This document shows, piece by piece, positions 1-64,000 of a stretch of DNA of 64,000 bases; positions within the stretch are counted from its first letter, which is position 1; each line of letters opens with the position of its first letter. The stretch comes from Croceitalea dokdonensis DOKDO 023 (GTDB lineage Bacteria; Bacteroidota; Bacteroidia; Flavobacteriales; Flavobacteriaceae), in the NCBI RefSeq assembly GCF_001306415.1, contig NZ_LDJX01000001.1, forward strand, positions 682,001-746,000, read 5' to 3'. The notes beneath the pieces were generated by a model. That model ran no database searches. It saw only the letters and a program-made list of their open reading frames with translations, and was not told the DNA's origin. The position numbers were made by a program, and so were the translations under genes.

Positions 1-16
1 TAGTTTGGTTTAAGGA

Positions 17-556
17 CTATCCTTTTAGAAATTCACCAATTTCACCAAGGCCCTCCCCGTCAAAGTCAGATTGTTGTAGGGCCTGGATAAGCTGGACAAT
101 ATGGGCCGGGTTCATATCCCTGCCTAGGACTCGTATCAATGCAAAACCCTTGTCATCACTATCCCCATAAATAATTACCTCGTCTATGGCATTGTCCTCA
201 CCCAGGTATTTTATTACTCCTTTACCATATTGGGTGTTAATCTTCATGAGTTCCACAAAGTCATCATCACGCAGTATTTGCTTTACCTTAGCGCGTTCCA
301 AGGTATACTCCTCTTTGTTGGCATCCGTCATTTTAAATGCCAAAAGATTAAATTTTCTTAACGATTCCAACGCTTCCTGCTGGGTAGCGTTAAGCTGGTT
401 GCTTTCAATTTTTAAAATACTGGCAGGAACATCGAGTGAAATAAAGTTAGAATTCTCTTTGTTGTCGATATAATACTCCTGTAAACTCTGCTGTGAGGCA
501 CAAGCTCCTAAACACAGGAGTACGGTGAGGAGCACAATTTTTATACTATTCTTCAT
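17..556 (-). CDS. DUF4252 family lipoprotein
   Basis: A 179-residue protein with a lipoprotein signal peptide: the N-terminus is basic and hydrophobic and ends in the lipobox LGAC (Cys at about residue 19), so it is probably anchored in the outer or inner membrane. The rest matches the DUF4252 pattern also seen in the next two genes: an amphipathic block, a basic stretch near ERAKVKQIL, then a segment with Y-G-x-G and a C-terminal helix. DUF4252 proteins occur in Bacteroidota and have no known biochemical function. It is the last gene of the sigma-factor operon running from 2805, separated from its paralogue by about 125 bases. Family assignment is fairly sure; function unknown. Confidence 0.8.
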   Translation of the reverse strand: MKNSIKIVLLTVLLCLGACASQQSLQEYYIDNKENSNFISLDVPASILKIESNQLNATQQEALESLRKFNLLAFKMTDANKEEYTLERAKVKQILRDDDFVELMKINTQYGKGVIKYLGEDNAIDEVIIYGDSDDKGFALIRVLGRDMNPAHIVQLIQALQQSDFDGEGLGEIGEFLKG

Positions 557-681
557 GGTTTGTTGCTATTTTTTGTTTGTTGCATAGGTAGGCGGTTTAG
601 CATACATGTTACATGAATTACCACAATAAAGATTGTTGTAAAAACGATAACTAAGTATAAAGTGACCTATTTTGCCACTTA

Positions 682-1227
682 TTATTTGCCTTTTTCTATT
701 TGATTCAACTCTTTGGGAAGGTTCATTTTGTTCACCAAGGAACCTACTTTGTCCAATTCTATATTTCCCGTCATGGTTAGCAGTACGGTCTCAATAGAAC
801 TATCGTTACCATCATTATCTTTTTTGTCAATTCCGGTAACGAACATCAACAATTCTTTTACCCTATTGGCGTTTCTACCTGTTTTAACGTAAAAACGAAC
901 ATTGGTTTCACCGTCCCTAACCCGCATTAACTCTTCTAGGTTTTTCTGACGTACGTATTTTTTCATGGTCAAGGCCATATCCGCGGAAGCATTACCATTT
1001 TCTGATATAAATACCTTTATGCCATCTATGTGCTTCACCATCTCCAAAAACTCCTTGGTTTCCGCATCTTGGTCATCTGAGGACATATTGGCCACCAGTT
1101 CCAACAACCCCTTGTTAATGCTCAACGAAGCTACGTTTTCACTGTTTTCATACTTGTCAAACACGGTTTGGGAATACCCTGTGTAAGACAATAAGCTAAT
1201 GGATAAGATTACAAATACTCTTCTCAT
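682..1227 (-). CDS. DUF4252 domain-containing secreted protein
   Basis: A 181-residue protein with a cleavable signal peptide (hydrophobic core ISLLSYTGYSQ) and no lipobox, so it should be periplasmic. The mature part begins with TVFDKYENSENVAS, closely matching the start of the next paralogue (SLFDKYEELDDVTA), and ends with the shared G-N-I-E-L-D-K block. It is the middle of three tandem DUF4252 paralogues in the sigma operon. The leader just before the ATG is A-rich with no Shine-Dalgarno site, as usual in this phylum. Function unknown. Confidence 0.8.
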   Translation of the reverse strand: MRRVFVILSISLLSYTGYSQTVFDKYENSENVASLSINKGLLELVANMSSDDQDAETKEFLEMVKHIDGIKVFISENGNASADMALTMKKYVRQKNLEELMRVRDGETNVRFYVKTGRNANRVKELLMFVTGIDKKDNDGNDSSIETVLLTMTGNIELDKVGSLVNKMNLPKELNQIEKGK

Positions 1228-1309
1228 GATTTTTGTTTTTTGATTGTTTTTGATTGATAAAATTGGTTGCCAGCCGGTTATTGGAGCAACAACCGGCCAC
1301 CTTACCTTA

Positions 1310-1849
1310 CTATTGTTTTTTGCCGGCCTCGTTCAAGGCTTCGGGCAAGTTCATTTTTTTTGTCAGTGAATTAATTTTGTTGAGGTCAATATCCCCGGTC
1401 AGGGACAGTAAGACGGTTTCAAACTTTCTACCATCGGCCTCTACCTCCTTTAAGCCAGTGATAAACATCAATAACTCACTAACATGGTCATCATCTTTAC
1501 CTTCTTTGATATAGAACTTAACATTGGCATCTTTGTCCTTGATGCGCATTAATTCCGTTAGGGAGGATTTTTTAAGGTACCCGCTTACGGAAGACTTCAT
1601 TTCTGCACCAATACGCTCATTATCCGTGGTAAAGACTTTTAAACTTTTTAAACTTGTGGCGATATCCACAAAGTCTTGGGCCTCTGGATCATCTACTTCA
1701 ACATCTATTTTGGCCAACAGCCTAAACATACTCTCATTTACCACAATGGCGGTAACATCATCCAATTCCTCATATTTATCGAACAAGGATTGTGAAAAGC
1801 CCAATAAGGGGGCAACGGTCATAACTAGGATTACAATATTCTTTCTCAT
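1310..1849 (-). CDS. DUF4252 domain-containing secreted protein
   Basis: A 179-residue secreted protein: signal peptide MRKNIVILVMTVAPLLGFSQ, then a DUF4252 domain. I place the start at 1849 because it gives a compact signal peptide; an in-frame ATG six codons upstream (1867) would overlap the end of the preceding gene by 14 bases and cannot be excluded. It shares the terminal block G-D-I-D-L-N-K-I with its neighbour at 682-1227, indicating tandem duplication. It is the first of the three DUF4252 genes and the one most tightly linked to the sigma-factor pair. Confidence 0.78.
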   Translation of the reverse strand: MRKNIVILVMTVAPLLGFSQSLFDKYEELDDVTAIVVNESMFRLLAKIDVEVDDPEAQDFVDIATSLKSLKVFTTDNERIGAEMKSSVSGYLKKSSLTELMRIKDKDANVKFYIKEGKDDDHVSELLMFITGLKEVEADGRKFETVLLSLTGDIDLNKINSLTKKMNLPEALNEAGKKQ

Positions 1850-1853
1850 TTTT

Positions 1854-2309
1854 TTACTGATTTTCATTATTTAGAACTTTTTGTTTGGCCACTTCAAATT
1901 CTTGCAAATAGGCAATTTTTTCGGTGCCCTTTGCAAAGTTGGCCGCAATAAGGCTTAAGGCCTCTTTTGTTTGTTCATAGGCCAAACGCGCCTGTTTTTG
2001 CTCTTGGTAGTTGTTATAGGTGTCCGTACCAAAATACACCCCAAAGGACAGTACCACCGCAGCTGCTACGGAGACCCATCTGAAATTTAGCTTTCGTCTA
2101 GGTTTTATGGGTTCCGATCGTAAGTTGCCCTGTTCATACTGAACGGTTTTGGCTTGTTTAAAATAGTTGAACATGGGTCTGTATTGCTCCAGATGTGCCG
2201 CAACGGCATCTTGCTCAAAATACATGCGCAACTTTTTCTCTTCTGCTACCGTGGTGGTAGCTTCAAAATATTTTTCTAATAGCTCTTCTATATTGTTATG
2301 CGATTCCAT
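1854..2309 (-). CDS. small membrane protein, candidate anti-sigma factor
   Basis: A 151-residue protein with a soluble N-terminal half (MESHNNIEELLEKYFEATTTVAEE), one transmembrane segment at about residues 78-96 (WVSVAAAVVLSFGVYFG) and a C-terminal helical tail rich in charged residues. Its start overlaps the end of the ECF sigma gene by 14 bases, implying translational coupling. Gene order, size and single-pass topology with the N-terminus inside fit an anti-sigma factor or regulator of the adjacent sigma factor. The opening residues resemble those of other small Bacteroidota proteins that follow ECF sigma genes. No zinc-binding HxxxCxxC motif is present, so it is not a classical ZAS protein. 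Role is inferred from context. Confidence 0.6.
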   Translation of the reverse strand: MESHNNIEELLEKYFEATTTVAEEKKLRMYFEQDAVAAHLEQYRPMFNYFKQAKTVQYEQGNLRSEPIKPRRKLNFRWVSVAAAVVLSFGVYFGTDTYNNYQEQKQARLAYEQTKEALSLIAANFAKGTEKIAYLQEFEVAKQKVLNNENQ

Positions 2310-2805
2310 AGCGGTGTTTTTGCATTAATTTTTCCCTTACCGTTTTTCTTGCCCTTGATAACGTAACCCTTACGGCGGTTGGTTTCATATCTAATAGTTC
2401 ACAGATTTCGTCAAAATCATAATCCTCAACATCCCGTAATTGTAACACCATCTTTTGCTGTTCTGGCAGTTGGTCCATAATACGTTCTACCCAATTGACA
2501 CTATCTTTTGCCTCTAATTGCCTTTGCAAAGCGGTTTGTTCATCCTTATAGTTGCTATGTACCAATTTTAAATTACCGGCCTGTTTGGACTTTAACCGGT
2601 CCAAACAAAAATTCTTGGTCATGGTCATGGCAAACGCTTCAACGCTTTTATAGGTAGACATGCTTTCACTTTTGGACCAGAGCTTCAATAAAATTTCCTG
2701 GGTGGCATCCTCCGCCTCTTCTTTGGAAATCAATAGCCTTTTGGCCATTCGGTACAGCTTGTCCCTAAAAGGCATTACCAAGTTTAAAAACTCCTTCTGT
2801 TGCAT
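2296..2805 (-). CDS. ECF-type RNA polymerase sigma factor
   Basis: A 169-residue sigma-70 family ECF factor. Region 2 is at the N-terminus (YRMAKRLLISKEEAEDATQE, then AFAMTMTKNFCLDRLKSK, the usual -10 recognition helix) and region 4 at the C-terminus (LPEQQKMVLQLRDVEDYDFD followed by a helix-turn-helix with PTAVRVTLSRARKTVREK). I start it at the ATG at 2805 (MQQKEFLNLV); the open frame runs 16 codons further up but that part does not match the family. It heads the operon with a probable anti-sigma partner and three DUF4252 genes, and a candidate self-recognised promoter lies just upstream (2854-2879). Confidence 0.9.
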   Translation of the reverse strand: MQQKEFLNLVMPFRDKLYRMAKRLLISKEEAEDATQEILLKLWSKSESMSTYKSVEAFAMTMTKNFCLDRLKSKQAGNLKLVHSNYKDEQTALQRQLEAKDSVNWVERIMDQLPEQQKMVLQLRDVEDYDFDEICELLDMKPTAVRVTLSRARKTVREKLMQKHRYGIA

Positions 2806-2823
2806 TTTTGGTTGTTCGTTGTA

Positions 2824-2846
2824 TGTACATCCCAATGAGATGTACA
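2824..2846. repeat. perfect 8-bp inverted repeat in the sigma leader
   Basis: TGTACATC at 2824-2831 is mirrored by GATGTACA at 2839-2846 with a 7-base loop. It sits at or just after the predicted transcription start of the sigma operon, so it could be an operator or a 5'-terminal hairpin of the mRNA. Seen directly; role unknown. Confidence 0.5.
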
Positions 2847-2853
2847 CTAGCAT

Positions 2854-2879
2854 GACGATGTATGACGAATATTGTTACA
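2854..2879 (-). promoter_or_regulatory. candidate ECF-type autoregulated promoter
   Basis: On the minus strand, TGTAAC (2874-2879) is followed after exactly 16 bases by CGTC (2854-2857), with a second CGTC at 2864-2867. This layout is the classical ECF -35/-10 arrangement and differs from the housekeeping TTG/TAnnTTTG promoters elsewhere in the window. The expected transcription start lies near 2847, about 40 bases before the sigma start codon. Assignment to this sigma factor is inferred from position. Confidence 0.5.
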
Positions 2880-2978
2880 AAAATTATTAAATATTAATTG
2901 TTGTAAGTATTTTAGGGGTTTTGGTACTATAATTGTTAATAGAACAAGGGTATTAGAAAGAGTTTCTTAAAAAAAAAG

Positions 2979-4451
2979 ATGATGAAAAAGTTAATTTTTA
3001 CGCTGGTTGCGCTGAGTTTATTGATTTCATGTAACAAGGATGATGATAACGTCATAGACAACCCCAACCAAAATTTACCTGAAAATTCGCCCGAAGTTGC
3101 CAACTTCCCAGTTCAAAATTTTATGTGGCGTGCCATGAACCTATGGTATTTCTGGCAAGAATCAGTTCCTAACCTGGCAGATGATAGGTTTTCTACAAAT
3201 GCGGAGTATGCCACATTTTTAGCTTCTGCTGCGAGCCCCGCAGAATTCTACACAAGCTTACAATTTAATGAGGACCGTTTTAGTTTTGCTAATGAAGACT
3301 ACACCACATTAGTGAACAATCTTGTTGGCATTTCTAAAAGTAATGGATTGGAATTTGGATTGGTAAGATTTGGTGAAGGAGAAGACATTTTTGGTTTTGT
3401 TCGCTACATTGTCGCCGGTTCTGACGCCTCTACTAAAAACATTAAAAGAGGCGATATTTTCACCAGAGTAGATGGACAACAGTTAAACCTTGATAATTAT
3501 AGGAATCTGCTCTTTGGAGCAAATGATACGTATACCCTAGGGTTGGCAGAAATTGTAAACAATACCATAAACGATATTGAAACTGAAGTTAGCTTAACCA
3601 AAACGGAAGGTTTACAAGAAAATCCAGTACTGCTAAGTTCAGTATTGGAAGTCAACGGTGTTAAAATTGCCTATTTAATGTACAATGGTTTCAATAGGAA
3701 CTTTAATGATGAACTAAATGAAGCTTTCGCCGGTTTTAATGCCGAGGGAGCATCTGAACTTATAGTAGATTTAAGGTATAACCCTGGAGGTTCCGTTAAC
3801 ACCTCAAGGTTGTTGGCCAGCATGATTTATGGCCCCAATACCAATGACCTATACATTAGACAGCGCTATAACGATAAAATTCAAGAGCAGCTTTCTGCGG
3901 CCCAGGTAGAAGACTTCTTTGCCAATAACGTAGATGGAGATGCATTAAATTCAATGAACTTGAGCAAAGTTTATGTCATTACCACCAATAGTTCTGCTTC
4001 TGCCAGTGAATTATTGATCAATGGGTTAGATCCGTATATTGAAGTCATCCAAATTGGAGAAACTACCAGAGGTAAAAATGAATTCTCGATTACCATGGTC
4101 GATGATCCCGAAAATAGTTTTATCTATAGCGAATCCAGGGAAAACCAAATAAATCCTGAGAACAGCTGGGCTATCCAGCCCCTTATTGGCAGGAATGAAA
4201 ATGCCGCAGGTTTTTCCGATTATACATCGGGTCTTTTACCGGATGTATTTCTTGAAGAAGATATTACGAACCTTGGGGTTTTGGGAGATATCAATGAGCC
4301 GCTTCTGGCCAGGACGTTAGAACTGATTACGAGTTCCACGGGCAAGCGGAACTTTGAGGTGAAAATGCCTGCAAAATTGGTGAGCGAGTCCAAACTATTT
4401 ACTCCGGTTAAAGATAATATGTGGCTAGATAAGCCCCTATCGTTTAAGTGA
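2979..4451 (+). CDS. S41 family peptidase, lipoprotein
   Basis: A 490-residue lipoprotein (lipobox ISC, Cys at about 18, followed by an acidic KDDD stretch typical of surface-exposed Bacteroidota lipoproteins). An N-terminal helical region contains MWRAMNLWYFWQ, as in S41 tail-specific proteases. A PDZ-like segment follows (residues about 140-190, KRGDIFTRVDGQQL). The catalytic S41 domain holds DLRYNPGGSV, then SSASASELL with the likely nucleophile Ser, and GETTRGKNEF containing the catalytic Lys. It would cleave unfolded proteins at or outside the cell surface. It is transcribed alone, and a hairpin at 4485-4508 separates it from the convergent TonB receptor. The start could be the second ATG (2982). 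Confidence 0.88.
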   Translation: MMKKLIFTLVALSLLISCNKDDDNVIDNPNQNLPENSPEVANFPVQNFMWRAMNLWYFWQESVPNLADDRFSTNAEYATFLASAASPAEFYTSLQFNEDRFSFANEDYTTLVNNLVGISKSNGLEFGLVRFGEGEDIFGFVRYIVAGSDASTKNIKRGDIFTRVDGQQLNLDNYRNLLFGANDTYTLGLAEIVNNTINDIETEVSLTKTEGLQENPVLLSSVLEVNGVKIAYLMYNGFNRNFNDELNEAFAGFNAEGASELIVDLRYNPGGSVNTSRLLASMIYGPNTNDLYIRQRYNDKIQEQLSAAQVEDFFANNVDGDALNSMNLSKVYVITTNSSASASELLINGLDPYIEVIQIGETTRGKNEFSITMVDDPENSFIYSESRENQINPENSWAIQPLIGRNENAAGFSDYTSGLLPDVFLEEDITNLGVLGDINEPLLARTLELITSSTGKRNFEVKMPAKLVSESKLFTPVKDNMWLDKPLSFK

Positions 4452-4484
4452 TTCCTTTAAATAAAGAATCCCCATTTTAAAATA

Positions 4485-4508
4485 GAAAAGCGGCCAATGC
4501 CGCTTTTC
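4485..4508. terminator. bidirectional intrinsic terminator
   Basis: A perfect 10-bp stem (GAAAAGCGGC at 4485-4494, GCCGCTTTTC at 4499-4508) with a CAAT loop lies between the convergent peptidase and TonB receptor genes. A/T-rich arms flank it on both sides, so it can serve both directions. Confidence 0.8.
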
Positions 4509-4511
4509 CTT

Positions 4512-6386
4512 TTAAAGGCGCAAGTTCATCCCCAGCCGTACATTTCTCCCACGGGTGGTAAAGTTGCTTATTTCCAGATAATCTGCATTAAACAGGTTAT
4601 CTATGGCAAAAAACAACCCTACACGGTCTGTAACGTCGTGTTTTGCGTAACAATTGACCAGACCAAATGCAGACAGCTCAACCGGGGAAAAGGTAGCAAA
4701 ATCAATATCTGATCGGCTTGAAACATATTGGTAGGCCACGCTAAAAAAGCTGTCTTCATTTAAGGTATAGCCCATTTGGGCATTGATTTTACTTTGCGGT
4801 ATCCTTAAGGCCAAATCGCTATCACTACTGGTAAACGTATAGTTGGCAGTAAGTTTAAAATCGTCCAAAAAATTAGCCTGTAATTCAACCTCAATACCCT
4901 CAAAATTCAAGGTTTCGGTTAAATTTTGATATTGACTCTCAAAAGTGTCCGGGTTAATGGTCACAAAATCAATGCGTCCCTCCTCTGCCCTATTAAAATA
5001 CAACCCACTTATCCTAAACGCCTCTGATGGCCTGTACTCCACACCCGCTTCAATAGTGGTGTTTTCCTCTGGCCGCAAATCTGGATTTGGGCCAAAGGGA
5101 CCAAATAACTGCGACAGGTTGGGAGCAATAAAAGAGGTAGCATAAGAGCTCAAAAATTTTAAATATCCATTTTCTGTTGGTAAGGTAAAGGAAGGGTTTA
5201 GATTATAAATGACAGTGCTGCCATACTCGCTATGGTTATTTAAGCGGGCACCAGCGTTAAGGTTAAGTCCAAAATCGCTCACATAAACTACATTGGCGTA
5301 AGGGTCTACCGTGGTCATATTTTGGATTTCTGAGAATAAGGTAACATTCTCAATAAGGTTTAATCCTACAATGGTATACCAGCTGTTGTTAAACGTATAT
5401 TTATTAAATACATCAATGACCAGGGTCTCTGAATCAAAAGCTGACGGAAAGCTAGACTCAAAGCTTCTGGAAATCTGATTAAAAGCCATATTCAAATTGA
5501 TACTGCCCTTGTTGTGGGTATAGACGGAATTGAGACCAAAGCGTGTCTGTTCACTGTCAAACCTAAAATCGGCATCCTCAACGGGAAAACCGTTATCAAA
5601 GTCGGAATCCAACTTATTATAAAAGGCCGAAGCCGTCATTTTAAATTTCCTACTAAACTGGTATCCCAGTTTTAGATTGCCGTCCAAACGAGAAAAAGCA
5701 TCTTCCTCGCTACCAATGGCAGCGGAAAGGCCATTGGTAAACTGATGCCCAGCAGAGGCCAGTACCGTTAATTTGTCTTCTTTGGCCTGCAGGGTGACGG
5801 TATTGGAGAAATCTGAAAGATTGTAATTCTGGTCGTTTTGGGATTGGTTGGTTCCCATGCTAGAACTTAGCTGAAGGGAAATCCCCTCCTGCTCGGCAGA
5901 CTTGGTGGTAATGTTAATGACCGCCGTTGCGGCAGAATTGCCATAGAGCGTACTGGCGGCACCTTTTAAAATTTCGATACGCTCTATTTGATTGATATTG
6001 AGTAGCCTTAAGTCATACTCTGCGTTGACACTTGAAGGATCTAGCACCTGAATGCCATCAATAATGACCAAAACCTGCCTATTGTTACCGCCCCGCGCAA
6101 AAACCGTCTGGTTCTGCCCTGCAAAACTCCGTGTACCGTTGACCTCAATACCGCTCTTGGTATTGATAACTTCTGCAACCGTCCTTCCTTGGTTTGCTGC
6201 CAGTTCCTCTGCACTAATGGTAATGACCGTTTTACCGCTGTTTTCCCTCTTAAGGGCAAAACGGGAATCGCTTACCACAACTTCATCAAGTTGCCTAACC
6301 ATCGTGCTGTCTTTTGCTTGTTGTTGCGCACCCAATACCGCACAAGAACAGGTAGCGGCCCATAGGCCAAATCGTAATTTGTTCAT
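4512..6386 (-). CDS. btuB: TonB-dependent outer membrane receptor, BtuB-like (cobalamin)
   Basis: A 624-residue outer membrane receptor. The signal peptide is MNKLRFGLWAATCSCAVLGA, and I start at that Met (6386) rather than the upstream in-frame ATG. A plug domain follows (residues about 40-160: LDEVVVSDSRF as a TonB-box-like stretch, VAEVINTKSGIEVNG, ILKGAASTLYGNSAATAVINI). The remainder is a beta barrel with repeated aromatic-alternating strands, ending in NVRLGMNLRL. Its length is near that of BtuB, shorter than SusC types. The cobalamin riboswitch directly upstream and the divergent B12-type ABC transporter support corrinoid import. Exact ligand preference is not visible in the sequence. 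Confidence 0.9.
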   Translation of the reverse strand: MNKLRFGLWAATCSCAVLGAQQQAKDSTMVRQLDEVVVSDSRFALKRENSGKTVITISAEELAANQGRTVAEVINTKSGIEVNGTRSFAGQNQTVFARGGNNRQVLVIIDGIQVLDPSSVNAEYDLRLLNINQIERIEILKGAASTLYGNSAATAVINITTKSAEQEGISLQLSSSMGTNQSQNDQNYNLSDFSNTVTLQAKEDKLTVLASAGHQFTNGLSAAIGSEEDAFSRLDGNLKLGYQFSRKFKMTASAFYNKLDSDFDNGFPVEDADFRFDSEQTRFGLNSVYTHNKGSINLNMAFNQISRSFESSFPSAFDSETLVIDVFNKYTFNNSWYTIVGLNLIENVTLFSEIQNMTTVDPYANVVYVSDFGLNLNAGARLNNHSEYGSTVIYNLNPSFTLPTENGYLKFLSSYATSFIAPNLSQLFGPFGPNPDLRPEENTTIEAGVEYRPSEAFRISGLYFNRAEEGRIDFVTINPDTFESQYQNLTETLNFEGIEVELQANFLDDFKLTANYTFTSSDSDLALRIPQSKINAQMGYTLNEDSFFSVAYQYVSSRSDIDFATFSPVELSAFGLVNCYAKHDVTDRVGLFFAIDNLFNADYLEISNFTTRGRNVRLGMNLRL

Positions 6387-6470
6387 GAATACATTGTTTC
6401 CTCGGAAAAATCCATAGGCTTCCCTATGTAAACTTTTATCCCGAAAGTTTAACATTTATTGTTTGAACCT

Positions 6471-6675
6471 GGCAGGTCTCCTGGCTTGTGATTTGCGCTT
6501 TACCTTCCCACCCCATGAAAGCTTCATGATACGGGCAGTGGTTTGAAGAAAGAGCAACCCGCTTTGAAAACGGGATACTGAAAAATGCTCAGTATATCTT
6601 TACAGTTGCGGGAACAGCTCCGGATTTTCACCGGATTCCCTTTTAATTGCATGCATCACCCATGCAAACCAAAAT
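6471..6675 (-). promoter_or_regulatory. cobalamin (AdoCbl) riboswitch
   Basis: On the minus strand the leader shows the conserved cobalamin riboswitch core in order: AAAAGGGAATCCGGTG, then AAATCCGGAGCTGTTCCCGC and ACTGTAA, a GC-rich arm with CCACTGCCCGTATC, GGTGGGAAGG, and the 3' element CCAGGAGACCTGCC ending near 6471. It lies about 85 bases before the btuB start codon, so bound cobalamin should lower receptor expression by sequestering the translation start or by termination. There is no corresponding riboswitch on the plus strand for the divergent btuF gene. Confidence 0.95.
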
Positions 6676-6781
6676 TCGAAGGCGAAGCTACGCATTTTGT
6701 TTACGCCATTCACCAATTTTAGCTAAATGATTTTTGTTTCTTTGCAGGGTTAGAAACCCAAAGGTATTATTGAAAACAACC

Positions 6782-7924
6782 ATGAAAAAAATCTGGTCAT
6801 TACTAGTGTTGATATTGATGGTGTTCTTTTCCTGCAAAGAGTCCAGCACAAAAAAAGAAGCCCAGAAACCTTTATCAAATCAAGTATCCCATGCACAGGG
6901 TTTTAGTATAGACCATAGGGAGACGTTTACCGTAATTACCGTGACCGATCCTTGGCCAAATGCCCAAAAATCCTTTTCCTACGCCTTTGTCCCAAAAGAC
7001 GTCACTCTTCCGGTTTCCATCGATAGCACCAAATTTGATGCCGTGATCAGCACCCCCGTAGCGCATCTCGTAGTCACCTCTACCACCCACATACCGGCTT
7101 TGGAGGCTCTAGATGGCCTAGGTGCTCTAAAAGGTTTTCCAGACACAAAATACATTTCTTCCATGCCCGCAAGACAGTTGATCTCCAAGAATAAAATAAA
7201 GGAACTGGGCAATAATGAAAATTTGAACACGGAACTTGTACTGGAAATGCAACCAGAAGCTATTGTAGGCTTTGCCATCAACAATGATAACAGTACCTAC
7301 CATTTGCTCCAAAAAGCAGGTATCCCTGTTTTGTTCAATGGAGATTGGACGGAACGCACACCTCTGGGCAAGGCGGAATGGATTAAGTTTTTTGGAGTTC
7401 TTCTGGGTCAGGAAAAAAAGGCGGACAGTATCTTTAACACTATTGCCAATGACTATAACAAAATTAAGGACCTAGCGGCTAAGGCATCCAAAAAGCCACA
7501 GGTACTTAGTGGTGCGCTTTACAAAGATGTTTGGTATGCCCCTGCAGGTAACAGTTGGGCGGCCAAATTTCTTGCAGATGCCAATGCAGATTACCTTTGG
7601 GCCAATACCAATGGGACCGGAAGTTTGTCCTTAAGTTTGGAAAGCGCACTGGATCAAGGAAAACAAACCGATTTTTGGATTTCACCCGCACAGTTCACTA
7701 GCTATAAGGACATGGAGGCCGCCAACAAACATTACGCACAGTTTAAGGCCTATAAGACCAAACAGGTATACAGCTTTGCCAAGACCGTTGGCCCTACTGG
7801 AGGGATGTTGTACTATGAACTGGCACCCCAGCGGCCAGATTTGGTATTAAAAGACTTAGTCCATATCCTGCACCCTGAACTCTTACCAAATTATGAACCG
7901 TATTTCTTTAGACCATTGGAATGA
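6782..7924 (+). CDS. btuF: ABC transporter substrate-binding lipoprotein, BtuF-like
   Basis: A 380-residue lipoprotein (lipobox FFSC) with the periplasmic-binding fold of family PF01497: an N-terminal lobe with STPVAHLVVTSTTHIPALEAL, a connecting helix around VLEMQPEAIVGF, and a second lobe from about residue 260. I start at the ATG at 6782, which begins the signal peptide MKKIWSLLVLILMVFFSC; the open frame continues 16 codons upstream without support. Its stop overlaps the permease start (ATGA). With the permease, the ATPase and the divergent riboswitch-controlled receptor it forms a B12 uptake system; family members can also bind ferric siderophores or haem. Confidence 0.82.
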   Translation: MKKIWSLLVLILMVFFSCKESSTKKEAQKPLSNQVSHAQGFSIDHRETFTVITVTDPWPNAQKSFSYAFVPKDVTLPVSIDSTKFDAVISTPVAHLVVTSTTHIPALEALDGLGALKGFPDTKYISSMPARQLISKNKIKELGNNENLNTELVLEMQPEAIVGFAINNDNSTYHLLQKAGIPVLFNGDWTERTPLGKAEWIKFFGVLLGQEKKADSIFNTIANDYNKIKDLAAKASKKPQVLSGALYKDVWYAPAGNSWAAKFLADANADYLWANTNGTGSLSLSLESALDQGKQTDFWISPAQFTSYKDMEAANKHYAQFKAYKTKQVYSFAKTVGPTGGMLYYELAPQRPDLVLKDLVHILHPELLPNYEPYFFRPLE

Positions 7925-8955
7925 GTACGAGTAAAACGGCATATGGTTTTGAGTTTGGTCTGCTTATTTTGGTGCTACTGTCCTCATTTCTTTTAAGTGT
8001 AAGTTTGGGAAGCGTAAGTATCCCTTTTTCGGATACGATAAAAATACTTGTTGGCGGCACGGTGGAAAATACCTCATGGCGTTATATCCTAATGGACTAT
8101 AGGTTACCTAAGGCGTTTACCGCAATTTTGGTAGGTGGCGGTTTGGCGGTAAGTGGTCTGGTGATGCAGACCTTATTTAGAAACCCTTTGGCAGGTCCGT
8201 TTGTATTGGGTATCAGCTCTGGGGCAAGCCTTGGGGCGGCAATGCTACTCATGGGTTCCGCCTTGTTTACTCGCTATATCTTCATGGAGACCGCCAATGA
8301 TATTAGTATGTCCGTTGCCGCGAGCCTAGGCAGTTTTTTGGTGTTGTCCATTGTTGTGACCATGGCCAATAAAGTACGTGACACCATGACCTTACTCATT
8401 ATCGGATTAATGTTTGGCAGTATTACGGCGGCATTGGTAAGCGTGCTTGCTTATTTTTCTGACGCCGCCCAGTTGCAACGCTTCATATTTTGGTCCTTTG
8501 GGTCTGTGGGAAGTTTGTCCTGGTCCCAAGTGGGCGTCCTTGCATGTACTGTGGCTGCTGGTTTAGTATGCGCAGTGCTTGCTATTAAAAGCTTAAACGC
8601 CTTGCTCATGGGAGAGCTTTATGCTAAAAGTCTTGGAGTACCTTTAAAAAAGTTCAAAACCTTAATTATTGTGGCCACAGGGCTTTTGGCTGGCGGGATA
8701 ACGGCATTCGCGGGACCAATTGCCTTTGTAGGGCTTGCCGTTCCTCATTTAACGCGACAGCTCATTACCACTATGGACCATCGTATTTTAATTCCAGCGG
8801 TGTTTTTATATGGGGCAATTCTAATGCTCTTATGTGATACGGTTTCACAACTGCCCAACTCAGCAAAAGTATTGCCCATCAACGCCATCACATCCCTTAT
8901 TGGGGCACCAGTGGTCATTTGGTTATTGGTCAGAAAAAGAAAACTTTTATTTTGA
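7921..8955 (+). CDS. btuC: FecCD/BtuC-type ABC transporter permease
   Basis: A 344-residue inner-membrane permease with about ten hydrophobic segments. Family signatures are visible: YRLPKAFTAILVGGGLAVSG near residue 60, QTLFRNPLAGPFVLGISSGA near 90, and near 250 the cytoplasmic loop GAITAFAGPIAFVGLAVPHL-like stretch (ITAFAGPIAFVGLAVPHLTR) that contacts the ATPase. It starts with an ATGA overlap to btuF and is followed two bases after its stop by the ATPase. It would form the transmembrane dimer of the corrinoid importer. Confidence 0.9.
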   Translation: MSTSKTAYGFEFGLLILVLLSSFLLSVSLGSVSIPFSDTIKILVGGTVENTSWRYILMDYRLPKAFTAILVGGGLAVSGLVMQTLFRNPLAGPFVLGISSGASLGAAMLLMGSALFTRYIFMETANDISMSVAASLGSFLVLSIVVTMANKVRDTMTLLIIGLMFGSITAALVSVLAYFSDAAQLQRFIFWSFGSVGSLSWSQVGVLACTVAAGLVCAVLAIKSLNALLMGELYAKSLGVPLKKFKTLIIVATGLLAGGITAFAGPIAFVGLAVPHLTRQLITTMDHRILIPAVFLYGAILMLLCDTVSQLPNSAKVLPINAITSLIGAPVVIWLLVRKRKLLF

Positions 8956-8956
8956 T

Positions 8957-9733
8957 ATGGATAAGCCTGTAAACGTTGTAACCAGTAAAGCCCTTGAAAT
9001 TGGCTATGGCAAGACCACGGTGGCCAAAAATATCAATTTTAGTGTGGCAGCCGGGGAACTATGTGCCATTGTGGGTATCAATGGTATCGGAAAGTCCACC
9101 TTGCTCAGAACCTTGGGTCATTTACAACCTAAAATCAGTGGCGAAATTTGGCAAGATGCAGAACAAATAGAAGCGTTAAAACCAGAAGCATTGGCCAGGA
9201 AAATAAGTGTGGTGCTTACGGAACCCCTTGCCAGCAAAAACCTCTCCGTTGCAGAACTGATTGGCCTGGGCAGGCAACCATATACCAACTGGATCGGCAG
9301 CTTAACGGAAAAGGACAAACAGCACGTCCAAGCTAGTATGGCAGCCTTGGAATTAACTGGATTAAAAGAACGCAAATGTCATGAACTAAGTGATGGGCAA
9401 TTGCAACGGGCGCTAATTGCGCGGGCCATGGCCCAGGATACACCTACCATCTTGCTGGACGAACCCACCTCCCATTTAGATTTACACCACAAGGTGCAGA
9501 TTTTAAAACTTTTAAAGGAGTTGGCAGATAACCACCATAAGACCATAGTATTTACCACCCATGAAATAGATTTGGCCATTCAGTTATGCGATAAGATTTT
9601 GGTGCTTAATGGAAAGTCCAACCCTTTTGGAAAGCCCCATGAATTAATAGCCCAGGGTGCTTTTGATGCCATTTTCCCCTCAGAAACCATTCAATTTGAT
9701 GCACAATCGGGTTCCTTCCGAATTAGAAAATAA
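8957..9733 (+). CDS. btuD: ABC transporter ATP-binding protein, BtuD-like
   Basis: A 258-residue ATPase. Walker A is GINGIGKSTLLRT, the Q-loop region is SVVLTEP, the signature is LSDGQLQRALIARAM, Walker B is TILLDEPTSHLDL, and the H-loop is FTTHEIDLA. I start at the ATG at 8957, one base after the permease stop; the frame is open upstream only because it overlaps the permease. It would power the BtuC-like permease. Order F-C-D and tight spacing indicate one transcript. Confidence 0.92.
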   Translation: MDKPVNVVTSKALEIGYGKTTVAKNINFSVAAGELCAIVGINGIGKSTLLRTLGHLQPKISGEIWQDAEQIEALKPEALARKISVVLTEPLASKNLSVAELIGLGRQPYTNWIGSLTEKDKQHVQASMAALELTGLKERKCHELSDGQLQRALIARAMAQDTPTILLDEPTSHLDLHHKVQILKLLKELADNHHKTIVFTTHEIDLAIQLCDKILVLNGKSNPFGKPHELIAQGAFDAIFPSETIQFDAQSGSFRIRK

Positions 9734-9835
9734 ACTGCTATTCCAAAAGGAACCAATAAAACATATTATGGTTTTTACATGCCCCACCATGGTGTTACCA
9801 CACTTCATAGTATCTTTATCCAAGAAATACAGCGT

Positions 9836-11182
9836 ATGAATCCTGAATTAATTTATTTATTGATTGCCCTGTTGGCGATGGCAGTTGGTGCGTTTTTGGG
9901 CATTTATATCCAAAAACTAAAAACAAAATCAACCGAAAGTGTTTGGGCAGAACGTGAGCAACAGCTACATACGTCCATTAAAGATTTAAACACCAAGTTA
10001 TTACAGGTTGATGGGGAAAAACAACAGCTCATTTTGGAGCGGGAGCAAAAAAGCAACCAACTAGTGCGATATGAAGCGGAATTGGCTAACCTGCGGTTAA
10101 AAAATGAGGAATCCAAAGCAGAGGTAGAAAAATTACAAGAAAAATTCACCAAGGAATTTGAAAACCTAGCCAACAAAATATTGGATGAAAAAAGCAACAA
10201 GTTTACCGAGCAGAACCAAAAGAACATCAAGCAGATATTAAGTCCTTTACAGGAAAAGATTCAACTTTTTGAAAAAAAGGTAGAAGACACCCAAAAGGAA
10301 AATATCACCATACATTCCGCCTTAAAAGAGCAACTGCACCAACTACAAAACCAAAACCTGAAAATTACCCAAGAGGCGGAAAACCTGACCAAAGCCCTTA
10401 AAGGGGATAGTAAAATGCAAGGAAATTGGGGGGAACTGGTGCTGGAACGTGTTCTGGAAAAATCCGGATTGGAAAAGGACAGGGAGTATAACGTTCAACA
10501 GAGTTTTCAACGGGAAGATGGTTCACGGGTGCTCCCAGATGTGATCATTAATTTACCTGATGGCAAAAAAATGATAGTGGACTCCAAGGTCTCTTTAACG
10601 GATTACGAAAGATTTGTTAATGCAGATGAAGATACCAAAGAACAACACCTTAAAAATCACATCAATTCCCTTAGAAAACATGTAGAACAACTTTCTGCCA
10701 AGAAATACGAGGATTTGTATGAAATGGAAAGCCCTGATTTTGTATTGCTCTTCGTTCCCATAGAACCAGCCTTTGCCGTTGCCATTAACCAAGATAATTC
10801 CCTCTACAACAAGGCATTTGAAAAAAACATCGTTATTGTCACACCTGCGACGCTCTTGGCCACGTTAAGGACCATAGACACCATGTGGAACAATGAAAAG
10901 CAACAAAAGAATGCCCTTGAAATTGCAAGACAAGCTGGAGCTTTATACGATAAGTTTGAAGGGTTTGTGACAGACCTCACCAAGGTTGGCAAAAAAATGG
11001 ACGAGGCAAAAACAGAGTACCGTGGCGCCATGAACAAATTGGTGGAAGGCCGCGGCAATATTGTTACCAGTATTGAAAAACTGAAAAAAATGGGGGCTAA
11101 AGCTAAAAAATCCCTTCCTGAACCCATTTTAAAACGGGCAGAGCCCCAGGATACCATAGAAGAACCTAAATTGAAATTATAG
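9836..11182 (+). CDS. rmuC: DNA recombination protein RmuC
   Basis: A 448-residue RmuC homologue. It opens with a transmembrane anchor (LIYLLIALLAMAVGAFLGIY), continues with a long coiled coil (residues about 30-190, heptads rich in E, K, Q) and then the nuclease-like domain: MQGNWGELVLERVLE, VLPDVIINLPDGKKMIVDSK (a PD-(D/E)xK-type core) and VLLFVPIEPAFAVAI. RmuC limits inversions at short inverted repeats in E. coli. The start is at 9836 because earlier in-frame codons precede the membrane anchor without support. A small membrane protein follows six bases later. Confidence 0.92.
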   Translation: MNPELIYLLIALLAMAVGAFLGIYIQKLKTKSTESVWAEREQQLHTSIKDLNTKLLQVDGEKQQLILEREQKSNQLVRYEAELANLRLKNEESKAEVEKLQEKFTKEFENLANKILDEKSNKFTEQNQKNIKQILSPLQEKIQLFEKKVEDTQKENITIHSALKEQLHQLQNQNLKITQEAENLTKALKGDSKMQGNWGELVLERVLEKSGLEKDREYNVQQSFQREDGSRVLPDVIINLPDGKKMIVDSKVSLTDYERFVNADEDTKEQHLKNHINSLRKHVEQLSAKKYEDLYEMESPDFVLLFVPIEPAFAVAINQDNSLYNKAFEKNIVIVTPATLLATLRTIDTMWNNEKQQKNALEIARQAGALYDKFEGFVTDLTKVGKKMDEAKTEYRGAMNKLVEGRGNIVTSIEKLKKMGAKAKKSLPEPILKRAEPQDTIEEPKLKL

Positions 11183-11187
11183 AATAA

Positions 11188-11556
11188 ATGCGCAAGGTTA
11201 TATTTTTATTGTTATCGGCGGCACTGCTGGGAATGGCAGGGTATTTTGCCTTTATTTATTATGTCCCTTTCAGCGAGGGCTACCGTTCTGGGGAATTGAT
11301 CAAATTTAGCCGTAAAGGAGTTTTGGCCAAAACATGGGAAGGAGAGATCAGTAAGGGTATATCCGGGGCACAGATATTTCATTTTTCTGTTGAAGATGGA
11401 GAAAAGGAAGTGATTCAAGAGCTCAAAAAGCTACAAGGACAGTACGTAAAAGTGACGTACAAGGAACGTTATGGAACCTTCTTTTGGCTTGGGGACACTA
11501 AACATTTTATTATTGAAGTAACTCCAGAAAAATCTCCACATTTTGGAAACCGATAA
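11188..11556 (+). CDS. conserved small membrane-anchored protein
   Basis: A 122-residue protein with one N-terminal membrane segment (VIFLLLSAALLGMAGYFAF) and a periplasmic domain containing YYVPFSEGYRSGELIKFSRKG and TWEGEISKGI. This family is conserved in Flavobacteriia and I recall it being mislabelled as 6-phosphogluconate dehydrogenase in databases, but nothing in the sequence supports an enzyme. It sits between rmuC and a thioesterase, overlapping the latter by 14 bases, so it is probably in the same transcript. Function unknown. Confidence 0.75.
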   Translation: MRKVIFLLLSAALLGMAGYFAFIYYVPFSEGYRSGELIKFSRKGVLAKTWEGEISKGISGAQIFHFSVEDGEKEVIQELKKLQGQYVKVTYKERYGTFFWLGDTKHFIIEVTPEKSPHFGNR

Positions 11557-12100
11557 AAAGCTATTTAAATCCCCAGAGGAATCACGGGTCTCCATCACCG
11601 AATTAATGCAACCTTCGCACTCTAATTTTGGGGGCAAGGTACATGGAGGGTATATCCTAAGCCTCATGGATCAAATAGCGTTTGCTTGCGCCTCCAAACA
11701 TTCACAGCGATACTGCGTTACGGCTTCGGTCAACCGTGTAGATTTTCTAAATCCTGTGGAGGTAGGGGATTTACTCACCCTAAAGGCATCCATCAATTAT
11801 ACGGGAAAAACCTCTATGGTCGTTGGGGTGCGGGTAGAATCTGAAAATGTCATCACGGGGAAAAAGACCCACTGCAACTCCTCTTATTTGACTATGGTGG
11901 CAAAAGCGGAAAATGGCGGGAACAGCCCAATTCCGGGACTTTTAATTACCACAAAAAATGAAATGCGACGCTTTGCCAGAAGTAAGGAACGTAAGCAATC
12001 TGCCTTTGACCGTGATTCTAAGTATGACAACAATAATTTCCGACCCCAAGATTACCTGCAGTTCTTGGAAGGTGAAAACCTTAAGCTGGACCTACTATAG
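11543..12100 (+). CDS. acyl-CoA thioesterase (hotdog fold)
   Basis: A 185-residue hotdog-fold thioesterase. The diagnostic stretch is NFGGKVHGGYILSLMDQIAF (residues about 28-47), with the Asp of MDQ as the likely catalytic acid, followed by CVTASVNRVDFLNPVEVGDLL and INYTGKTSMVVGVRV. It would hydrolyse acyl-CoA to free acid and CoA in the cytoplasm. The C-terminal 50 residues are basic and probably disordered. It overlaps the upstream gene by 14 bases, and its last 6 bases overlap the convergent pgl gene. Confidence 0.88.
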   Translation: METDKKLFKSPEESRVSITELMQPSHSNFGGKVHGGYILSLMDQIAFACASKHSQRYCVTASVNRVDFLNPVEVGDLLTLKASINYTGKTSMVVGVRVESENVITGKKTHCNSSYLTMVAKAENGGNSPIPGLLITTKNEMRRFARSKERKQSAFDRDSKYDNNNFRPQDYLQFLEGENLKLDLL

Positions 12101-12805
12101 TTGGGAAGCGGCAGCCTTATCCATAAACCAACTTAGTCTACCGGATTTTGGCTGTACCAAACTGGCTGGATAGCGCTCGTATCCCTTCGCTTTCTTTTGG
12201 ATGATGCGCGCTTTTTCCGCCTTTGCCCCGCCTGTAACCAAAAACACCACCTCTTTGGCCCGGTTGATTACGGTACCGGTGATACTAATCCTTTTTTGAG
12301 CGGTTTCCGGATGTCTGGCCACAACACAATGGTCTGCAGCCTCCCACAGGCTTATTTCATCGGGAAAAATGGAGGCGGTGTGCCCGTCATCTCCCATACC
12401 CAAGATAACCATGTCAAATTGGGGAACGCCATCCACGCGGTCCAAATTAATTTCCAACAGATTGGCATAGCGCATGGCCTCTCCTTTAGCATCATTCTCT
12501 CCCAGAATTCTATGGATGTTTTCCCTAGGGACCTCAATTTTGGAAAACAAGTGGTCCATGGTCATTTTATAATTGCTCTGTTCATCGGTAGGAGGCACAC
12601 AACGCTCATCTCCCCAATAGAAATGGATGGTGCTCCAGTCTATTTTTTCTCCGTACTCTTTGGCCAACACATCAAAAATGAGCTTTGGCGTACTTCCGCC
12701 AGAGAGCGCGAGATGAAATTCTTTCCTTCCCTTGACCGCATGGGCAAAATAGGAAGCAAATTCTTGGGCAACGTCTTGCCTATCCGGATATATATTTACT
12801 TTCAT
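12095..12805 (-). CDS. pgl: 6-phosphogluconolactonase
   Basis: A 236-residue 6-phosphogluconolactonase of the SOL/DevB type: ALSGGSTPKLIFDVLAKEYG near residue 33, HFYWGDERCVPPTDEQSNYK near 65, and GMGDDGHTASIFPD near 140 with the family His. It hydrolyses 6-phosphoglucono-lactone in the oxidative pentose phosphate pathway. It lies 95 bases downstream of the cytochrome biogenesis gene on the same strand. The usual partner glucose-6-phosphate dehydrogenase is not next to it here. Confidence 0.93.
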   Translation of the reverse strand: MKVNIYPDRQDVAQEFASYFAHAVKGRKEFHLALSGGSTPKLIFDVLAKEYGEKIDWSTIHFYWGDERCVPPTDEQSNYKMTMDHLFSKIEVPRENIHRILGENDAKGEAMRYANLLEINLDRVDGVPQFDMVILGMGDDGHTASIFPDEISLWEAADHCVVARHPETAQKRISITGTVINRAKEVVFLVTGGAKAEKARIIQKKAKGYERYPASLVQPKSGRLSWFMDKAAASQL

Positions 12806-12900
12806 CTCTCTTTAATTTTAATATGGTTAGATGGGTATGCCATCATCCGATCATGACCTTTGAACAGACATGGAAAAGCCTACCATTACATAGGCCAGAA

Positions 12901-15900
12901 TCATTTTTTTGCATAGTTCACCTTGTATCGCCATAGGCTCAAACCGCCCAACACCAAAACACCTAATACAGCATACCAAACAAATGAAGGAGTAATTACC
13001 TGATCACCACTGGCATAACTGTGTAATCCAACAAGGTAGAAATTTACCCCAAAATAGGTCATCATAATGCTGGCAAAGGCTACCACACTGGCAAAATTGA
13101 ACAACCAACTACTTCTCATACCGGGTACCAAGCGCATATGGAGTACAAAAGCGTAGATCATAATGGATATCAATGCCCAAGTTTCCTTAGGGTCCCAGCC
13201 CCAATAACGCCCCCAGCTTTCATTGGCCCATTGCCCGCCCAAGAAGTTCCCTATGGTCAACATAATCAAGCCAACCGTCAACGAAAGTTCATTAATAATG
13301 GTCAGTTCTTTTAGGTTGAGTTCCATACGCTTTTTATTCTTCTTATTGGTCAATAAAATAAGAATAAGACAGACCACCCCTAAAATCATCCCTACGGTAA
13401 GCGGACCATAACTCCCTACAATTACGGCAACGTGGATCATTAACCAATAACTATCCAGAACGGGTTGCAAATTGGCTATGGAAGGATCTACCCAACTCTG
13501 GTGGGCTATCCATAATAACATGGAAGTGACAAAGGCGCTGGCGGCAATGGTCATCTCACTCTTGCGCCCAAAGGCAAGGCCCATGGCCATGGTGGCCCAG
13601 GAGACGTATAAGATACTTTCATAAGCATCGCTCCAAGGAGCGTGGCCAGAAATATACCAACGTAAGATCAATCCCGCTGTATGCCAGATAAACATCAGGA
13701 TAATGGTCCCTTTTAAGAAGTAACTGCCCACGCTCCAAATTTCCCGATCCTTAAAAATCTTGAATACCAAAATAAAGAACAACAAGGCCCCAACAAGAAC
13801 ATAATATTGGTATAAGCGGTTAAAAATATCCAACTTGTTGTAAATAATTTCAGTGGCTATTTTTTTGTCCGATGGGAGTACCTCCGACCCATGGTTCTTT
13901 TGGTTCTGTTTAAAGGCCTCCAATAATTTATCGGCTTCCGTGTAATCGTTGGTTACTATGGCCTTACGTACCGTATTTAAATAATATGGAAGGCCATTGT
14001 TCATGAAATTGGCGTAAAGGGAATCTGAGACCTGAAAGTCCCCACTCCTAAATTCCAGGGGTGAAATCCATTTGTTGTTCTCATCATTTAACAAGGGAAA
14101 TATCTTAACAATACCACCGCTCAACGCCAAGTTTAAAAGTGCCAAACGTTCGTTGACCTTTTTAAAATCCTTCTGAAAATTATTGGGATTGTTGGTAGAC
14201 GTAGCCTCCTCCATATAAGGCTTTAGCTTGTACATTCCTGTGGCATCAAAGAAATCCGTTGCCTTCACAAATTTCTGTTTGGCGGGCACACCCACAATTT
14301 CCCGGATACTGTCATTTTCCTTTTTGCCCAAGTATATGAACTCGGTATTGTACCAAGCGGGCGGATTTAACATCATGGAGATGAACACTTGATCTGGGTT
14401 CATTCCCTTAAATTCGTTCTTACCGCTTAATTTTCGCAACAGCTCAGAAGAGAAGGTGTGTATGGGTTTCATCCTGCCGCCTTCGTCTTGTATGACCAAG
14501 GCACCAAACTTATCTGAGTGTTCTTTGCTGACCGTTGTGGACGCCAATACGGAATCTATTTGGGCCTTTGTTGGCAAGCGACTATCATGCTCATGATTCT
14601 CTTGGGCCTGCAAGCCTAACAAGCCAAATAAAAGCAATCCGGAACTTAACGCCGCTTTTTTCTTTTTTACTTTTCCAAGGGATTTGGCAAGTTCTTTAAA
14701 CCTTGTTTTTCCAAAGAACATGATACCCATTAAACCTGCATAGAGTAAAAAGTAGCCAACATACGTTATCCAGGTCCCCCATTGGTCATGGTTTACAGAT
14801 AGTACGGTACCCTTCTCATCTGGGTCAAAGCTAGCCTGAAAAAAACGATAGCCCCTGTGGTCAAGCACATGATTCATAAAAATATCGTAGTCAAAGGGTT
14901 GCTCATCCTCAACGGTAACCTTGCTCATGAACGATTTGTAGCTAGCCTCTGTACCTGGATATTTTTCGGCGATGAAATCATTAAGTTTCATGTGAAAAGG
15001 CAGTTCGTAAATTTTTGAACCATAAGCCAATGCAAAATCCAACCCTCCAACTTGAAACTTATCACTGAACTCAGCCGTACCCTTACTGCCCAATAATCTC
15101 TTTTCAATGGTCTCCCCATTAGAGGTCACGGAAACCACCAGGGCATCCAAGGTTTGTTTTGTAATTTCCGCTTCCGGCACCTTAACTACACCATACTTGC
15201 CTTTTATCAGTGGTTCCGGAATCACAAATTGCATGTTGGCCATGTTGTACAGCGATCGCAACTGCAATTGTTGTAAACTGTCCTTGGCAACCTGTCCTTT
15301 AAACTGATCGGCCATACGCATAAAATCGCCCTCAAATGGGGTAGAAATCATGTAGGTACTGTCTGAGGTAAAAATATTGATGGCGCCGTCCGTTTGTGCA
15401 TTTAGTGCAAACAGCACATTATGAATGCTTGCCACTTCGCCGTCTTCCAAATAATGCTCATGCCGCTGTCCGTCTCCAGCCTCCACTATTTTTAGATAGT
15501 TCTTGCCATTTTCATCCGGAATCAAGCCTTCTTTTGCCCCCCTAATAAAACCTTTATAGGCAATGGTGAACGGTTGTCCGTTAAAATCCTCTTGCCACGG
15601 CAGGTTACTTCGCTTGCCTTCCGGAGTTACCAAAATTGGATGCTGCAAGGTCTTTCGCATCATCTGTCCATTTAAATCCCCATCTACATAAGCCGTCAGG
15701 TAGGTCTTATCAGAATAAAAGACATTTTCTGATGCCCCTTCCCTAATGGGCATCATGCCTTCATAACTGATGTATCTGGTCACAAATGCACCAACAATAA
15801 TGAGTATCCAAGATAAGTGTAAGGTTAATACCGGCCATTTTTTCCATTGCAACAATTTGTACCTGTAAATGTTGCCCACAAAATTTATGACAAAGAATAC

Positions 15901-16065
15901 CATGATCACTTCAAACCATCTGGCATTGTAAATATAAATTCTCGCGGTATCGGTACTGTAGGCACTTTCAACAAAGGTGCCCACTCCCATAGCGGCTGCA
16001 AAAACCAAGAAGAGCACGGCCATTAACTTTGTGGAGAAAAGGGACTTTTTAAGTAACTCTAACAT
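12901..16065 (-). CDS. ccsBA: cytochrome c biogenesis protein, ResB-CcsA fusion
   Basis: A 1054-residue integral membrane protein joining ResB/CcsB (N-terminal half, membrane segments near residues 10-110 and 445-465 with a large periplasmic part) and CcsA (C-terminal third, many membrane segments). The haem-handling WWD motif is intact (GRYWGWDPKETWALISI, residues about 960-976), and conserved His residues flank it. This is a System II haem lyase delivering haem to periplasmic apocytochrome c; the fused form is usual in Bacteroidota and epsilonproteobacteria. A second long periplasmic insertion (about 490-750) separates the halves. Confidence 0.93.
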   Translation of the reverse strand: MLELLKKSLFSTKLMAVLFLVFAAAMGVGTFVESAYSTDTARIYIYNARWFEVIMVFFVINFVGNIYRYKLLQWKKWPVLTLHLSWILIIVGAFVTRYISYEGMMPIREGASENVFYSDKTYLTAYVDGDLNGQMMRKTLQHPILVTPEGKRSNLPWQEDFNGQPFTIAYKGFIRGAKEGLIPDENGKNYLKIVEAGDGQRHEHYLEDGEVASIHNVLFALNAQTDGAINIFTSDSTYMISTPFEGDFMRMADQFKGQVAKDSLQQLQLRSLYNMANMQFVIPEPLIKGKYGVVKVPEAEITKQTLDALVVSVTSNGETIEKRLLGSKGTAEFSDKFQVGGLDFALAYGSKIYELPFHMKLNDFIAEKYPGTEASYKSFMSKVTVEDEQPFDYDIFMNHVLDHRGYRFFQASFDPDEKGTVLSVNHDQWGTWITYVGYFLLYAGLMGIMFFGKTRFKELAKSLGKVKKKKAALSSGLLLFGLLGLQAQENHEHDSRLPTKAQIDSVLASTTVSKEHSDKFGALVIQDEGGRMKPIHTFSSELLRKLSGKNEFKGMNPDQVFISMMLNPPAWYNTEFIYLGKKENDSIREIVGVPAKQKFVKATDFFDATGMYKLKPYMEEATSTNNPNNFQKDFKKVNERLALLNLALSGGIVKIFPLLNDENNKWISPLEFRSGDFQVSDSLYANFMNNGLPYYLNTVRKAIVTNDYTEADKLLEAFKQNQKNHGSEVLPSDKKIATEIIYNKLDIFNRLYQYYVLVGALLFFILVFKIFKDREIWSVGSYFLKGTIILMFIWHTAGLILRWYISGHAPWSDAYESILYVSWATMAMGLAFGRKSEMTIAASAFVTSMLLWIAHQSWVDPSIANLQPVLDSYWLMIHVAVIVGSYGPLTVGMILGVVCLILILLTNKKNKKRMELNLKELTIINELSLTVGLIMLTIGNFLGGQWANESWGRYWGWDPKETWALISIMIYAFVLHMRLVPGMRSSWLFNFASVVAFASIMMTYFGVNFYLVGLHSYASGDQVITPSFVWYAVLGVLVLGGLSLWRYKVNYAKK

Positions 16066-16196
16066 AGGCGTGGGTCTTTGGCTTGCAAAAATAGTGCCTT
16101 TAAAGTGATTTCCATGGCCTTAGACAGCAAGAAAAGATTGAACAAAATTGTTAATTATTTATAAATGACACTCACATCAAGTTTGTACTTTTGGGT

Positions 16197-16958
16197 ATGC
16201 TTTCAGTAGTGATTTTAGGCACCGGGAATGTGGCTTTTCATTTAGCCAAAGTTTTGAGCTCCAATAATAGCGTGGAATTGCTCCAGGTTTATGGCAGAAA
16301 CAAGACCAAGCTCCAGGCATTTGAGCCCTTTTGCGATACTACGGACAACCTTGGTAAACTAGCGGCCGCAGCGATATACCTGGTTGCCGTAAGCGATGGG
16401 GCCATTACAGCGCTTACACAACAATTGGCCGGTTTGGATGGTGTCGTGGCACATACCTCTGGAGCGGTATCCCTAGAAGTAATTGATCATCCGCGGCCCG
16501 GGGTATTTTATCCCTTACAAACGTTTACCAGGGACAAAAAAATACCATTTGCAGAGGTCCCCATTTGTTTAGAGGCAAGGCATCCCAATGACCTTAGGCT
16601 ACTTGCCCAATTGGCGGGGAAGCTTTCTGGGGCAGTTCACCGCATAGATTCCGCTCAAAGAAGGCAGTTACATCTTGCCGCTATTTGGGTAAATAATTTT
16701 ACCAACCATTTGCTGTACATTGGGCAACAACTGTGCGAGGAAAAAGGACTTTCGTTTTCCCTTCTACAGCCATTAATTCAAGAAACCGTGGATAAAATAC
16801 AGCAATTATCCCCAAAAGAGGCACAGACGGGGCCGGCTCGCAGACGGGATGTCCAGACGATACAAACACATTTGGATATCTTGGAAGCACCCCTACAAAA
16901 AAAAATATATCAATTGTTAAGCGAATCCATCAAATCAACCTATGAAAAAGAGTTATAA
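16197..16958 (+). CDS. Rossmann-like and DUF2520 domain protein
   Basis: A 253-residue two-domain protein. The N-terminal Rossmann fold shows VILGTGNVAFHLAKVL (nucleotide-binding glycine loop), and the C-terminal DUF2520 helical domain contains LHLAAIWVNNFTNHLLYIG. It resembles pyrroline-5-carboxylate reductase-like oxidoreductases; its substrate is unknown. The start is the ATG at 16197; a TTG two codons earlier is also in frame. A TACTTTTG -7-like element at 16186-16193 lies only three bases before the ATG, so transcripts could be almost leaderless. It overlaps the KdsC-like gene by 17 bases. Confidence 0.85.
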   Translation: MLSVVILGTGNVAFHLAKVLSSNNSVELLQVYGRNKTKLQAFEPFCDTTDNLGKLAAAAIYLVAVSDGAITALTQQLAGLDGVVAHTSGAVSLEVIDHPRPGVFYPLQTFTRDKKIPFAEVPICLEARHPNDLRLLAQLAGKLSGAVHRIDSAQRRQLHLAAIWVNNFTNHLLYIGQQLCEEKGLSFSLLQPLIQETVDKIQQLSPKEAQTGPARRRDVQTIQTHLDILEAPLQKKIYQLLSESIKSTYEKEL

Positions 16959-17469
16959 AGAATTTTTAAGCCAGATAGACACCTTTATTTTTGACGTGGA
17001 CGGTGTATTTACAGATGGTTCCGTGCTTATAGATACCAAAGGTGAAATGCTTAGAAAGATGAACGTTAAGGATGGCTATGCCCTAAAAACTGCATTGGAC
17101 AAAGGGTATCGCGTCTGTATTATCTCTGGCGGAACCAACGAAGGGGTTAGGCAGCGTTTTAAGGGATTGGGGGTGACGGATATTTACTTGGGGGCGCACC
17201 ATAAAATGGATGCCCTGGAGGAATATATGGATATTTACAACATTACACACGGGCAGATGCTGTATATGGGTGACGATCTCCCAGATATACCTCCCATGCA
17301 ACATGTTGCCTTGGCCTGCTGTCCCCAAAACGCCGTGCCAGAGGTAAAAGCGGTGAGCGATTACATTAGCCATAAAAACGGGGGCGAAGGCTGCGTTAGG
17401 GATGTGTTGGAGCAGGTATTAAAAGTGCGCGGCGACTGGAATTCTAATTTTAGTGCTGCAAATGATTAA
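16942..17469 (+). CDS. HAD hydrolase, KdsC-like Kdo-8-phosphate phosphatase
   Basis: A 175-residue type C0 HAD phosphatase without a cap domain. Motif I is FIFDVDGVFTDG, motif II lies in VCIISGG, and motif III/IV is YMGDDLPDIPPM. Length and motifs match KdsC, which releases phosphate from Kdo-8-phosphate during lipopolysaccharide inner-core synthesis. It overlaps both neighbours (DUF2520 by 17 bases and maf by 17 bases), indicating a coupled operon. Confidence 0.88.
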   Translation: MKKSYKEFLSQIDTFIFDVDGVFTDGSVLIDTKGEMLRKMNVKDGYALKTALDKGYRVCIISGGTNEGVRQRFKGLGVTDIYLGAHHKMDALEEYMDIYNITHGQMLYMGDDLPDIPPMQHVALACCPQNAVPEVKAVSDYISHKNGGEGCVRDVLEQVLKVRGDWNSNFSAAND

Positions 17470-18067
17470 AAATCCACTGGCAGATAAATTAACAGGCTAC
17501 CAATTGGTCCTGGCATCTGGCTCCCCAAGGAGACAACAATTTTTTAGGGACTTGGGGATAGACTTTATCATCAGGATCAAGGAAGTGGATGAGGTATACC
17601 CGCCGAATCTCAAAGGAGGTGATATTGCCGATTATCTCGCTATTCTCAAAGCTGCCCCACAAATTGATGGTTTGGAAGGAAACGAAATTTTAATCACCTC
17701 GGATACCGTGGTCTGGCATGACAATGCCTCTTTGGCCAAAGCACAAGACAGAACCGAAGCCATAAAAATGCTTCAAAAACTATCGGGTACTTGGCATCAG
17801 GTCATTACATCGGTCTGCTTTACTACCCATCACCTTCAAAAAATAATCCGGGACACCACATGGGTAAAGTTTAATCCCATCAGCGAGACGGAAATATCCT
17901 TTTACGTAGATAAATACCAACCGTATGACAAAGCCGGTGCCTATGGCATCCAAGACTGGCTGGGCGCCGTTGCCATCGAACGGATAGAAGGCTCCTATAA
18001 TACAGTGGTCGGGCTACCTACCCATCAGGTTTATAAAACGTTAATGGATATGGTCAGCCAAGGATAA
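17453..18067 (+). CDS. maf: Maf-like nucleotide pyrophosphatase
   Basis: A 204-residue Maf family protein. Motifs: LASGSPRRQQFFRDLGI near residue 20, TSDTVVWHD with the catalytic Asp near 83, and YDKAGAYGIQDWLGA near 155. Maf proteins hydrolyse canonical or modified NTPs (dTTP/UTP in the YhdE group) and act as house-cleaning enzymes. The start at 17453 overlaps KdsC; an ATG three codons later (MIKNPL) is an alternative. Confidence 0.9.
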   Translation: MLQMIKNPLADKLTGYQLVLASGSPRRQQFFRDLGIDFIIRIKEVDEVYPPNLKGGDIADYLAILKAAPQIDGLEGNEILITSDTVVWHDNASLAKAQDRTEAIKMLQKLSGTWHQVITSVCFTTHHLQKIIRDTTWVKFNPISETEISFYVDKYQPYDKAGAYGIQDWLGAVAIERIEGSYNTVVGLPTHQVYKTLMDMVSQG

Positions 18068-18092
18068 TGGACTAATTTTATAAAAAAATCAC

Positions 18093-19037
18093 ATGAAAAG
18101 TCACATAAACATCATATCCATAGTCTTTTGTTTCTTCTTTATCCTTGGCAACCTTTTTAGTTGTAAAGAGCAACCAAAAAAGTTGGAATCCAAAGAGATG
18201 GCATTACATACCGCGGCAAACGTTGCGAATATCCCTCCAAAACGGAACTTGAGCCAAGAGTTTAAAAAATATTGGTATTCAGGTGATGCAGAAATCACCT
18301 CCTACACTTTAGAACAAGAACGTTACGGAGAATTGCGTAACGGTACCGCGGTATTGATTTATGTTACGGAACCTTTTTTGCCGGAGGAACAGGTTAAAGC
18401 GGATGGTAACCACCAAGATAACGTTCCCGTACTGAAACTTAATGCCACAAAAAATTACCTTACCGGTATTTACCCCTACTCCATCATGAGCAGTACTTTT
18501 TACCCTGTGCATGATAACCAACATGCCTTAAAGAGTAGCTTATCGGTTCAAGAATGGTGCGGACATGTTTATGCCCAGCTCAATAACCGTGATAAATTTG
18601 AGTTTATCCAACACTCCTACTTTGAAGGCGAGGCGGATGAAACATATTCCATGGATAAAGCCTGGCTTGAAAATGAAATCTGGACCAAAATCAGGATACA
18701 TCCTAAAGGATTGCCTACTGGAACGATAACCATGGTCCCTTCATTGGAGTATTTTAGGGTAAAACATGCAGATGTGCAGGCCATGGAAGCCATAGCCACA
18801 TTAGAGGTTAATGGGGACATTAGCACATATACCGTAGCTTACACCAATGACTCCAGAAAATTGACCATTAATTTTAGTACCGATTTTCCGCATTCCATTG
18901 AAAGTTGGACCGAGGCATATAATTCCAGAGACAAAAAAATGATTTCCAGGGGCGTAAAAATGAAATCCCTTAAAACACCGTATTGGGGTCAAAACTCCAA
19001 TGCATTCCTTCATTTAAGAGATAGTCTTGGTCTATGA
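18093..19037 (+). CDS. conserved hypothetical lipoprotein
   Basis: A 314-residue lipoprotein (hydrophobic leader ending FSC, Cys at about 24). The mature region is rich in aromatic residues and resembles a conserved Flavobacteriia protein found beside maf; its segments YWYSGDAEITSYTLEQERYG and TAVLIYVTEPFLP are characteristic. I recall it being labelled septum formation inhibitor because of the neighbour, which is not supported here: it has no Maf motif. It overlaps the MscS-like gene by ATGA. Function unknown. Confidence 0.75.
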   Translation: MKSHINIISIVFCFFFILGNLFSCKEQPKKLESKEMALHTAANVANIPPKRNLSQEFKKYWYSGDAEITSYTLEQERYGELRNGTAVLIYVTEPFLPEEQVKADGNHQDNVPVLKLNATKNYLTGIYPYSIMSSTFYPVHDNQHALKSSLSVQEWCGHVYAQLNNRDKFEFIQHSYFEGEADETYSMDKAWLENEIWTKIRIHPKGLPTGTITMVPSLEYFRVKHADVQAMEAIATLEVNGDISTYTVAYTNDSRKLTINFSTDFPHSIESWTEAYNSRDKKMISRGVKMKSLKTPYWGQNSNAFLHLRDSLGL

Positions 19038-19585
19038 ACAATGCAGCAGAGGCATTAAGGGAACACCAATATGAGCTTTGGGCAACCGTGGTTGTTCTAT
19101 TGGTTTTCTTGCTATTACGGTTTATTGTACTAAAAACCATTAGAAGAATTGGATCTCGATCCTTGATCAATGTGGCCAGAACTAAATTAATCAGCAGATA
19201 CCTGTCTTTTGGCCTGGCGATGCTCCTAGGTATTGCCCTTGTTTTTATTTGGGGGGTAAATATCCGTGATATTGCGTTGGTGGTCTCCTCCATTTTTGCT
19301 GTGTTGGGGGTGGCACTCTTTGCCACCTGGTCCATTCTAAGTAATTTAACATCGGGTATTATTCTTTTTTTCTATTTCCCGTATAAAATTGGTGACCGAA
19401 TCCGTATACAAGACAAAGATTTTCCTGATGAAGCCTTGATTTTAGATATACAGGCCTTTAATATCAATCTGCTAAAAGACAATGGGGAGCTGTTGACCTA
19501 CCCCAATAATCTGTTATTGCAAAAGGGGGTTGTACTAGTGGAAAAGCAAACGGAAACCTTGTCAGCGGCAGAGCAAGACGCTTAA
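19034..19585 (+). CDS. MscS-like mechanosensitive channel domain protein
   Basis: A 183-residue membrane protein with three hydrophobic segments (residues about 15-33, 58-78, 84-112). The MscS pore helix and beta domain follow: VALFATWSILSNLTSGIILF then YKIGDRIRI. The family C-terminal domain is absent, so it is a short MscS-type channel or a regulator of one. It starts with an ATGA overlap to the lipoprotein and ends the DUF2520-kdsC-maf transcript. Confidence 0.85.
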   Translation: MNNAAEALREHQYELWATVVVLLVFLLLRFIVLKTIRRIGSRSLINVARTKLISRYLSFGLAMLLGIALVFIWGVNIRDIALVVSSIFAVLGVALFATWSILSNLTSGIILFFYFPYKIGDRIRIQDKDFPDEALILDIQAFNINLLKDNGELLTYPNNLLLQKGVVLVEKQTETLSAAEQDA

Positions 19586-19611
19586 GCTGTTAAACAAAGT
19601 TTAATTCCGTT

Positions 19612-19639
19612 TTGCTAGGGGTGAATCTTGTTATCTTTG
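19612..19639 (+). promoter_or_regulatory. Bacteroidota housekeeping promoter of the PIG-L gene
   Basis: TTG (19612-19614) is followed after 17 bases by TATCTTTG (19632-19639), matching the phylum consensus TTG / TAnnTTTG. It lies about 45 bases before the ATG at 19685. Confidence 0.6.
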
Positions 19640-19684
19640 GTACTAGTGCCATGCACTATATCACTAACTAAAAAACCACCTAAA

Positions 19685-22219
19685 ATGCAGAATATACGTG
19701 CATTCGCATGCTTGTTGCTCCTTGCCTGCACCATCTCTACAGCGCAAAAGCCAAAACAGTTAGGGGCCTCAGAGATTTACCACGAAATTAAAAAGTTGAA
19801 TTTTTTGGGTTCTGCCCTTTTTGTAGCTGCGCATCCAGATGATGAAAACACCAGACTTATCGCCTACCTATCCAATGAGGTAAAAGCCAATACCACCTAT
19901 TTATCCCTAACCCGAGGGGATGGAGGCCAAAACCTTATTGGCCCTGAACTTCGTGAACTTTTGGGTATGTTAAGGACACAAGAATTGTTGGCGGCCAGAA
20001 GGGTAGACGGCGGACAGCAAAGGTTTACGAGGGCCAACGATTTTGGATTTTCCAAACATCCAAAAGAAACCTTTACCATTTGGGATAAGGAGAAGGTTTT
20101 AGCAGATGTGGTCTGGGCGATTAGGCAATTAAAGCCGGATGTCATCATCAATAGATTTGACCATAGAAGCGCAGGGTCTACCCATGGGCACCACACCGCA
20201 TCTGCCATGCTTGGGTTTGAGGCATTTGATTTGGCCAATGACCCAAATTCCTATCCGGAACAATTGGTGAACGTAGAAACCTGGCAACCCAAACGATTGT
20301 TTTTTAACACCTCTTGGTGGTTTTATGGGAGTAGGGAAAAATTTGAGGCGGCAGATAAAAGTAATCTTACCAAATTGGATGTAGGTGTTTTTTATCCAGA
20401 ATTAGGTATCTCCAATAATGAAATTGCCTCATTGGCAAGCAGCCAACATCTATGTCAAGGTTTTGGCAGGATAACCACCAGAGGCAGCCAGGATGATTAT
20501 GTGGAATTTCTAAAAGGAGAACCGCTTAATGGTAGCACCAACCTTTTTGAAGGCATTAATACGAGCTGGTCCAGAATAGAGGGCGGAAAGAAAATTGGGA
20601 ATATTCTTCACCAGATAGAGGCCAACTTTAATTTTAAAGACCCATCTGCCCACGTAAAAGATTTGGTAAGCGCCTACATCTTACTGCAACAGGTTAAGGA
20701 CGAACACTGGAAAAATAGAAAATCGGCTCATCTCAAGGATATTATTTTAGCGTGCTCCGGATTATTTTTGGAGGCAAATGCCAGCCAAGCTTCCGCAACC
20801 CCAGGAGAAACCTTGGACATTGATTTTGAGCTTTTAAATAGAAGTGCCGCGGATATCACATTAAAGAGCATTGCCATCACCAATTCCAAAAGTAAGCTGC
20901 AGCCTAAAATAAGCTTGGTGAACAATGATAAACAAAACCTGAAGTTATCGTTTTCCATTCCAAAGGACACGCCTTACACCAATCCCTATTGGTTAAATAC
21001 TAGCGGTAGTTTGGGTCTGTATGAGGTAGAAGATACAAATTTAATCGGATTACCGGAAACCCCTGAAGCATTTACGGCAACATTCTTACTATCTTTCTAT
21101 GGAACCGATATTTCTTTTGAAAAGCCGGTTTACCATAAGTATTCCAAACCAGATAAAGGAGAGCTATTTGAACCCTTTGTAGTGCTGCCCAAAGTCACGG
21201 CCAACTTTGTGGACGATGTACTTATTTTTGCCAACGGCGAACCAAAACAGGTAGCACTGGCCATCAATGCAGGCAAAAATGACGTTACGGGCATGGCGGC
21301 ATTGCAAATACCAAAAGGCTGGGAGGTGCATCCTGCGGCCATCAATTTTTCAATTTCCCAAAAAGGAGAAACGCAGACCGTATATTTTGAGGTGACCCCT
21401 CCTTCCGGTGAAAGTGAGGGTTTTTTATATCCAAAATTGACCGCGGAAGGGAAACTTTTTGATAAGGCACTAATAGAAATCACTTATGACCACATTCCAA
21501 AACAATCTATTTTATTGCCTGCAAAGGCCAAAGTAGTGCGGCTAAACATCCAAAAAAGTGGGGAAAATATTGGGTACATTGTAGGTGCAGGGGATAAAGT
21601 ACCAGAAAGCTTACAACAAATTGGTTATAACGTACAGACCATTAACGTTTCAGAAATTGAGGCGGGAAGTTTGGACAAATATGACGGGATTGTTTTAGGG
21701 ATTAGGGCTTATAACGTCATTGAGGAGTTAAAATATAAACAAAGCCTGCTTTTTGAGTACGTTAAGAACGGTGGTAATATGATCGTGCAGTATAATACCG
21801 CTAACCGATGGAGAAATCAGTTCGAAAATATTGCACCCTACCCCCTCACCCTGTCAAGGGACCGGGTAACCAATGAAGAGGCCACGGTCACCATCCTTGC
21901 CAAGGACCATCCGGTCGTGAATTTTCCAAATGTGATAGGCAGTAAGGATTTTGAGGGTTGGGTACAAGAACGTGGGCTTTACTTTCCCAACGCCTGGGAT
22001 GCCAACTTTACCCCAATCTTGTCCATGAATGATGAGGGAGAGTCCCCTAAGCAAGGTAGTTTACTCATTGCACCCTATGGGCAGGGTAACTACATCTATA
22101 CTGGCCTGAGTTTTTTTAGGGAACTTCCCGCTGGGGTATCCGGGGCTTACAAACTCTTCGCAAATATGCTATCTTTAGGCAAAGCAAAAATTGAGCATGA
22201 AGAAAATATCAAAGGATAA
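19685..22219 (+). CDS. secreted PIG-L (LmbE) family deacetylase, multidomain
   Basis: An 844-residue secreted protein. A signal peptide (AFACLLLLACTISTA) precedes an N-terminal PIG-L/LmbE zinc deacetylase domain: the metal motif AHPDDEN near residue 45, TRGDGGQN near 80, and GSTHGHHTASA near 170 with the third zinc ligand. Middle regions (about 360-600) look like beta-sandwich NEW3-type domains, and the C-terminal 200 residues resemble a ThuA/GATase-like fold (YDGIVLGIRAYN). It probably removes acetyl groups from extracellular amino sugars. The ATG at 19685 starts the signal peptide. Confidence 0.85.
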   Translation: MQNIRAFACLLLLACTISTAQKPKQLGASEIYHEIKKLNFLGSALFVAAHPDDENTRLIAYLSNEVKANTTYLSLTRGDGGQNLIGPELRELLGMLRTQELLAARRVDGGQQRFTRANDFGFSKHPKETFTIWDKEKVLADVVWAIRQLKPDVIINRFDHRSAGSTHGHHTASAMLGFEAFDLANDPNSYPEQLVNVETWQPKRLFFNTSWWFYGSREKFEAADKSNLTKLDVGVFYPELGISNNEIASLASSQHLCQGFGRITTRGSQDDYVEFLKGEPLNGSTNLFEGINTSWSRIEGGKKIGNILHQIEANFNFKDPSAHVKDLVSAYILLQQVKDEHWKNRKSAHLKDIILACSGLFLEANASQASATPGETLDIDFELLNRSAADITLKSIAITNSKSKLQPKISLVNNDKQNLKLSFSIPKDTPYTNPYWLNTSGSLGLYEVEDTNLIGLPETPEAFTATFLLSFYGTDISFEKPVYHKYSKPDKGELFEPFVVLPKVTANFVDDVLIFANGEPKQVALAINAGKNDVTGMAALQIPKGWEVHPAAINFSISQKGETQTVYFEVTPPSGESEGFLYPKLTAEGKLFDKALIEITYDHIPKQSILLPAKAKVVRLNIQKSGENIGYIVGAGDKVPESLQQIGYNVQTINVSEIEAGSLDKYDGIVLGIRAYNVIEELKYKQSLLFEYVKNGGNMIVQYNTANRWRNQFENIAPYPLTLSRDRVTNEEATVTILAKDHPVVNFPNVIGSKDFEGWVQERGLYFPNAWDANFTPILSMNDEGESPKQGSLLIAPYGQGNYIYTGLSFFRELPAGVSGAYKLFANMLSLGKAKIEHEENIKG

Positions 22220-22325
22220 CAAATTAGGTTCCCCATATACTTGGAAAAAGGAATACACCTTGGTCATTGTCTTGAACACCCTCTACATTTTAATTTTTGC
22301 CTACATCATGAAAGCTAATATTTAA
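22197..22325 (+). CDS. 42-residue small membrane protein
   Basis: A short reading frame between the deacetylase and the symporter. It begins MKKISKDNKLGSPYTW, has one membrane segment (about residues 22-38, TLVIVLNTLYILIFAYIM) and ends MKANI. It overlaps the deacetylase end by 23 bases and stops two bases before the symporter ATG, filling the gap exactly. The positively charged N-terminus followed by one hydrophobic helix suggests a type II single-pass peptide. Its placement suggests translation coupled to, and perhaps a partner of, the symporter. Confidence 0.7.
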   Translation: MKKISKDNKLGSPYTWKKEYTLVIVLNTLYILIFAYIMKANI

Positions 22326-22327
22326 AC

Positions 22328-24061
22328 ATGGCCCTATTAGACTGGATTATTTTAGGTGGCACCTTATTTTTTATTGTTGCCTTTGGGGTTTGGAAAACCA
22401 AAGGTAGCGCCAATGTGGATGACTATGTAAAAGGAGGGAGCGATGCACAGTGGTGGACCATAGGCTTGTCGGTCATGGCCACCCAGGCAAGTGCCATCAC
22501 CTTTTTGTCCACTCCTGGCCAAGCTTTTCATGACGGTATGGGTTTTGTCCAGTTTTATTTTGGACTCCCACTGGCCATGATCGTCATTTGTTTGGTCTTT
22601 ATCCCCATCTACCATAAACAAAAGGTCTTTACGGCATACGAACTATTGGAAAATAGGTTTGACCTTAAGACAAGGACCCTAACGGCCATCCTGTTTTTAA
22701 TTCAACGTGGACTTGCAGCGGGCATCACAATTTTTGCACCTTCCATAATTCTATCCGCTATTTTGGGATGGAACTTATGGACCCTAAATATCATTATTGG
22801 CGTTCTGGTTATCATATACACCGTTTCAGGAGGTACAAAGGCGGTAAGTGTTACCCAAAAGCAACAAATGTTCATAATCATGGTAGGCATGTTTTTTGCT
22901 TTCTTTTTTATCCTCGGTAGTCTGCCTACGGACATTACATTTGGCGAGGCATTAAAGATTGCCGGTGCCAATGATAAACTGAATATTTTAAACTTTGAGC
23001 TAGACCCAACAAACCGCTACACCTTTTGGAGTGGCATCACCGGTGGGTTTTTCTTGGCATTGGCCTATTTTGGCACTGATCAAAGCCAGGTACAACGCTA
23101 TTTATCTGGACGTTCCATTAGGGAAAGTCAATTAGGCCTCATATTTAACGGTATTCTTAAAATACCTATGCAGTTTTTTATCTTATTGGTAGGTGTAATG
23201 GTCTTTGTTTTTTACCAGTATAACGCCGCCCCCTTAAATTTTAATCCTGCTGCTACCGAAGCAGTCATGGATTCCAAATTGGCAGAAGACTATGAGCTTC
23301 TTGTCAAGGGCCACGAAAAATTGGAGCAACAAAAAAGAATGGCACAGAACGATTATTCGGAAGCCTTAAAATTAAAAGATTACAATGCAATTGAGCAGGC
23401 AAAATTAAATGTGGTTGCTGTTAATAAAGAGGAACGCATCAACAGGGAAGCTGCAAAAGCCTTGATCAGCGAGGCCAATGAAATTGTGGAGACCAATGAT
23501 AAAGATTACGTTTTTATCCACTTTATCTTAAACAACCTGCCTCGGGGGCTTATTGGGTTATTACTGGCCGTAATCCTTTCTGCAGCCATGTCTTCCACAG
23601 CGTCCGAATTAAATGCATTGGGCACTATTACCGCTTTAGATTTGTACAAAAGAAACAAGAAAGGGGAATTTACCCAAAAGCATTATGTAAGCGCCACCAA
23701 ATGGTTTACCCTTATTTGGGGAATAGTAGCCATAGGCATTGCCTGCGTGGCCAACCTCTTTGATAATTTAATTCAACTAGTAAATATCATAGGTTCCATT
23801 TTTTATGGAAATGTGCTTGGTATTTTTTTATTGGCTTTTTTCTTTACCTATGTAAAAGGGAATGCCGTATTTATTGCAGCGATCATTACACAAATCATCA
23901 TCCTGATTCTTTATTTTACCTTGATTTTTCCCTACGACAGTGGTGAAGAAAAGCTGGGATACCTTTGGTTGAACCTGATAGGCTGTTTGTTGGCCATTGT
24001 CATTGCCCTGTTCATGGAATCTTTTGATAGGACCTTACGAAATCCTCCAGTAGACGTATAA
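22328..24061 (+). CDS. sodium:solute symporter (SSS family)
   Basis: A 577-residue transporter with about 13-14 membrane segments. Recognisable SSS stretches: GGSDAQWWTIGLSVMATQAS near residue 40, TVSGGTKAVSVTQKQQ near 165, GLLLAVILSAAMSSTASELNALGTI (about 413-437, the Na2-site helix) and the SGRS region near 258. An extra hydrophilic coil-like insert (about 315-380, rich in E and K) is typical of the Bacteroidota subgroup. It imports an organic solute with sodium; the substrate is not deducible. It follows the deacetylase and the small membrane peptide, perhaps taking up the sugar released. Confidence 0.9.
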   Translation: MALLDWIILGGTLFFIVAFGVWKTKGSANVDDYVKGGSDAQWWTIGLSVMATQASAITFLSTPGQAFHDGMGFVQFYFGLPLAMIVICLVFIPIYHKQKVFTAYELLENRFDLKTRTLTAILFLIQRGLAAGITIFAPSIILSAILGWNLWTLNIIIGVLVIIYTVSGGTKAVSVTQKQQMFIIMVGMFFAFFFILGSLPTDITFGEALKIAGANDKLNILNFELDPTNRYTFWSGITGGFFLALAYFGTDQSQVQRYLSGRSIRESQLGLIFNGILKIPMQFFILLVGVMVFVFYQYNAAPLNFNPAATEAVMDSKLAEDYELLVKGHEKLEQQKRMAQNDYSEALKLKDYNAIEQAKLNVVAVNKEERINREAAKALISEANEIVETNDKDYVFIHFILNNLPRGLIGLLLAVILSAAMSSTASELNALGTITALDLYKRNKKGEFTQKHYVSATKWFTLIWGIVAIGIACVANLFDNLIQLVNIIGSIFYGNVLGIFLLAFFFTYVKGNAVFIAAIITQIIILILYFTLIFPYDSGEEKLGYLWLNLIGCLLAIVIALFMESFDRTLRNPPVDV

Positions 24062-24304
24062 TACAACATAGCAAGTGCTATACTTTTTTGCCAGGTGCTT
24101 TTATTGAGCTGCCATTCTGCTGTTGGGACTACCCTAAACAAAGACATTACATGACTTTATCACACATTCCCTTAACTACGCCCTAGCTCGTTTTTTGCCT
24201 ATGCCACGTTCACTAAAAAGGGGATATTGGGTCTAACATATTAAAACCACGGTTTACAGGGATTCCGTATGCAGCTTAGCATGCTACTTTAGCCAAAAAA
24301 AGAC

Positions 24305-24775
24305 ATGGTAAGATGTTGTTTGGTAATTATGGTAATTCTGTTGGGAGCTTGTGAAACCGTTTCCAAAAAACCCAAAACAAAACCCGCGGTAAAAAATCTT
24401 ACGTCCTTTGATAAGGTGGACGTTATTCCCAAACCTGCAATTCTTAACGATTCCTTGAGTGCAAGTTTCGTGAAGCTCATCAATAGGCATCAAGACCAAT
24501 TTGTGGTTTCAAAAGTGGTCATCACTAGCCCAGACTGGTCCAATAGTTTTAATGAGCATGGTCATGTCGAGTCAAGATATAGGACGGTATCTGCCTTTAG
24601 CACATCGGCCAATAACCAGTGCCTCCTTAAAGAACTTGTTTTACAAGAGGAGTATCAGCAGGGAGCTTTTAAGGCCCCAAAGGTAATAGAGGAAAAACCT
24701 TGGAAGCTTTTTGACTGCAGATTGCGTCAAAAAAGAAACCCCGGCACAGTGGCCGGGGTCAATCTTAAAGAGTAA
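24305..24775 (+). CDS. hypothetical lipoprotein
   Basis: A 156-residue predicted lipoprotein: leader CCLVIMVILLGAC with the lipobox Cys at about 17, then a basic proline/lysine-rich linker (SKKPKTKPAV). No family recognised. Its last codons run through a GC-rich perfect inverted repeat at 24739-24760, which may be the transcription stop shared with the convergent DUF2911 gene. Confidence 0.6.
   Translation: MVRCCLVIMVILLGACETVSKKPKTKPAVKNLTSFDKVDVIPKPAILNDSLSASFVKLINRHQDQFVVSKVVITSPDWSNSFNEHGHVESRYRTVSAFSTSANNQCLLKELVLQEEYQQGAFKAPKVIEEKPWKLFDCRLRQKRNPGTVAGVNLKE
24739..24760. terminator. GC-rich hairpin at the 3' end of the lipoprotein gene
   Basis: ACCCCGGC and GCCGGGGT form a perfect inverted repeat around ACAGTG, between two convergent genes but inside the last codons of the plus-strand frame. 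There is no long T tract on either side, so it is only a possible terminator. Confidence 0.4.
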
Positions 24776-24782
24776 ATGCCAA

Positions 24783-25628
24783 TTACTTGGCGCCCCACTC
24801 CTTTAACGAATCGTTGTTCATTTTAACATAGTCCATATTACCGGCCTCCGTAGCACCCGCCAAAGACTTTTTGGCAGCGGCAATAGCTCCTTTTTTGTCC
24901 CCAGCTTTTGCCAATATCAAAGACTGCTGCCTTAATTGCCAATATCTTGGTGATTCCGTCATGGACATGGCCTTATCCATCCATTCTTTGGCTTTGTTGA
25001 TGTCTTTTCCAGCATCAGCGTAATACACCGCAGCAGCGTAATAATCTCCCGCACCTGGCCCTGACATAACACGATCGATATTTTTGGTAACCTCAGCGTC
25101 AGTACCTACCGTAAAAGGAACTGCGACGTAAGTGTTTTCCCAAAGAATACCTAGATGCGCACTGGAATTGGTTAACTCATCAATGGTAATGGTAAAGGTC
25201 TCTACGGGCATTTCCATCTTCATTACAGGAACGGTAGTTGTAGCCACGATTTTACTTTCATCCCAATTGCTGGGCACACCGCCTCCTTGGGTATCTGTAT
25301 AGAAGAATACTTCCCAATTAGCGGCATTTGGCTTCGTGAAAATAGAATAGGTTCCGGCTTTTACGTCTTGTCCTGCAATCTGGACGTCCTTGTCAAATGA
25401 AATTTTAGTGTAGGCATTAGCTCCTGTTCTCCAAAGTTTTCCGAAGGGCACTAAATCTCCAAATATTGTACGACCTCGCATAGAAGGTCTTGAATAATCT
25501 ACCATGACCTCTGTAAGGCCAACGGTCTGCCAGATTTTGGCTGCTGGACTTGGTTGTGGCGTTGTAAGCTGTGCTTGGCCTGCCATACTCACTAATACGG
25601 CACAAACCAACAAAGTTAATTTTCTCAT
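24783..25628 (-). CDS. DUF2911 domain-containing secreted protein
   Basis: A 281-residue secreted protein: signal peptide MRKLTLLVCAVLVSMAGQAQ, then a DUF2911 domain (PSPAAKIWQTVGLTEVMVDYSRPSMRGR split over residues 25-52; FGKLWRTGANAYTKI; VKAGTYSIFTKP), and a C-terminal helical region with TPR-like repeats (about 200-281). DUF2911 is common in Bacteroidota, function unknown. The start at 25628 is set by the signal peptide. A good promoter lies at 25662-25690. Confidence 0.85.
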   Translation of the reverse strand: MRKLTLLVCAVLVSMAGQAQLTTPQPSPAAKIWQTVGLTEVMVDYSRPSMRGRTIFGDLVPFGKLWRTGANAYTKISFDKDVQIAGQDVKAGTYSIFTKPNAANWEVFFYTDTQGGGVPSNWDESKIVATTTVPVMKMEMPVETFTITIDELTNSSAHLGILWENTYVAVPFTVGTDAEVTKNIDRVMSGPGAGDYYAAAVYYADAGKDINKAKEWMDKAMSMTESPRYWQLRQQSLILAKAGDKKGAIAAAKKSLAGATEAGNMDYVKMNNDSLKEWGAK

Positions 25629-25661
25629 TTTCAATGTGTTGTTTAAGAATTTGTTCAATGG

Positions 25662-25690
25662 CAAAGCTAGCAAGAAACCACGATGACAAA
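25662..25690 (-). promoter_or_regulatory. housekeeping promoter of the DUF2911 gene
   Basis: On the minus strand TTTG (25687-25690) is followed after 17 bases by TAGCTTTG (25662-25669), matching TTG / TAnnTTTG. Distance to the start codon is about 34 bases. Confidence 0.6.
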
Positions 25691-25722
25691 TGTTAACAAA
25701 TGTTTAAAGCAATAGGCGGGAT

Positions 25723-26868
25723 TTAATCCTTAAAAAACGGTGCGGAAATAATACCATCCCCAACCAAAAAGAAACTTAGAAAATACAAGGATTGTTGCAA
25801 GTAGGAAATGTCCAAAGGTGTTTGGGTGATATCTTCTAGGGGAACATAGGTGATTAGTTTACCGCTATTGGTAAACACCCCCATCCCGGTTATTGGCGTG
25901 TCTATGTTTAGATTGTAGTTTAACTGTTGGGCCCCAAAGCTTTTATAGACAATTAAACCCTCGGGGAATTCCCCAGGAGGCAAAGGGTTCTCCTCCCCCT
26001 CTTCTACCACCTCACGGTCCAACGGGAATTTAAATACCCTTGCCAAGGAATTGACCAAAGGTGGATTGGTAAACTGCTCCGAACTGATATAAAACTGTCC
26101 CTCCGAATCTTGTGCAATGGCCTCTACTTGGGCAAAACCAATGTTTAGATTGGTTTTTGTCTGAATTCCTGAAAATATTGAGGTGGAACCCACATCAGTG
26201 ACCTGAACAAAAAATGGGGCTAAAAATTGTGAGTAGCCTACTAAAAATAAGGTATTCGTTGACTCATTAAACGTGGCACCTGTGACCAAGCCATCTACCT
26301 GATAGCTATCCAAACGCTCTGCTAGGAAGGCACCAGGAAGCTTTGGTATCTTATAAGCTACGGTACCCTGTTGTTGCCACTGCTTGGTAAGGATAATGAG
26401 ATCATCACCTAAACTAAAAAATGCTTCCGCATCAAAATCACTGTCTTGCTGGGTCTCAAAAGAAGTTTGGTCCTCATAAAGGAATACAATTTCCTCTGCG
26501 CTAACCTCATCGGAGATATCATAATCTGCCTTTGCTATTCTCAGCACCCTTAAATCTTGCCGATCACCGTTATTGTTGCCAAAATCCCCTATATAAATAA
26601 AACTCTCGTCCTGCGCCAAGTCTTCCCAGTCCTTATTACTATGATTTGTGATGCGGACCGTTCTGGTAATGGCCAGAGTAAGGGTATCCAGCTCATACAA
26701 CTCTGGCAGGTTACCAGAATCATTATGGGTAATTAATTTGCCGTTGTAAACAAGTAACCCAGATGTCTCCATTAGGGACTGCGGCAGGGTGCCAATTTCC
26801 AAAACCTCTGTTTGTGAGTGGCCCAAAAACATGTGCAAACCAAAAAATATCACCAATACATGCCTCAC
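25723..26868 (-). CDS. secreted beta-propeller-like protein with probable T9SS sorting domain
   Basis: A 381-residue secreted protein with signal peptide HVLVIFFGLHMFLGHSQ. Repeated segments such as ETSGLLVYNGKLITHNDSG, NKDWEDLAQDESFIYIGDFG and SDFDAEAFFSLGDDLIILTK suggest a beta-propeller. The last 75 residues (from about YKSFGAQQLNYN to SLYFLSFFLVGDG-ISAPFFKD) have the layout of a type A C-terminal sorting domain used by the type IX secretion system: an ornate beta sandwich ending in basic/aromatic residues. It is therefore probably exported and cell-surface attached. Ligand unknown. Confidence 0.65.
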   Translation of the reverse strand: MRHVLVIFFGLHMFLGHSQTEVLEIGTLPQSLMETSGLLVYNGKLITHNDSGNLPELYELDTLTLAITRTVRITNHSNKDWEDLAQDESFIYIGDFGNNNGDRQDLRVLRIAKADYDISDEVSAEEIVFLYEDQTSFETQQDSDFDAEAFFSLGDDLIILTKQWQQQGTVAYKIPKLPGAFLAERLDSYQVDGLVTGATFNESTNTLFLVGYSQFLAPFFVQVTDVGSTSIFSGIQTKTNLNIGFAQVEAIAQDSEGQFYISSEQFTNPPLVNSLARVFKFPLDREVVEEGEENPLPPGEFPEGLIVYKSFGAQQLNYNLNIDTPITGMGVFTNSGKLITYVPLEDITQTPLDISYLQQSLYFLSFFLVGDGIISAPFFKD

Positions 26869-27044
26869 TGGATATTTAATTTATAGGGTAAAACTACAAC
26901 AACCTAGGCTTATTCCCGAGGATTATAGGGTATGGGGCACAAATTATCGGCTAAGCAGAATATTGGGGCAGTCCCTTAATTTTTGTTTAACTTATTTAAT
27001 TTTTTATTCAACATTATTGCAAGTATCTTTGTTAAAACGACTAG

Positions 27045-27545
27045 ATGCAGTTATACCAATTAAACTCCAAACAGGGATTGGCCATCGGCAAAAAAGAAGC
27101 GTGGGAGTTTCTGAGCAGTCCAAAAAACCTGAAGGAAATAACACCGGAACACATGGGGTTCCATATTTTGTCCGGTGCGGAAAGACCGATGTTTCCCGGC
27201 CAGATCATCCAATATAAAGTAAGTCCTTTCCCAGGTTTTACCACAAAATGGGTGTCGGAAATTACCCATGTAGATTATGGCAACTATTTTGTTGACGTTC
27301 AACTGTTTGGACCTTATGCCCTTTGGCACCACAAACATTTCATAAACGAAATAGATGGAGGGGTAGAAATGGAAGATGTGATCGATTACAAAATTCCATT
27401 TGGCCTTCTTGGTCAATTGGCCCATCCACTCATCGTTAAAAAACAATTGAATCAAATATTTGCATTTAGGGAAGCCAAACTCAGCGAGCGTTTTGGTGAC
27501 CTGCCGGGCTACAAAAATTCCTTAGAAATAAAATCCATTACATAA
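27045..27545 (+). CDS. SRPBCC family protein of the photolyase operon
   Basis: A 166-residue START/SRPBCC-fold protein (ligand-binding cup), related to CDC-like polyketide cyclase/dehydrase proteins: QGLAIGKKEAWEFLSSPKNL near residue 11, PEHMGFHILSG near 35, and TTKWVSEITHVDYGNYFVD near 70. Such a protein commonly precedes photolyase genes in Bacteroidota. Its stop overlaps the SDR start (TAATG), so the four genes from here to 31017 are translationally coupled. A -7 like element TATCTTTG is at 27024-27031, only 14 bases before the ATG. Ligand unknown. Confidence 0.8.
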   Translation: MQLYQLNSKQGLAIGKKEAWEFLSSPKNLKEITPEHMGFHILSGAERPMFPGQIIQYKVSPFPGFTTKWVSEITHVDYGNYFVDVQLFGPYALWHHKHFINEIDGGVEMEDVIDYKIPFGLLGQLAHPLIVKKQLNQIFAFREAKLSERFGDLPGYKNSLEIKSIT

Positions 27546-28237
27546 TGAAAAAAAATATCCTTTTGATTGGAGGGTCTCACGGCATTGGTTTTGAAATGGC
27601 AAAAGTCCTACAAAACGACTTTGAGGTATACATTGCCTCCAGAACACAAGAAGAATTACATCAATTGAACGTAACGCATATTCCCTTTGATGCTACAACA
27701 GACGAATTGGACACCGCCTTGCTACCTGAAGAGCTGCACGGTTTTGCATACTGTCCAGGAAGCATCAACCTAAAGCCTTTAAAAATGCTTTCCATGGAGG
27801 TGTTTAGACAAGAGATGGAACTAAATTTTTTCTCCTTGGTGAATGTGGTGAAAACCATCATCCCAAAAATGGTCGAGGGGTCTAGCATGGTATTTTTTAG
27901 CACGGTCGCCGTAGGTACCGGTATGCCGTTCCATACCAGCGTGGCCGCGGCCAAAGGAGCAATTGAGGGCTTTGCCAAGTCGTTGGCTGCAGAATATGCA
28001 CCAAAAGTACGCGTAAACTGTATTGCTCCCTCCTTGGTGGATACCACATTGGCAGGTCGTTTATTGAACAATGACAAGAAAAAAGAGATGATGTCTAGCC
28101 GCCACCCTCTGAAACGCGTTGGTGAAGCACAGGACATCGCCAATTTGGCCGTCTTTTTACTAAGTGATAAAAGCAGCTGGGTCACAGGGCAAATTATGGG
28201 TGTTGATGGTGGAATGTCTACCTTAAACGTATCCTAA
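27545..28237 (+). CDS. SDR family protein lacking the catalytic Tyr
   Basis: A 230-residue short-chain dehydrogenase/reductase fold. The cofactor loop is GGSHGIGFEMAKVL, and the C-terminal part has VRVNCIAPSLVDT and SSWVTGQIMGVDGGMS. The active-site region reads FFSTVAVGTG then SVAAAKGAIEGF: the Ser is present, but the Tyr of YxxxK is replaced by Val while the Lys stays. It may thus not be a normal oxidoreductase. It lies between the SRPBCC and photolyase genes with a TAATG overlap at its start and the photolyase ATG four bases after its stop. Confidence 0.85.
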   Translation: MKKNILLIGGSHGIGFEMAKVLQNDFEVYIASRTQEELHQLNVTHIPFDATTDELDTALLPEELHGFAYCPGSINLKPLKMLSMEVFRQEMELNFFSLVNVVKTIIPKMVEGSSMVFFSTVAVGTGMPFHTSVAAAKGAIEGFAKSLAAEYAPKVRVNCIAPSLVDTTLAGRLLNNDKKKEMMSSRHPLKRVGEAQDIANLAVFLLSDKSSWVTGQIMGVDGGMSTLNVS

Positions 28238-28240
28238 GTG

Positions 28241-29545
28241 ATGGCAAGAACGGTTTCCATTTTTTGGTTTAGACGGGACTTGCGATTAGACGACAACGTG
28301 GGCCTATATCACGCCCTAAAGGGAAAACATCCCGTAATTCCCATTTTTATATTTGATAAGGATATTTTGGACAAACTGCCCAAAAATGATGCAAGGGTAA
28401 GTTTTTTGCATACACAGCTTAGTGACCTGAGCCAAGAACTACAGACCATGAATATGTGCGGAATAGCAGGATTTCATGGGAGGCCAAAAAGCGTTTTTGG
28501 GCAATTGCTCACGCAGTATGATATTGACACGGTATACACCAATCATGATTATGAACCGTACGCAAGGGAACGGGACAAGGAAATACAGCAATTACTGGAC
28601 TCCAAGGGAATTGCCTTTAAAACATTTAAGGATCAAGTCATCTTTGAAAAAAACGATATCGTCAAAAACGATGGTAATCCTTATGTAGTCTACACTCCTT
28701 TTAAAAACAAGTGGAAGGAGTTATTTAACCCGGCCACGGATTTGGTGATGCACGACCCCAATCTAAAAAATGTTTACCAAGAAGGTACTTTTACGTTACC
28801 CAGCCTTGCGGCTATGGGGTTTGAACCTTCAGAAATTAAAGTGCCAGACTACAGCGTTACCAGGGAACTGATTCAAAATTATGAGGCTACGCGTAATTTT
28901 CCAGCCAAAGAGCAGGGTACCTCCAGATTGGGGCCACACCTTAGGTTTGGTACCGTTTCCGTTCGTAAAATGGTTAAAAAGGCCATTCAAGAAAAGAATG
29001 AGGTATTTTGGAGCGAACTTATTTGGCGCGAATTTTTTATGCAAATCCTTTGGCATTTTCCACACACTAGAGAAAGGGCCTTTAAACCCAAATATGACCG
29101 TATTGAATGGCGAAACAACGAAGCCGAGTTCGAGAAATGGAAAAATGGCCAAACTGGTTACGCCTTGGTAGACGCTGGTATGCGGGAGCTCAACACAACC
29201 GGGTATATGCACAACAGGGTTCGGATGTTGGTGGCGAGTTTTTTGTGCAAGCACCTGCTCATAGATTGGCGCTGGGGTGAGGCTTACTTTGCTGAAAAAT
29301 TATTGGACTATGATATGAGTGCTAACGTTGGGAATTGGCAATGGGCCGCCGGCAGTGGTGTTGATGCGGCTCCTTACTTCAGGATTTTTAACCCAATGAC
29401 CCAGATCGATAAGTTTGACAAACAAAAAGAGTACATTCATAAATGGGTTCCAGAGCTCCAGGAACTCACCTATCCCGCTAAAATGGTAGACCATAAAATG
29501 GCCCGCGAACGCTGTTTGGACACCTACAAGAAAGCACTGGCCTAA
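28241..29545 (+). CDS. phrB: deoxyribodipyrimidine photolyase, class I type
   Basis: A 434-residue DNA photolyase. The N-terminal antenna-binding alpha/beta domain starts SIFWFRRDLRLDDN. The C-terminal FAD domain has TSRLGPHLRFGTVSVRK, ELIWREFFMQI, GYMHNRVRMLVASFL, DWRWGEAYFAEKLLDYD, and NWQWAAGSGVDAAPYFRIFN with the Trp residues of the electron-transfer chain. It repairs UV-induced cyclobutane pyrimidine dimers with blue light. I start at the ATG at 28241, two codons from a GTG. It is followed directly (TAATG) by a second, divergent family member. Confidence 0.93.
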   Translation: MARTVSIFWFRRDLRLDDNVGLYHALKGKHPVIPIFIFDKDILDKLPKNDARVSFLHTQLSDLSQELQTMNMCGIAGFHGRPKSVFGQLLTQYDIDTVYTNHDYEPYARERDKEIQQLLDSKGIAFKTFKDQVIFEKNDIVKNDGNPYVVYTPFKNKWKELFNPATDLVMHDPNLKNVYQEGTFTLPSLAAMGFEPSEIKVPDYSVTRELIQNYEATRNFPAKEQGTSRLGPHLRFGTVSVRKMVKKAIQEKNEVFWSELIWREFFMQILWHFPHTRERAFKPKYDRIEWRNNEAEFEKWKNGQTGYALVDAGMRELNTTGYMHNRVRMLVASFLCKHLLIDWRWGEAYFAEKLLDYDMSANVGNWQWAAGSGVDAAPYFRIFNPMTQIDKFDKQKEYIHKWVPELQELTYPAKMVDHKMARERCLDTYKKALA

Positions 29546-31017
29546 TGGTTGTAGTTTGGTTAAAAAGGGACCTAAGGTTGTTGGATCATGAGCCGTTGAT
29601 ACATGCCATTTCTTCTGGGCAAAAGATTCTTCTACTGTACAATTTTGAGCCTCTTTGGACCACAGATTCCCATTATAGCCCAAGGCACATCCGGTTTATC
29701 AAACAAAGTTTGGCAGATATGCAGCGCCAATTGGCACCCTACAACACCAAAATACTCATTGTTGGCCAGGAGATGGTTACCGTATGGAAGAAGCTTCATC
29801 AACTCCGTACGATCAAGCTGTTACTTTCCTATCAAGAAACCGGAATGAAAATCACTTACGACCGAGACAAAGCCGTAGCCAAATGGTGCAGGACAAATGG
29901 GGTACAATGGAAGCAGAGCGTCCAAAATGGGGTGTTTAGGGGCCTTAGTAACCGTAGCAAATGGAAGGATAACTGGGTAGCCTTTATCAACGAACCTGTT
30001 GGGGTTCCCAAGATGAAAGATGGAAACTTTATCCCATTACAGGAAATCCAAACCTTTTTTGAACCTGAATTTAACAGGCCATCCCTAGCGGTGACATCCA
30101 ATAAAAATATGCAGCACGGCGGAACTGCCTACGCGGTTAAATATTTAAATTCCTTTTTGACCGAACGCATCACAGGATATAATACTTATTATTCAAAACC
30201 TGCAACTTCGCGTTTGTACAGTAGCAGATTGTCTCCGTACATTGCTTGGGGAAACCTGTCTGTACGTCAAGTCTGTCAATATGCCGCACAGCATAAGGCC
30301 AAAGTCAACAAACGTAATTTAAGCTCATTTTTGTCCCGTATGCGCTGGCAGGCACATTTCATCCAAAAATTTGAAATGGAAGGGGACATGGAATTTAAAA
30401 GTGTCAACAAGGGCTACCATAAGCTTGTAAAACCAAAAAATCCAGCGCTGCAAAAAGCTTGGCGCCAAGGCAATACGGGTTTGCCCTTGGTAGATGCGGC
30501 CATGCGTTGTTTGCTTACAACAGGCTTTGTTAATTTTAGGCTTAGGGCCATGCTGGCCTCCTTTTTTACCCATCTGCTCTGGCAGCCGTGGCAGGATTGT
30601 ACCGAACATCTGGCCCAAAATTTCCTTGATTTTGAACCGGGAATCCATTTTCCACAGTTGAATATGCAATCTGGGGAAACAGGTGTCAATACCATACGAA
30701 TCTATAATCCCATTAAAAATGGTAAGGAGCACGACCCAGAAGGAACTTTTATCAAAAAATGGGTTCCAGAACTGGAAAAACTGCCTTTAAAATACATCCA
30801 TGAACCTTGGAAGATACCAGCCATGGAAAAAACATTTCTCAATTTTGAACTAGGGCGGGACTATCCCGGGCCCATCGTAGACATAGCGTCCATGAGAAAG
30901 TACGCAAGTGATACATTGTACGCCTACAAAAAAAATCCTTTGAGTAAAACGGAAAGCATTAGAATTGTACATACCCATACCCTTCCAGGCAGGCCAGTTT
31001 GGGACCAGCATGATTAG
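29545..31017 (+). CDS. divergent photolyase/cryptochrome family protein
   Basis: A 490-residue homologue of the photolyase family. The antenna domain opens VVVWLKRDLRLLDHEPL, and the FAD domain keeps YSSRLSPYIAWGNLSVRQ, TGLPLVDAAMRCLLTTGF, and RLRAMLASFFTHLLWQPW. Where the neighbour has the NWQWAAGSG...PYFRIFN block, this protein has FPQLNMQSGETG then NTIRIYNPIKNG, so a key tryptophan region and the lesion-binding site differ. The four-cysteine cluster of FeS photolyases is not obvious. It belongs to a bacterial cryptochrome-like clade I cannot name. Probable role: blue-light sensing or repair of another lesion. Confidence 0.85.
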   Translation: MVVVWLKRDLRLLDHEPLIHAISSGQKILLLYNFEPLWTTDSHYSPRHIRFIKQSLADMQRQLAPYNTKILIVGQEMVTVWKKLHQLRTIKLLLSYQETGMKITYDRDKAVAKWCRTNGVQWKQSVQNGVFRGLSNRSKWKDNWVAFINEPVGVPKMKDGNFIPLQEIQTFFEPEFNRPSLAVTSNKNMQHGGTAYAVKYLNSFLTERITGYNTYYSKPATSRLYSSRLSPYIAWGNLSVRQVCQYAAQHKAKVNKRNLSSFLSRMRWQAHFIQKFEMEGDMEFKSVNKGYHKLVKPKNPALQKAWRQGNTGLPLVDAAMRCLLTTGFVNFRLRAMLASFFTHLLWQPWQDCTEHLAQNFLDFEPGIHFPQLNMQSGETGVNTIRIYNPIKNGKEHDPEGTFIKKWVPELEKLPLKYIHEPWKIPAMEKTFLNFELGRDYPGPIVDIASMRKYASDTLYAYKKNPLSKTESIRIVHTHTLPGRPVWDQHD

Positions 31018-31106
31018 GGATTATCCGACCAAGAAAAAACGGTATTCCCCGATCGTGTAAGTTTGGCTATATTTAAGGAATAATACCAACGCAAAAAGCA
31101 CATAAA

Positions 31107-32534
31107 ATGAAAAAAACATGCCTTTTCTTCCTCCTTGCCCTTATCGGCTTCACGGTAAGTGCACAAAAAATGACCAAGAACAAAAATGCCGTTGTTGCCT
31201 CTGTTGAAAAACACAAAGAAGCCTTGATAAAAATAAGTGACTCTATTTGGGCATTGGCGGAAACCGCTTTCAACGAAAGTGAATCTTCAAGAATTTTGGC
31301 AGATTATGCAGAAAAAAATGGCCTAAAGGTAACCCGGGGCGTGGCAGATATACCAACGGCCTTTACGGCAACTTATGGTTCCGGTAGCCCCGTCATCAGT
31401 ATTTTGGGAGAGTTTGATGCACTCCCAGGGATTTCCCAAAAGGCCACGCCCGTAAAAGAACCCCTAAAGCCAGGTGCTGCTGGCCACGGCTGCGGACATA
31501 ATATGTTCGGCACGGCAAGTTTAGGGTCTGCCATAGCTATAAAGGAATTGATGGATGCAGGTAAGATAAAGGGAACGGTAAAGTTTTTGGGAACCCCTGC
31601 GGAAGAAAAATATTTTGCCAAAGTTTGGATGGTAAAAGCGGGCCTTTGGGACGATGTTGACGTAAACATCAGTTGGCACCCCGGTTCCAGTATAGAGGCG
31701 GACGTCCAGAGTGGATTGTCCCTTATAGATTTTATCGTGGAGTTCTATGGCCAGACCGCCCATGCCTCCGCAGACCCATGGAATGGTAGAAGCGCCTCTG
31801 ACGCGCTTGAACTTTATACTACGGGCATTAATTACTACCGTGAGCATATTTTACCAAGTTCAAGGATACATTACCATATCCAAGATGGCGGTCAGGTGGT
31901 TAATGTGGTTCCGGACTATGCCAAATTATGGGTACGGGTGAGAGACCCAAAAAGAAAGGTGATGTTACCTACCTACGAGCGGGTGAAAGCCATGGCAGAA
32001 GGTGCTGCGATCATGGCAAATGTTGATTATAAAATTTCGTTGGTTTCAGGCATTTATGAAACCTTGGTCAATAGAACGGGAGGAGCCATTATGCAGAAGA
32101 ATTTAGAATTGCTGGGGCCTATCTCGTATACGGAGGAAGAAACCATTTTTGGCAAGGCAATACAAAAAGCCACTGGAAAACCAGAGATTGGAATGGACAG
32201 CAATATCTATCCGTTAAGGGAAACCTTAGATACCCCAGGAGGAGGTTCAACCGATGTGGGCGATGTGAGCTGGAACGTACCCAATATAAATTTAGGGGTC
32301 ACGGTTGCACCAAAAGACACGCCATGGCACTCTTGGGCCGTTGTTGCCTGTGGTGGGATGAGCATAGGACATAAAGGTATGGTATATGCCTCCAAGGCCA
32401 TGGCTATGACCATGGTAGACTTATTTGAAAACCAAAAATTGATTGATGAGGTTACCAAAGAGTTTAAGACCAGAAAAGGGGACGAAGTCTATGAACCAAT
32501 GATTGACGGCCCTCCACCGATTGGAGACAATTAA
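31107..32534 (+). CDS. secreted M20 family amidohydrolase, AbgB-like
   Basis: A 475-residue M20D metallopeptidase with signal peptide CLFFLLALIGFTVSAQ. Metal motifs: ILGEFDALPGI near residue 102 and AAGHGCGHNMFG near 128 (Cys/His ligands), then GTPAEEKYFAKVW near 162 and SWHPGSSIEA near 189. The dimerisation domain covers about residues 205-320. Similar proteins (p-aminobenzoyl-glutamate hydrolase B, indole-acetyl-amino acid hydrolases) cleave amide bonds. It would act in the periplasm. The stop is followed seven bases later by an unrelated small gene. Confidence 0.88.
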   Translation: MKKTCLFFLLALIGFTVSAQKMTKNKNAVVASVEKHKEALIKISDSIWALAETAFNESESSRILADYAEKNGLKVTRGVADIPTAFTATYGSGSPVISILGEFDALPGISQKATPVKEPLKPGAAGHGCGHNMFGTASLGSAIAIKELMDAGKIKGTVKFLGTPAEEKYFAKVWMVKAGLWDDVDVNISWHPGSSIEADVQSGLSLIDFIVEFYGQTAHASADPWNGRSASDALELYTTGINYYREHILPSSRIHYHIQDGGQVVNVVPDYAKLWVRVRDPKRKVMLPTYERVKAMAEGAAIMANVDYKISLVSGIYETLVNRTGGAIMQKNLELLGPISYTEEETIFGKAIQKATGKPEIGMDSNIYPLRETLDTPGGGSTDVGDVSWNVPNINLGVTVAPKDTPWHSWAVVACGGMSIGHKGMVYASKAMAMTMVDLFENQKLIDEVTKEFKTRKGDEVYEPMIDGPPPIGDN

Positions 32535-32618
32535 CGGATAATGCCTGCTAAGAACTCCATTGTGCTGTTCTTCAAGGTCTTGGCGCATCCATTTAACCCA
32601 AAACAAAAACAAATTGCT

Positions 32619-32789
32619 ATGTTCGGATTATTTAAAAAGAAAACAGAGGTAGAAAAACTACAAGAAAAATACCAAAAACTGATGAAAGAGGCTTTTGACC
32701 TTTCTAAGGTGAACCGCAGTGAAGGTGATAAAAAGTATGCCGAAGCGGATGCAGTTCAGAAAAAAATTGAAGAATTGACCGGAAAGTAA
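32619..32789 (+). CDS. Lacal_2735 family small coiled-coil protein
   Basis: A 56-residue protein, MFGLFKKKTEVEKLQEKYQK then a helical, lysine/glutamate-rich remainder ending KKIEELTGK. It matches a short Flavobacteriia family I know as Lacal_2735. I start at the ATG at 32619 because the 26 preceding in-frame codons have a different character. It is predicted to be wholly alpha-helical; no function known. It precedes the pirin gene by four bases. Confidence 0.8.
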   Translation: MFGLFKKKTEVEKLQEKYQKLMKEAFDLSKVNRSEGDKKYAEADAVQKKIEELTGK

Positions 32790-32793
32790 GCGC

Positions 32794-33795
32794 ATGAAAG
32801 CGGCAATACGTCAAATTTTTGAACTTGGTTTTCCTTGGCAAACCCAAGACCCATTTCTTTTTTGTGTCTATCATTTGGACCATTATCCAAAAGGTAACGG
32901 CCAACTTGGTCCAGACGCAGCACTGTTAAAGGGGCGAAACCTTGGCAATGACTTCACCAAGAAAGAGGGTTGGCGTATGTACCATGGCAGTGCCATTCCC
33001 GGTTTTCCCTGCCATCCACATCGCGGTTTCGAAACCATTACCGCGGTCAATAAAGGTTATTGTGACCATTCTGATTCGTTGGGTGCAGCGGGAAGGTTTG
33101 GAGAAGGTGATGTGCAATGGATGACGGCAGGCCGCGGCGTGCAGCATTCAGAAATGTTTCCATTGATACATGAACATAAAGACAACACCTTGGAGCTATT
33201 CCAGATTTGGCTCAACTTACCCAAGCAAGCCAAATTTGTGGAACCCCATTTTAAGATGCTGTGGCATGAGGATATTCCCCTTGTGACCAAGGGGCAAGCA
33301 AGGGTTAAGATCATCGCTGGAAATTATGGTGGTTACCAAGGTGTGGCCCCAGCCCCAAATTCCTGGGCGGCCCAACCCAAAAACAACGTGGCTATCTGGA
33401 ATATCAAAATAGCGCCATATGGTAAATTTCTGCTGCCAAAAACAGACATGGAAGTAGATAGAACCCTATATTTTTATGAAGGTTCCCATATTGAGATAGC
33501 AGATGAGCCCATAGTCCCCAACCATGGTATAGATTTGAATGCTGCGATGGACACCGAGATAAGGGCAGGTGAAACAGAAGCGCATATACTCCTATTACAG
33601 GGTAGGCCCATAAAGGAACCCGTAGCAAAATACGGGCCTTTTGTCATGAACACGGAGTTAGAAATCCAGCAAGCTATGGATGAGTATAAACTAACCCAGT
33701 TTGGAGGTTGGCCTTGGCCCTACCCAGATAACGTTCATCAAAAGGAAAAAGGAAGGTTTGCAAAATATCCGGATGGTACCGTTGTGGTTAAATGA
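32794..33795 (+). CDS. pirin family protein
   Basis: A 333-residue bicupin. The metal-binding N-terminal cupin has GFPCHPHRGFETITAV (two His) and MTAGRGVQHSEMFP (His and Glu), followed by the pirin-type LELFQIWLNLPKQAKFVEPHF. The C-terminal cupin spans about residues 190-300. Bacterial pirins include quercetinases and regulators of metabolic enzymes; which applies here is unclear. It is separated from the small gene by four bases and from the beta-lactamase-like gene by about a dozen bases. Confidence 0.92.
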   Translation: MKAAIRQIFELGFPWQTQDPFLFCVYHLDHYPKGNGQLGPDAALLKGRNLGNDFTKKEGWRMYHGSAIPGFPCHPHRGFETITAVNKGYCDHSDSLGAAGRFGEGDVQWMTAGRGVQHSEMFPLIHEHKDNTLELFQIWLNLPKQAKFVEPHFKMLWHEDIPLVTKGQARVKIIAGNYGGYQGVAPAPNSWAAQPKNNVAIWNIKIAPYGKFLLPKTDMEVDRTLYFYEGSHIEIADEPIVPNHGIDLNAAMDTEIRAGETEAHILLLQGRPIKEPVAKYGPFVMNTELEIQQAMDEYKLTQFGGWPWPYPDNVHQKEKGRFAKYPDGTVVVK

Positions 33796-33807
33796 TATGT
33801 GTTTAAC

Positions 33808-34935
33808 ATGAAATATAAAAACCACATTCACAGCAACCAATATAGCCTTAGAACCCTATGGTTATTTTTGGGGATGCTCGGCTTTGTAGCTGTGGTCATA
33901 GGGCAGAACCCCCAACACTATAATGGGCGTATTTCTGTCTTTTTAGATACCCTACAACAACAAAACTTTAACGGCACCATACTGGTGGCCCATAACGACT
34001 CCGTTATCCAAAACCGCGCCTATGGATTTTCAAATTTTGAACATGCCGTAAGCATTAAACCGGAAACCAAATTCAATCTCGCCTCCATTACCAAGATGTT
34101 TACCGCTGTGGGCATCCTTAAGCTGGTAGATACGGGAAAATTAAAACTAAATGATACGGTTGGTATGTACCTTCCCCAATATGCCAATGACACCATACGC
34201 AATTCATGTACCATACATCATTTACTTACCCATACCAGTGGGCTCGGAAATTTTTACGTCGACAAAGCTTTTACCTCATTTGATAAATCTAAACTGAACA
34301 CCACGGCAGATTTTCTTGCCCTTTTTGAACAGCTCCCCTTGCAATTTTTTCCGGGCAGCAAGTATGCCTATGGAGCCAGCGGATTTGTGGTATTGGGTTT
34401 AATTATAGAGGCAGTTACCGGCCTGCCTTATGACGAATATATGCAAGAAGAAGTGTTTCAGATAGCAGAAATGACCAATACCAAAGCTTTTCCCATTGAC
34501 AAGGTGGTAGCCAATAAAGCGGATGGCTACACCAGCTTGTTTGGGGACAATGAAGAATTTACCCACAATACTGGGTATTTATCCAAAGCATCACCTGGTG
34601 GTTTTTATTATTCCACTGCCAAGGATTTATTTGAATTTTCCAAACACCTAAGAAACAATACTTTTTTTTCAAAGGAAATTTTAAATGCAATGTGTACACC
34701 TCATATACAGGGGTATTATACGCAGCTTGGGTATGCTGTTTCTGTTGATACTAGATTTAACCAAACCATTATAGGGCATAGTGGAGGCTGGTATGGGGTG
34801 CAAACAGAACTAATGGATTTTACAAAAGATCATTATACTGTAATTATTTTATCTAATGTGGATACGGCAGAATCAAAAGGTACGGTGATGGTGTCCCAGT
34901 TTTTTAAAAATTTAATTGCGGGAAAACCACTTTAA
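33808..34935 (+). CDS. serine hydrolase, class C beta-lactamase family
   Basis: A 375-residue penicillin-binding-like hydrolase with an N-terminal membrane or signal segment (LWLFLGMLGFVAVVIGQ). The nucleophile motif SxxK is ASITKMFTAVG near residue 90. The second motif position reads YAYGASGFVVLG, where the Asn of YxN is replaced by Ala. The third motif is IGHSGGW (HxG). It may be an esterase or D-peptidase rather than an antibiotic-degrading enzyme. The ATG at 33808 is preferred over a GTG three codons earlier. Its last codons overlap the start of the inverted-repeat element. Confidence 0.85.
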   Translation: MKYKNHIHSNQYSLRTLWLFLGMLGFVAVVIGQNPQHYNGRISVFLDTLQQQNFNGTILVAHNDSVIQNRAYGFSNFEHAVSIKPETKFNLASITKMFTAVGILKLVDTGKLKLNDTVGMYLPQYANDTIRNSCTIHHLLTHTSGLGNFYVDKAFTSFDKSKLNTTADFLALFEQLPLQFFPGSKYAYGASGFVVLGLIIEAVTGLPYDEYMQEEVFQIAEMTNTKAFPIDKVVANKADGYTSLFGDNEEFTHNTGYLSKASPGGFYYSTAKDLFEFSKHLRNNTFFSKEILNAMCTPHIQGYYTQLGYAVSVDTRFNQTIIGHSGGWYGVQTELMDFTKDHYTVIILSNVDTAESKGTVMVSQFFKNLIAGKPL

Positions 34936-35117
34936 CCCATTGTGCATTTTGATGAAAATTCGTCAATTCGAATGATTTTTTGATACAAAGTATCGGAAAA
35001 AAGTATCGAGAATCAGAATTTTAGCATTAAACCTTGTTCTCGATACTTTTTCTTCCAGAAAAAACTCGAACTGACGGTTTTAAATCTAAAAAGCATTCAA
35101 AATGCACAACGGGTTAA
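34932..35117. repeat. large imperfect inverted repeat, MITE-like or BIR element
   Basis: The ends TTAACCCATTGTGCATTTTG (from 34932) and CAAAATGCACAACGGGTTAA (to 35117) are inverted copies differing by one base. Inner parts also match: AAAAGTATCGAGAA near 34999-35012 against TTCTCGATACTTTT at 35037-35050, and CAATTCGA against TCGAACTG. The whole 186 bases could fold into one long imperfect hairpin. No reading frame. It may be a non-autonomous mobile repeat and also act as terminator of the beta-lactamase-like gene. Confidence 0.65.
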
Positions 35118-35327
35118 TTCTAAATTTTAATAAAGCGCACACTCATGCCAGCTTCTCATTTATGGCCATAAATAGCTTGAGAAAATAATAAAGTGATCGC
35201 ATAAAAACCGAGTTAATTTAGGCATATAAAACTTTGCCCCTAATAGTGCTGCAGATAGGAAAACGTGATAGGAAAATCCCAAGAAAACCATAGTTTTTAC
35301 TTCGTGTATCGGTTTAGGCGACAAATT

Positions 35328-35888
35328 TTAACCCGCGTTTGTTTTAATAAATTTTCGAGTATCAAAATCTTTGGTTTCAATGTAAATGGTATCAGCAATA
35401 ATGGTTGCCCTATAGGTCCGTTTCCCTTTGAGCGGTACAATATCCCAAATTTCGTTTTCCTGTGGTGAGATACCGGGAGCGTCTTGTACCGTATAAAATT
35501 CCAGCTTGGAAGCATCTAACATAAATGTAAATCCTTTAGAATCAATTTTTAAATCTTCTACTATGGAATGAAAATAGCCCGGCAGGTATCCTTCACGAGC
35601 CTCATCAAAATCATCAGTTGTACCAATGAAATATAATTTACTATTATAAAAACTAAGATACTGGTTTTCGGTTACCATGTTTTTCTGCATGTAGTAGTTA
35701 GCGTTTTTAGGCAGTTGTATCAAAACTGAATCGTCAACTTTCTCGTTTCTTTCATGCATCTGCGTCGCTGTTCCTGCTTTGGTATTTATTGTTTTTTTGA
35801 CGGTGTCCTTTTGTATTATTTCACAAGAAATAAAGAGTAAGCAAAAAAGGGAGGTACTGGATAAAAATATCTTTTTAAATGTATTCAT
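35328..35888 (-). CDS. hypothetical lipoprotein
   Basis: A 186-residue predicted lipoprotein (MNTFKKIFLSSTSLFCLLFISC, Cys at about 22). The mature part begins with a charged threonine/lysine-rich linker and continues with an alternating polar/hydrophobic pattern probably forming beta strands, ending KDFDTRKFIKTNAG. No family recognised. I start at the ATG at 35888, which begins the leader. It stands alone between the inverted-repeat element and a gene-free stretch. Confidence 0.6.
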   Translation of the reverse strand: MNTFKKIFLSSTSLFCLLFISCEIIQKDTVKKTINTKAGTATQMHERNEKVDDSVLIQLPKNANYYMQKNMVTENQYLSFYNSKLYFIGTTDDFDEAREGYLPGYFHSIVEDLKIDSKGFTFMLDASKLEFYTVQDAPGISPQENEIWDIVPLKGKRTYRATIIADTIYIETKDFDTRKFIKTNAG

Positions 35889-36214
35889 TTTGTGAAAATT
35901 CTGGTTTTGGATAAAGATAGTATCCAAAATAACCAACACTTGCACGGAATACAGGGAACTTTTGCAAAACCTAAGGAAAATAACCTCTTTTTACCTCACC
36001 CTAGCCAACGTAATCAAAAAAGTTATGATTATTCATGGTTAAGGTCATTTGTTCCACATAGGGAAAGGAACAGTTGATCAGGCTGTAGGTTAAATACCGT
36101 TTTTGACGAAGATTTATAAAAAATATAAATCCTTTTAGGCAATGGCCAGCAGTTAGCCCAAAACAAACTAATTTTACATATGATGCAGTTAAATGAATTA
36201 AGTGGACATCCATT
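35889..36214. other. intergenic stretch, no gene seen
   Basis: About 325 bases between divergent genes. Two short open frames exist on opposite strands but neither has coding character or recognisable content. It should contain the promoters of the flanking genes; no clean TTG/TAnnTTTG pair stood out. Confidence 0.5.
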
Positions 36215-36595
36215 ATGAAAACAACACTACAGCTCGCGGCAATTTATAATATACTTTGGGGTGCTTGGGTTGTCTTATTCCCAAATCACTTTTTTGATTT
36301 AGTTGGCATGGAGCCCTTAAACCATCCCATGGTTTGGCAGGGAATGGGGATGGTCATTGGTGTTTACGGTCTTGGCTATTGGTGGGCATCTTATAACCCG
36401 TTAAAACATTGGCCCATTGTGGCTGTTGGCTTTCTGGGAAAGCTGTTTGGACCCATAGGCTTTATTCTAAATTACATCAATGGAGACGTACCCTTTGAGT
36501 TTATTTATACGCTAATTACCAATGATTTTATCTGGTGGGTGCCATTCTTCCTTATTCTCAGGAATGTCCATCAGAAAACAAAATGGAAACTGTGA
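36215..36595 (+). CDS. conserved four-helix membrane protein
   Basis: A 126-residue hydrophobic protein with four predicted membrane segments (about residues 5-24, 40-60, 68-88, 95-113) and the conserved-looking phrases YNILWGAWVVLFPNHFFD and GLGYWWASYNP. Related short proteins occur near photolyase and DoxX-like genes in Bacteroidota and have no known function. It overlaps the DoxX-like gene by 13 bases. Confidence 0.75.
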   Translation: MKTTLQLAAIYNILWGAWVVLFPNHFFDLVGMEPLNHPMVWQGMGMVIGVYGLGYWWASYNPLKHWPIVAVGFLGKLFGPIGFILNYINGDVPFEFIYTLITNDFIWWVPFFLILRNVHQKTKWKL

Positions 36596-36963
36596 CGCTA
36601 AAAAAATACCTGAGGGCTATTTTGGCTGGCTTTATGGTCATTGCTGGTGTCAACCATTTTTTGCAACCCGAATTCTATATCCCCTTAATTCCGGATTACC
36701 TGCCATTTCCTGGTGCCATAAATAGTGTTTCCGGTAGCTTGGAATTCTTATTTGGATGCCTTTTGATATGGGAACGCTACAGACTGTTCGCTGCGTACGG
36801 CCTTATCGCTTTACTGCTATTATTCATTCCCTCCCATACCTATTTTATCTCTTTGGGCAGTTGTATTCCCCAAGGGTTATGTACGGCAGCTTGGGTAAGC
36901 TGGACAAGATTGATATTAGTACATCCCCTTTTGCTATTTTGGGTCTGGTATGTTCGCGAGTAA
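36583..36963 (+). CDS. DoxX-like membrane protein
   Basis: A 126-residue membrane protein with four helices and DoxX-type features: AGFMVIAGVNHFLQPEFYIP near residue 14, then LPFPGAINSVSGSLEFLFG. Start at the ATG 36583, overlapping the preceding gene by 13 bases. DoxX family members are associated with thiosulfate or redox metabolism, but small variants like this remain uncharacterised. Confidence 0.8.
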   Translation: METVTLKKYLRAILAGFMVIAGVNHFLQPEFYIPLIPDYLPFPGAINSVSGSLEFLFGCLLIWERYRLFAAYGLIALLLLFIPSHTYFISLGSCIPQGLCTAAWVSWTRLILVHPLLLFWVWYVRE

Positions 36964-37261
36964 ATCCCAACCAAGCCACCTCCATAAACCTTACATAACC
37001 GTATGATGTAAACTATAAACAGGGTACCTAAAACCTAGATTGTTGTATACGTCTTATGGCTTGGCACTCTGTTTTAAAAATAATTTGTTTAATAGTTTTA
37101 CTACTTCAATTAAACTTGAGTCTTAAAAACACCCTTTATAAAAGCCCAATATTATTGATTTTCTAAAAGGACAATAGGATTTCAAATATCTTTTGTCGTT
37201 TTTTTAGCATTAAACAAAATTTGATTTATATTTAGTCACAAACAAAATCAACTTTAAATTT
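36964..37261. other. AT-rich leader region of the BLUF gene
   Basis: About 300 bases without a gene. It holds several GTTTAA/TTAAAC stretches (for example near 37086-37093 and 37208-37215) that recur in front of the photolyase operon, but no convincing consensus promoter. Confidence 0.4.
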
Positions 37262-37687
37262 ATGCATTCGCTCGTTTACCGTTCGGTTGCCGATACTGCC
37301 TTTATTTTACCTGAAATCTACAGCATGCTGAGCAAGGCAAAAGAGTATAATTCCGAACATCAAATTACTGGCTGTCTTTTATACCACAATTCTAGTTTTT
37401 TACAGCTTTTGGAAGGAGAGGAGCAAGAGGTTCATCAGCTTTTTGACAAAATTTCCAAAGACGCTAGACACCATAACGTGACTATTATCCAAGAAGAAGC
37501 GAGGGAAAAACGTTTATTTGAGAGGTGGAGTATGGCTTTTCATGATTACGGTCAAAACGGAATGTCTGCACATTTAAAAATGCAGCAAATAGATTCTTTT
37601 GTTACCAACTCTAAGGTCTTTACAGTGAAAAATGGACTGGTCTTGCCATTCTTTTCTAACGCCAAGGAAATTTTGTTTTCAAACTAA
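37262..37687 (+). CDS. BLUF domain blue-light sensor
   Basis: A 141-residue single-domain BLUF protein. Flavin-site residues line up exactly with the AppA spacing: Tyr6, Asn30, Gln48, Trp89 and Met91 (AppA Y21, N45, Q63, W104, M106). The phrase SFLQLLEGEEQEV is the family hallmark. It binds FAD and shifts hydrogen bonding of the Gln on blue light. It has no output domain, only a 45-residue tail, so signalling must pass to a partner, perhaps the membrane protein encoded five bases downstream. Genomic proximity to the photolyase operon suggests a light-response neighbourhood. Confidence 0.93.
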   Translation: MHSLVYRSVADTAFILPEIYSMLSKAKEYNSEHQITGCLLYHNSSFLQLLEGEEQEVHQLFDKISKDARHHNVTIIQEEAREKRLFERWSMAFHDYGQNGMSAHLKMQQIDSFVTNSKVFTVKNGLVLPFFSNAKEILFSN

Positions 37688-37692
37688 CCCCA

Positions 37693-38121
37693 TTGCTTAC
37701 GCATCTCCCACTATTGTTCGATTTTGGTACTTTGGTATTGATTTGGCTGGTACAACTGGTCATATACCCAAGTTTTGGCCACTATCAAGTCCCTAATTTA
37801 AAGCGGTGGCACACCACCTATACCTTGCGGGTAACGTTTATTGTTTTGCCCTTGCTTTTTGGCCAGCTTATTTGCACAGGATACTTAATCTATCAAGAAT
37901 ATACCTTGCTTTTGTTGTTAAAAATGTTAGGGATTATTGGGGCATGGGCACTCACTTTTGGGATATTTGTACCACTTCACGGAAAAGTAGAGGGCAGCGG
38001 TGACCAAGTAATTAAGACCATCACAAAACAATTGGTGATTAAAAATTGGTGGAGAACCACCTTATGGACCTTAGCTTTTATTTTGGAACTTTTAAGGCAA
38101 CTTATACCCGGTCTATCTTAG
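37693..38121 (+). CDS. conserved four-helix membrane protein next to the BLUF gene
   Basis: A 142-residue hydrophobic protein with four predicted membrane helices (about residues 9-28, 47-67, 72-93, 121-137) and the stretch LIWLVQLVIYPSFGHYQ, known from small uncharacterised Bacteroidota proteins. It begins at a TTG five bases after the BLUF stop, so the start is uncertain, and its end overlaps the convergent murA by 20 bases. Tight linkage makes it a candidate output partner of the sensor. Confidence 0.65.
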   Translation: MLTHLPLLFDFGTLVLIWLVQLVIYPSFGHYQVPNLKRWHTTYTLRVTFIVLPLLFGQLICTGYLIYQEYTLLLLLKMLGIIGAWALTFGIFVPLHGKVEGSGDQVIKTITKQLVIKNWWRTTLWTLAFILELLRQLIPGLS

Positions 38122-39409
38122 CTCCTATGGCCCTTAACCGTCCATCTATATTTTCATAGCCTCGATCAATCTGTTCAATATTATGGATGGTGGATGTTCC
38201 TCTTGCCGAAAGTGCCGCTATCAACAAGGACACCCCGGCGCGAATATCCGGTGAGGTCATTACCGTTGCTTTAAGGGTAGATTGAAAATTGTGGCCAATG
38301 ACCGTAGCACGGTGCGGATCGCACAATATTATCTTCGCCCCCATATCCAGCAATTTATCCACAAAGAACAGTCGGCTTTCAAACATTTTTTGGTGAATCA
38401 CCACCTCGCCTTTTGCTTGTGTTGCCACAACCAACAGTATACTGAGGAGGTCTGGTGTGAGCCCTGGCCATGGCGCATCTGCAATGGTTAAAATACTGCC
38501 GTCAATATAATTCTGTACTTGGTACCCTTTGTCATGCCTTGGGATGTGGATATCATCATTCTGCCGTTCCACGGTAATGCCCAGTTTTTCAAAGGCAAGG
38601 GGAATTTGCCCCAAATCGTCCCAACTCACATTTTTAATGGTAAGCTCGCTTTTGGTCATTGCGGCCAGACCGATCCAACTGCCAATTTCAATCATATCAG
38701 GAAGCATTGTATGCTCGGTCCCACCAAGGCTGTCCACCCCTTCTATGTGTAAAAGGTTGGAGCCAATACCCGAAATCTTTGCGCCCATACGCACGAGCAT
38801 CTTGCAAAGTTGTTGCAAATAAGGTTCACACGCTGCATTGTAAATGGTGGTCTTCCCTTCTGCAAGCACGGCGGCCATTACAATATTGGCAGTTCCGGTT
38901 ACGGAAGCTTCATCCAAAAGCATATACGTACCCACCAATTTTTTGGCTTCCACACCATAGAAATACTCTTCCCTATTGTATCTAAATGTTGCACCTAGTT
39001 TTATAAAACCTTCAAAATGGGTATCCAACCTACGGCGACCTATTTTATCACCGCCGGGCTTAGGGATATACCCTTTGCCAAAACGGGACAATAGCGGCCC
39101 TACCAGCATTATAGAACCTCTTAACCCACGGCCATCCTGTTTAAACTGATCGGATTGTAGGTAATCCAGGTTCACATCATCTGCCTTAAAGGTGTAAGAA
39201 CCAGGGCCTTTTTTTTGGATTTTAACCCCTAAATCTTCCAATAAATCAATCAATTTATTGACATCAACAATATCAGGGATGTTGTTAATGGTCACTTTTT
39301 CTGGCGTTAACAAAACTGCACAAAGTATTTGCAGGGCTTCGTTCTTTGCCCCTTGTGGAGTGATTTCACCTGTTAATTGATGGCCTCCCTCTATTCTAAA
39401 TGTTCCCAT
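38102..39409 (-). CDS. murA: UDP-N-acetylglucosamine 1-carboxyvinyltransferase, Asp-type
   Basis: A 435-residue MurA, catalysing the first committed step of peptidoglycan synthesis (enolpyruvyl transfer to UDP-GlcNAc). Markers: QGAKNEALQILCAVLLTPE near residue 19, RGSIMLVGPLLSRFG near 97, PDMIEIGSWI and RAGVSLLIAALSARG. The active-site loop reads PKPGGDKIG, so Asp121 replaces the usual Cys. Asp-type MurA enzymes in other bacteria are known to be active and insensitive to fosfomycin. The DUF4290 gene lies 17 bases upstream, likely co-transcribed. Confidence 0.95.
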   Translation of the reverse strand: MGTFRIEGGHQLTGEITPQGAKNEALQILCAVLLTPEKVTINNIPDIVDVNKLIDLLEDLGVKIQKKGPGSYTFKADDVNLDYLQSDQFKQDGRGLRGSIMLVGPLLSRFGKGYIPKPGGDKIGRRRLDTHFEGFIKLGATFRYNREEYFYGVEAKKLVGTYMLLDEASVTGTANIVMAAVLAEGKTTIYNAACEPYLQQLCKMLVRMGAKISGIGSNLLHIEGVDSLGGTEHTMLPDMIEIGSWIGLAAMTKSELTIKNVSWDDLGQIPLAFEKLGITVERQNDDIHIPRHDKGYQVQNYIDGSILTIADAPWPGLTPDLLSILLVVATQAKGEVVIHQKMFESRLFFVDKLLDMGAKIILCDPHRATVIGHNFQSTLKATVMTSPDIRAGVSLLIAALSARGTSTIHNIEQIDRGYENIDGRLRAIGAKIDRV

Positions 39410-39426
39410 GAAAAAATGGTCAGGTA

Positions 39427-40086
39427 TTAATATCGCTTCTTACCACGATTTTGGTTGCGATTGTTCTTTTTACCGTTATTGTTACCGGTGCGGTTACCCT
39501 TTTGGATACGATTCTTTAAAAACTGATTACTATCGGTAAGGGATTCACCATCCGGTGCCAAATCAATTTCACCGTTACTCAATTCCTTGAGGTGTTTAAA
39601 GATGGCGCTATCCTCAACGGTATCCTTGTTCCAGTTCAGGTAACACTTTTTCATGTGGTTGGCAATGGCATATTCCAGACCGTCCCGTAAATCACCCTTT
39701 TCCCATTTAATGGCAACATCGATCATTCTTTTAATGTTGTTCCCATAGAATCTATACTTGGGAAAGTTTTGGGGGTACTCCAATGGTTCCGGCCGTTGGC
39801 GCAATACCTCCTTGGATGTAATGGGGAAAGGAGAGTCTACATCCAACTTAAAATCGGACATGATAAACAATTGATCCCAAAGTTTATGCTGAAAATCTGG
39901 CACGTCCCGTAAATGGGGTTGTAAATTGCCCATTACACTAATAATTGCCTGGGCCACTTTATTGCGTTCTTCCCTATCCTCAATGGAAACCGCATGGTCT
40001 ACCATTTTTTGGAAGTGCCTCCCGTATTCAGGGATAATAAGTTGTGGTCTTTCTGTATTGTACTCTAAATGTTCTACTAAATTCAA
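39427..40086 (-). CDS. DUF4290 domain-containing protein
   Basis: A 219-residue cytoplasmic protein of the Bacteroidota-specific DUF4290 family (VEHLEYNTERPQLIIPEYGR near the start; YGNNIKRMIDVAIKWE near 110). The C-terminal 35 residues are a basic, asparagine- and glycine-rich tail (KGNRTGNNNGKK), suggesting nucleic acid or ribosome contact. It precedes murA by 17 bases on the same strand, an order conserved in Flavobacteriia as far as I recall. Function unknown. Confidence 0.88.
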   Translation of the reverse strand: MNLVEHLEYNTERPQLIIPEYGRHFQKMVDHAVSIEDREERNKVAQAIISVMGNLQPHLRDVPDFQHKLWDQLFIMSDFKLDVDSPFPITSKEVLRQRPEPLEYPQNFPKYRFYGNNIKRMIDVAIKWEKGDLRDGLEYAIANHMKKCYLNWNKDTVEDSAIFKHLKELSNGEIDLAPDGESLTDSNQFLKNRIQKGNRTGNNNGKKNNRNQNRGKKRY

Positions 40087-40252
40087 TCTGGAAAGTTTAT
40101 GATTACTGTAAACAAGAAGTAGTTGTTTAACGACCGCAAAATACTAAAATTATACCAGTATGCAGATACTCGGGTTTCAAAATACGTGAAAAAACCATAA
40201 AAACAAGCTATTCCATGCTTTCATAGGTTCGTCAGGGAACCTTAAAACAAAA

Positions 40253-40540
40253 CTATAAGGATATTACCCCATCTATGTGAGAAACCTGCTTATACTTTGC
40301 GATTACCGCATCAGGGTCCGACATGCTTACAGTTATGGAAACGCTGGTATAGGTGCCCTTTTTGGATTGCTTGGATTCTATGACCGCACCAGCGGTATCA
40401 AAAATAGACTTTATCTCTGCAATCTTATCCTTGTCCGTAGGTACAATAAATTTATACAAATAGTTTGATGGCCATGAACTATGTTCCAAAAGTTGGTCCT
40501 TTAAACGACTATAAAATACATCTGATTGTTTTTTATCCAT
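40253..40540 (-). CDS. DUF493 (YbeD-like) family protein
   Basis: A 95-residue protein with the ferredoxin-like DUF493/YbeD pattern: YLYKFIVPTDKDKIAEIKSIF, then SKKGTYTSVSITVSMSDPDAV. Start at the ATG 40540; the 13 extra upstream codons are unsupported. YbeD-like domains resemble ACT-type regulatory domains; function not established. It is divergent from the following ATPase gene. Confidence 0.85.
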   Translation of the reverse strand: MDKKQSDVFYSRLKDQLLEHSSWPSNYLYKFIVPTDKDKIAEIKSIFDTAGAVIESKQSKKGTYTSVSITVSMSDPDAVIAKYKQVSHIDGVISL

Positions 40541-40629
40541 CCTGCTGTTTTTCTGCAAAGATACACGCTCAGATTTCATTTTTTAGAGCGGTAGGTATTT
40601 CATTACTTTGCAGGATATTCCTAGAATAC

Positions 40630-41199
40630 ATGCTGCAAAAACGGATAGTGATTACTGGAGCACCTGGCACGGGAAAAACGGCTGTGATAGACCAGTTAGA
40701 AACAGATGGTTTTTTCTGTTTTCATGAGGTGATACGAAAAATGACAGCGGCCGCCAAGGCAGAGGACAACCAAAAGAACCAAGTGACCAACCCCTTGCTT
40801 TTTGTGGAAGACCCCATGTTGTTCAACACCAATTTATTAGCCCTTAGAAAGGAAGATTTCCATAAGGCAAAGGAGTATAAGGAACAATCCCTGTTTTTTT
40901 ATGATCGTGGAATGCCAGATGTTATGGCCTATATGGATTATTTTGGCCAATCCTATCCTCATTGGTTTAGGGAGGTTTGTGAGAAACATTCCTATGATAA
41001 AGTGTATGTTATGCCACCATGGTCCGATATTTATAGGAACGACAATGAACGATTGGAAACCTTTGAAGAAGCCAAGGCATTAGATACGTATTTGACCAAA
41101 ACCTACCAGGCTTTGGGATACCAAGTGATAGTGGTCCCTAAAACCACTATTGAAAAGCGGGTGGAATTTATTCTGAACACTTTGATTGGTAATCCATGA
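40630..41199 (+). CDS. AAA-type P-loop ATPase
   Basis: A 189-residue P-loop protein of the AAA_28 kind: Walker A ITGAPGTGKTAVIDQL near residue 8, FFYDRGMPDVMAYMDYFG near 98, and VYVMPPWSDIYRNDNERLET near 128. Such proteins are predicted NTPases or kinases and are unstudied. I start at the ATG at 40630, immediately before the Walker motif. Its stop overlaps the recQ start (ATGA), so the pair is co-translated. Confidence 0.85.
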   Translation: MLQKRIVITGAPGTGKTAVIDQLETDGFFCFHEVIRKMTAAAKAEDNQKNQVTNPLLFVEDPMLFNTNLLALRKEDFHKAKEYKEQSLFFYDRGMPDVMAYMDYFGQSYPHWFREVCEKHSYDKVYVMPPWSDIYRNDNERLETFEEAKALDTYLTKTYQALGYQVIVVPKTTIEKRVEFILNTLIGNP

Positions 41200-43100
41200 C
41201 CAAACGGCCAAAAGAGATTTTACAACAATACTGGGGACATTCCTCCTTTAGAGGCTCGCAACAGGAAGTCATTGATGCTGTATTGGAAGGTAAGGACGTG
41301 TTGGCCCTGATGCCAACGGGCGGCGGCAAATCCTTATGCTACCAAATTCCGAGCTTGGTCTCCGATGGTATTTGCATTGTGGTATCTCCGTTAGTGGCAC
41401 TGATACAAAACCAAGTGGCCGAACTTAAGTCCAAGGGCATCAAGGCCATTGCCCTGACAGGAGGCATTAAACCCCATGAAATAAATGACCTTTTGGACAA
41501 TTGCATGTATGGCAACTACAAGTTTCTCTACCTTTCACCAGAACGGCTGCAACAGCCGGTAATCCAAGAAAGAATTAGGCAGATGCAGGTTAACCTTTTT
41601 GCGATTGATGAAGCCCATTGTATCTCCCAATGGGGGCATGATTTTAGGCCTGCTTATTTAAACTGCGCTATTTTACGGGAAATCCATCCAGAAATACCTA
41701 TGTTGGCCTTAACGGCAACGGCAACACCCCAGGTAAGCAAGGAAATAGAGGATAATTTAGGATTAAGATCTTTGCTTTTAGTAAAAGATTCGTTTGAGCG
41801 GAAAAACATTGGACTTAGCGTAGTACAAACAGAGGATAAAAACTATGGCTTACACCAATTGTTCAAAACGGAGGCCGTTAGTGGCATTGTTTATGTAAAA
41901 AGCAGGAGAAAAACCTTGGAGCTTGCTTCATTTTTAAATGCAAGGGGAATTAGCGCAGCTGCTTACCATGGTGGAATGTCCAAAAAAGATAAAGAAGAAC
42001 GTCTAAATGACTGGCTTGCCGAACGGACTCTGGTCATGGTGGCCACAAACGCCTTTGGTATGGGCATAGATAAGCCAAATGTTAGACTGGTGGTACATTT
42101 TGAAATACCGGATAGTATAGAGCATTATTTTCAAGAGGCTGGTCGTGCTGGGAGGGACGGGGCGCCTTCCAAAGCCATATTGCTGACCAACGACCATGAT
42201 ACAAAACATACTAAAAGACGGTTTTTGGCATCCTTGCCCAGTATTGGGTTTTTAAAGAAAACCTACCGCCACCTTACCAGTTATTTACAGATTGCCTACG
42301 GAGAAGGTAGTGGGGAGATGTACAGTCTAAATTTTAATAAATTCTGCCACAGATATGGGCTAGATGCCTTACTGACCTACAATACCCTGCAAATCTTTGA
42401 CCGCCAAGGCCTGTTGCAGTTAAACGAGACCTTTCACAAACGCACCACTGTGCATTTTACCATCACCAAAGAAACGTTATTTGGCTATCTGGAAAAAAAC
42501 AAGGCCATTGCACCCACTGTTTTGGTCCTACTCCGCACCTATGGCGGTGTTTTTGATTTTGAGACCAAAATAGATACGTATTTACTTGCAAAAAAAGTAG
42601 GCTGTCCGGAGCTCAACATCCATCAGACCTTGCAAAAACTCTCCGATGATTCCCTAATTGCTTATGAAACAAGTACCAATGATATCAGCTTAACTTTTCT
42701 GGTGCCCAGGGAAGATGAAAAGAGTATTTATGTTTTTGCGAAAACCATAACTAACTTTCATCAATTGAAAGTAAAAAAACTGGAGTCCGTATTGGATTAC
42801 CTTGCGAATACCAAAGAATGCCGTAGCCGCAGCCTGCTGCACTATTTTGGGGAAACTACCAACCACCGTTGTGGTATCTGCGATGTATGCACACGGAAAA
42901 GTAAAAATACCGCTACATCAACCGGTCTAAAAGCCATAATTTTACAGCAATTAAAAACAGGGGCAAAGACTTCCCGCATACTCACAGAACTCATAAAACA
43001 GCCGCCACAAGTAATAGTTGCAGAATTACAGGGGCTATTGGAGGAGGAAATCATCGCCATCAACCATAAAAACGAATATGTCATCATTGGTAAAAGATAA
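41196..43100 (+). CDS. recQ: ATP-dependent DNA helicase RecQ
   Basis: A 634-residue RecQ helicase. Motif I ALMPTGGGKSLCYQIP, motif II AIDEAHCISQWGHDFRPAY, motif III ALTATATPQV, motif V/VI TNAFGMGIDKPNVRLVVHF and HYFQEAGRAGRDGAPS. The RQC zinc region has C-R-S-R-S-L-L-H-Y-F and HRCGICDVC (four Cys). No HRDC domain is apparent, which is common in the short form. It unwinds DNA during recombination and repair. It overlaps the upstream ATPase by four bases and the downstream fmt by 23. Confidence 0.95.
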   Translation: MTKRPKEILQQYWGHSSFRGSQQEVIDAVLEGKDVLALMPTGGGKSLCYQIPSLVSDGICIVVSPLVALIQNQVAELKSKGIKAIALTGGIKPHEINDLLDNCMYGNYKFLYLSPERLQQPVIQERIRQMQVNLFAIDEAHCISQWGHDFRPAYLNCAILREIHPEIPMLALTATATPQVSKEIEDNLGLRSLLLVKDSFERKNIGLSVVQTEDKNYGLHQLFKTEAVSGIVYVKSRRKTLELASFLNARGISAAAYHGGMSKKDKEERLNDWLAERTLVMVATNAFGMGIDKPNVRLVVHFEIPDSIEHYFQEAGRAGRDGAPSKAILLTNDHDTKHTKRRFLASLPSIGFLKKTYRHLTSYLQIAYGEGSGEMYSLNFNKFCHRYGLDALLTYNTLQIFDRQGLLQLNETFHKRTTVHFTITKETLFGYLEKNKAIAPTVLVLLRTYGGVFDFETKIDTYLLAKKVGCPELNIHQTLQKLSDDSLIAYETSTNDISLTFLVPREDEKSIYVFAKTITNFHQLKVKKLESVLDYLANTKECRSRSLLHYFGETTNHRCGICDVCTRKSKNTATSTGLKAIILQQLKTGAKTSRILTELIKQPPQVIVAELQGLLEEEIIAINHKNEYVIIGKR

Positions 43101-44058
43101 AGAGTTAAGAATAGTGTACATGGGCACTCCAGACTTTGCGGTTGCAGGCCTAAAGTCACTATTAGCTCACGATTATAAGGTGGTTGGGGTAGTCACCGCA
43201 GCAGATAAACCTGCTGGCCGTGGAAGGAAAATTCAGGAATCCGCTATAAAAACCTATGCAAAATCAAAAAAGTTACAGATACTTCAACCTACCAACCTAA
43301 AAGATGACGGGTTTTTAGATCAGCTACAAAAGTTAAGGGCCAATCTATTTATCGTTGTAGCTTTTAGAATGCTGCCCAAGGTGGTCTGGCAAATTCCCGA
43401 ACACGGAACCTTTAACCTACATGCCTCCCTCTTACCGGAATACCGGGGAGCGGCCCCAATCAATTGGGCCATCATCAACGGGGAAAAAGAAACTGGGGTC
43501 ACCACCTTTTTTATTGATGAAAAAATAGATACCGGCAACATTATCCTACAAAAAAAAGCTCCTATTGCCAGTGATGAAACGGCAGGCAGCCTACACGACA
43601 GATTGATGGCCCTTGGGGCGGAAACCATAGTAGAAACGGTAAGACAGATTGACAATGGCAGCGTTTCCGTAACGGAGCAAAGACATTCCAAAGGTTTAAA
43701 AAAGGCACCAAAAATCTTTAGGGATACCTGTGCCATAGATTGGCATGCGCCCATGGAGAACATCCATAACCTTATCCGGGGACTGAGTCCTTATCCCGCA
43801 GCCTGGTCCACGCTCATACAGGGCAGTTCCCAAATCCATTTTAAATTGTTTAGTGCCGCCAAGTTACCGGCCACGCATGAACATGAAATTGGTAAAGTAA
43901 TCGTAAAAGACAAAAGCTTAAAGGTTGCAGTAAAAAACGGGTATATAGAATTACTGGAAATTCAACTTGCGGGCAAACGGCGTACCATGGTCAAAGACTT
44001 GCTTAACGGGTATCGTATTTCTGAAGGTGCCTATGTACGCTCAACCCAATCACAGTAA
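43078..44058 (+). CDS. fmt: methionyl-tRNA formyltransferase
   Basis: A 326-residue enzyme adding formyl from 10-formyl-THF to initiator Met-tRNA. Signatures: RIVYMGTPDFAVAGLKSLL at the start, GTFNLHASLLPEYRGAAPIN with the SLLP catalytic region and the Asn/His pair, and FFIDEKIDTGNII with the catalytic Asp. The C-terminal tRNA-binding domain covers about residues 210-320. Start at the ATG 43078, which overlaps recQ by 23 bases; the frame is open further up only through that overlap. Confidence 0.93.
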   Translation: MSSLVKDKELRIVYMGTPDFAVAGLKSLLAHDYKVVGVVTAADKPAGRGRKIQESAIKTYAKSKKLQILQPTNLKDDGFLDQLQKLRANLFIVVAFRMLPKVVWQIPEHGTFNLHASLLPEYRGAAPINWAIINGEKETGVTTFFIDEKIDTGNIILQKKAPIASDETAGSLHDRLMALGAETIVETVRQIDNGSVSVTEQRHSKGLKKAPKIFRDTCAIDWHAPMENIHNLIRGLSPYPAAWSTLIQGSSQIHFKLFSAAKLPATHEHEIGKVIVKDKSLKVAVKNGYIELLEIQLAGKRRTMVKDLLNGYRISEGAYVRSTQSQ

Positions 44059-44146
44059 AGGCTTGCGTAAAATATAGCTTTGGCGCTGCCTTTATCAACA
44101 AACTGCCCAAGTTATCAACAAAACAGCCGTTTTCCCTTGGTTTTAC

Positions 44147-44176
44147 TTGCCTCGCGACGAAATCCGTATAAATTTG
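44147..44176 (+). promoter_or_regulatory. consensus promoter of the HU gene
   Basis: TTG at 44147-44149 and TAAATTTG at 44169-44176 with exactly 19 bases between them, the textbook Bacteroidota promoter. The start codon is 41 bases downstream. Confidence 0.75.
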
Positions 44177-44217
44177 TTCAGCATTAAAATATTAACAACA
44201 ATTAATTTAATTCCATT

Positions 44218-44490
44218 ATGAACAAAACAGAATTAATCGATGCAATGGCAGCTGATGCAGGCATCACAAAGGCAGCAGCTAAAAAGTCATTGGAATCTTT
44301 CTTAGGAAATGTTGAAGGTTCTCTTAAAAAAGGAAACAGGGTCTCCTTAGTAGGTTTCGGATCTTGGTCTGTTTCTAAAAGAAACGCAAGAGAAGGTAGA
44401 AATCCACAAACTGGCCAGACCATTAAGATTGCAGCAAAAAATGTTGTTAAGTTTAAAGCAGGTACCGAACTAGGTAATGCAGTAAACTAA
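44218..44490 (+). CDS. HU family DNA-binding protein
   Basis: A 90-residue histone-like protein of the HU/IHF family: MNKTELIDAMAADAGITKAA, then VSLVGFGSWSVSKRNAREGR (the DNA-binding arm, with RNPQTGQTI following) and the C-terminal NVVKFKAGTELGNAVN. It binds and bends DNA without strong sequence preference. It has its own strong consensus promoter and is followed by an intrinsic terminator, so it is monocistronic. Confidence 0.95.
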   Translation: MNKTELIDAMAADAGITKAAAKKSLESFLGNVEGSLKKGNRVSLVGFGSWSVSKRNAREGRNPQTGQTIKIAAKNVVKFKAGTELGNAVN

Positions 44491-44514
44491 TTGCCCTACA
44501 TGGTAATGATTATT

Positions 44515-44543
44515 AAAAGCACCTTTTTTAAGGTGCTTTTATT
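44515..44543 (+). terminator. intrinsic terminator after the HU gene
   Basis: AAAAGCACCTT (44515-44525) pairs perfectly with AAGGTGCTTTT (44530-44540) around a T4 loop, and the 3' arm ends in a T run. Confidence 0.85.
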
Positions 44544-44617
44544 GTTTAGGGAGTTTTTGAAATGAAACCATAAAAGCTTACATTTAAGAACAGTTTAGTA
44601 TTAATCATCAAAAGGAT

Positions 44618-45166
44618 ATGCCAAAAAAAGGAAAACTTTTAATTGCAGAGCCCAACCTAACAGGTGATGTTTCCTTTAATCGTTCCGTTGTATTGTTAGC
44701 GGAACATAATGATGAAGGTTCCGTTGGCTTTATACTGAACAAACCTCTAGAATATGATATCTGTGATTTGGTCACTGAAATTAAAATTCCTTTTAAGGTT
44801 TATAACGGAGGGCCAGTGGAGCAAGATAACCTGTATTTTATCCACAAGGTTCCTGAGCTTATTGAGGGTAGCGTAGAGATTTCCGATGGCATTTATTGGG
44901 GTGGGGATTTTGAAAAAACCATTGAGTTGATCAATAGCCAGACCATTACAGAAGCAGATATTAGGTTTTTTCTGGGATATTCTGGTTGGGATTCCCTTCA
45001 GTTAGACCAAGAATTATCATCTAATTCATGGGTTGTGGTCCAAAACGAGTATCAAAGTGGGATTATAGAAAAATCCTCAACTGCGTTTTGGCGGGAAAAA
45101 ATGATAGAACTGGGCGGTGATTACCTTATTTGGTCCAATGCCCCTGAAAACCCAGCACTGAACTAG
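44618..45166 (+). CDS. YqgE/AlgH family protein
   Basis: A 182-residue YqgE/AlgH protein: GKLLIAEPNLTGDVSFNRSV at the start, GFILNKPLEYD near 47, VYNGGPVEQDNLYFIHK near 65, and RFFLGYSGWDSLQLDQEL near 115. The family is widespread with no firm biochemical function. It converges with the aminotransferase gene 13 bases away. Confidence 0.92.
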   Translation: MPKKGKLLIAEPNLTGDVSFNRSVVLLAEHNDEGSVGFILNKPLEYDICDLVTEIKIPFKVYNGGPVEQDNLYFIHKVPELIEGSVEISDGIYWGGDFEKTIELINSQTITEADIRFFLGYSGWDSLQLDQELSSNSWVVVQNEYQSGIIEKSSTAFWREKMIELGGDYLIWSNAPENPALN

Positions 45167-45178
45167 CTGTTGGACCCA

Positions 45179-46024
45179 TTAGCCTAACCTTGCCCTTGCA
45201 TTTAATTTACCAATTAGGTTTTTACTGGTTTGCGCACCAAAGGTTTTTTTTCGATACTTTGTGATAGGAATTATCCCTGAAACTGTATTTGTGACAAACA
45301 ACTCATCTGCCTTTTGAAGCTCAAATGGTGAAATGGAATCTACCATGACCTCCATACCCTCCAAACTTTCAAGGATGGCCAGCAATTCCTTGCGGACAAT
45401 GCCATTTAAACAACCATCCGATAGCGGAGGCGTTTTTATGGTTTTACCCTTGACCAAAAATAAATTTCCGTTTGTAGTTTCTACCACTTGCTTTTTGGCA
45501 TTCAGCAACAGGCAATTGTGGTAGCCATTCTCTTTTGCAAATACGGAGGCTACCACATTTAGAATTTTATTGGTAGTCTTTAAATTGGACAACATATCCG
45601 CATTGAGGTAATAATCTTTGAACAGCTCCACTTCATAAGCTTCCTCCGATAAAGTATAGAAGGGACTTTCCAAACCACCAACGGTAATAACATAGTCTAT
45701 CTCATTTTGCGCCGGACGGTAAAGTCCGCCGGGTTTTCTGAAGACTAAAAGTTTGGCTTTGGCCGGGCGCTCCGTTAATCCAGAGCTTTCAATAGTATCT
45801 AAAATGGAAGACTCCAAAAACTCCATGGTAAAATCCATAGGGATTTCCATCCGTAGGATACGCATACTGGACATGAGTCTAAAGTAGTGTTCTTCCCAAA
45901 AAAAAACCTTACCATGCACCACCCTGATGGTTTCAAAAAGACCATCTCCGTACTGCACTGCCCTATTGTTGGCATTTAAAAAATCAACATTGTCCTGTAG
46001 CAGTTTACCATTAAAATTTACCAT
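45179..46024 (-). CDS. class IV aminotransferase
   Basis: A 281-residue PLP enzyme of fold type IV (branched-chain/D-amino acid aminotransferase and aminodeoxychorismate lyase group). Seen: NNRAVQYGDGLFETIRV near residue 18, LKTTNKILNVVASVFAKENG with the likely PLP lysine near 150, ETTNGNLFLVKG near 185, and PPLSDGCLNGIVRKELL near 200. Substrate cannot be deduced. I start at the ATG 46024; an alternative start ten codons upstream would translate through a terminator-like hairpin. It lies downstream of a START-like gene on the same strand. Confidence 0.88.
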   Translation of the reverse strand: MVNFNGKLLQDNVDFLNANNRAVQYGDGLFETIRVVHGKVFFWEEHYFRLMSSMRILRMEIPMDFTMEFLESSILDTIESSGLTERPAKAKLLVFRKPGGLYRPAQNEIDYVITVGGLESPFYTLSEEAYEVELFKDYYLNADMLSNLKTTNKILNVVASVFAKENGYHNCLLLNAKKQVVETTNGNLFLVKGKTIKTPPLSDGCLNGIVRKELLAILESLEGMEVMVDSISPFELQKADELFVTNTVSGIIPITKYRKKTFGAQTSKNLIGKLNARARLG

Positions 46025-46052
46025 AAAAAAAGTCCCGATTTTTAACGGGACC
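46024..46052 (-). terminator. terminator-like hairpin touching the aminotransferase start codon
   Basis: On the minus strand, GGTCCCG and CGGGAC pair around an A-rich loop and are followed by seven T that run straight into the ATG at 46024. This could end transcription of the START-like gene or act as an attenuator for the aminotransferase. A TATCTTTG -7-like element lies just before it (46052-46059). Confidence 0.5.
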
Positions 46053-46078
46053 AAAGATACGTTATCAATGCTTTACAT

Positions 46079-46462
46079 CTATTTGGACCCCAACACTTGT
46101 TTAAGGTCTGATATTTGATTGTTCCAAAGCATCTTTGCCTCATCTACTTCATCTTCTTCCGCAAAGTCGCTAATGAACAAGGAAACATCTTTGGTGATTT
46201 CATCCACAATGATTTTCATCTCAAAGTAGGTGTCATCATCATTCTCCTCCCAGGCAAACCTCACAAAATCATCACTCTTACGTTTAAGAAGTTTGGCACT
46301 CTCCTCTGCACCATCCCAGATAAAAATAAAAATTTCCCCTCTGGAGTTCACGTTGTCCGCAAACCATTCTGAAAGACCGGAAGGGGTAGATATGTAGTTA
46401 TAGAGCAATTGTGGTGATGATTGTATCACATACTCTATCTCAAATTTGATTTTCTCGCTCAT
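46079..46462 (-). CDS. START-like (AHSA1) domain protein
   Basis: A 127-residue START/AHSA1-fold protein: FEIEYVIQSSPQLLYNYIST at the start, GLSEWFADNVNSRGEIFIF near 30, and a C-terminal acidic helix (DEVDEAKMLWNNQISDLKQ). It is a Bacteroidota family seen in most Flavobacteriia, ligand unknown. It stops 55 bases before the aminotransferase start. Confidence 0.85.
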   Translation of the reverse strand: MSEKIKFEIEYVIQSSPQLLYNYISTPSGLSEWFADNVNSRGEIFIFIWDGAEESAKLLKRKSDDFVRFAWEENDDDTYFEMKIIVDEITKDVSLFISDFAEEDEVDEAKMLWNNQISDLKQVLGSK

Positions 46463-46544
46463 GTTTCAATATTAACCAATACTAATGGCATACAAGTTGG
46501 AAATATAAAAAATTTAATACCAATACATAAATTATTTGTGAATT

Positions 46545-46575
46545 TTGATTCAGCAAAAAAATACGTTTATATTTG
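46545..46575 (+). promoter_or_regulatory. consensus promoter of the tRNA gene
   Basis: TTG (46545-46547) and TATATTTG (46568-46575) are 20 bases apart, and the tRNA starts 20 bases after the -7 element. Confidence 0.75.
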
Positions 46576-46595
46576 CAGCCGCTTAGGAGCAACTT

Positions 46596-46669
46596 GGCGA
46601 GGTAGCTCAGCTGGTTAGAGCGTCGGATTCATAACCCGGAGGCCGAGGGTTCAAGTCCCTCTCTCGCTA
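46596..46669 (+). tRNA. tRNA-Met (CAT)
   Basis: A 74-nt cloverleaf: acceptor GGCGAGG pairing with the 3' TCTCGCT (G-U allowed), D-arm GCTCAGCTGGTTAGAGC, anticodon stem/loop CGGATTCATAACCCG with anticodon CAT, and a perfect T-arm GAGGG-TTCAAGT-CCCTC. The 3' CCA is not encoded. A CAT anticodon can also denote tRNA-Ile2 or initiator; the weak first pair leaves that open, though the D-loop and overall form resemble elongator Met. Confidence 0.9.
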
Positions 46670-46674
46670 CAACT

Positions 46675-46724
46675 AATCCGTTGAAATTGAATGATTTACA
46701 TTCAGTATCAACGGATTTTTTTTT
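46675..46724 (+). terminator. intrinsic terminator after tRNA-Met
   Basis: AATCCGTTGA (46675-46684) pairs with TCAACGGATT (46708-46717) and is followed by a run of T, 5 bases after the tRNA. Confidence 0.75.
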
Positions 46725-46980
46725 GAAGCTCACGGTATACGGTAGCGTATGCGGTTACTAATTAAATCATATAAAATACTGTTATTCTGTACTTTAAAAA
46801 TCTAAAACCGTCGGGTTTATAATATTTAAGCTAAATCTAAATTTACTATTATTTACTATTCTGTAAATGAGGAAGGGGTTAAGCGTCTTTTTAGTACCAA
46901 ATAGTCACCCAAACGTAAACACTTTATGTGATATTAGTGATATCAAATGGGTTCCTTAAACACAAAAAGGCAATGATTCC
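46725..46980. other. gene-free junction region
   Basis: About 250 AT-rich bases between the tRNA-Met terminator and the tRNA-Pro remnant, with no supported frame on either strand. It separates the core-like region from the accessory region. Confidence 0.5.
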
Positions 46981-47010
46981 AAAAAAATCCAACCCTTTAA
47001 TGATTGGATT
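46981..47010 (-). terminator. minus-strand terminator following the tRNA-Pro remnant
   Basis: On the minus strand AATCCAA (47004-47010) pairs with TTGGATT (46986-46992), followed by seven T. It lies just behind the tRNA 3' remnant, as the native terminator of a tRNA gene would. Confidence 0.7.
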
Positions 47011-47013
47011 TTC

Positions 47014-47038
47014 TCGGTCGGGGTGGCAGAATTGCAAC
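47014..47038 (-). pseudogene. 3' remnant of a tRNA-Pro gene, probable att scar
   Basis: The minus-strand sequence GTTGCAATTCTGCCACCCC continuing GACCGAGA matches the T-loop, T-stem 3' strand and acceptor 3' end of a typical tRNA-Pro (remembered Flavobacteriia form ...GGTTCGAATCCTGCCACCCCGAC), about 20 of 24 positions. The 5' T-stem strand and everything upstream are missing, so no tRNA can form. It sits exactly where base composition and gene content change, fitting an integration site. Confidence 0.5.
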
Positions 47039-47065
47039 TTTTCATTATAATTAATTATATATCAA

Positions 47066-47176
47066 TCATTTATACAGAATCCTAATTTTATCTGCTTCTT
47101 TAGGTTGTGTATAAGCGAATGCTACAATCAACAACAATAGCAGACTTAAACACCTTTTTTTATAGTTCATTATCAT
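47066..47176 (-). pseudogene. truncated secreted-protein start
   Basis: A 36-codon frame (MIMNYKKRCLSLLLLLIVAF...) consisting of a clear signal peptide with cleavage near AYTQ and only about a dozen further residues before a stop. It looks like the 5' end of a secreted-protein gene cut off near the island boundary. It begins just after the cupin gene stop. Confidence 0.4.
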
Positions 47177-47177
47177 A

Positions 47178-47534
47178 CTAGATTTGATTTTTAATAGGCT
47201 TAGTAATTTCATTAACAACCTCTCCTGTATGCAATGTTGATTTATTTTCAATAAGCATTATATGGCATTCGTTTTTAGAACTTACCTTATGACTGATTCC
47301 CTTTTTCACAATAAACAAGTCTCCCTTTTTCATGGTAAACGGTTCTTGATTTTCTATTTCAAACAGAAGCGCTCCTTTGATAATAAGAAATAATTCATCT
47401 TCATTTTTATGATGATGCCAAGGAACTTTATTACCCTGTATTTTCACCAGTTTTATAAAAACATCATTTACTTCACCAATTATTTTTGGAGCATAGTAGT
47501 CATTAATGGTGTTTAGTTGTTCGGTTATATTCAT
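47178..47534 (-). CDS. cupin domain protein
   Basis: A 118-residue single cupin. Motif 1 is VPWHHHKNEDELFLIIKG (metal His/Glu set), motif 2 is KKGDLFIVKKGISHKVSSKN. Small cupins of this kind include mannose-6-phosphate isomerase-like and dioxygenase-like proteins; the substrate is not evident. It is the first complete gene of the AT-rich island, on the minus strand like all others there. Confidence 0.88.
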   Translation of the reverse strand: MNITEQLNTINDYYAPKIIGEVNDVFIKLVKIQGNKVPWHHHKNEDELFLIIKGALLFEIENQEPFTMKKGDLFIVKKGISHKVSSKNECHIMLIENKSTLHTGEVVNEITKPIKNQI

Positions 47535-47735
47535 CTCAAAATTTGATTATAATAATAGTACTCTATTCTTTGATTATCATGAATATCCACAAGCTCAATA
47601 TCAGATAGTAAAATCCCGAAATAAATAGGGTGCCAATAATTTTACTTATGTCTACTATAATGAAATATTGTTCTATTGCATTTTATAGTAAGCCCGCAAA
47701 TTAAATAGATTGTATCTCAAAGTTTTATGGCGTTT

Positions 47736-48647
47736 TTAATTGCAATCAGCATTTAGCTCTTGATAATCTGATTTAGAAATCTGTGGTATACTTTGTCCAT
47801 CAAGAACTTTAATGCATGACAGATTTGGATTTCTATCTACTTTTAAATCAATAAGGTTTTGATTAAAACTCACGTTTAACCTATCCAGTGAATTACTGGT
47901 GATATAAAGATGCGTTAAATCATTATTTTCTAAGAGATTAATAGTTTGCAGCTCATTATCAGAAACCAGTAATGTTTCTAACTTTTTATTTGAAATCACC
48001 TCTAAACTTTGCAATTTATTTGATGTTAAAAGTAGGTTTTTTAGATTTGGATCTGAACTAATGTCGAGTGAATACAAATCATTATTACTCATATGTAAAA
48101 CCTCTAACGACTCGCTAGAAATACTAAAAGTTTCAAAATAATTCCAAGACAAATCCAAGTCTTTTAATTCACCTAATTCTGATAATCCAACTACTGAATT
48201 CATTTCATTAGCAGTCAAATCAAGTAAAACTAGTTTACTGTTGTTGCTAATATCAATACTTAACAATTTATTACCCGCAAGATTTAACGTATCCAAATTT
48301 AAATTATCACTTAAATCAATTTGTGCTATATCATGCTGGGTGGCAATTAATTTCCTTAAACTAGTGAAGCCTTCTATTCCTGTTAAATCAGTAATAGCTC
48401 CATAATCTAGATTGCTTAAATCAAGGGTAGCTATTCCTTCAGCATCACTGCTTAGCATTTGCTGATTTATAATACCATCAGAATCTACACCTGTTTTTAT
48501 AAGTATCGCTTCAAAACTTGAATCGGGTATGCTTACATAAGCACGATTAAAACCTGCAATATTATCACCATTTGAGCATGAAACTGTACTACCCATCAAT
48601 ACTATTATGCAAAAATATGTTAGTGAAATTTGGTTGGCTTTTTTCAT
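47736..48647 (-). CDS. leucine-rich repeat lipoprotein
   Basis: A 303-residue lipoprotein (leader ending VSC, Cys at about 24) made mainly of about 21-22-residue leucine-rich repeats, e.g. LNLDTLNLAGNKLLSIDIS, SKLVLLDLTANEMNSVVGLS, PNLKNLLLTSNKLQSLEVIS. A typical Bacteroidota cap (YVSIPDSSFEAILIKTGVDS) precedes the repeats. It is probably surface-exposed and binds protein. It ends in a short cysteine-containing tail and lies one base downstream of the DJ-1 gene, so the two are likely co-transcribed. Confidence 0.88.
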   Translation of the reverse strand: MKKANQISLTYFCIIVLMGSTVSCSNGDNIAGFNRAYVSIPDSSFEAILIKTGVDSDGIINQQMLSSDAEGIATLDLSNLDYGAITDLTGIEGFTSLRKLIATQHDIAQIDLSDNLNLDTLNLAGNKLLSIDISNNSKLVLLDLTANEMNSVVGLSELGELKDLDLSWNYFETFSISSESLEVLHMSNNDLYSLDISSDPNLKNLLLTSNKLQSLEVISNKKLETLLVSDNELQTINLLENNDLTHLYITSNSLDRLNVSFNQNLIDLKVDRNPNLSCIKVLDGQSIPQISKSDYQELNADCN

Positions 48648-48648
48648 T

Positions 48649-49773
48649 TTATTGACTGATTTCTCGATTATTTAAATTTTCGATTATTTTTAATGCTACA
48701 TCTTTAGATGATAAATAATTTTGACCTGTAATTACATTTCCTTGTACCTCTACATGTACCGAGTTTCTAGGAGAATATTTAAATATTCCACCTCTTTCTT
48801 CTATGGTCTTTTGAATTAAAAAAGGGAATTGCTTAAAATATTCGGCACCCTCTTTTTCATAAGCTTCTGGGTATCCACTAATTATTTTATTATTTACCAA
48901 GTACTTCCCATCTTTTGTTTTTAAATCAACAATACCAGCCGTTCCATGACATACTGAAGAGACAATACCATTATATTCTTCAAAAATGGTCATTGTTATT
49001 TTTTGAATTTCTTTATTCTTAGGCACATCATACATTGCACTTCCACCTCCGATATAATGAACCGCTTTATAATCTTTTGCAATAATTTCTTTAGGCTTTT
49101 TGGTGTGTTTTAAAGCATACATAAAGTATTCACTGTAAAGCAGTTTTTTTTGGAGTGCGTCAGATGTATTAATATAAGCTAGTGGAATACTACCTCCATA
49201 TGGACTAACGAAGTCCACAGTAAACCCTTCCTTTTTAAACGTATCATAAGCATTAACAATTTCAGAGAAGCTATTACCCGTTGGAAGTTTAGATGTTCCA
49301 TGGAATGAGGCATTGGATACTATAAATAATATTTTATCACCATTTTGGTTACTTTTTTCACTGCTAGCAGTTTTGCTAATAATTTTCCACTCGTTTTCAA
49401 TTTTTTTTAAAAGAAACAAATCAATGTATCTTAAACCACTCTTAGGGATAATAATTTCTGCTTTTGCAGTAGCAACACCTTCAAAGTTGTCAATCGATAA
49501 AATGTTACCTATTCTTCCCGTAAATTCTCCTTCTTTTTTATTTTTATATCAACTTGCATATTCTTTGACAGGAACGGTCCAAAGTGTTTTGTTACTTTTT
49601 TCTAAATACAGGTTTGCATTGGTATAAAATGCTTTTTCAATAAGTGCAGATTTATTGTAAGAAGTACCATTTATATAATTTAAAAGCGTGTTTTCTATTT
49701 TAGATACTTCCGTTTGTGCAAAAACTGAAGCGTTTAACATTAGGAATCCGATGAATAAAAGAAAATGTTTCAT
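48649..49773 (-). pseudogene. NTF2-like/DJ-1-PfpI fusion interrupted by an in-frame TGA
   Basis: Read as one frame, this is a 375-codon secreted protein: signal peptide MKHFLLFIGFLMLNASVFAQ, an NTF2-like (SnoaL/DUF4440-type) domain, then a DJ-1/PfpI domain with nucleophile motif SSVCHGTAGI. A single in-frame TGA at 49549-49551 splits it after ...VKEYAS; the sequence continues without other damage (YKNKKEGEFTGRIGN...). A Trp would be usual there, so TGG to TGA is likely. Internal start candidates downstream (ATG at 49419) give only the DJ-1 domain without a signal peptide. The N-terminal piece is 49549-49773. Confidence 0.8.
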
Positions 49774-49885
49774 ACGTATTTTTAGTATTGTTAATTAAAT
49801 GGATTCAAAAATTAAGGCTTGTCTATAGTCTCAAACAAATTCTGCTCCTTCTCTATAAAATACCATTCTTGTTTCCATTTCTTTT

Positions 49886-50836
49886 TTAACCATTAAATTT
49901 TGCCAACCATTTTAAAATCGATTCATTTGTTTCATGTGGTAACTCTTGTTGAATGTGATGGCCACACTCTAGACAAATCACATCCAGATTCGGAACAAAA
50001 TCCTGTAGCCTTTCAAATTTTGGAATCATATCTAGATTACCATAGATCATAAGTGTAGGCTGTTTGATGATTGGGTCTATATCTGCTAATACGTGCCAGT
50101 TTCGGTCAAGGTTTCTATACCAATTAATAGCGCCATTAAACCCAGAATTTTTAAAGGCCGTTACAAATACAGACAAATCAACGTCGTTCATAATAGGCTC
50201 ACCAAAAGGCTTTTCCGCTTTTGCAAGATTCATCATTAACATTCCTGGTTCTGGTGGTGCAAGAGGCACATTCTTACGAAATAAATTACGAAGAAAGTTT
50301 TCTGCATGATTCTCTAACACAGCATCTGCTACTCCTGGTTTTTTATTAAAATGAACAAAATAGAAATCTTCACCAAAAATCTCTTCCATAAACTGAATCC
50401 ATGGTTTTTCACCTCGTTCTTGATAAGGTAATGCAAGATTTAGTATTTTATTGACACGCTCTGGATGCAAGAGTGCAAGGTTCCAAACTACATTTGCGCC
50501 CCAATCATGCCCCACAAAAACAGCATCTCTGTAGTTGTAATAATCAAGTAAGGCCACTAAATCATCTGTTAAATGGGTTATATCATATGCCGTTACTTCT
50601 TTAGGGCGCGATGAATTGCCATATCCTCTTTGATTTGGAACAATGACATGATAACCAGCTTTAGCAAGCGCTGGTATTTGATAACGCCAAGAAAAGGCAT
50701 GTTCGGGAAAGCCATGACAGAGTACAATTGGATTGCCAATATTTTCTTTACCCGCTTCAAATACTTCTAACTCAATTCCATTTATTGAAATTATATTGGA
50801 TTTGGGAAATTTTAAAGATTTAATTTCTTGTATCAT
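49886..50836 (-). CDS. alpha/beta hydrolase, epoxide hydrolase type
   Basis: A 316-residue alpha/beta hydrolase close to epoxide hydrolases and haloalkane dehalogenases: oxyanion region LCHGFPEHAFSWRYQIPALA near residue 40, nucleophile elbow VGHDWGANVVW with Asp (not Ser) near 112, and LECGHHIQQELPHETN with the catalytic His near 290. It would open epoxides via an aspartyl ester. The ATG at 50836 lies one base after the stop of the upstream hydrolase, so the pair is translationally coupled; a longer start 7 codons earlier overlaps that gene. Confidence 0.9.
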   Translation of the reverse strand: MIQEIKSLKFPKSNIISINGIELEVFEAGKENIGNPIVLCHGFPEHAFSWRYQIPALAKAGYHVIVPNQRGYGNSSRPKEVTAYDITHLTDDLVALLDYYNYRDAVFVGHDWGANVVWNLALLHPERVNKILNLALPYQERGEKPWIQFMEEIFGEDFYFVHFNKKPGVADAVLENHAENFLRNLFRKNVPLAPPEPGMLMMNLAKAEKPFGEPIMNDVDLSVFVTAFKNSGFNGAINWYRNLDRNWHVLADIDPIIKQPTLMIYGNLDMIPKFERLQDFVPNLDVICLECGHHIQQELPHETNESILKWLAKFNG

Positions 50837-50837
50837 T

Positions 50838-51698
50838 TCAGTGCCTGTTTTTATCAATAATTAAATCTTCTATTTTTTTAAAATCCTTTGAATTTGGTAC
50901 GTGTTTAGCATCTTCAATCAAAACAACTTCTTCTATAGAAGAAAATATTCGTTTTGCTCTTTTAATCATTTTTTTTCCGGGAAACATGATATCCTTTTCA
51001 CAGGCAAAAATGGTAATCGGTGTTTTTATTCTATTTGCATCATTTTTAGATAGTATTGGTAAAGGAGAAAAATCCATATTGCAGTGTTGAAACGTAGAAG
51101 ACATAAACTCTAATGCAAAATCATCGTATTCAGAAAAAAGTACGTTCATTACCTTTTTAATGTGCTTTTGATTGTTAGTTTTTATAAACTTTTTTAATGG
51201 TAGGAACATTTTAAACAAACCTACAAGAGGATTACCATTAACAATATAGACTGGTGCAATTAAGAATACCTGTTTTATAGTCGTTTCATTAAACACTAGT
51301 GCTTTTAAGCTAATGAAACCTCCAAAGGAAAAGCCTACCAGGGTCACGTCTTTCAGTCTTAGTTTTATGATTACTTCAATAAGCCATTTTCCATAATCTA
51401 AAGATTTCATGTCTAATCGATTCTCTGCACTTTTATTGGGTTGTGCTAACACATCTACTGCATAGACACAATATTTTGAAGCTAGATTGGGGAAAGAATC
51501 TAAAATTTGTGGTGCACAACCTCCTGTGCCGTGAATCAGTACTAATGGAGGGTTTTTAGTGTCGCCAGTAATGATAACATTAGTGACTCCAAACTTTGTT
51601 TCTATAAATTTTTCTGAATATTCAATATTCAGCTCATTCAACTTTTGATTGTAAAGGGATAAGATTTTTTCTTTTCCTTCTTTTGATTTGAAAAACAT
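50838..51698 (-). CDS. alpha/beta hydrolase
   Basis: A 286-residue alpha/beta hydrolase: LVLIHGTGGCAPQ near residue 52 and nucleophile elbow LVGFSFGGFISL (Ser) near 117, with C-terminal FACEKDIMFP and DAKHVPN holding the Asp and His. No signal peptide. It is immediately followed by the epoxide hydrolase-like gene. Its first codons and leader are duplicated at 53493-53546, and a 20-bp direct repeat array lies upstream (51861-51940). Confidence 0.88.
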   Translation of the reverse strand: MFFKSKEGKEKILSLYNQKLNELNIEYSEKFIETKFGVTNVIITGDTKNPPLVLIHGTGGCAPQILDSFPNLASKYCVYAVDVLAQPNKSAENRLDMKSLDYGKWLIEVIIKLRLKDVTLVGFSFGGFISLKALVFNETTIKQVFLIAPVYIVNGNPLVGLFKMFLPLKKFIKTNNQKHIKKVMNVLFSEYDDFALEFMSSTFQHCNMDFSPLPILSKNDANRIKTPITIFACEKDIMFPGKKMIKRAKRIFSSIEEVVLIEDAKHVPNSKDFKKIEDLIIDKNRH

Positions 51699-51717
51699 GT
51701 ACTGTTCGTTTTTTGAT
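51664..51717. repeat. start region duplicated at 53493-53546
   Basis: 54 bases spanning the hydrolase start codon and leader match 53493-53546 except for a short cluster of changes around the ATG. Seen directly. Confidence 0.75.
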
Positions 51718-51860
51718 TGATGATTATGATTGATGATTATGATTGATGTATTTTGAATGTTATGACGAGCGATGATAGGTATTTGTTACACTTTAATTTT
51801 TATTATTAATAGCTCAATTTTTGTTTCTACAAATATCTATCAAGAAGCAATATGCTTCTA

Positions 51861-51940
51861 ACCACTTATGAAGCCTTATGTATAAAGTTTGATGATAGAT
51901 TGAAAATTATGACGCAGTTCTATAAATTATGATGCAAACA
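51861..51940. repeat. 20-bp direct repeat array, copy A
   Basis: Four units start at 51861, 51881, 51901 and 51921 with exactly 20-base spacing. The clearest are TGAAAATTATGACGCA and TATAAATTATGATGCA; the first two are more divergent (CTTATGAAGCC, AAGTTTGATGA). It lies 160-240 bases upstream of the hydrolase pair in an otherwise empty stretch (51699-52000). A homologous array occurs at 59262-59363. Confidence 0.7.
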
Positions 51941-52000
51941 AGCCTTTCTATTAAATCTTATTTTAATTTTTCTGATTTCATATACATTTTTACCAGTAGT

Positions 52001-53434
52001 TTATTTTTCAATGATTAAGTTTTCCAAATACCTCAGAGCAGTAGCTATTAAATTCTTTCGATTTTTTGCCTTTTCATTAAAAGAATCCAAAGTCGCTCTG
52101 TCCAATTTTCGCCCCTTCACAAAAACATAGGTGGGTTTTTTAAGCGAAGACAACTTAAAAAGCGGGTTTTCATCCACTAATAACAAATTAGCAATCTTGC
52201 CCTCTTCAATAGTTCCAAGTTGATTCATCATTGAATGCGTTCGAGAAGCATTGACAGTAGCTGTTTTCAACACTTCATAATTAGAAAGGCCAGCTTCTTT
52301 GTAAAAGGCCAGTTCTGTATGAATTGAAAACCCTGGAAGCGTAACTCCAATACCACCATCAGTGCCACAAATTATAGGTACTCCAGCTTCATGCAGTTTA
52401 TTAACGATGTTCATGTGAAAATCATGCTGTTTTTTTATCCGCTCAACGGTCGTAGGATCTTCTTGCTTGGCATTATACCAACGCTCAAATTGTCTTTTGC
52501 TATCATCCATTTTAATGAGTGGATTCATATACTTCAATGATTCTGAATCTAAAATGTCATCATCCATCATCATTTGATAAATATTATGAAACACCGTAAG
52601 TGTAGGACTATAACTTGTATGTTTAGACGCGGAAATAGAATCAATAACAGCCTGAAGCTTAAGGGTATCTAAATCAAACTGCAAAGGTTGCTGCACAATT
52701 TCTTCAGCATGTTCAATGGATTTGATTTGTGGGTTTAAATGATATGAAAATGGTACTTTTTGAGAAGGGTGAGCAACAATGTCCATTTCAGAAATCTTGG
52801 CTTGTTCAATCACTGCATCAAAAACTTCCTTATCCAATCCATAATACGTTTTGATGAAATCGTAACCTCTGTCTTTATATTCTACAACCTTGTCTTTAGC
52901 TTCACTCGGATTACTTAGATTTAAATTGTCATCACCAATGAATTCAGAGCCTGTTAGTTTTGGTCCTGTTGTAAAAAACGATGGTGAAAAAATATTTTCT
53001 TCCATTACATCTTCTTTAATTCTTAAATGCATTGGCATACCCCAAAGATTTCTAACTGCTGTTACACCGTTGGATAGGTAGAGTCCGAGTTCATATCTAT
53101 CCCACACATGCACATGCATATCTATAAGTCCTGGTGTTAGGTATTTGTTCTTTGCATTAATAATTTCAATCCCTTTGACCTCAATAGTGTCTGCAATCTT
53201 TTCAATAACTCCTTTTTTTATATACACCATTTTATCAACTAAAACAGTGTCCTGATTCATTGGGATGACATTGACTTTTTTTATCAGGTAAGAATTATTA
53301 GATGCAGTTTCATTCTTATTAATCTCAAGGTAATTTGTTCCTGATGAATCAACCCAAAGTGTAATGATTCCTATTAGCACAAGCAGGCCAATGAGAGCGA
53401 ATACAATTTTTAAAAGTCGTTTTACTATTTTCAT
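52001..53434 (-). CDS. membrane-anchored amidohydrolase (imidazolonepropionase-like)
   Basis: A 477-residue amidohydrolase superfamily member with an N-terminal membrane anchor (IVFALIGLLVLIGIITLWV). Metal motifs: GLIDMHVHVW (HxH) near residue 105, DFIKTYYG near 190 (likely carbamylated Lys), VAHPSQ and SIEHAEE (His ligands), and CGTDGGIG with the catalytic Asp. Probably acts in the periplasm on a cyclic amide or dipeptide-like substrate. A paralogue lies at 60069-61628. An ATG six codons upstream (53452) is an alternative start. Confidence 0.88.
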   Translation of the reverse strand: MKIVKRLLKIVFALIGLLVLIGIITLWVDSSGTNYLEINKNETASNNSYLIKKVNVIPMNQDTVLVDKMVYIKKGVIEKIADTIEVKGIEIINAKNKYLTPGLIDMHVHVWDRYELGLYLSNGVTAVRNLWGMPMHLRIKEDVMEENIFSPSFFTTGPKLTGSEFIGDDNLNLSNPSEAKDKVVEYKDRGYDFIKTYYGLDKEVFDAVIEQAKISEMDIVAHPSQKVPFSYHLNPQIKSIEHAEEIVQQPLQFDLDTLKLQAVIDSISASKHTSYSPTLTVFHNIYQMMMDDDILDSESLKYMNPLIKMDDSKRQFERWYNAKQEDPTTVERIKKQHDFHMNIVNKLHEAGVPIICGTDGGIGVTLPGFSIHTELAFYKEAGLSNYEVLKTATVNASRTHSMMNQLGTIEEGKIANLLLVDENPLFKLSSLKKPTYVFVKGRKLDRATLDSFNEKAKNRKNLIATALRYLENLIIEK

Positions 53435-53492
53435 TTGGTTAAATTTAAACATCAGATTATATCAGTCAGAAATAAGTGGTAGTTGTGGTTAT

Positions 53493-53546
53493 ATTTTTTC
53501 TTTTCCTTCTTTTGATTTGACAAAAATACACTGTTCGTTTTTTGAT
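53493..53546. repeat. dead copy of the hydrolase start region
   Basis: Matches 51664-51717 over 54 bases. The position of the hydrolase ATG is changed to ATT here, and the copy is followed by unrelated sequence, so it encodes nothing. It now forms the leader of the amidohydrolase gene. Confidence 0.7.
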
Positions 53547-53547
53547 G

Positions 53548-53573
53548 CTTCGACTGGGCTCAGCACGAGTTGA
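53548..53573. repeat. fragment of a flavobacterial interspersed repeat
   Basis: CTTCGACTGGGCTCAGCACG resembles the CTTCGACT(CC)GCTCAG core of intergenic repeats that I recall from many Flavobacteriaceae genomes. It adjoins the duplicated segment, suggesting the repeat took part in the rearrangement. Confidence 0.4.
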
Positions 53574-53604
53574 TGATTTATAAATTGGGAAAATCCATAG
53601 CGAG

Positions 53605-54537
53605 CTAAATAGTGATGACCACATTTCCTCTTTTATGACCCATCTCCACATATTTATGAGCTTCGGCCATTTTTTCTAAAGAATATACTCTATCAATAAC
53701 AGGTCTTAGTTTCTCTTGTTCTGCTAACCTTTTTAAATTAAAAAAAGCTTCTTTTGGTGTTAATGGAGTGCCATGATCTATGGATATGTATTTGCCATTC
53801 AAAGCCAATACTTTTTTGCTCTTTTCTTTTAGTATCGATGATTTTGAGTTGCCTACGGCATCAATCACATATTTATACCTTTCCAATTGTTTTTCAGCAT
53901 TTTCTATCGTGTAGTCAATCACCTTATCACTTCCTAAAGAAGTTACTAATTCGAAGTTTCTACCACTACAAACACTAGTGACATGAGCACCCAAATGCTT
54001 CGCCAATTGAATGACCATTGTGCCTATACTTCCTGACGCTCCATAAATTAAAACATTGTCGCCCTTGTTTATGCTCGTCTTTTTTAATAAATGAGTAGCA
54101 AGCAAGCCACCATAAGGTATCGCTGCAGCTTCCTCAAAACTAAGATTTACAGGTTTTAGGGCTAGATTCCAATCTTCTGGTAAACAAATATATTCTGCAT
54201 AAGAACCAAAACGAAGTTTGGTAGGCGAGATTGAACCATACGCAAAAACCTCATCCCCAATTTCGAACAATGTTACATCTTTACCTTTACGCTCAACAAT
54301 ACCAGCTGTTACCATCCCCAATACAGGGTTTCTTGGACGGCCAAAACCAAATATGAGTTGGAGTATAAGTTTAGGAATGAAAGGTTCATTCATTCTCCGA
54401 ATTAGAACATCGCTTGTGGTAACTGAAGTTGCATGTATCTTTATTAGTACTTCATTAGCTTTTGGTGATGGTTTTTTTACATGACTTAGCACCAGATTAT
54501 CTACCTCCCCATATTTTAGACATTCTATTGCTTTCAT
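53605..54537 (-). CDS. NAD(P)-dependent MDR alcohol dehydrogenase / quinone reductase-like
   Basis: A 310-residue zinc-independent medium-chain dehydrogenase: KANEVLIKIHATSVTTSDVL near residue 25, GMVTAGIVERKGKDVTLFEIG near 75, cofactor loop VLIYGASGSIGTMVIQLAK near 140, and a C-terminal VEMGHKRGNVVI. No structural-zinc Cys cluster, so it belongs to the quinone oxidoreductase side of the family. It probably reduces an enone or quinone with NADPH. Start set at the ATG 54537; seven extra codons upstream are possible. Confidence 0.88.
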   Translation of the reverse strand: MKAIECLKYGEVDNLVLSHVKKPSPKANEVLIKIHATSVTTSDVLIRRMNEPFIPKLILQLIFGFGRPRNPVLGMVTAGIVERKGKDVTLFEIGDEVFAYGSISPTKLRFGSYAEYICLPEDWNLALKPVNLSFEEAAAIPYGGLLATHLLKKTSINKGDNVLIYGASGSIGTMVIQLAKHLGAHVTSVCSGRNFELVTSLGSDKVIDYTIENAEKQLERYKYVIDAVGNSKSSILKEKSKKVLALNGKYISIDHGTPLTPKEAFFNLKRLAEQEKLRPVIDRVYSLEKMAEAHKYVEMGHKRGNVVITI

Positions 54538-54622
54538 AATTGTTTTTGTTGATAGCAAAGTTGGTTAAAATGTGGGGTACAAAAGTTCGCATTTTGAAAT
54601 TGGAACAAACCTTTCCTTTTCA

Positions 54623-55528
54623 TTATTCCTTTTTAAGAGCATAGATAACTTTTGCATCTACCCAAAAAACATCTACATTTTCAAAATCGTCTGATCCAAC
54701 ATTTCTACTAAAGAAAAGGTACTTGCCATCTGGCGTTATACTTGCTGAAGCTTCCCAGGCGTTGGTGTTTATTTTATCTCCCAAATTAATTCCATTACCC
54801 CAAGTACCATCTTTTTGTTTAAAACTGATGTAAATATCTGAATCTCCATAACCATCTTCTCTTTGAGCATCAAATAACAAATACGATTCATCTGGTGCTA
54901 TAAAAGGATGGCTCAAAAAGGTTCCTTTATTTATTGCTTTGGGTAAGGCCTTGGGCTCTTCATGTTTACCGTTAATTAAACGCGAATAGCGAATTGGAAA
55001 CGTTGAATCATTCTCTTTATAGGTGTCAAAATAGTACGTCCCATTTGAAGATGATGAGAGGCGCATAATATACATAGAATCATTACTTACAGTTGGAGGT
55101 TCTAGTTTTTGTAATTCTGACCATCCAGATTCCGTTCTTTTTAAATATCTGTCACCTAAATGCATGGTTTGTCCATCTGGGGATATTACCGGTCTTCCTA
55201 TCCATGGAGATGCTATTTCAGATTTCTTCCATTCCCCATTAATTTCGCTGTATTTGTATTCGTAAAAAGCTGATTTTTTATTTTCTTCTCCTCTTCTAAT
55301 AAAATAAAACGCTTTCATATCTGGGGTGAATGCACTATTGACTTCATACAAATCCGTAGACACAAGACCTGGAGCAAATGGTAAAGGTCTTAATCCTGGT
55401 GGTTTTTGTCCCAGATATGGGTTTTTAATGGTTGGTATATTATTATCTTTAGTTTTTTGTTTTTTTGCATCACAAGATTGCAAAGAAAGTATTCCAGCGA
55501 TAAGTAGTGTTATGAAGGTCTTTTCCAT
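54623..55528 (-). CDS. PD40 (WD40-like) beta-propeller lipoprotein
   Basis: A 301-residue lipoprotein (leader MEKTFITLLIAGILSLQSC). At least four PD40-type repeats are visible, e.g. AFTPDMKAFYFIRRG, VISPDGQTMHLGDRY, FIAPDESYLLFDAQ and SITPDGKYLFFSRN. Such propellers resemble TolB and OmpA-associated proteins and bind peptides or carbohydrate. Start at 55528; an ATG four codons upstream is possible. It follows the outer membrane barrel gene by 28 bases, suggesting a pair. Confidence 0.85.
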   Translation of the reverse strand: MEKTFITLLIAGILSLQSCDAKKQKTKDNNIPTIKNPYLGQKPPGLRPLPFAPGLVSTDLYEVNSAFTPDMKAFYFIRRGEENKKSAFYEYKYSEINGEWKKSEIASPWIGRPVISPDGQTMHLGDRYLKRTESGWSELQKLEPPTVSNDSMYIMRLSSSSNGTYYFDTYKENDSTFPIRYSRLINGKHEEPKALPKAINKGTFLSHPFIAPDESYLLFDAQREDGYGDSDIYISFKQKDGTWGNGINLGDKINTNAWEASASITPDGKYLFFSRNVGSDDFENVDVFWVDAKVIYALKKE

Positions 55529-55556
55529 TTTGATATTCAAATTATTATTGTTTTTG

Positions 55557-56126
55557 CTAAAACCTATATCCTATACGCAAGTGCATATTTAATTCCATTT
55601 CACTTTTGTTGTTTAAATAACCAGCACGTTTAGCAAATGTGTAACTAAATCCTGCACCAAGACCTGCTTCATAATTAAAGTGTTTACCTAAATTTCTTCT
55701 AATTCCCCAAGTGGGTATAATAGAAAAATCACTTACCACAGGAGCATCGTCAGTATTGAATAAGACAAACCAATCTGGATGATAACCCATTTTTAAAGCA
55801 ATAAAGTTGCCACTATTCCCATCAATTCTTTTTGAGTTTTTTGAACGTTTTTCGAGGTTATAATAAAATCTTGGCTCCACAACTATTACAGGTGTTAGTA
55901 GAAATGGAGAATCATAATCATCATAATACGTAGATTCCCAAATACCAAAATCAAAACCAATCTCTGTTCTCAGTGCTAGGGTATTTGATAGTTTTGCTTC
56001 ATTATATGCCCAGATTCCTAGAACTCCAGTTTGTAATCCGAATGTTGATTTTTCTACACTTGTGTTTTGAGCTTTGGCGATTAATGTTAGTCCGCACAAA
56101 GTCAAGGTAATTAAAGTTTTTTTCAT
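55557..56126 (-). CDS. outer membrane beta-barrel protein
   Basis: A 189-residue protein with signal peptide MKKTLITLTLCGLTLIAKAQ and alternating strands (FGLQTGVLGIWAYNEAK, LALRTEIGFDFGIWES, NYEAGLGAGFSYTFAKR) ending in RIGYRF, the C-terminal aromatic signature of outer membrane proteins. Fits a small eight-stranded barrel of the PorT/OmpW-like sort. It precedes the PD40 lipoprotein. Confidence 0.75.
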   Translation of the reverse strand: MKKTLITLTLCGLTLIAKAQNTSVEKSTFGLQTGVLGIWAYNEAKLSNTLALRTEIGFDFGIWESTYYDDYDSPFLLTPVIVVEPRFYYNLEKRSKNSKRIDGNSGNFIALKMGYHPDWFVLFNTDDAPVVSDFSIIPTWGIRRNLGKHFNYEAGLGAGFSYTFAKRAGYLNNKSEMELNMHLRIGYRF

Positions 56127-56352
56127 GATGATGTTTTTTGATTAATGATGATTATTGATTGATTGATATTTGTATGAAGTTTACCTTCTTGAAAAAGTAG
56201 AATTAAGTAATGGTTTTAGTTATTTTGTTTTTTTGAAATGCTTCCGTTCGCTTTATTTGTTCTTCGAGATTCCATTCAAAATCAAATCTATTCTTTCAAA
56301 ATAAAAAGATTGAATCGAGTCCGATTTCAGTTCTTTGCTGGATGTAGTGCTA

Positions 56353-57414
56353 TTATATTTTCATATTCATTGCCTCAGTGACTTCACTCAACGTTCCAAT
56401 AGCTGTTTCTCTCGCTTTACTTATACCTTTAAGCAAAATATCCCTGACATAATCTTTATTTTTTTCAAGCTCTATTCTTTTTTTTCTAATAGGCTCAAAA
56501 TATGTGTTTATGGCTTCTTCTGTTAGCTGTTTAAGTTTTCCTGAACCTTGGTCGCCAATTTTATCAGCAATATCTGTTGGACTTTTATCTGAACATAAGG
56601 AAGCTAACTTAAGTAAGTTGGAAACCTCTGGTCTGTTTTCGGGGTCGTAAGATATGTAACGACTTGAATCAGTTTTGGCAGATTTTATTAGTTTTGCTGT
56701 TTCGTCAGCTGTTGACTTTATCATAATTGAATTGTTGCGACTTTTACTCATTTTTTGAATACCGTCTAACCCAAGAATAGTAGGGGTATCAGTAAAAAAT
56801 GCAACTGGTTCTGTAAAAATATTTTTATTGAATTTGGTATTAAAGCGCTTTGCAATTTTCCGAGTTAATTCTATATGAGGTAATTGATCTTTTCCAACAG
56901 GAACCACATTACTTTTACAAAACAAAATGTCAGCAGCTTGATGAACTGGATAGATATACATTCCTGCATTAATATTACTCAGTCCTGAAGCAGTAATTTC
57001 TTCTTTAACAGTTGGATTTTTGTTTAATTCTGAACTGGAAACTAATGTCAGAAATGGAATAGTTAGTTGATTTAATTCAGGAATATGACTATGTGGAAAA
57101 ATATGAGTTTTATAATTTTCAGGGTCTAATCCACAGGCTAAATAGTCCAAAGTTAGTTCATAGGTGAATTTTGAAATTTCATTAAAAACATTTCTATCTG
57201 TCAACACTTGATAATCAGCAATTAAAATATAAGTCTCAATTCCCAAGCTTTGTAATTTTAATCGGTTTATAATAGAGCCAAAATAGTGTCCAAGATGCAA
57301 ATTACCTGTAGGTCTATCTCCCGTTAATACGCGGTACTTTTGAGGATTCTTATACAAATCATTTTCTAATAATTTACTTTGCTCTTTTGCTTTTTCAAAA
57401 CTTTTATTTATCAT
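56353..57414 (-). CDS. trpS: tryptophanyl-tRNA synthetase, DRPTG type
   Basis: A 353-residue class I aminoacyl-tRNA synthetase for tryptophan: RVLTGDRPTGNLHLGHYFGS (HIGH motif), a catalytic loop IQKMSKSRNNSIMIK (KMSKS), and the specificity regions NINAGMYIYPVHQAADILF and VPVGKDQLPHIELTR. About 27 extra N-terminal residues precede the fold. The type resembles streptococcal TrpRS rather than the usual Bacteroidota enzyme (remembered as LTGIQSTG). At the position of His43 of the Geobacillus enzyme (IADLHSLT in normal Bacteroidota) it has Gln (IADYQVLT). Probably a second, acquired copy. Confidence 0.9.
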   Translation of the reverse strand: MINKSFEKAKEQSKLLENDLYKNPQKYRVLTGDRPTGNLHLGHYFGSIINRLKLQSLGIETYILIADYQVLTDRNVFNEISKFTYELTLDYLACGLDPENYKTHIFPHSHIPELNQLTIPFLTLVSSSELNKNPTVKEEITASGLSNINAGMYIYPVHQAADILFCKSNVVPVGKDQLPHIELTRKIAKRFNTKFNKNIFTEPVAFFTDTPTILGLDGIQKMSKSRNNSIMIKSTADETAKLIKSAKTDSSRYISYDPENRPEVSNLLKLASLCSDKSPTDIADKIGDQGSGKLKQLTEEAINTYFEPIRKKRIELEKNKDYVRDILLKGISKARETAIGTLSEVTEAMNMKI

Positions 57415-57476
57415 TTAGCTTGTTTGAATGAAACCTAACAATTAGTTAGGAATAATTAAAAATTTTTGTTCGCATA

Positions 57477-58154
57477 TTAACTTGATTCCTTGTGAGCAAA
57501 CGATTTATGTGGTTTACGAATCATTGCTATTCCAATCCATACAAACCAAACAATCTGACTAATCCCAAAAATTTCTTTGAATACGACGAAAGGTAAAATG
57601 GTTAGAATGCCTGCAAGCGCAACAAGTAGGCCTAAAAAGTTCAATGGTTTTGAGAAAAACGAATATTTTAAAGCTGCTATACTTAAAAGTAATACCCAAA
57701 TTGCTCCAACAATTTCATTTCCTCCACCAAGTCCTTCTGAAACAATACCAGTACTTGTCCAGATTGATATAGCTTTTTGTGGCTCCTCAATTCCAATTTT
57801 AATGACAGAATTAAGTCCAATATTTGCAATCATTCCACTGGCTATAACTAAGCCAACCCAGATTACTCCAAAAACAGAAGCGAGTATCGAAAAATTTGGC
57901 AAATTATCTTTTATTTTTTGGTGTATTGAAACAACTAATACAGCAAGTAAAATTCCAAATAAAACATAACTTATTAAGTTTGTTGTTGAAAGCATTACAT
58001 AGTTTTCAGACAAGAAGTTTACTCTTTCAATATCCGTTGCGTCTGCCTTTGGATACGCTAATATTCCACCATAAACTATAAACGCTATGATGTAGATTAA
58101 TCCAAGTGAAATTGAGCAAAATCCACCAAGTTTTTGTAATGTTTTTGTATTCAT
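57477..58154 (-). CDS. DUF4386-like six-helix membrane protein
   Basis: A 225-residue integral membrane protein with about six helices (about residues 11-30, 55-75, 86-110, 137-160, 165-185, 195-213). The opening KLGGFCSISLGLIYIIAF and overall layout resemble DUF4386 proteins. Function unknown. It lies 62 bases upstream of trpS on the same strand. Confidence 0.65.
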   Translation of the reverse strand: MNTKTLQKLGGFCSISLGLIYIIAFIVYGGILAYPKADATDIERVNFLSENYVMLSTTNLISYVLFGILLAVLVVSIHQKIKDNLPNFSILASVFGVIWVGLVIASGMIANIGLNSVIKIGIEEPQKAISIWTSTGIVSEGLGGGNEIVGAIWVLLLSIAALKYSFFSKPLNFLGLLVALAGILTILPFVVFKEIFGISQIVWFVWIGIAMIRKPHKSFAHKESS

Positions 58155-58219
58155 AATTATAAAAAGTTTCTTTTTAATAGGGTTGTGAATAGGGGATAAC
58201 TCACTATTTATGTTAAAGC

Positions 58220-58840
58220 TTATAACCAGCTAAAGCCTAACCCTATATTAAAGATTACTGCATCTCTGTGTGCATCTCCTTCTAAAGACGCACGACCCAA
58301 AACTAGTTTTGACTGCACATTAAGTGCGAAGTTTTTCTTTTTGTAAATTTCGTAACCTGTACTTGCCATAACAGCGCAACCAAAATTCCAATCGTCATTT
58401 ACATTGTCTTTAATATCATATAATGCTGGCGAATCTATTGCTAAACCAATTCCACCGTGAATCCACCAACGATCTTTTACCCAATATTGTAGCGATGGAA
58501 TAAAACCTCCGAAATGCCTGTCATTATCCTGAAATTCATAAATATTTCCTGGCATTGCGGCAGTAATGGCTAGTTTTTCATTTAACATATAGCCCAACTT
58601 TAAATCTGGTAAAACAAACGTTCCTTGAGATGTGTCGAACGTTTGAATACCTTCACTATCTTCTAAACTGATTAGACCTCCACCTACTGAAAATTCAATA
58701 ATAAAGCCATCTCGCTGTGTTGTTGTTGTTTCTGGATTTGCGTTTTGAGCGTATGTTATACTTGATACTAATGCAAAGGCTACGCAAGCCATTCTTGATA
58801 CCATTTGTTTTTTGATTGTTTTCATTTTAATTGATTTCAT
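58220..58840 (-). CDS. outer membrane beta-barrel protein
   Basis: A 206-residue secreted protein: after a charged start, the signal peptide SRMACVAFALVSSITYAQ, then alternating strands such as FIIEFSVGGGLISLED, KLGYMLNEKLAITAAMP, WIHGGIGLAIDSPALY and FNIGLGFSWL at the C-terminus. A small outer membrane barrel. I keep the ATG at 58840 because the leader in front matches other island leaders (ATCAAAAAGCGAACAATC); an ATG five codons later is possible. Confidence 0.72.
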   Translation of the reverse strand: MKSIKMKTIKKQMVSRMACVAFALVSSITYAQNANPETTTTQRDGFIIEFSVGGGLISLEDSEGIQTFDTSQGTFVLPDLKLGYMLNEKLAITAAMPGNIYEFQDNDRHFGGFIPSLQYWVKDRWWIHGGIGLAIDSPALYDIKDNVNDDWNFGCAVMASTGYEIYKKKNFALNVQSKLVLGRASLEGDAHRDAVIFNIGLGFSWL

Positions 58841-58936
58841 GATTGTTCGCTTTTTGATTTTTTGATTTTTGTTTCTGATGTTACAAGCATTAATAGCTAA
58901 TGCTTAAAAAAAAGTGGAATGTGTAATGAGTGATTT

Positions 58937-59098
58937 TTATTTTTTATGATTTTTTTTGGCACCATATTCTAATGCTGAACCTATGGCAATCCCTAAAACA
59001 AACCACAATTGCATATTTGAGGTCAAGTAACCAACTATAGCACCTAGTATAATCCCTATTCCTAATTTTAGACCCTTTCCACTTTTTTCAATTTTCAT
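58937..59098 (-). CDS. small glycine-zipper membrane protein
   Basis: A 53-residue protein with two hydrophobic segments (LGIGIILGAIVGYLTS and LWFVLGIAIGSALEYGA) and a basic C-terminus (KKNHKK). The GxxxG spacing suggests helix packing in the membrane. No family named. The ATG 59098 is used because the 16 upstream codons are unlike coding sequence. It sits downstream of the second 20-bp repeat array. Confidence 0.6.
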   Translation of the reverse strand: MKIEKSGKGLKLGIGIILGAIVGYLTSNMQLWFVLGIAIGSALEYGAKKNHKK

Positions 59099-59261
59099 TT
59101 TTGTTATAATTATTAGATTTTTGATAAAATTAAATAGACTTTGCAACCAAAAAGTTCTACTTTAAAAACCAGAACCAAATCTTTTAATCAGCAAACAGCA
59201 TTCTAATTAATTGATTTTGAATTTTTAGAATAACTGTTCCGATTTGATGGTACAAAGATGC

Positions 59262-59363
59262 GATGAACCTTGAAGCAACAGTAAACAGTTATGAAGCAAG
59301 AGTTAATAAGTTTAGCGCAGTACTATAAATTATGAGGCAAGACTATAAATTATGACGCATTTT
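59262..59363. repeat. 20/21-bp direct repeat array, copy B
   Basis: Five units start at 59262, 59283, 59304, 59324 and 59344 (spacings 21, 21, 20, 20). The clearest are TATAAATTATGAGGCA and TATAAATTATGACGCA; the others keep TTGAAGCA, TTATGAAGCA and TTTAGCGCA. It lies in a gene-free region (59099-59481) between the small membrane protein and the GNAT gene, and is homologous to the array at 51861-51940. Confidence 0.7.
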
Positions 59364-59481
59364 TAAATATTACCAAAGAAAACAACAAGCGGTCTATTAT
59401 TGTTAATAATTTATGAGGTAAAATTAATTGTCAACTTTAAAGAAAAGTTCTAGTTTAAAAATCAAAACTAATTTCAAGCCC

Positions 59482-60006
59482 CTAAAAGGATTTAAAAATT
59501 TTAGGGTGATTATTGGAAACAAACTTTTGGAAGCTTTCATTAGATATCGAGTTAGGGTACGTCATAACCAATAAATCAATTTTACGATCATCAATACTTG
59601 ATGGGACCTTATATTCGTGTAAGTTTAACTTAAACCCAAGTCGCTCATAAAATCGAATTCTTCTATTATTGATTGAGCTATCTGGTAATTCAACCTCTAA
59701 TAAAGTGGGATTAGAATTTCCCTTTATAAAATCTTCCAATATTTTGGCTCCATAACCTTTACTTCTTAGAGATTTTGTTACGGCAAAGTGATCTATGTAT
59801 TGAAAATCTTCAAAATCCCACCACATAACGAAACCGATGAACACATTCTTTTCAATGAATACATCAAACTTGTAAATAGGGTTTTCCAGTAAACATGATT
59901 GTGCCTCCAATGTTCTTCTCTCATAAACTGGAAAGGCTTCTTCATAAAGCCCCCAAGCTGAAGCGAAGTAGTCATCATCAATATTATTTAAATTGAGTTG
60001 TATCAT
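59482..60006 (-). CDS. GNAT family N-acetyltransferase
   Basis: A 174-residue GNAT enzyme. Motif A is FAVTKSLRSKGYGAKILEDF with the acetyl-CoA loop RxxGxG, and motif B is SINNRRIRFYERLGFKLN. Transfers an acetyl group from acetyl-CoA to an amine; the substrate is unknown. It begins 62 bases downstream of the amidohydrolase gene. Confidence 0.88.
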   Translation of the reverse strand: MIQLNLNNIDDDYFASAWGLYEEAFPVYERRTLEAQSCLLENPIYKFDVFIEKNVFIGFVMWWDFEDFQYIDHFAVTKSLRSKGYGAKILEDFIKGNSNPTLLEVELPDSSINNRRIRFYERLGFKLNLHEYKVPSSIDDRKIDLLVMTYPNSISNESFQKFVSNNHPKIFKSF

Positions 60007-60068
60007 AAACTAAAAGGACATTAATTATTTGTTTCCGATAAATGATTCATTTCCTGTTTTCACATGTA

Positions 60069-61628
60069 TTAATCGGCAAACTGCACGCGTATTAAAGGAC
60101 TGTTCAGTAAGCTTACAAAAGTTTTTACATTCATATGAAAACTACCAGCAGCCGTTTCTGTAAACGCCTTTAGTTCTCTGAGTTTTTCTTCATCATAATA
60201 CACACCGTTTAACAGTACTCCATTGATGCTTTTTGTATTATTTATATCCTGTAAGGGATTTTTATCCAGTAAAACCAAGTCTGCTTTTTTGCCTATTTCA
60301 ATGGTTCCATAATCCTCGATTGCATTTGAGTAGGTGGCTGGAACCATAGTTGCACTTTGTAAAGCTTCAAGGTTGGTCAACCCAGCAGAAGTCAATTCGT
60401 ATAATTCATCGTGCAAACTAAATCCGGCAAACACATAAGAGTCCATAACATCTGTTCCTGCCATAATGGGCACCCCCATTCTATGTGCCATGGATAGTTG
60501 ATTTTTCGAAGCTTCAAAAAATTGTTCACTTACATTTTCACCTTTTCTTTCTAGATTTTTTTCTTTGTTATGGTCTGTATCATATTTCCACCATAACCGC
60601 TTTCTAATGTTGGTTACATATTTTAGATTTTCATTGTTGGTAAACTCATTTTTATGCGCATTGGCCTCAAACTTCAAGGTCTGTAAGGTAGGTGTCCAAT
60701 AAGCTTTTTTTTGCTGCATTAAACGCATCAATGCTTTTGCTTGAACACTGTCAAACTGGTGTACAATCTTTGCTTTTGATTTAGAAAAATAGGCTTTCCA
60801 ATTCGTTGAATGCTTTAAACTATCCGTTTCCGGGAAACATTCGTACATGAATATTCGTCCGTGTTCAAAACTTCTTTGTCCTAGGTTAACCGCATCTTCC
60901 AAACTTAGAAACATGGGTTTATGACCTGCTAGATGCAACCCATATTCTGGTGCTTTTAATGCTAATGTTTTATAGGTGTCCTTTGGTAGCTGTTGGTACA
61001 CCTTAATAAAATCCACCTTTTCATTTTTATAGAATTGTAGCAATGAATCTACTTGGGATGGATTTTGCAGTTTAAAAAAGTCTGGTGCATCTTCAGGAAT
61101 GGCTTTTACACCATCCATTTGGTAACTGCTTTGTAATACGTATCTAGGTGTAACCCTGGTGTTAAGTTCTAAATCTTTATTCCATTGCAAACGTTCCTTA
61201 CTACCCACCCAATAACTATCCTTTTCATTCAATTGACCAGACATATCTCTTACCCCAGTAATGCCATTTGCGATGTACAGTGGATGATGCAACCATTCTG
61301 AATGTTGATCGGAATGGGTATGCATATCCCATAAACCTGGAATTAGGAATTTATCGGTGCCATCGATTATTAAAGCATCATCGGAAACTATGATATTTGT
61401 ACTATCAATTTTTGTAATACGAGAGTGCTCAATTAAAACAAACTGATGCTTAGCTATTTTACCTGTTTTAACATCGACAATACTTACATTTTTAATGATA
61501 GTTTCTTCGAAAGATTTTGGTGGTTGTAATGTATTCGTTGGCCATATATAAGCTGTTGCCATAACTATAACTACTATAGAAATTAATGCGCAACTAACTT
61601 TTAAAAAAAATAAAACTTTTTTCTTCAT
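60069..61628 (-). CDS. membrane-anchored amidohydrolase
   Basis: A 519-residue amidohydrolase superfamily member with an N-terminal membrane anchor (VSCALISIVVIVMATAYIW). Metal residues: GLWDMHTHSDQH near residue 97, DFIKVYQQ near 205 (likely carbamylated Lys), HLAGHKP and SFEHGR, and MAGTDVMDSYVFAG with the catalytic Asp. It resembles the paralogue at 52001-53434 in topology and ending. Its start ATG is only a few bases after the ancestral end of the DJ-1 gene. Confidence 0.88.
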   Translation of the reverse strand: MKKKVLFFLKVSCALISIVVIVMATAYIWPTNTLQPPKSFEETIIKNVSIVDVKTGKIAKHQFVLIEHSRITKIDSTNIIVSDDALIIDGTDKFLIPGLWDMHTHSDQHSEWLHHPLYIANGITGVRDMSGQLNEKDSYWVGSKERLQWNKDLELNTRVTPRYVLQSSYQMDGVKAIPEDAPDFFKLQNPSQVDSLLQFYKNEKVDFIKVYQQLPKDTYKTLALKAPEYGLHLAGHKPMFLSLEDAVNLGQRSFEHGRIFMYECFPETDSLKHSTNWKAYFSKSKAKIVHQFDSVQAKALMRLMQQKKAYWTPTLQTLKFEANAHKNEFTNNENLKYVTNIRKRLWWKYDTDHNKEKNLERKGENVSEQFFEASKNQLSMAHRMGVPIMAGTDVMDSYVFAGFSLHDELYELTSAGLTNLEALQSATMVPATYSNAIEDYGTIEIGKKADLVLLDKNPLQDINNTKSINGVLLNGVYYDEEKLRELKAFTETAAGSFHMNVKTFVSLLNSPLIRVQFAD

Positions 61629-61701
61629 TATTTAGCTTTTAGTAATCCCATTAAGTAACGTTGTAGCTTCCTCTTTTAAAAGATTTTTTTCAATTAGCTC
61701 T

Positions 61702-62607
61702 TCAAGTGTTTTTTTTTGCTTGTTCTGTGTTTTGAAGATTCAGCTGTGTTTTTGCTACTAATAACTGAAAGTTTTCATTGAAAAAATAAGGTTTACCAAA
61801 AGTGATTAAACGCATCCCTTTTTCTAACTTCTCTTTACTATCCTTAGCTCTTTGCACAGGCTTCACTCCTAAAGCATTCACCACAGCTTCCGCCGAAACT
61901 TTTGTGGAAGCTGGATTCTGCCCTGTTATAAACTTGCCAGAAATGACCACGTTTTCTAGCATAAAACTACTTTTTTGATATTTTGCACCTCTAGACTTTA
62001 CGGCATCTTCCAATAAAAATGGGAATTCATCTATCCATTTACTCTTAAAAATTTTTTCTTCCTCATTAGAAAATCCTGTAATCCTTTCATTATCTAAAAT
62101 ATAATTGTTTTGGTGTTTCACATTAATAAAGGCAGAAGTACCATGACAAACAGAAGCCAAAACTGTACCTTTTCGATTGTATAGATTTAGTATTATATCT
62201 TGTAATGAAGGGTCATATGGAACATCGAACATTGCACCCTTACCACCAATAATATAGATAGCATCATAGTCATCTGCGTCTACCTGTGAAGTGGCTACTG
62301 TTTGTGAAAGTATGGAAGCTGTATTCTTATTTGTAAAAAAAGCATTATTTTTTTCTTTGGTTGCGTCAAATTTATCTGCCACAACACTACCACCTTTAGG
62401 ACTAGCCACGGTAACCTTACTATTATTTGAAGTAAAAATATTGTAGGCATCTACAAACTCTTCAAACTCAAATCCTGGTCGTGTTTTACCATTATCTTTA
62501 CCGTAACTACTTACAATTATGAGCACATTCTTTTGATTTTTGGAAGCAGACTGTGCAAAAGTTATCATTGTAAACAATAACAGAACTACAGTTATATATT
62601 TTCTCAT
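61702..62607 (-). CDS. secreted DJ-1/PfpI family protein, frameshifted C-terminus
   Basis: A 301-residue protein with signal peptide YITVVLLLFTMITFAQS and a DJ-1/PfpI domain: NVLIIVSSYGKDNG near residue 28, YDAIYIIGGKGAMFDVP near 113 and nucleophile motif ASVCHGTSAFI. The coding frame ends just after an A9 tract (61708-61716 on the plus strand as T9). With eight A the frame would continue as TLEELIEKNLL...ITKS to a stop a few bases before the amidohydrolase start, clearly the ancestral end. It is a paralogue of the DJ-1 half at 48649-49419. Confidence 0.88.
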   Translation of the reverse strand: MRKYITVVLLLFTMITFAQSASKNQKNVLIIVSSYGKDNGKTRPGFEFEEFVDAYNIFTSNNSKVTVASPKGGSVVADKFDATKEKNNAFFTNKNTASILSQTVATSQVDADDYDAIYIIGGKGAMFDVPYDPSLQDIILNLYNRKGTVLASVCHGTSAFINVKHQNNYILDNERITGFSNEEEKIFKSKWIDEFPFLLEDAVKSRGAKYQKSSFMLENVVISGKFITGQNPASTKVSAEAVVNALGVKPVQRAKDSKEKLEKGMRLITFGKPYFFNENFQLLVAKTQLNLQNTEQAKKNT

Positions 62608-62682
62608 GATTTAAAATTTATTATTAGACAAAACTAAGTTTAAGCCATTCTTAAACCATTCTGTTTTATGAATCCGAACGAA

Positions 62683-64000
62683 TTAATTTACATGCTCTAA
62701 TATCCAACTCGAAATTTCTTTTAATGCTATTGGGGAAAACGTTTGCTCTATCTTTTGATATTCGTCCATCTTTCCAGTTTCACACTCTTGAAAAAAGTGG
62801 TTTAAGTTTTCTAATTCTATGATTTTATAATCTTGATTACCTCCTTTAATCAAAGCTTGACGTATTCCATTTTGATTTATTTTGGCTTTTACTTGGGTAT
62901 CTTTACTACCATTTAAGGACAATACAGGAATTTTTAATTTTTCGATTTCAGTAGCAGGATTGTAATTATAAAAATAGCGAACCCAAGGTGTAGTTCTTGT
63001 TTCGATTAAACCTTCAATAATTTCATTCACTTTGGCATCATTACCAACTAATGGTTCTAATATAGGAGCAATCGTTTTGTTGTAATGATTTGTCAATTCT
63101 TTTTTAATTATTGATAATTCGTTGTCTGAAGACGCAATTTTAATTGCTTTTCTAATGGCTCGTTCATATTCTGCTTCATTTGGTACAGGAAAAGGCCTCA
63201 TTGATATAGACTGCATTAATGATATTTCACTCCCAGGAATTCCTGTAGAAGCCAATAAAACCATAAAAGACACGCCTTTTGTTTGATTTGCTGCTAAAGG
63301 AGCAATAATACCACCTTCGCTATGACCTATTAATCCGATATCATTAGCATCAATATCTGCTCTTGATTTTAGATACTTTACAGCACTTACTACATCTGTT
63401 GAAAAATCTTTTGTAGTAGCATTACTAAAATTACCTGTCGATTTTCCTACACCACGATCATCAAAACGCAAAACTGCAATACCTTGGCGAGTTAAATGAT
63501 CTGCAATTATCCAAAAAGGTTTGTGATTTGCAAATGTTTCGTCTCTATCTTGTGGACCACTACCACTTATTAAAATAACAGCTGGAGATTTTCCAGATTT
63601 TTTAGGTATGGTTAATGTTCCAACAAGTGATACATTAGCTTCCTTATTCTCAAAAACTACTTCTTCTTCATTATAGGGATACGGTTTAACAGGTTCTTGA
63701 GGTCTATTATTTTTAGCTTCCAATTTTAGCTTTCCTTTTTTCAAGTTTAAAGGAAGTTGATTCACACCTTCGGTAAATGTGCCTTCAAACTGTTTTAATG
63801 TTTGATTGAATTTACCTTCGTACTTTACACCTAAGTTTGCACCATCTATAAGTAATACACCATTTTCAAAAGTCGTTTTTTGAGGTTTTAGAGCAGTAAC
63901 ACGTTGCTTGGGTATTGAAAACTCCGTAACATATTCATTTTCAATGTTTTTAATATTAAAAATAAAACTGATTTCTTTGTCTTCTCCTAATTTTGCTGTT
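62683..64000 (-). CDS. alpha/beta hydrolase with N-terminal domain, partial
   Basis: The reading frame is open to the right edge, so the gene is cut by the window; 439 codons are visible. The N-terminal 140 residues form a separate domain (SFIFNIKNIENEYVTEFSI; GKFNQTLKQFEGTFTEGVNQ). The hydrolase domain has VILISGSGPQDRDE near the oxyanion hole, nucleophile elbow GLIGHSEGGIIAP (Ser), and a C-terminal SLNGSKDTQV and NLNHFFQE with the Asp and His. It resembles secreted serine aminopeptidase-like or dienelactone hydrolase-like esterases of Bacteroidota. Its GTG at 63765 is internal, not the start. Confidence 0.85.
   Translation of the reverse strand, partial: TAKLGEDKEISFIFNIKNIENEYVTEFSIPKQRVTALKPQKTTFENGVLLIDGANLGVKYEGKFNQTLKQFEGTFTEGVNQLPLNLKKGKLKLEAKNNRPQEPVKPYPYNEEEVVFENKEANVSLVGTLTIPKKSGKSPAVILISGSGPQDRDETFANHKPFWIIADHLTRQGIAVLRFDDRGVGKSTGNFSNATTKDFSTDVVSAVKYLKSRADIDANDIGLIGHSEGGIIAPLAANQTKGVSFMVLLASTGIPGSEISLMQSISMRPFPVPNEAEYERAIRKAIKIASSDNELSIIKKELTNHYNKTIAPILEPLVGNDAKVNEIIEGLIETRTTPWVRYFYNYNPATEIEKLKIPVLSLNGSKDTQVKAKINQNGIRQALIKGGNQDYKIIELENLNHFFQECETGKMDEYQKIEQTFSPIALKEISSWILEHVN

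Follow-up and report, generated by a model that had tools for sequence, protein, structure and literature searches.

The window, i.e., the whole stretch of 64,000 nucleotides of the Croceitalea dokdonensis DOKDO 023 genome that was analyzed, carries at positions 17–2805 of the minus strand genes for an ECF sigma factor, for a small membrane protein with one helix, and for three DUF4252 proteins. All the elements named in an earlier reading of the letters alone (the sequence-only reading) were present at or near the coordinates given there. The features are as follows:

17..556, minus strand: DUF4252 lipoprotein (PF14060 79.5 bits; NF058619 225.6 bits)
682..1227, minus strand: DUF4252 protein, secreted (PF14060 93.1 bits; NF058626 200.9 bits)
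1310..1867 (start may be 1849), minus strand: DUF4252 protein, secreted (PF14060 105.5 bits; NF058626 237.1 bits)
1854..2309, minus strand: membrane protein, 151 aa, probable anti-sigma factor (position, 14-nt overlap, one long hydrophobic helix)
2296..2805, minus strand: ECF sigma factor, 169 aa, GFO_1088/PG0214 family (regions 2 and 4; NF058625)
2824..2846, minus strand: perfect inverted repeat, predicted 5′-leader RNA hairpin (fold z −4.2; arms co-vary)
2854..2879, minus strand: ECF-type promoter TGTAAC-N16-CGTC of the sigma operon (conserved ahead of sigma orthologues)
2979..4451, plus strand: S41 peptidase, GFO_1087 family, divergent (NF058627 613.6 bits, cut-off 455)

The sigma factor is identified by its membership in NF058625 (235.3 bits against a curated cut-off of 130, covering positions 1–169 of 170) together with the presence of Sigma-70 regions 2 and 4 (Pfam Sigma70_r2, 52.0 bits; Sigma70_r4_2, 58.4 bits). 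The longest open reading frame of this gene starts at 2853, immediately past CGTC, and relatives share a start (M-x-Q) that here lies at 2805. The cargo had been read as three DUF4252 paralogues, one lipoprotein and two periplasmic proteins, which is borne out by the PF14060 (cut-off 23.9 bits) and NCBIfam scores; the product of 17..556 carries an LGAC lipobox, which we take to mark a lipoprotein. Their description as proteins of unknown function holds as to function, although NCBIfam already models both the families and the operon, and homologues have been published.

Indeed, this kind of operon is already known. NCBIfam has models for the sigma (NF058625), DUF4252 (NF058626), lipoprotein (NF058619), and S41 (NF058627) families, named after GFO_1087–GFO_1091 of Gramella forsetii, and the proteins described here exceed the curated cut-off of each; the models describe no promoter, leader, or target, none exists for the membrane protein, and a literature search for ‘GFO_1088’ returned nothing. 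In Porphyromonas gingivalis, the available passages of an RNA-seq study (PMC10101095) report that PG0214–PG0218 and PG0985–PG0987 change together, and, as here, these loci comprise an ECF sigma factor, a putative anti-sigma factor (PG_0215), and DUF4252 proteins, rising together. The P. gingivalis homologues differ in being linked to hemin, iron, and oxidative stress, and in the annotation of PG0217–0218 as hypothetical or beta-barrel proteins, while no such promoter motif is mentioned in those passages. By elimination, PG0214 is probably SigCH, a mutant of which had wild-type MICs of ampicillin, tetracycline, and ofloxacin (PMC5607195).

The arrangement of the genes is strongly conserved. Sigma factor, membrane protein, and DUF4252 genes occur together in 79 of the 80 named loci, and the sigma and membrane-protein genes overlap in all 80, by 14–29 nt (14 nt in the window), a conserved overlap that is new here and that would join a sigma factor to its anti-sigma factor. 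Across 247 genomes of the phylum, a DUF4252 gene was found 900–1420 nt downstream of 45 of the 55 sigma matches above the cut-off, counted against a list of 78 DUF4252 matches (the best per genome plus a few second ones) rather than the whole table. The view of the locus as one compact transcription unit is thus supported by gene order and overlap in the named loci. The S41 gene adjoins the sigma gene in 79/80 of them and is a conserved neighbour, with at most a putative functional tie to the sigma factor.

The membrane protein is small, has one transmembrane helix, and is encoded together with the sigma factor; its constant place and overlapping start in the 80 named loci make it a probable anti-sigma factor. 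It matched no family in Pfam or NCBIfam. A PDB profile search gave two weak rows (best E 0.88), and a class I anti-sigma fold at its N terminus is at most a candidate, with MucA and RsiW rows at E 4.9–9.8 and Z 2.5–2.8 in structural comparison; a family missing from these two comparisons, or from the corresponding ones with DUF4252, is not thereby excluded. Surface signalling of the FecI/FecR type, serving a TonB-dependent receptor, might be suggested by a TonB-receptor-like frame (judged by eye) nearby at 4512–6455 on the minus strand, but the membrane protein had no Pfam match to the FecR domain at E ≤ 1, and the neighbours kept among relatives are the DUF4252 and S41 genes. This reading was therefore rejected as highly improbable.

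The promoter motif TGTAAC-N16-CGTC lies upstream of the sigma gene, with a spacer of 16, in 80/80 named relatives, and its strict form was found at 19/25 loci of a second set and at 16/28 of a third (nine with spacer 16 and seven with spacer 17), against a mean of ≤ 0.02 per locus set in shuffled controls; the spacer sequence itself has diverged among relatives. The set of 25 includes the window's own locus and leaves out one locus (L035) whose sigma factor falls below the cut-off, while the set of 28 includes one locus from the window's own family (L075). The strict form is absent from 6/25 and 12/28 loci, and five of those six are one-base variants, as judged by eye. Twelve loci (L063–L074) of one group of 40 were kept outside the three counts; among these, the site occurs in 0/3 second paralogues (L063–L065) and in 8/9 of the others (L066–L074). 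These counts support the proposal that the operon has its own ECF-type promoter, and the wide conservation of this predicted promoter is new here; a literature search on ECF-promoter terms found no paper. An ECF-type promoter kept upstream of the sigma factor's own gene makes the proposed autoregulation probable, the dependence on the sigma factor being what we infer.

Within the window, the motif with a spacer of 15–17 has two matches versus 0.05 expected. A genome search for further TGTAAC-N16-CGTC sites, proposed along with the sequence-only reading, gave no numerical excess (5 sites vs. 8 for the reversed control; 41 vs. 31 over eight genomes of the genus). Because the exact motif is not enriched genome-wide, a single genome cannot carry the promoter claim, which is carried by position upstream of orthologues, and targets were therefore judged by orthologue conservation only. 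Other motif sites in single genomes lie inside coding frames or before genes for DUF4407, DUF4870, metallophosphoesterase, and MacB/FtsX-like proteins.

The inverted repeat, TGTACATC-N7-GATGTACA, begins 8 nt past CGTC, close to the point at which transcription from an ECF promoter is expected to begin. The repeat had been noted as perfect and as lying at the predicted 5′ end of the mRNA, both of which stand, and had been left uninterpreted. The folding energy of its RNA form is −13.2 kcal/mol (z −4.2), with 0/200 shuffles equally stable; a search of window positions 1–4500 against Rfam gave no match. RNAalifold on a MAFFT alignment of 48 of the 87 distinct leaders found no pairs and no consensus structure, which we think is due to 3′ arms standing out of register, and an arm-swap test was therefore used on the 87, which are leaders of 38–60 nt from loci L010–L034 and L080–L159 only. 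Own arms gave −6.5 kcal/mol vs. −3.6 for swapped ones, below all 5000 permutations; the arms differ in sequence among relatives with pairing kept, and some relatives' leaders do not fold. A DNA operator bound by a repressor or activator would also fit a perfect palindrome just downstream of a promoter and the TGTA start common to many leaders, but this explanation is unlikely given the co-variation of the arms and the stability of the window's own RNA fold. The repeat thus behaves as a 5′-leader hairpin rather than a fixed operator, and this predicted hairpin is new here.

A candidate second target is a LanF/BcrA-like ABC operon, whose upstream regions were taken from 40 of the 162 matching genomes. 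The strict motif precedes it in 8/8 genomes of the genus and in 19/28 orthologues; one counted miss (L199) reflects a wrong start taken because of a contig end, and the same gene's site is present in L167. Among 97 genomes of the window's family, 89 have both the sigma and ABC genes, two only the sigma gene, one only the ABC gene, and five neither. Likeness of the ATPase to the lantibiotic-protection model TIGR03740, its best NCBIfam match, is resemblance only (231.8 bits, below the cut-off of 309.75). Available passages of a Flavobacterium psychrophilum study (strain SM6; PMC9723704) describe an ECF/anti-sigma pair (THC0290_1774/1773) and an ABC ATPase gene (THC0290_1050) that are preceded by mapped starts having a CGT −10 box, genes which we liken to the present loci by this box and the gene descriptions; the CGT-box set in these passages also holds T9SS genes, which were not found as targets here. 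A literature search for ‘THC0290_1774’ found only that paper.

Several ECF sigma factors with overlapping regulons could instead read the motif, the ABC operon being mainly another's target. The sigma model finds 18 matches in the genome at E ≤ 0.001, the passages of PMC9723704 suggest several readers of the CGT-box motif, and family f5 breaks the rule that links sigma factor and motif: its ABC gene has the strict motif in 0/15 sigma-bearing and 0/4 sigma-less genomes, keeping GTAAC with a different −10 whether this sigma factor is present or absent. However, only one of the 18 matches exceeds the family cut-off, no other ECF gene is preceded by any of the genome's four remaining exact sites, and the sigma and ABC genes co-occur in the window's family. 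We consider shared reading a serious but less probable explanation, and the drug-pump-like transporter likely a second target of this sigma factor in the window's family, which is also new here.

Taken as a whole, the locus is probably (roughly 70%) an autoregulated envelope-stress ECF sigma/anti-sigma operon whose output includes secreted DUF4252 proteins. As predicted from sequence, the 151-aa protein would hold the sigma factor at the inner membrane until an envelope signal releases it; the freed sigma factor would take RNA polymerase to TGTAAC-N16-CGTC and amplify its own operon, yielding sigma factor, anti-sigma factor from the overlapping start, and the three DUF4252 proteins, two of them periplasmic and one a lipoprotein. 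The mRNA would begin with the hairpin at or just past +1, probably shielding its 5′ end. This sigma factor probably also switches on the LanF/BcrA-like transporter operon in the window's family. With such a transporter as target, envelope or antimicrobial-peptide stress would be the likeliest signal. The envelope-stress or signalling role suggested earlier finds indirect support in the promoter shared with the ABC operon and in published Prevotella and Porphyromonas data in which the operons change together. Against it stand the ties of the Porphyromonas homologues to hemin, iron, and oxidative stress and the wild-type MICs of the sigCH mutant; the signal itself we infer.

As to the DUF4252 proteins, they may mainly form a sensing or feedback arm that binds the outer part of the membrane protein, rather than act as envelope effectors. 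In nearly all named loci they share a transcript with the sigma pair, which would suit a feedback part, but DUF4252 genes also occur away from sigma genes, and the binding itself is putative, so that this role is possible but rather doubtful. The genome's fourth DUF4252 gene (L004), which lies away from the sigma gene and follows an RluA-like gene (judged by eye), was rejected as an operon member. A PDB sequence search with DUF4252 alone found nothing at E ≤ 1, and a profile search gave four weak rows (best E 0.075). In structural comparison, DcrB (Z 6.2, rmsd 5.1, 117 aligned), EagT6 (5.6), and SciW (5.4) were tied with an unrelated synthetase at Z 5.8, so that a DcrB/EagT6-like fold is at most a candidate.

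In Bacillus subtilis, SigW and SigX form autoregulated ECF/anti-sigma pairs with a very similar promoter consensus. The sigma factor described here scores 73.9 bits against the SigW model (cut-off 209), i.e., it would work alike without being a member, and its membrane protein contains no cysteine and therefore no zinc motif, in which it differs from the SigW/SigX anti-sigma factors. Tentatively, the system could be a Bacteroidota counterpart of SigX/SigW, in which one ECF sigma factor, acting at a fixed TGTAAC-N16-CGTC promoter, governs both its own operon and an ABC exporter of peptide-resistance-like type, DUF4252 proteins serve as effectors or feedback sensors, and a 5′-terminal hairpin kept by compensating changes tunes expression. 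The mapping of ECF regulons in Bacteroidota is still poor, and the available passages of a Bacteroides thetaiotaomicron transcriptome map (PMC7366714) state that its alternative ECFs had no known motif. With a promoter that footprinting fixes across many genera and a named second target, the DUF operon would become a regulon open to direct testing, offering a first handle on DUF4252. A small secreted protein encoded next to the ABC operon was set aside as a candidate target, the strict motif being present in only 5/24 homologues and a relaxed form in 12/24.

The sequence-only reading of 17-2879 as a sigma operon with three DUF4252 genes was right: five co-directional genes lie here on the minus strand, their family matches agree with it, and the arrangement is well backed by conservation.

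17-556, minus strand, DUF4252 lipoprotein gene, above the cut-off of the lipoprotein family NF058619
682-1227, minus strand, DUF4252 gene 2, above the cut-off of NF058626
1310-1867, minus strand, DUF4252 gene 1, above the cut-off of NF058626
1854-2309, minus strand, membrane protein, below the cut-off of every family (NCBIfam, Pfam)
2296-2805, minus strand, ECF sigma factor, NF058625 (GFO_1088/PG0214 family), 235.3 bits against a cut-off of 130
2979-4451, divergent, S41 peptidase, NF058627

The layout is of an already known kind, and the operon is likely an autoregulated ECF/anti-sigma module for envelope stress, whose effectors would be the secreted DUF4252 proteins. The sigma and membrane protein genes stand together in all 80 named loci (near relatives, L080-L159), and a DUF4252 gene comes next in 79; 77 have a lipoprotein DUF4252 and 79 the divergent S41 gene, with at least three DUF4252 genes in 41 loci and two in 36. 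In 80/80, the membrane protein ORF starts 14-29 nt before the end of the sigma gene, an overlap that would be expected from coupled translation of the two. Among 247 genomes of the phylum, DUF4252 was found in 76 and a sigma factor above the cut-off in 50, of which 46 carried DUF4252 anywhere in the genome; 45 of the 55 above-cut-off sigma matches were followed by a same-strand DUF4252 gene at a distance of 900-1420 nt. A fourth DUF4252 gene of the window's genome (L004, 1414-1935) lies behind an RluA-like gene (by eye), with no sigma gene near in that locus, and a TonB-dependent-receptor-like ORF (by eye) occupies 4512-6455 (minus strand) of the window, beyond the S41 gene.

The ECF-type promoter proposed upstream of the sigma gene (TGTAAC-N16-CGTC, 2854-2879, minus strand) is supported by its orthologues. 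The strict motif, TGTAAC-N15-17-CGTC at most 200 nt upstream, was kept at 80/80 named loci (spacer 16 throughout), at 19 of the 25 relatives that score above the family's cut-off (window counted) and at 16 of 28 loci mostly of other families, orders and classes (spacer 16 in nine, 17 in seven), counts that are non-independent because the sets partly overlap (L017 in one and L080 in another lie on equally long contigs) and the named loci are near relatives; shuffled sequences averaged no more than 0.02 loci per set. The bases between TGTAAC and CGTC are variable, five of the six relatives without the strict form have one-base variants of it (by eye), and in several far loci the motif starts 38 nt before the matched sigma start, so that only some 12 nt of leader follow CGTC. 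The seven loci with spacer 17 (L044, L053, L054, L076-L079) lie outside the window's family. The search for other such promoters, which had been suggested as a check, yielded no clear excess: the exact motif has 5 sites in the window's genome (3.88 Mb, 16 contigs) against 8 for the reversed pattern, and 41 against 31 over eight genus genomes. The predicted promoter is carried by the motif's place upstream of orthologous sigma genes rather than by motif counts. Between it and the S41 gene (window 2880-2978; same gap in L080-L159), a recurrent block, TGTAAGTA, was exact in 29 of 78 loci at most 75 nt from the sigma -35, against 0.2 expected by shuffling, and is perhaps part of an S41 promoter.

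Just downstream of the promoter, the window's inverted repeat (2824-2846) folds as RNA at -13.2 kcal/mol (z -4.2). The mean z of 104 leaders of at least 30 nt was -1.5, with 61% below -1; L018 and L020 are among the leaders without a fold. When arms were exchanged between species in 87 distinct leaders, the own 3' arm gave -6.5 kcal/mol on average vs -3.6 for swapped arms, a mean lower than every one of 5000 permutations, and in the 41 leaders below 65% identity the values were -6.0 and -3.2. The own partner was strictly best in only 12 of the 87 (median rank 10), because many arms are alike, and RNAalifold gave no consensus pairs on 48 of the 87. From these comparisons we take the repeat to be a hairpin that compensating changes have preserved in the flavobacteria sampled, and infer that it shields the mRNA 5' end.

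In its AlphaFold model, the membrane protein begins with three helices (3-15, 21-32, 38-61; confident to about residue 50), and the transmembrane stretch lies in a long helix further on (77-126). MucA and RsiW are among 20 Foldseek matches (E 4.9-9.8; Z 2.5-2.8, lower than unrelated rows), a likeness that is suggestive only. The protein lacks cysteine and hence a zinc motif, and Pfam shows no FecR domain in it; PG_0215 of Porphyromonas gingivalis, in the same operon position, is termed a putative anti-sigma factor (PMC10101095). The DUF4252 model (pLDDT 79.8) has near its top DcrB (Z 6.2), EagT6 (5.6) and SciW (5.4), all weak and tied with an unrelated synthetase (5.8), and the available portions of the literature mentioning 'DUF4252' give no function for it.

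A LanF/BcrA-like ABC operon is a candidate second target of the sigma factor. Of the five exact sites in the window's genome, one (L007) precedes an ABC ATPase gene by 31 nt; genes for an ABC-2 permease and for a protein carrying a T9SS type B sorting domain come next. Among NCBIfam models the ATPase matches TIGR03740, the lantibiotic-protection subunit, best, at a score under the cut-off. All eight genus genomes have the ABC site; seven have the site of the sigma operon, and the eighth is 54% complete. An ABC orthologue was found in 28 of 39 relatives, with the strict motif at most 160 nt upstream in 19 of the 28 (22 under relaxed rules; shuffles 0.004). By hand count, 89 of the 97 genomes sampled from the window's family have sigma and ABC, two sigma only, one ABC only and five neither (Fisher 1.9e-6; leaving out G191, which has its DUF4252 gene at a contig edge, 2.2e-5; P values overstated, the genomes being related). 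The strict motif is at the ABC gene in 12 of 19 further sigma-bearing family members, and the other seven have, by eye, [AC]GTAAC-N16-CGTC (six) or a form ending CGTT (one); the sole sigma-less member having the ABC gene, G442, has AGTC in place of CGTC. In f5, another family sampled, the strict motif was found at the ABC gene in 0/15 sigma-bearing and 0/4 sigma-less genomes, so the proposed ABC link covers only the window's family and a few others; GTAAC is kept there with a different -10 in 14/15 and 3/4 (by eye), and this promoter may be read by another sigma factor.

Published homologues, as described in the available parts of the sources, change together. PG_0214-0218 and PG_0985-0987 were up together 2.4- to 10.6-fold in P. 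gingivalis strain FLL361 (PMC10101095), PG0214, PG0217, PG0218 and PG0987 were down in a PG0720 mutant (PMC8757827), PG0985-87 were up 1.4-1.7 without iron (PMC10434189), and the sigma and three DUF4252 genes of Prevotella bivia were down together (PMC11410844; cited alongside, PMC13055991, PMC12596196, PMC7366714, PMC13227078, PMC5378342). By exclusion, the PMC9862357 lists and the PMC5607195 pairs leave PG0214 as the probable identity of PGN_0319 (SigCH). SigCH is reported as a regulator of cdhR and hmuYR, and its mutant had wild-type MICs of three antibiotics (PMC5607195), which does not favour a drug-stress role in that organism. Among the mapped F. psychrophilum starts with a CGT -10 box are those of an ECF/anti-sigma pair, of an ABC ATPase gene and of T9SS genes, and such starts rise under low-nutrient conditions (PMC9723704); the first two would fit the sigma/ABC prediction made here if they belong to the same families.

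The motif was also seen elsewhere. A second copy in the window, TGTAAC-N17-CGTC at 51764-51790 (minus strand), lies about 65 nt ahead of an ORF (50838-51698) that by eye resembles an alpha/beta-hydrolase, and another in the same genome (L009, G000:C12:91415-91440) precedes the gene of a DUF4407 membrane protein by 55 nt. In two genus-mates (L162, L170) it stands 48 nt ahead of the gene for a MacB/FtsX-like permease, whose start is the same in both. In the locus L194 it is 45 nt upstream of a gene (8690-9025, minus strand) for a 111-aa secreted protein with no family match, and four genus genomes carry this site and the ABC site in facing orientation, roughly 7 kb from each other.
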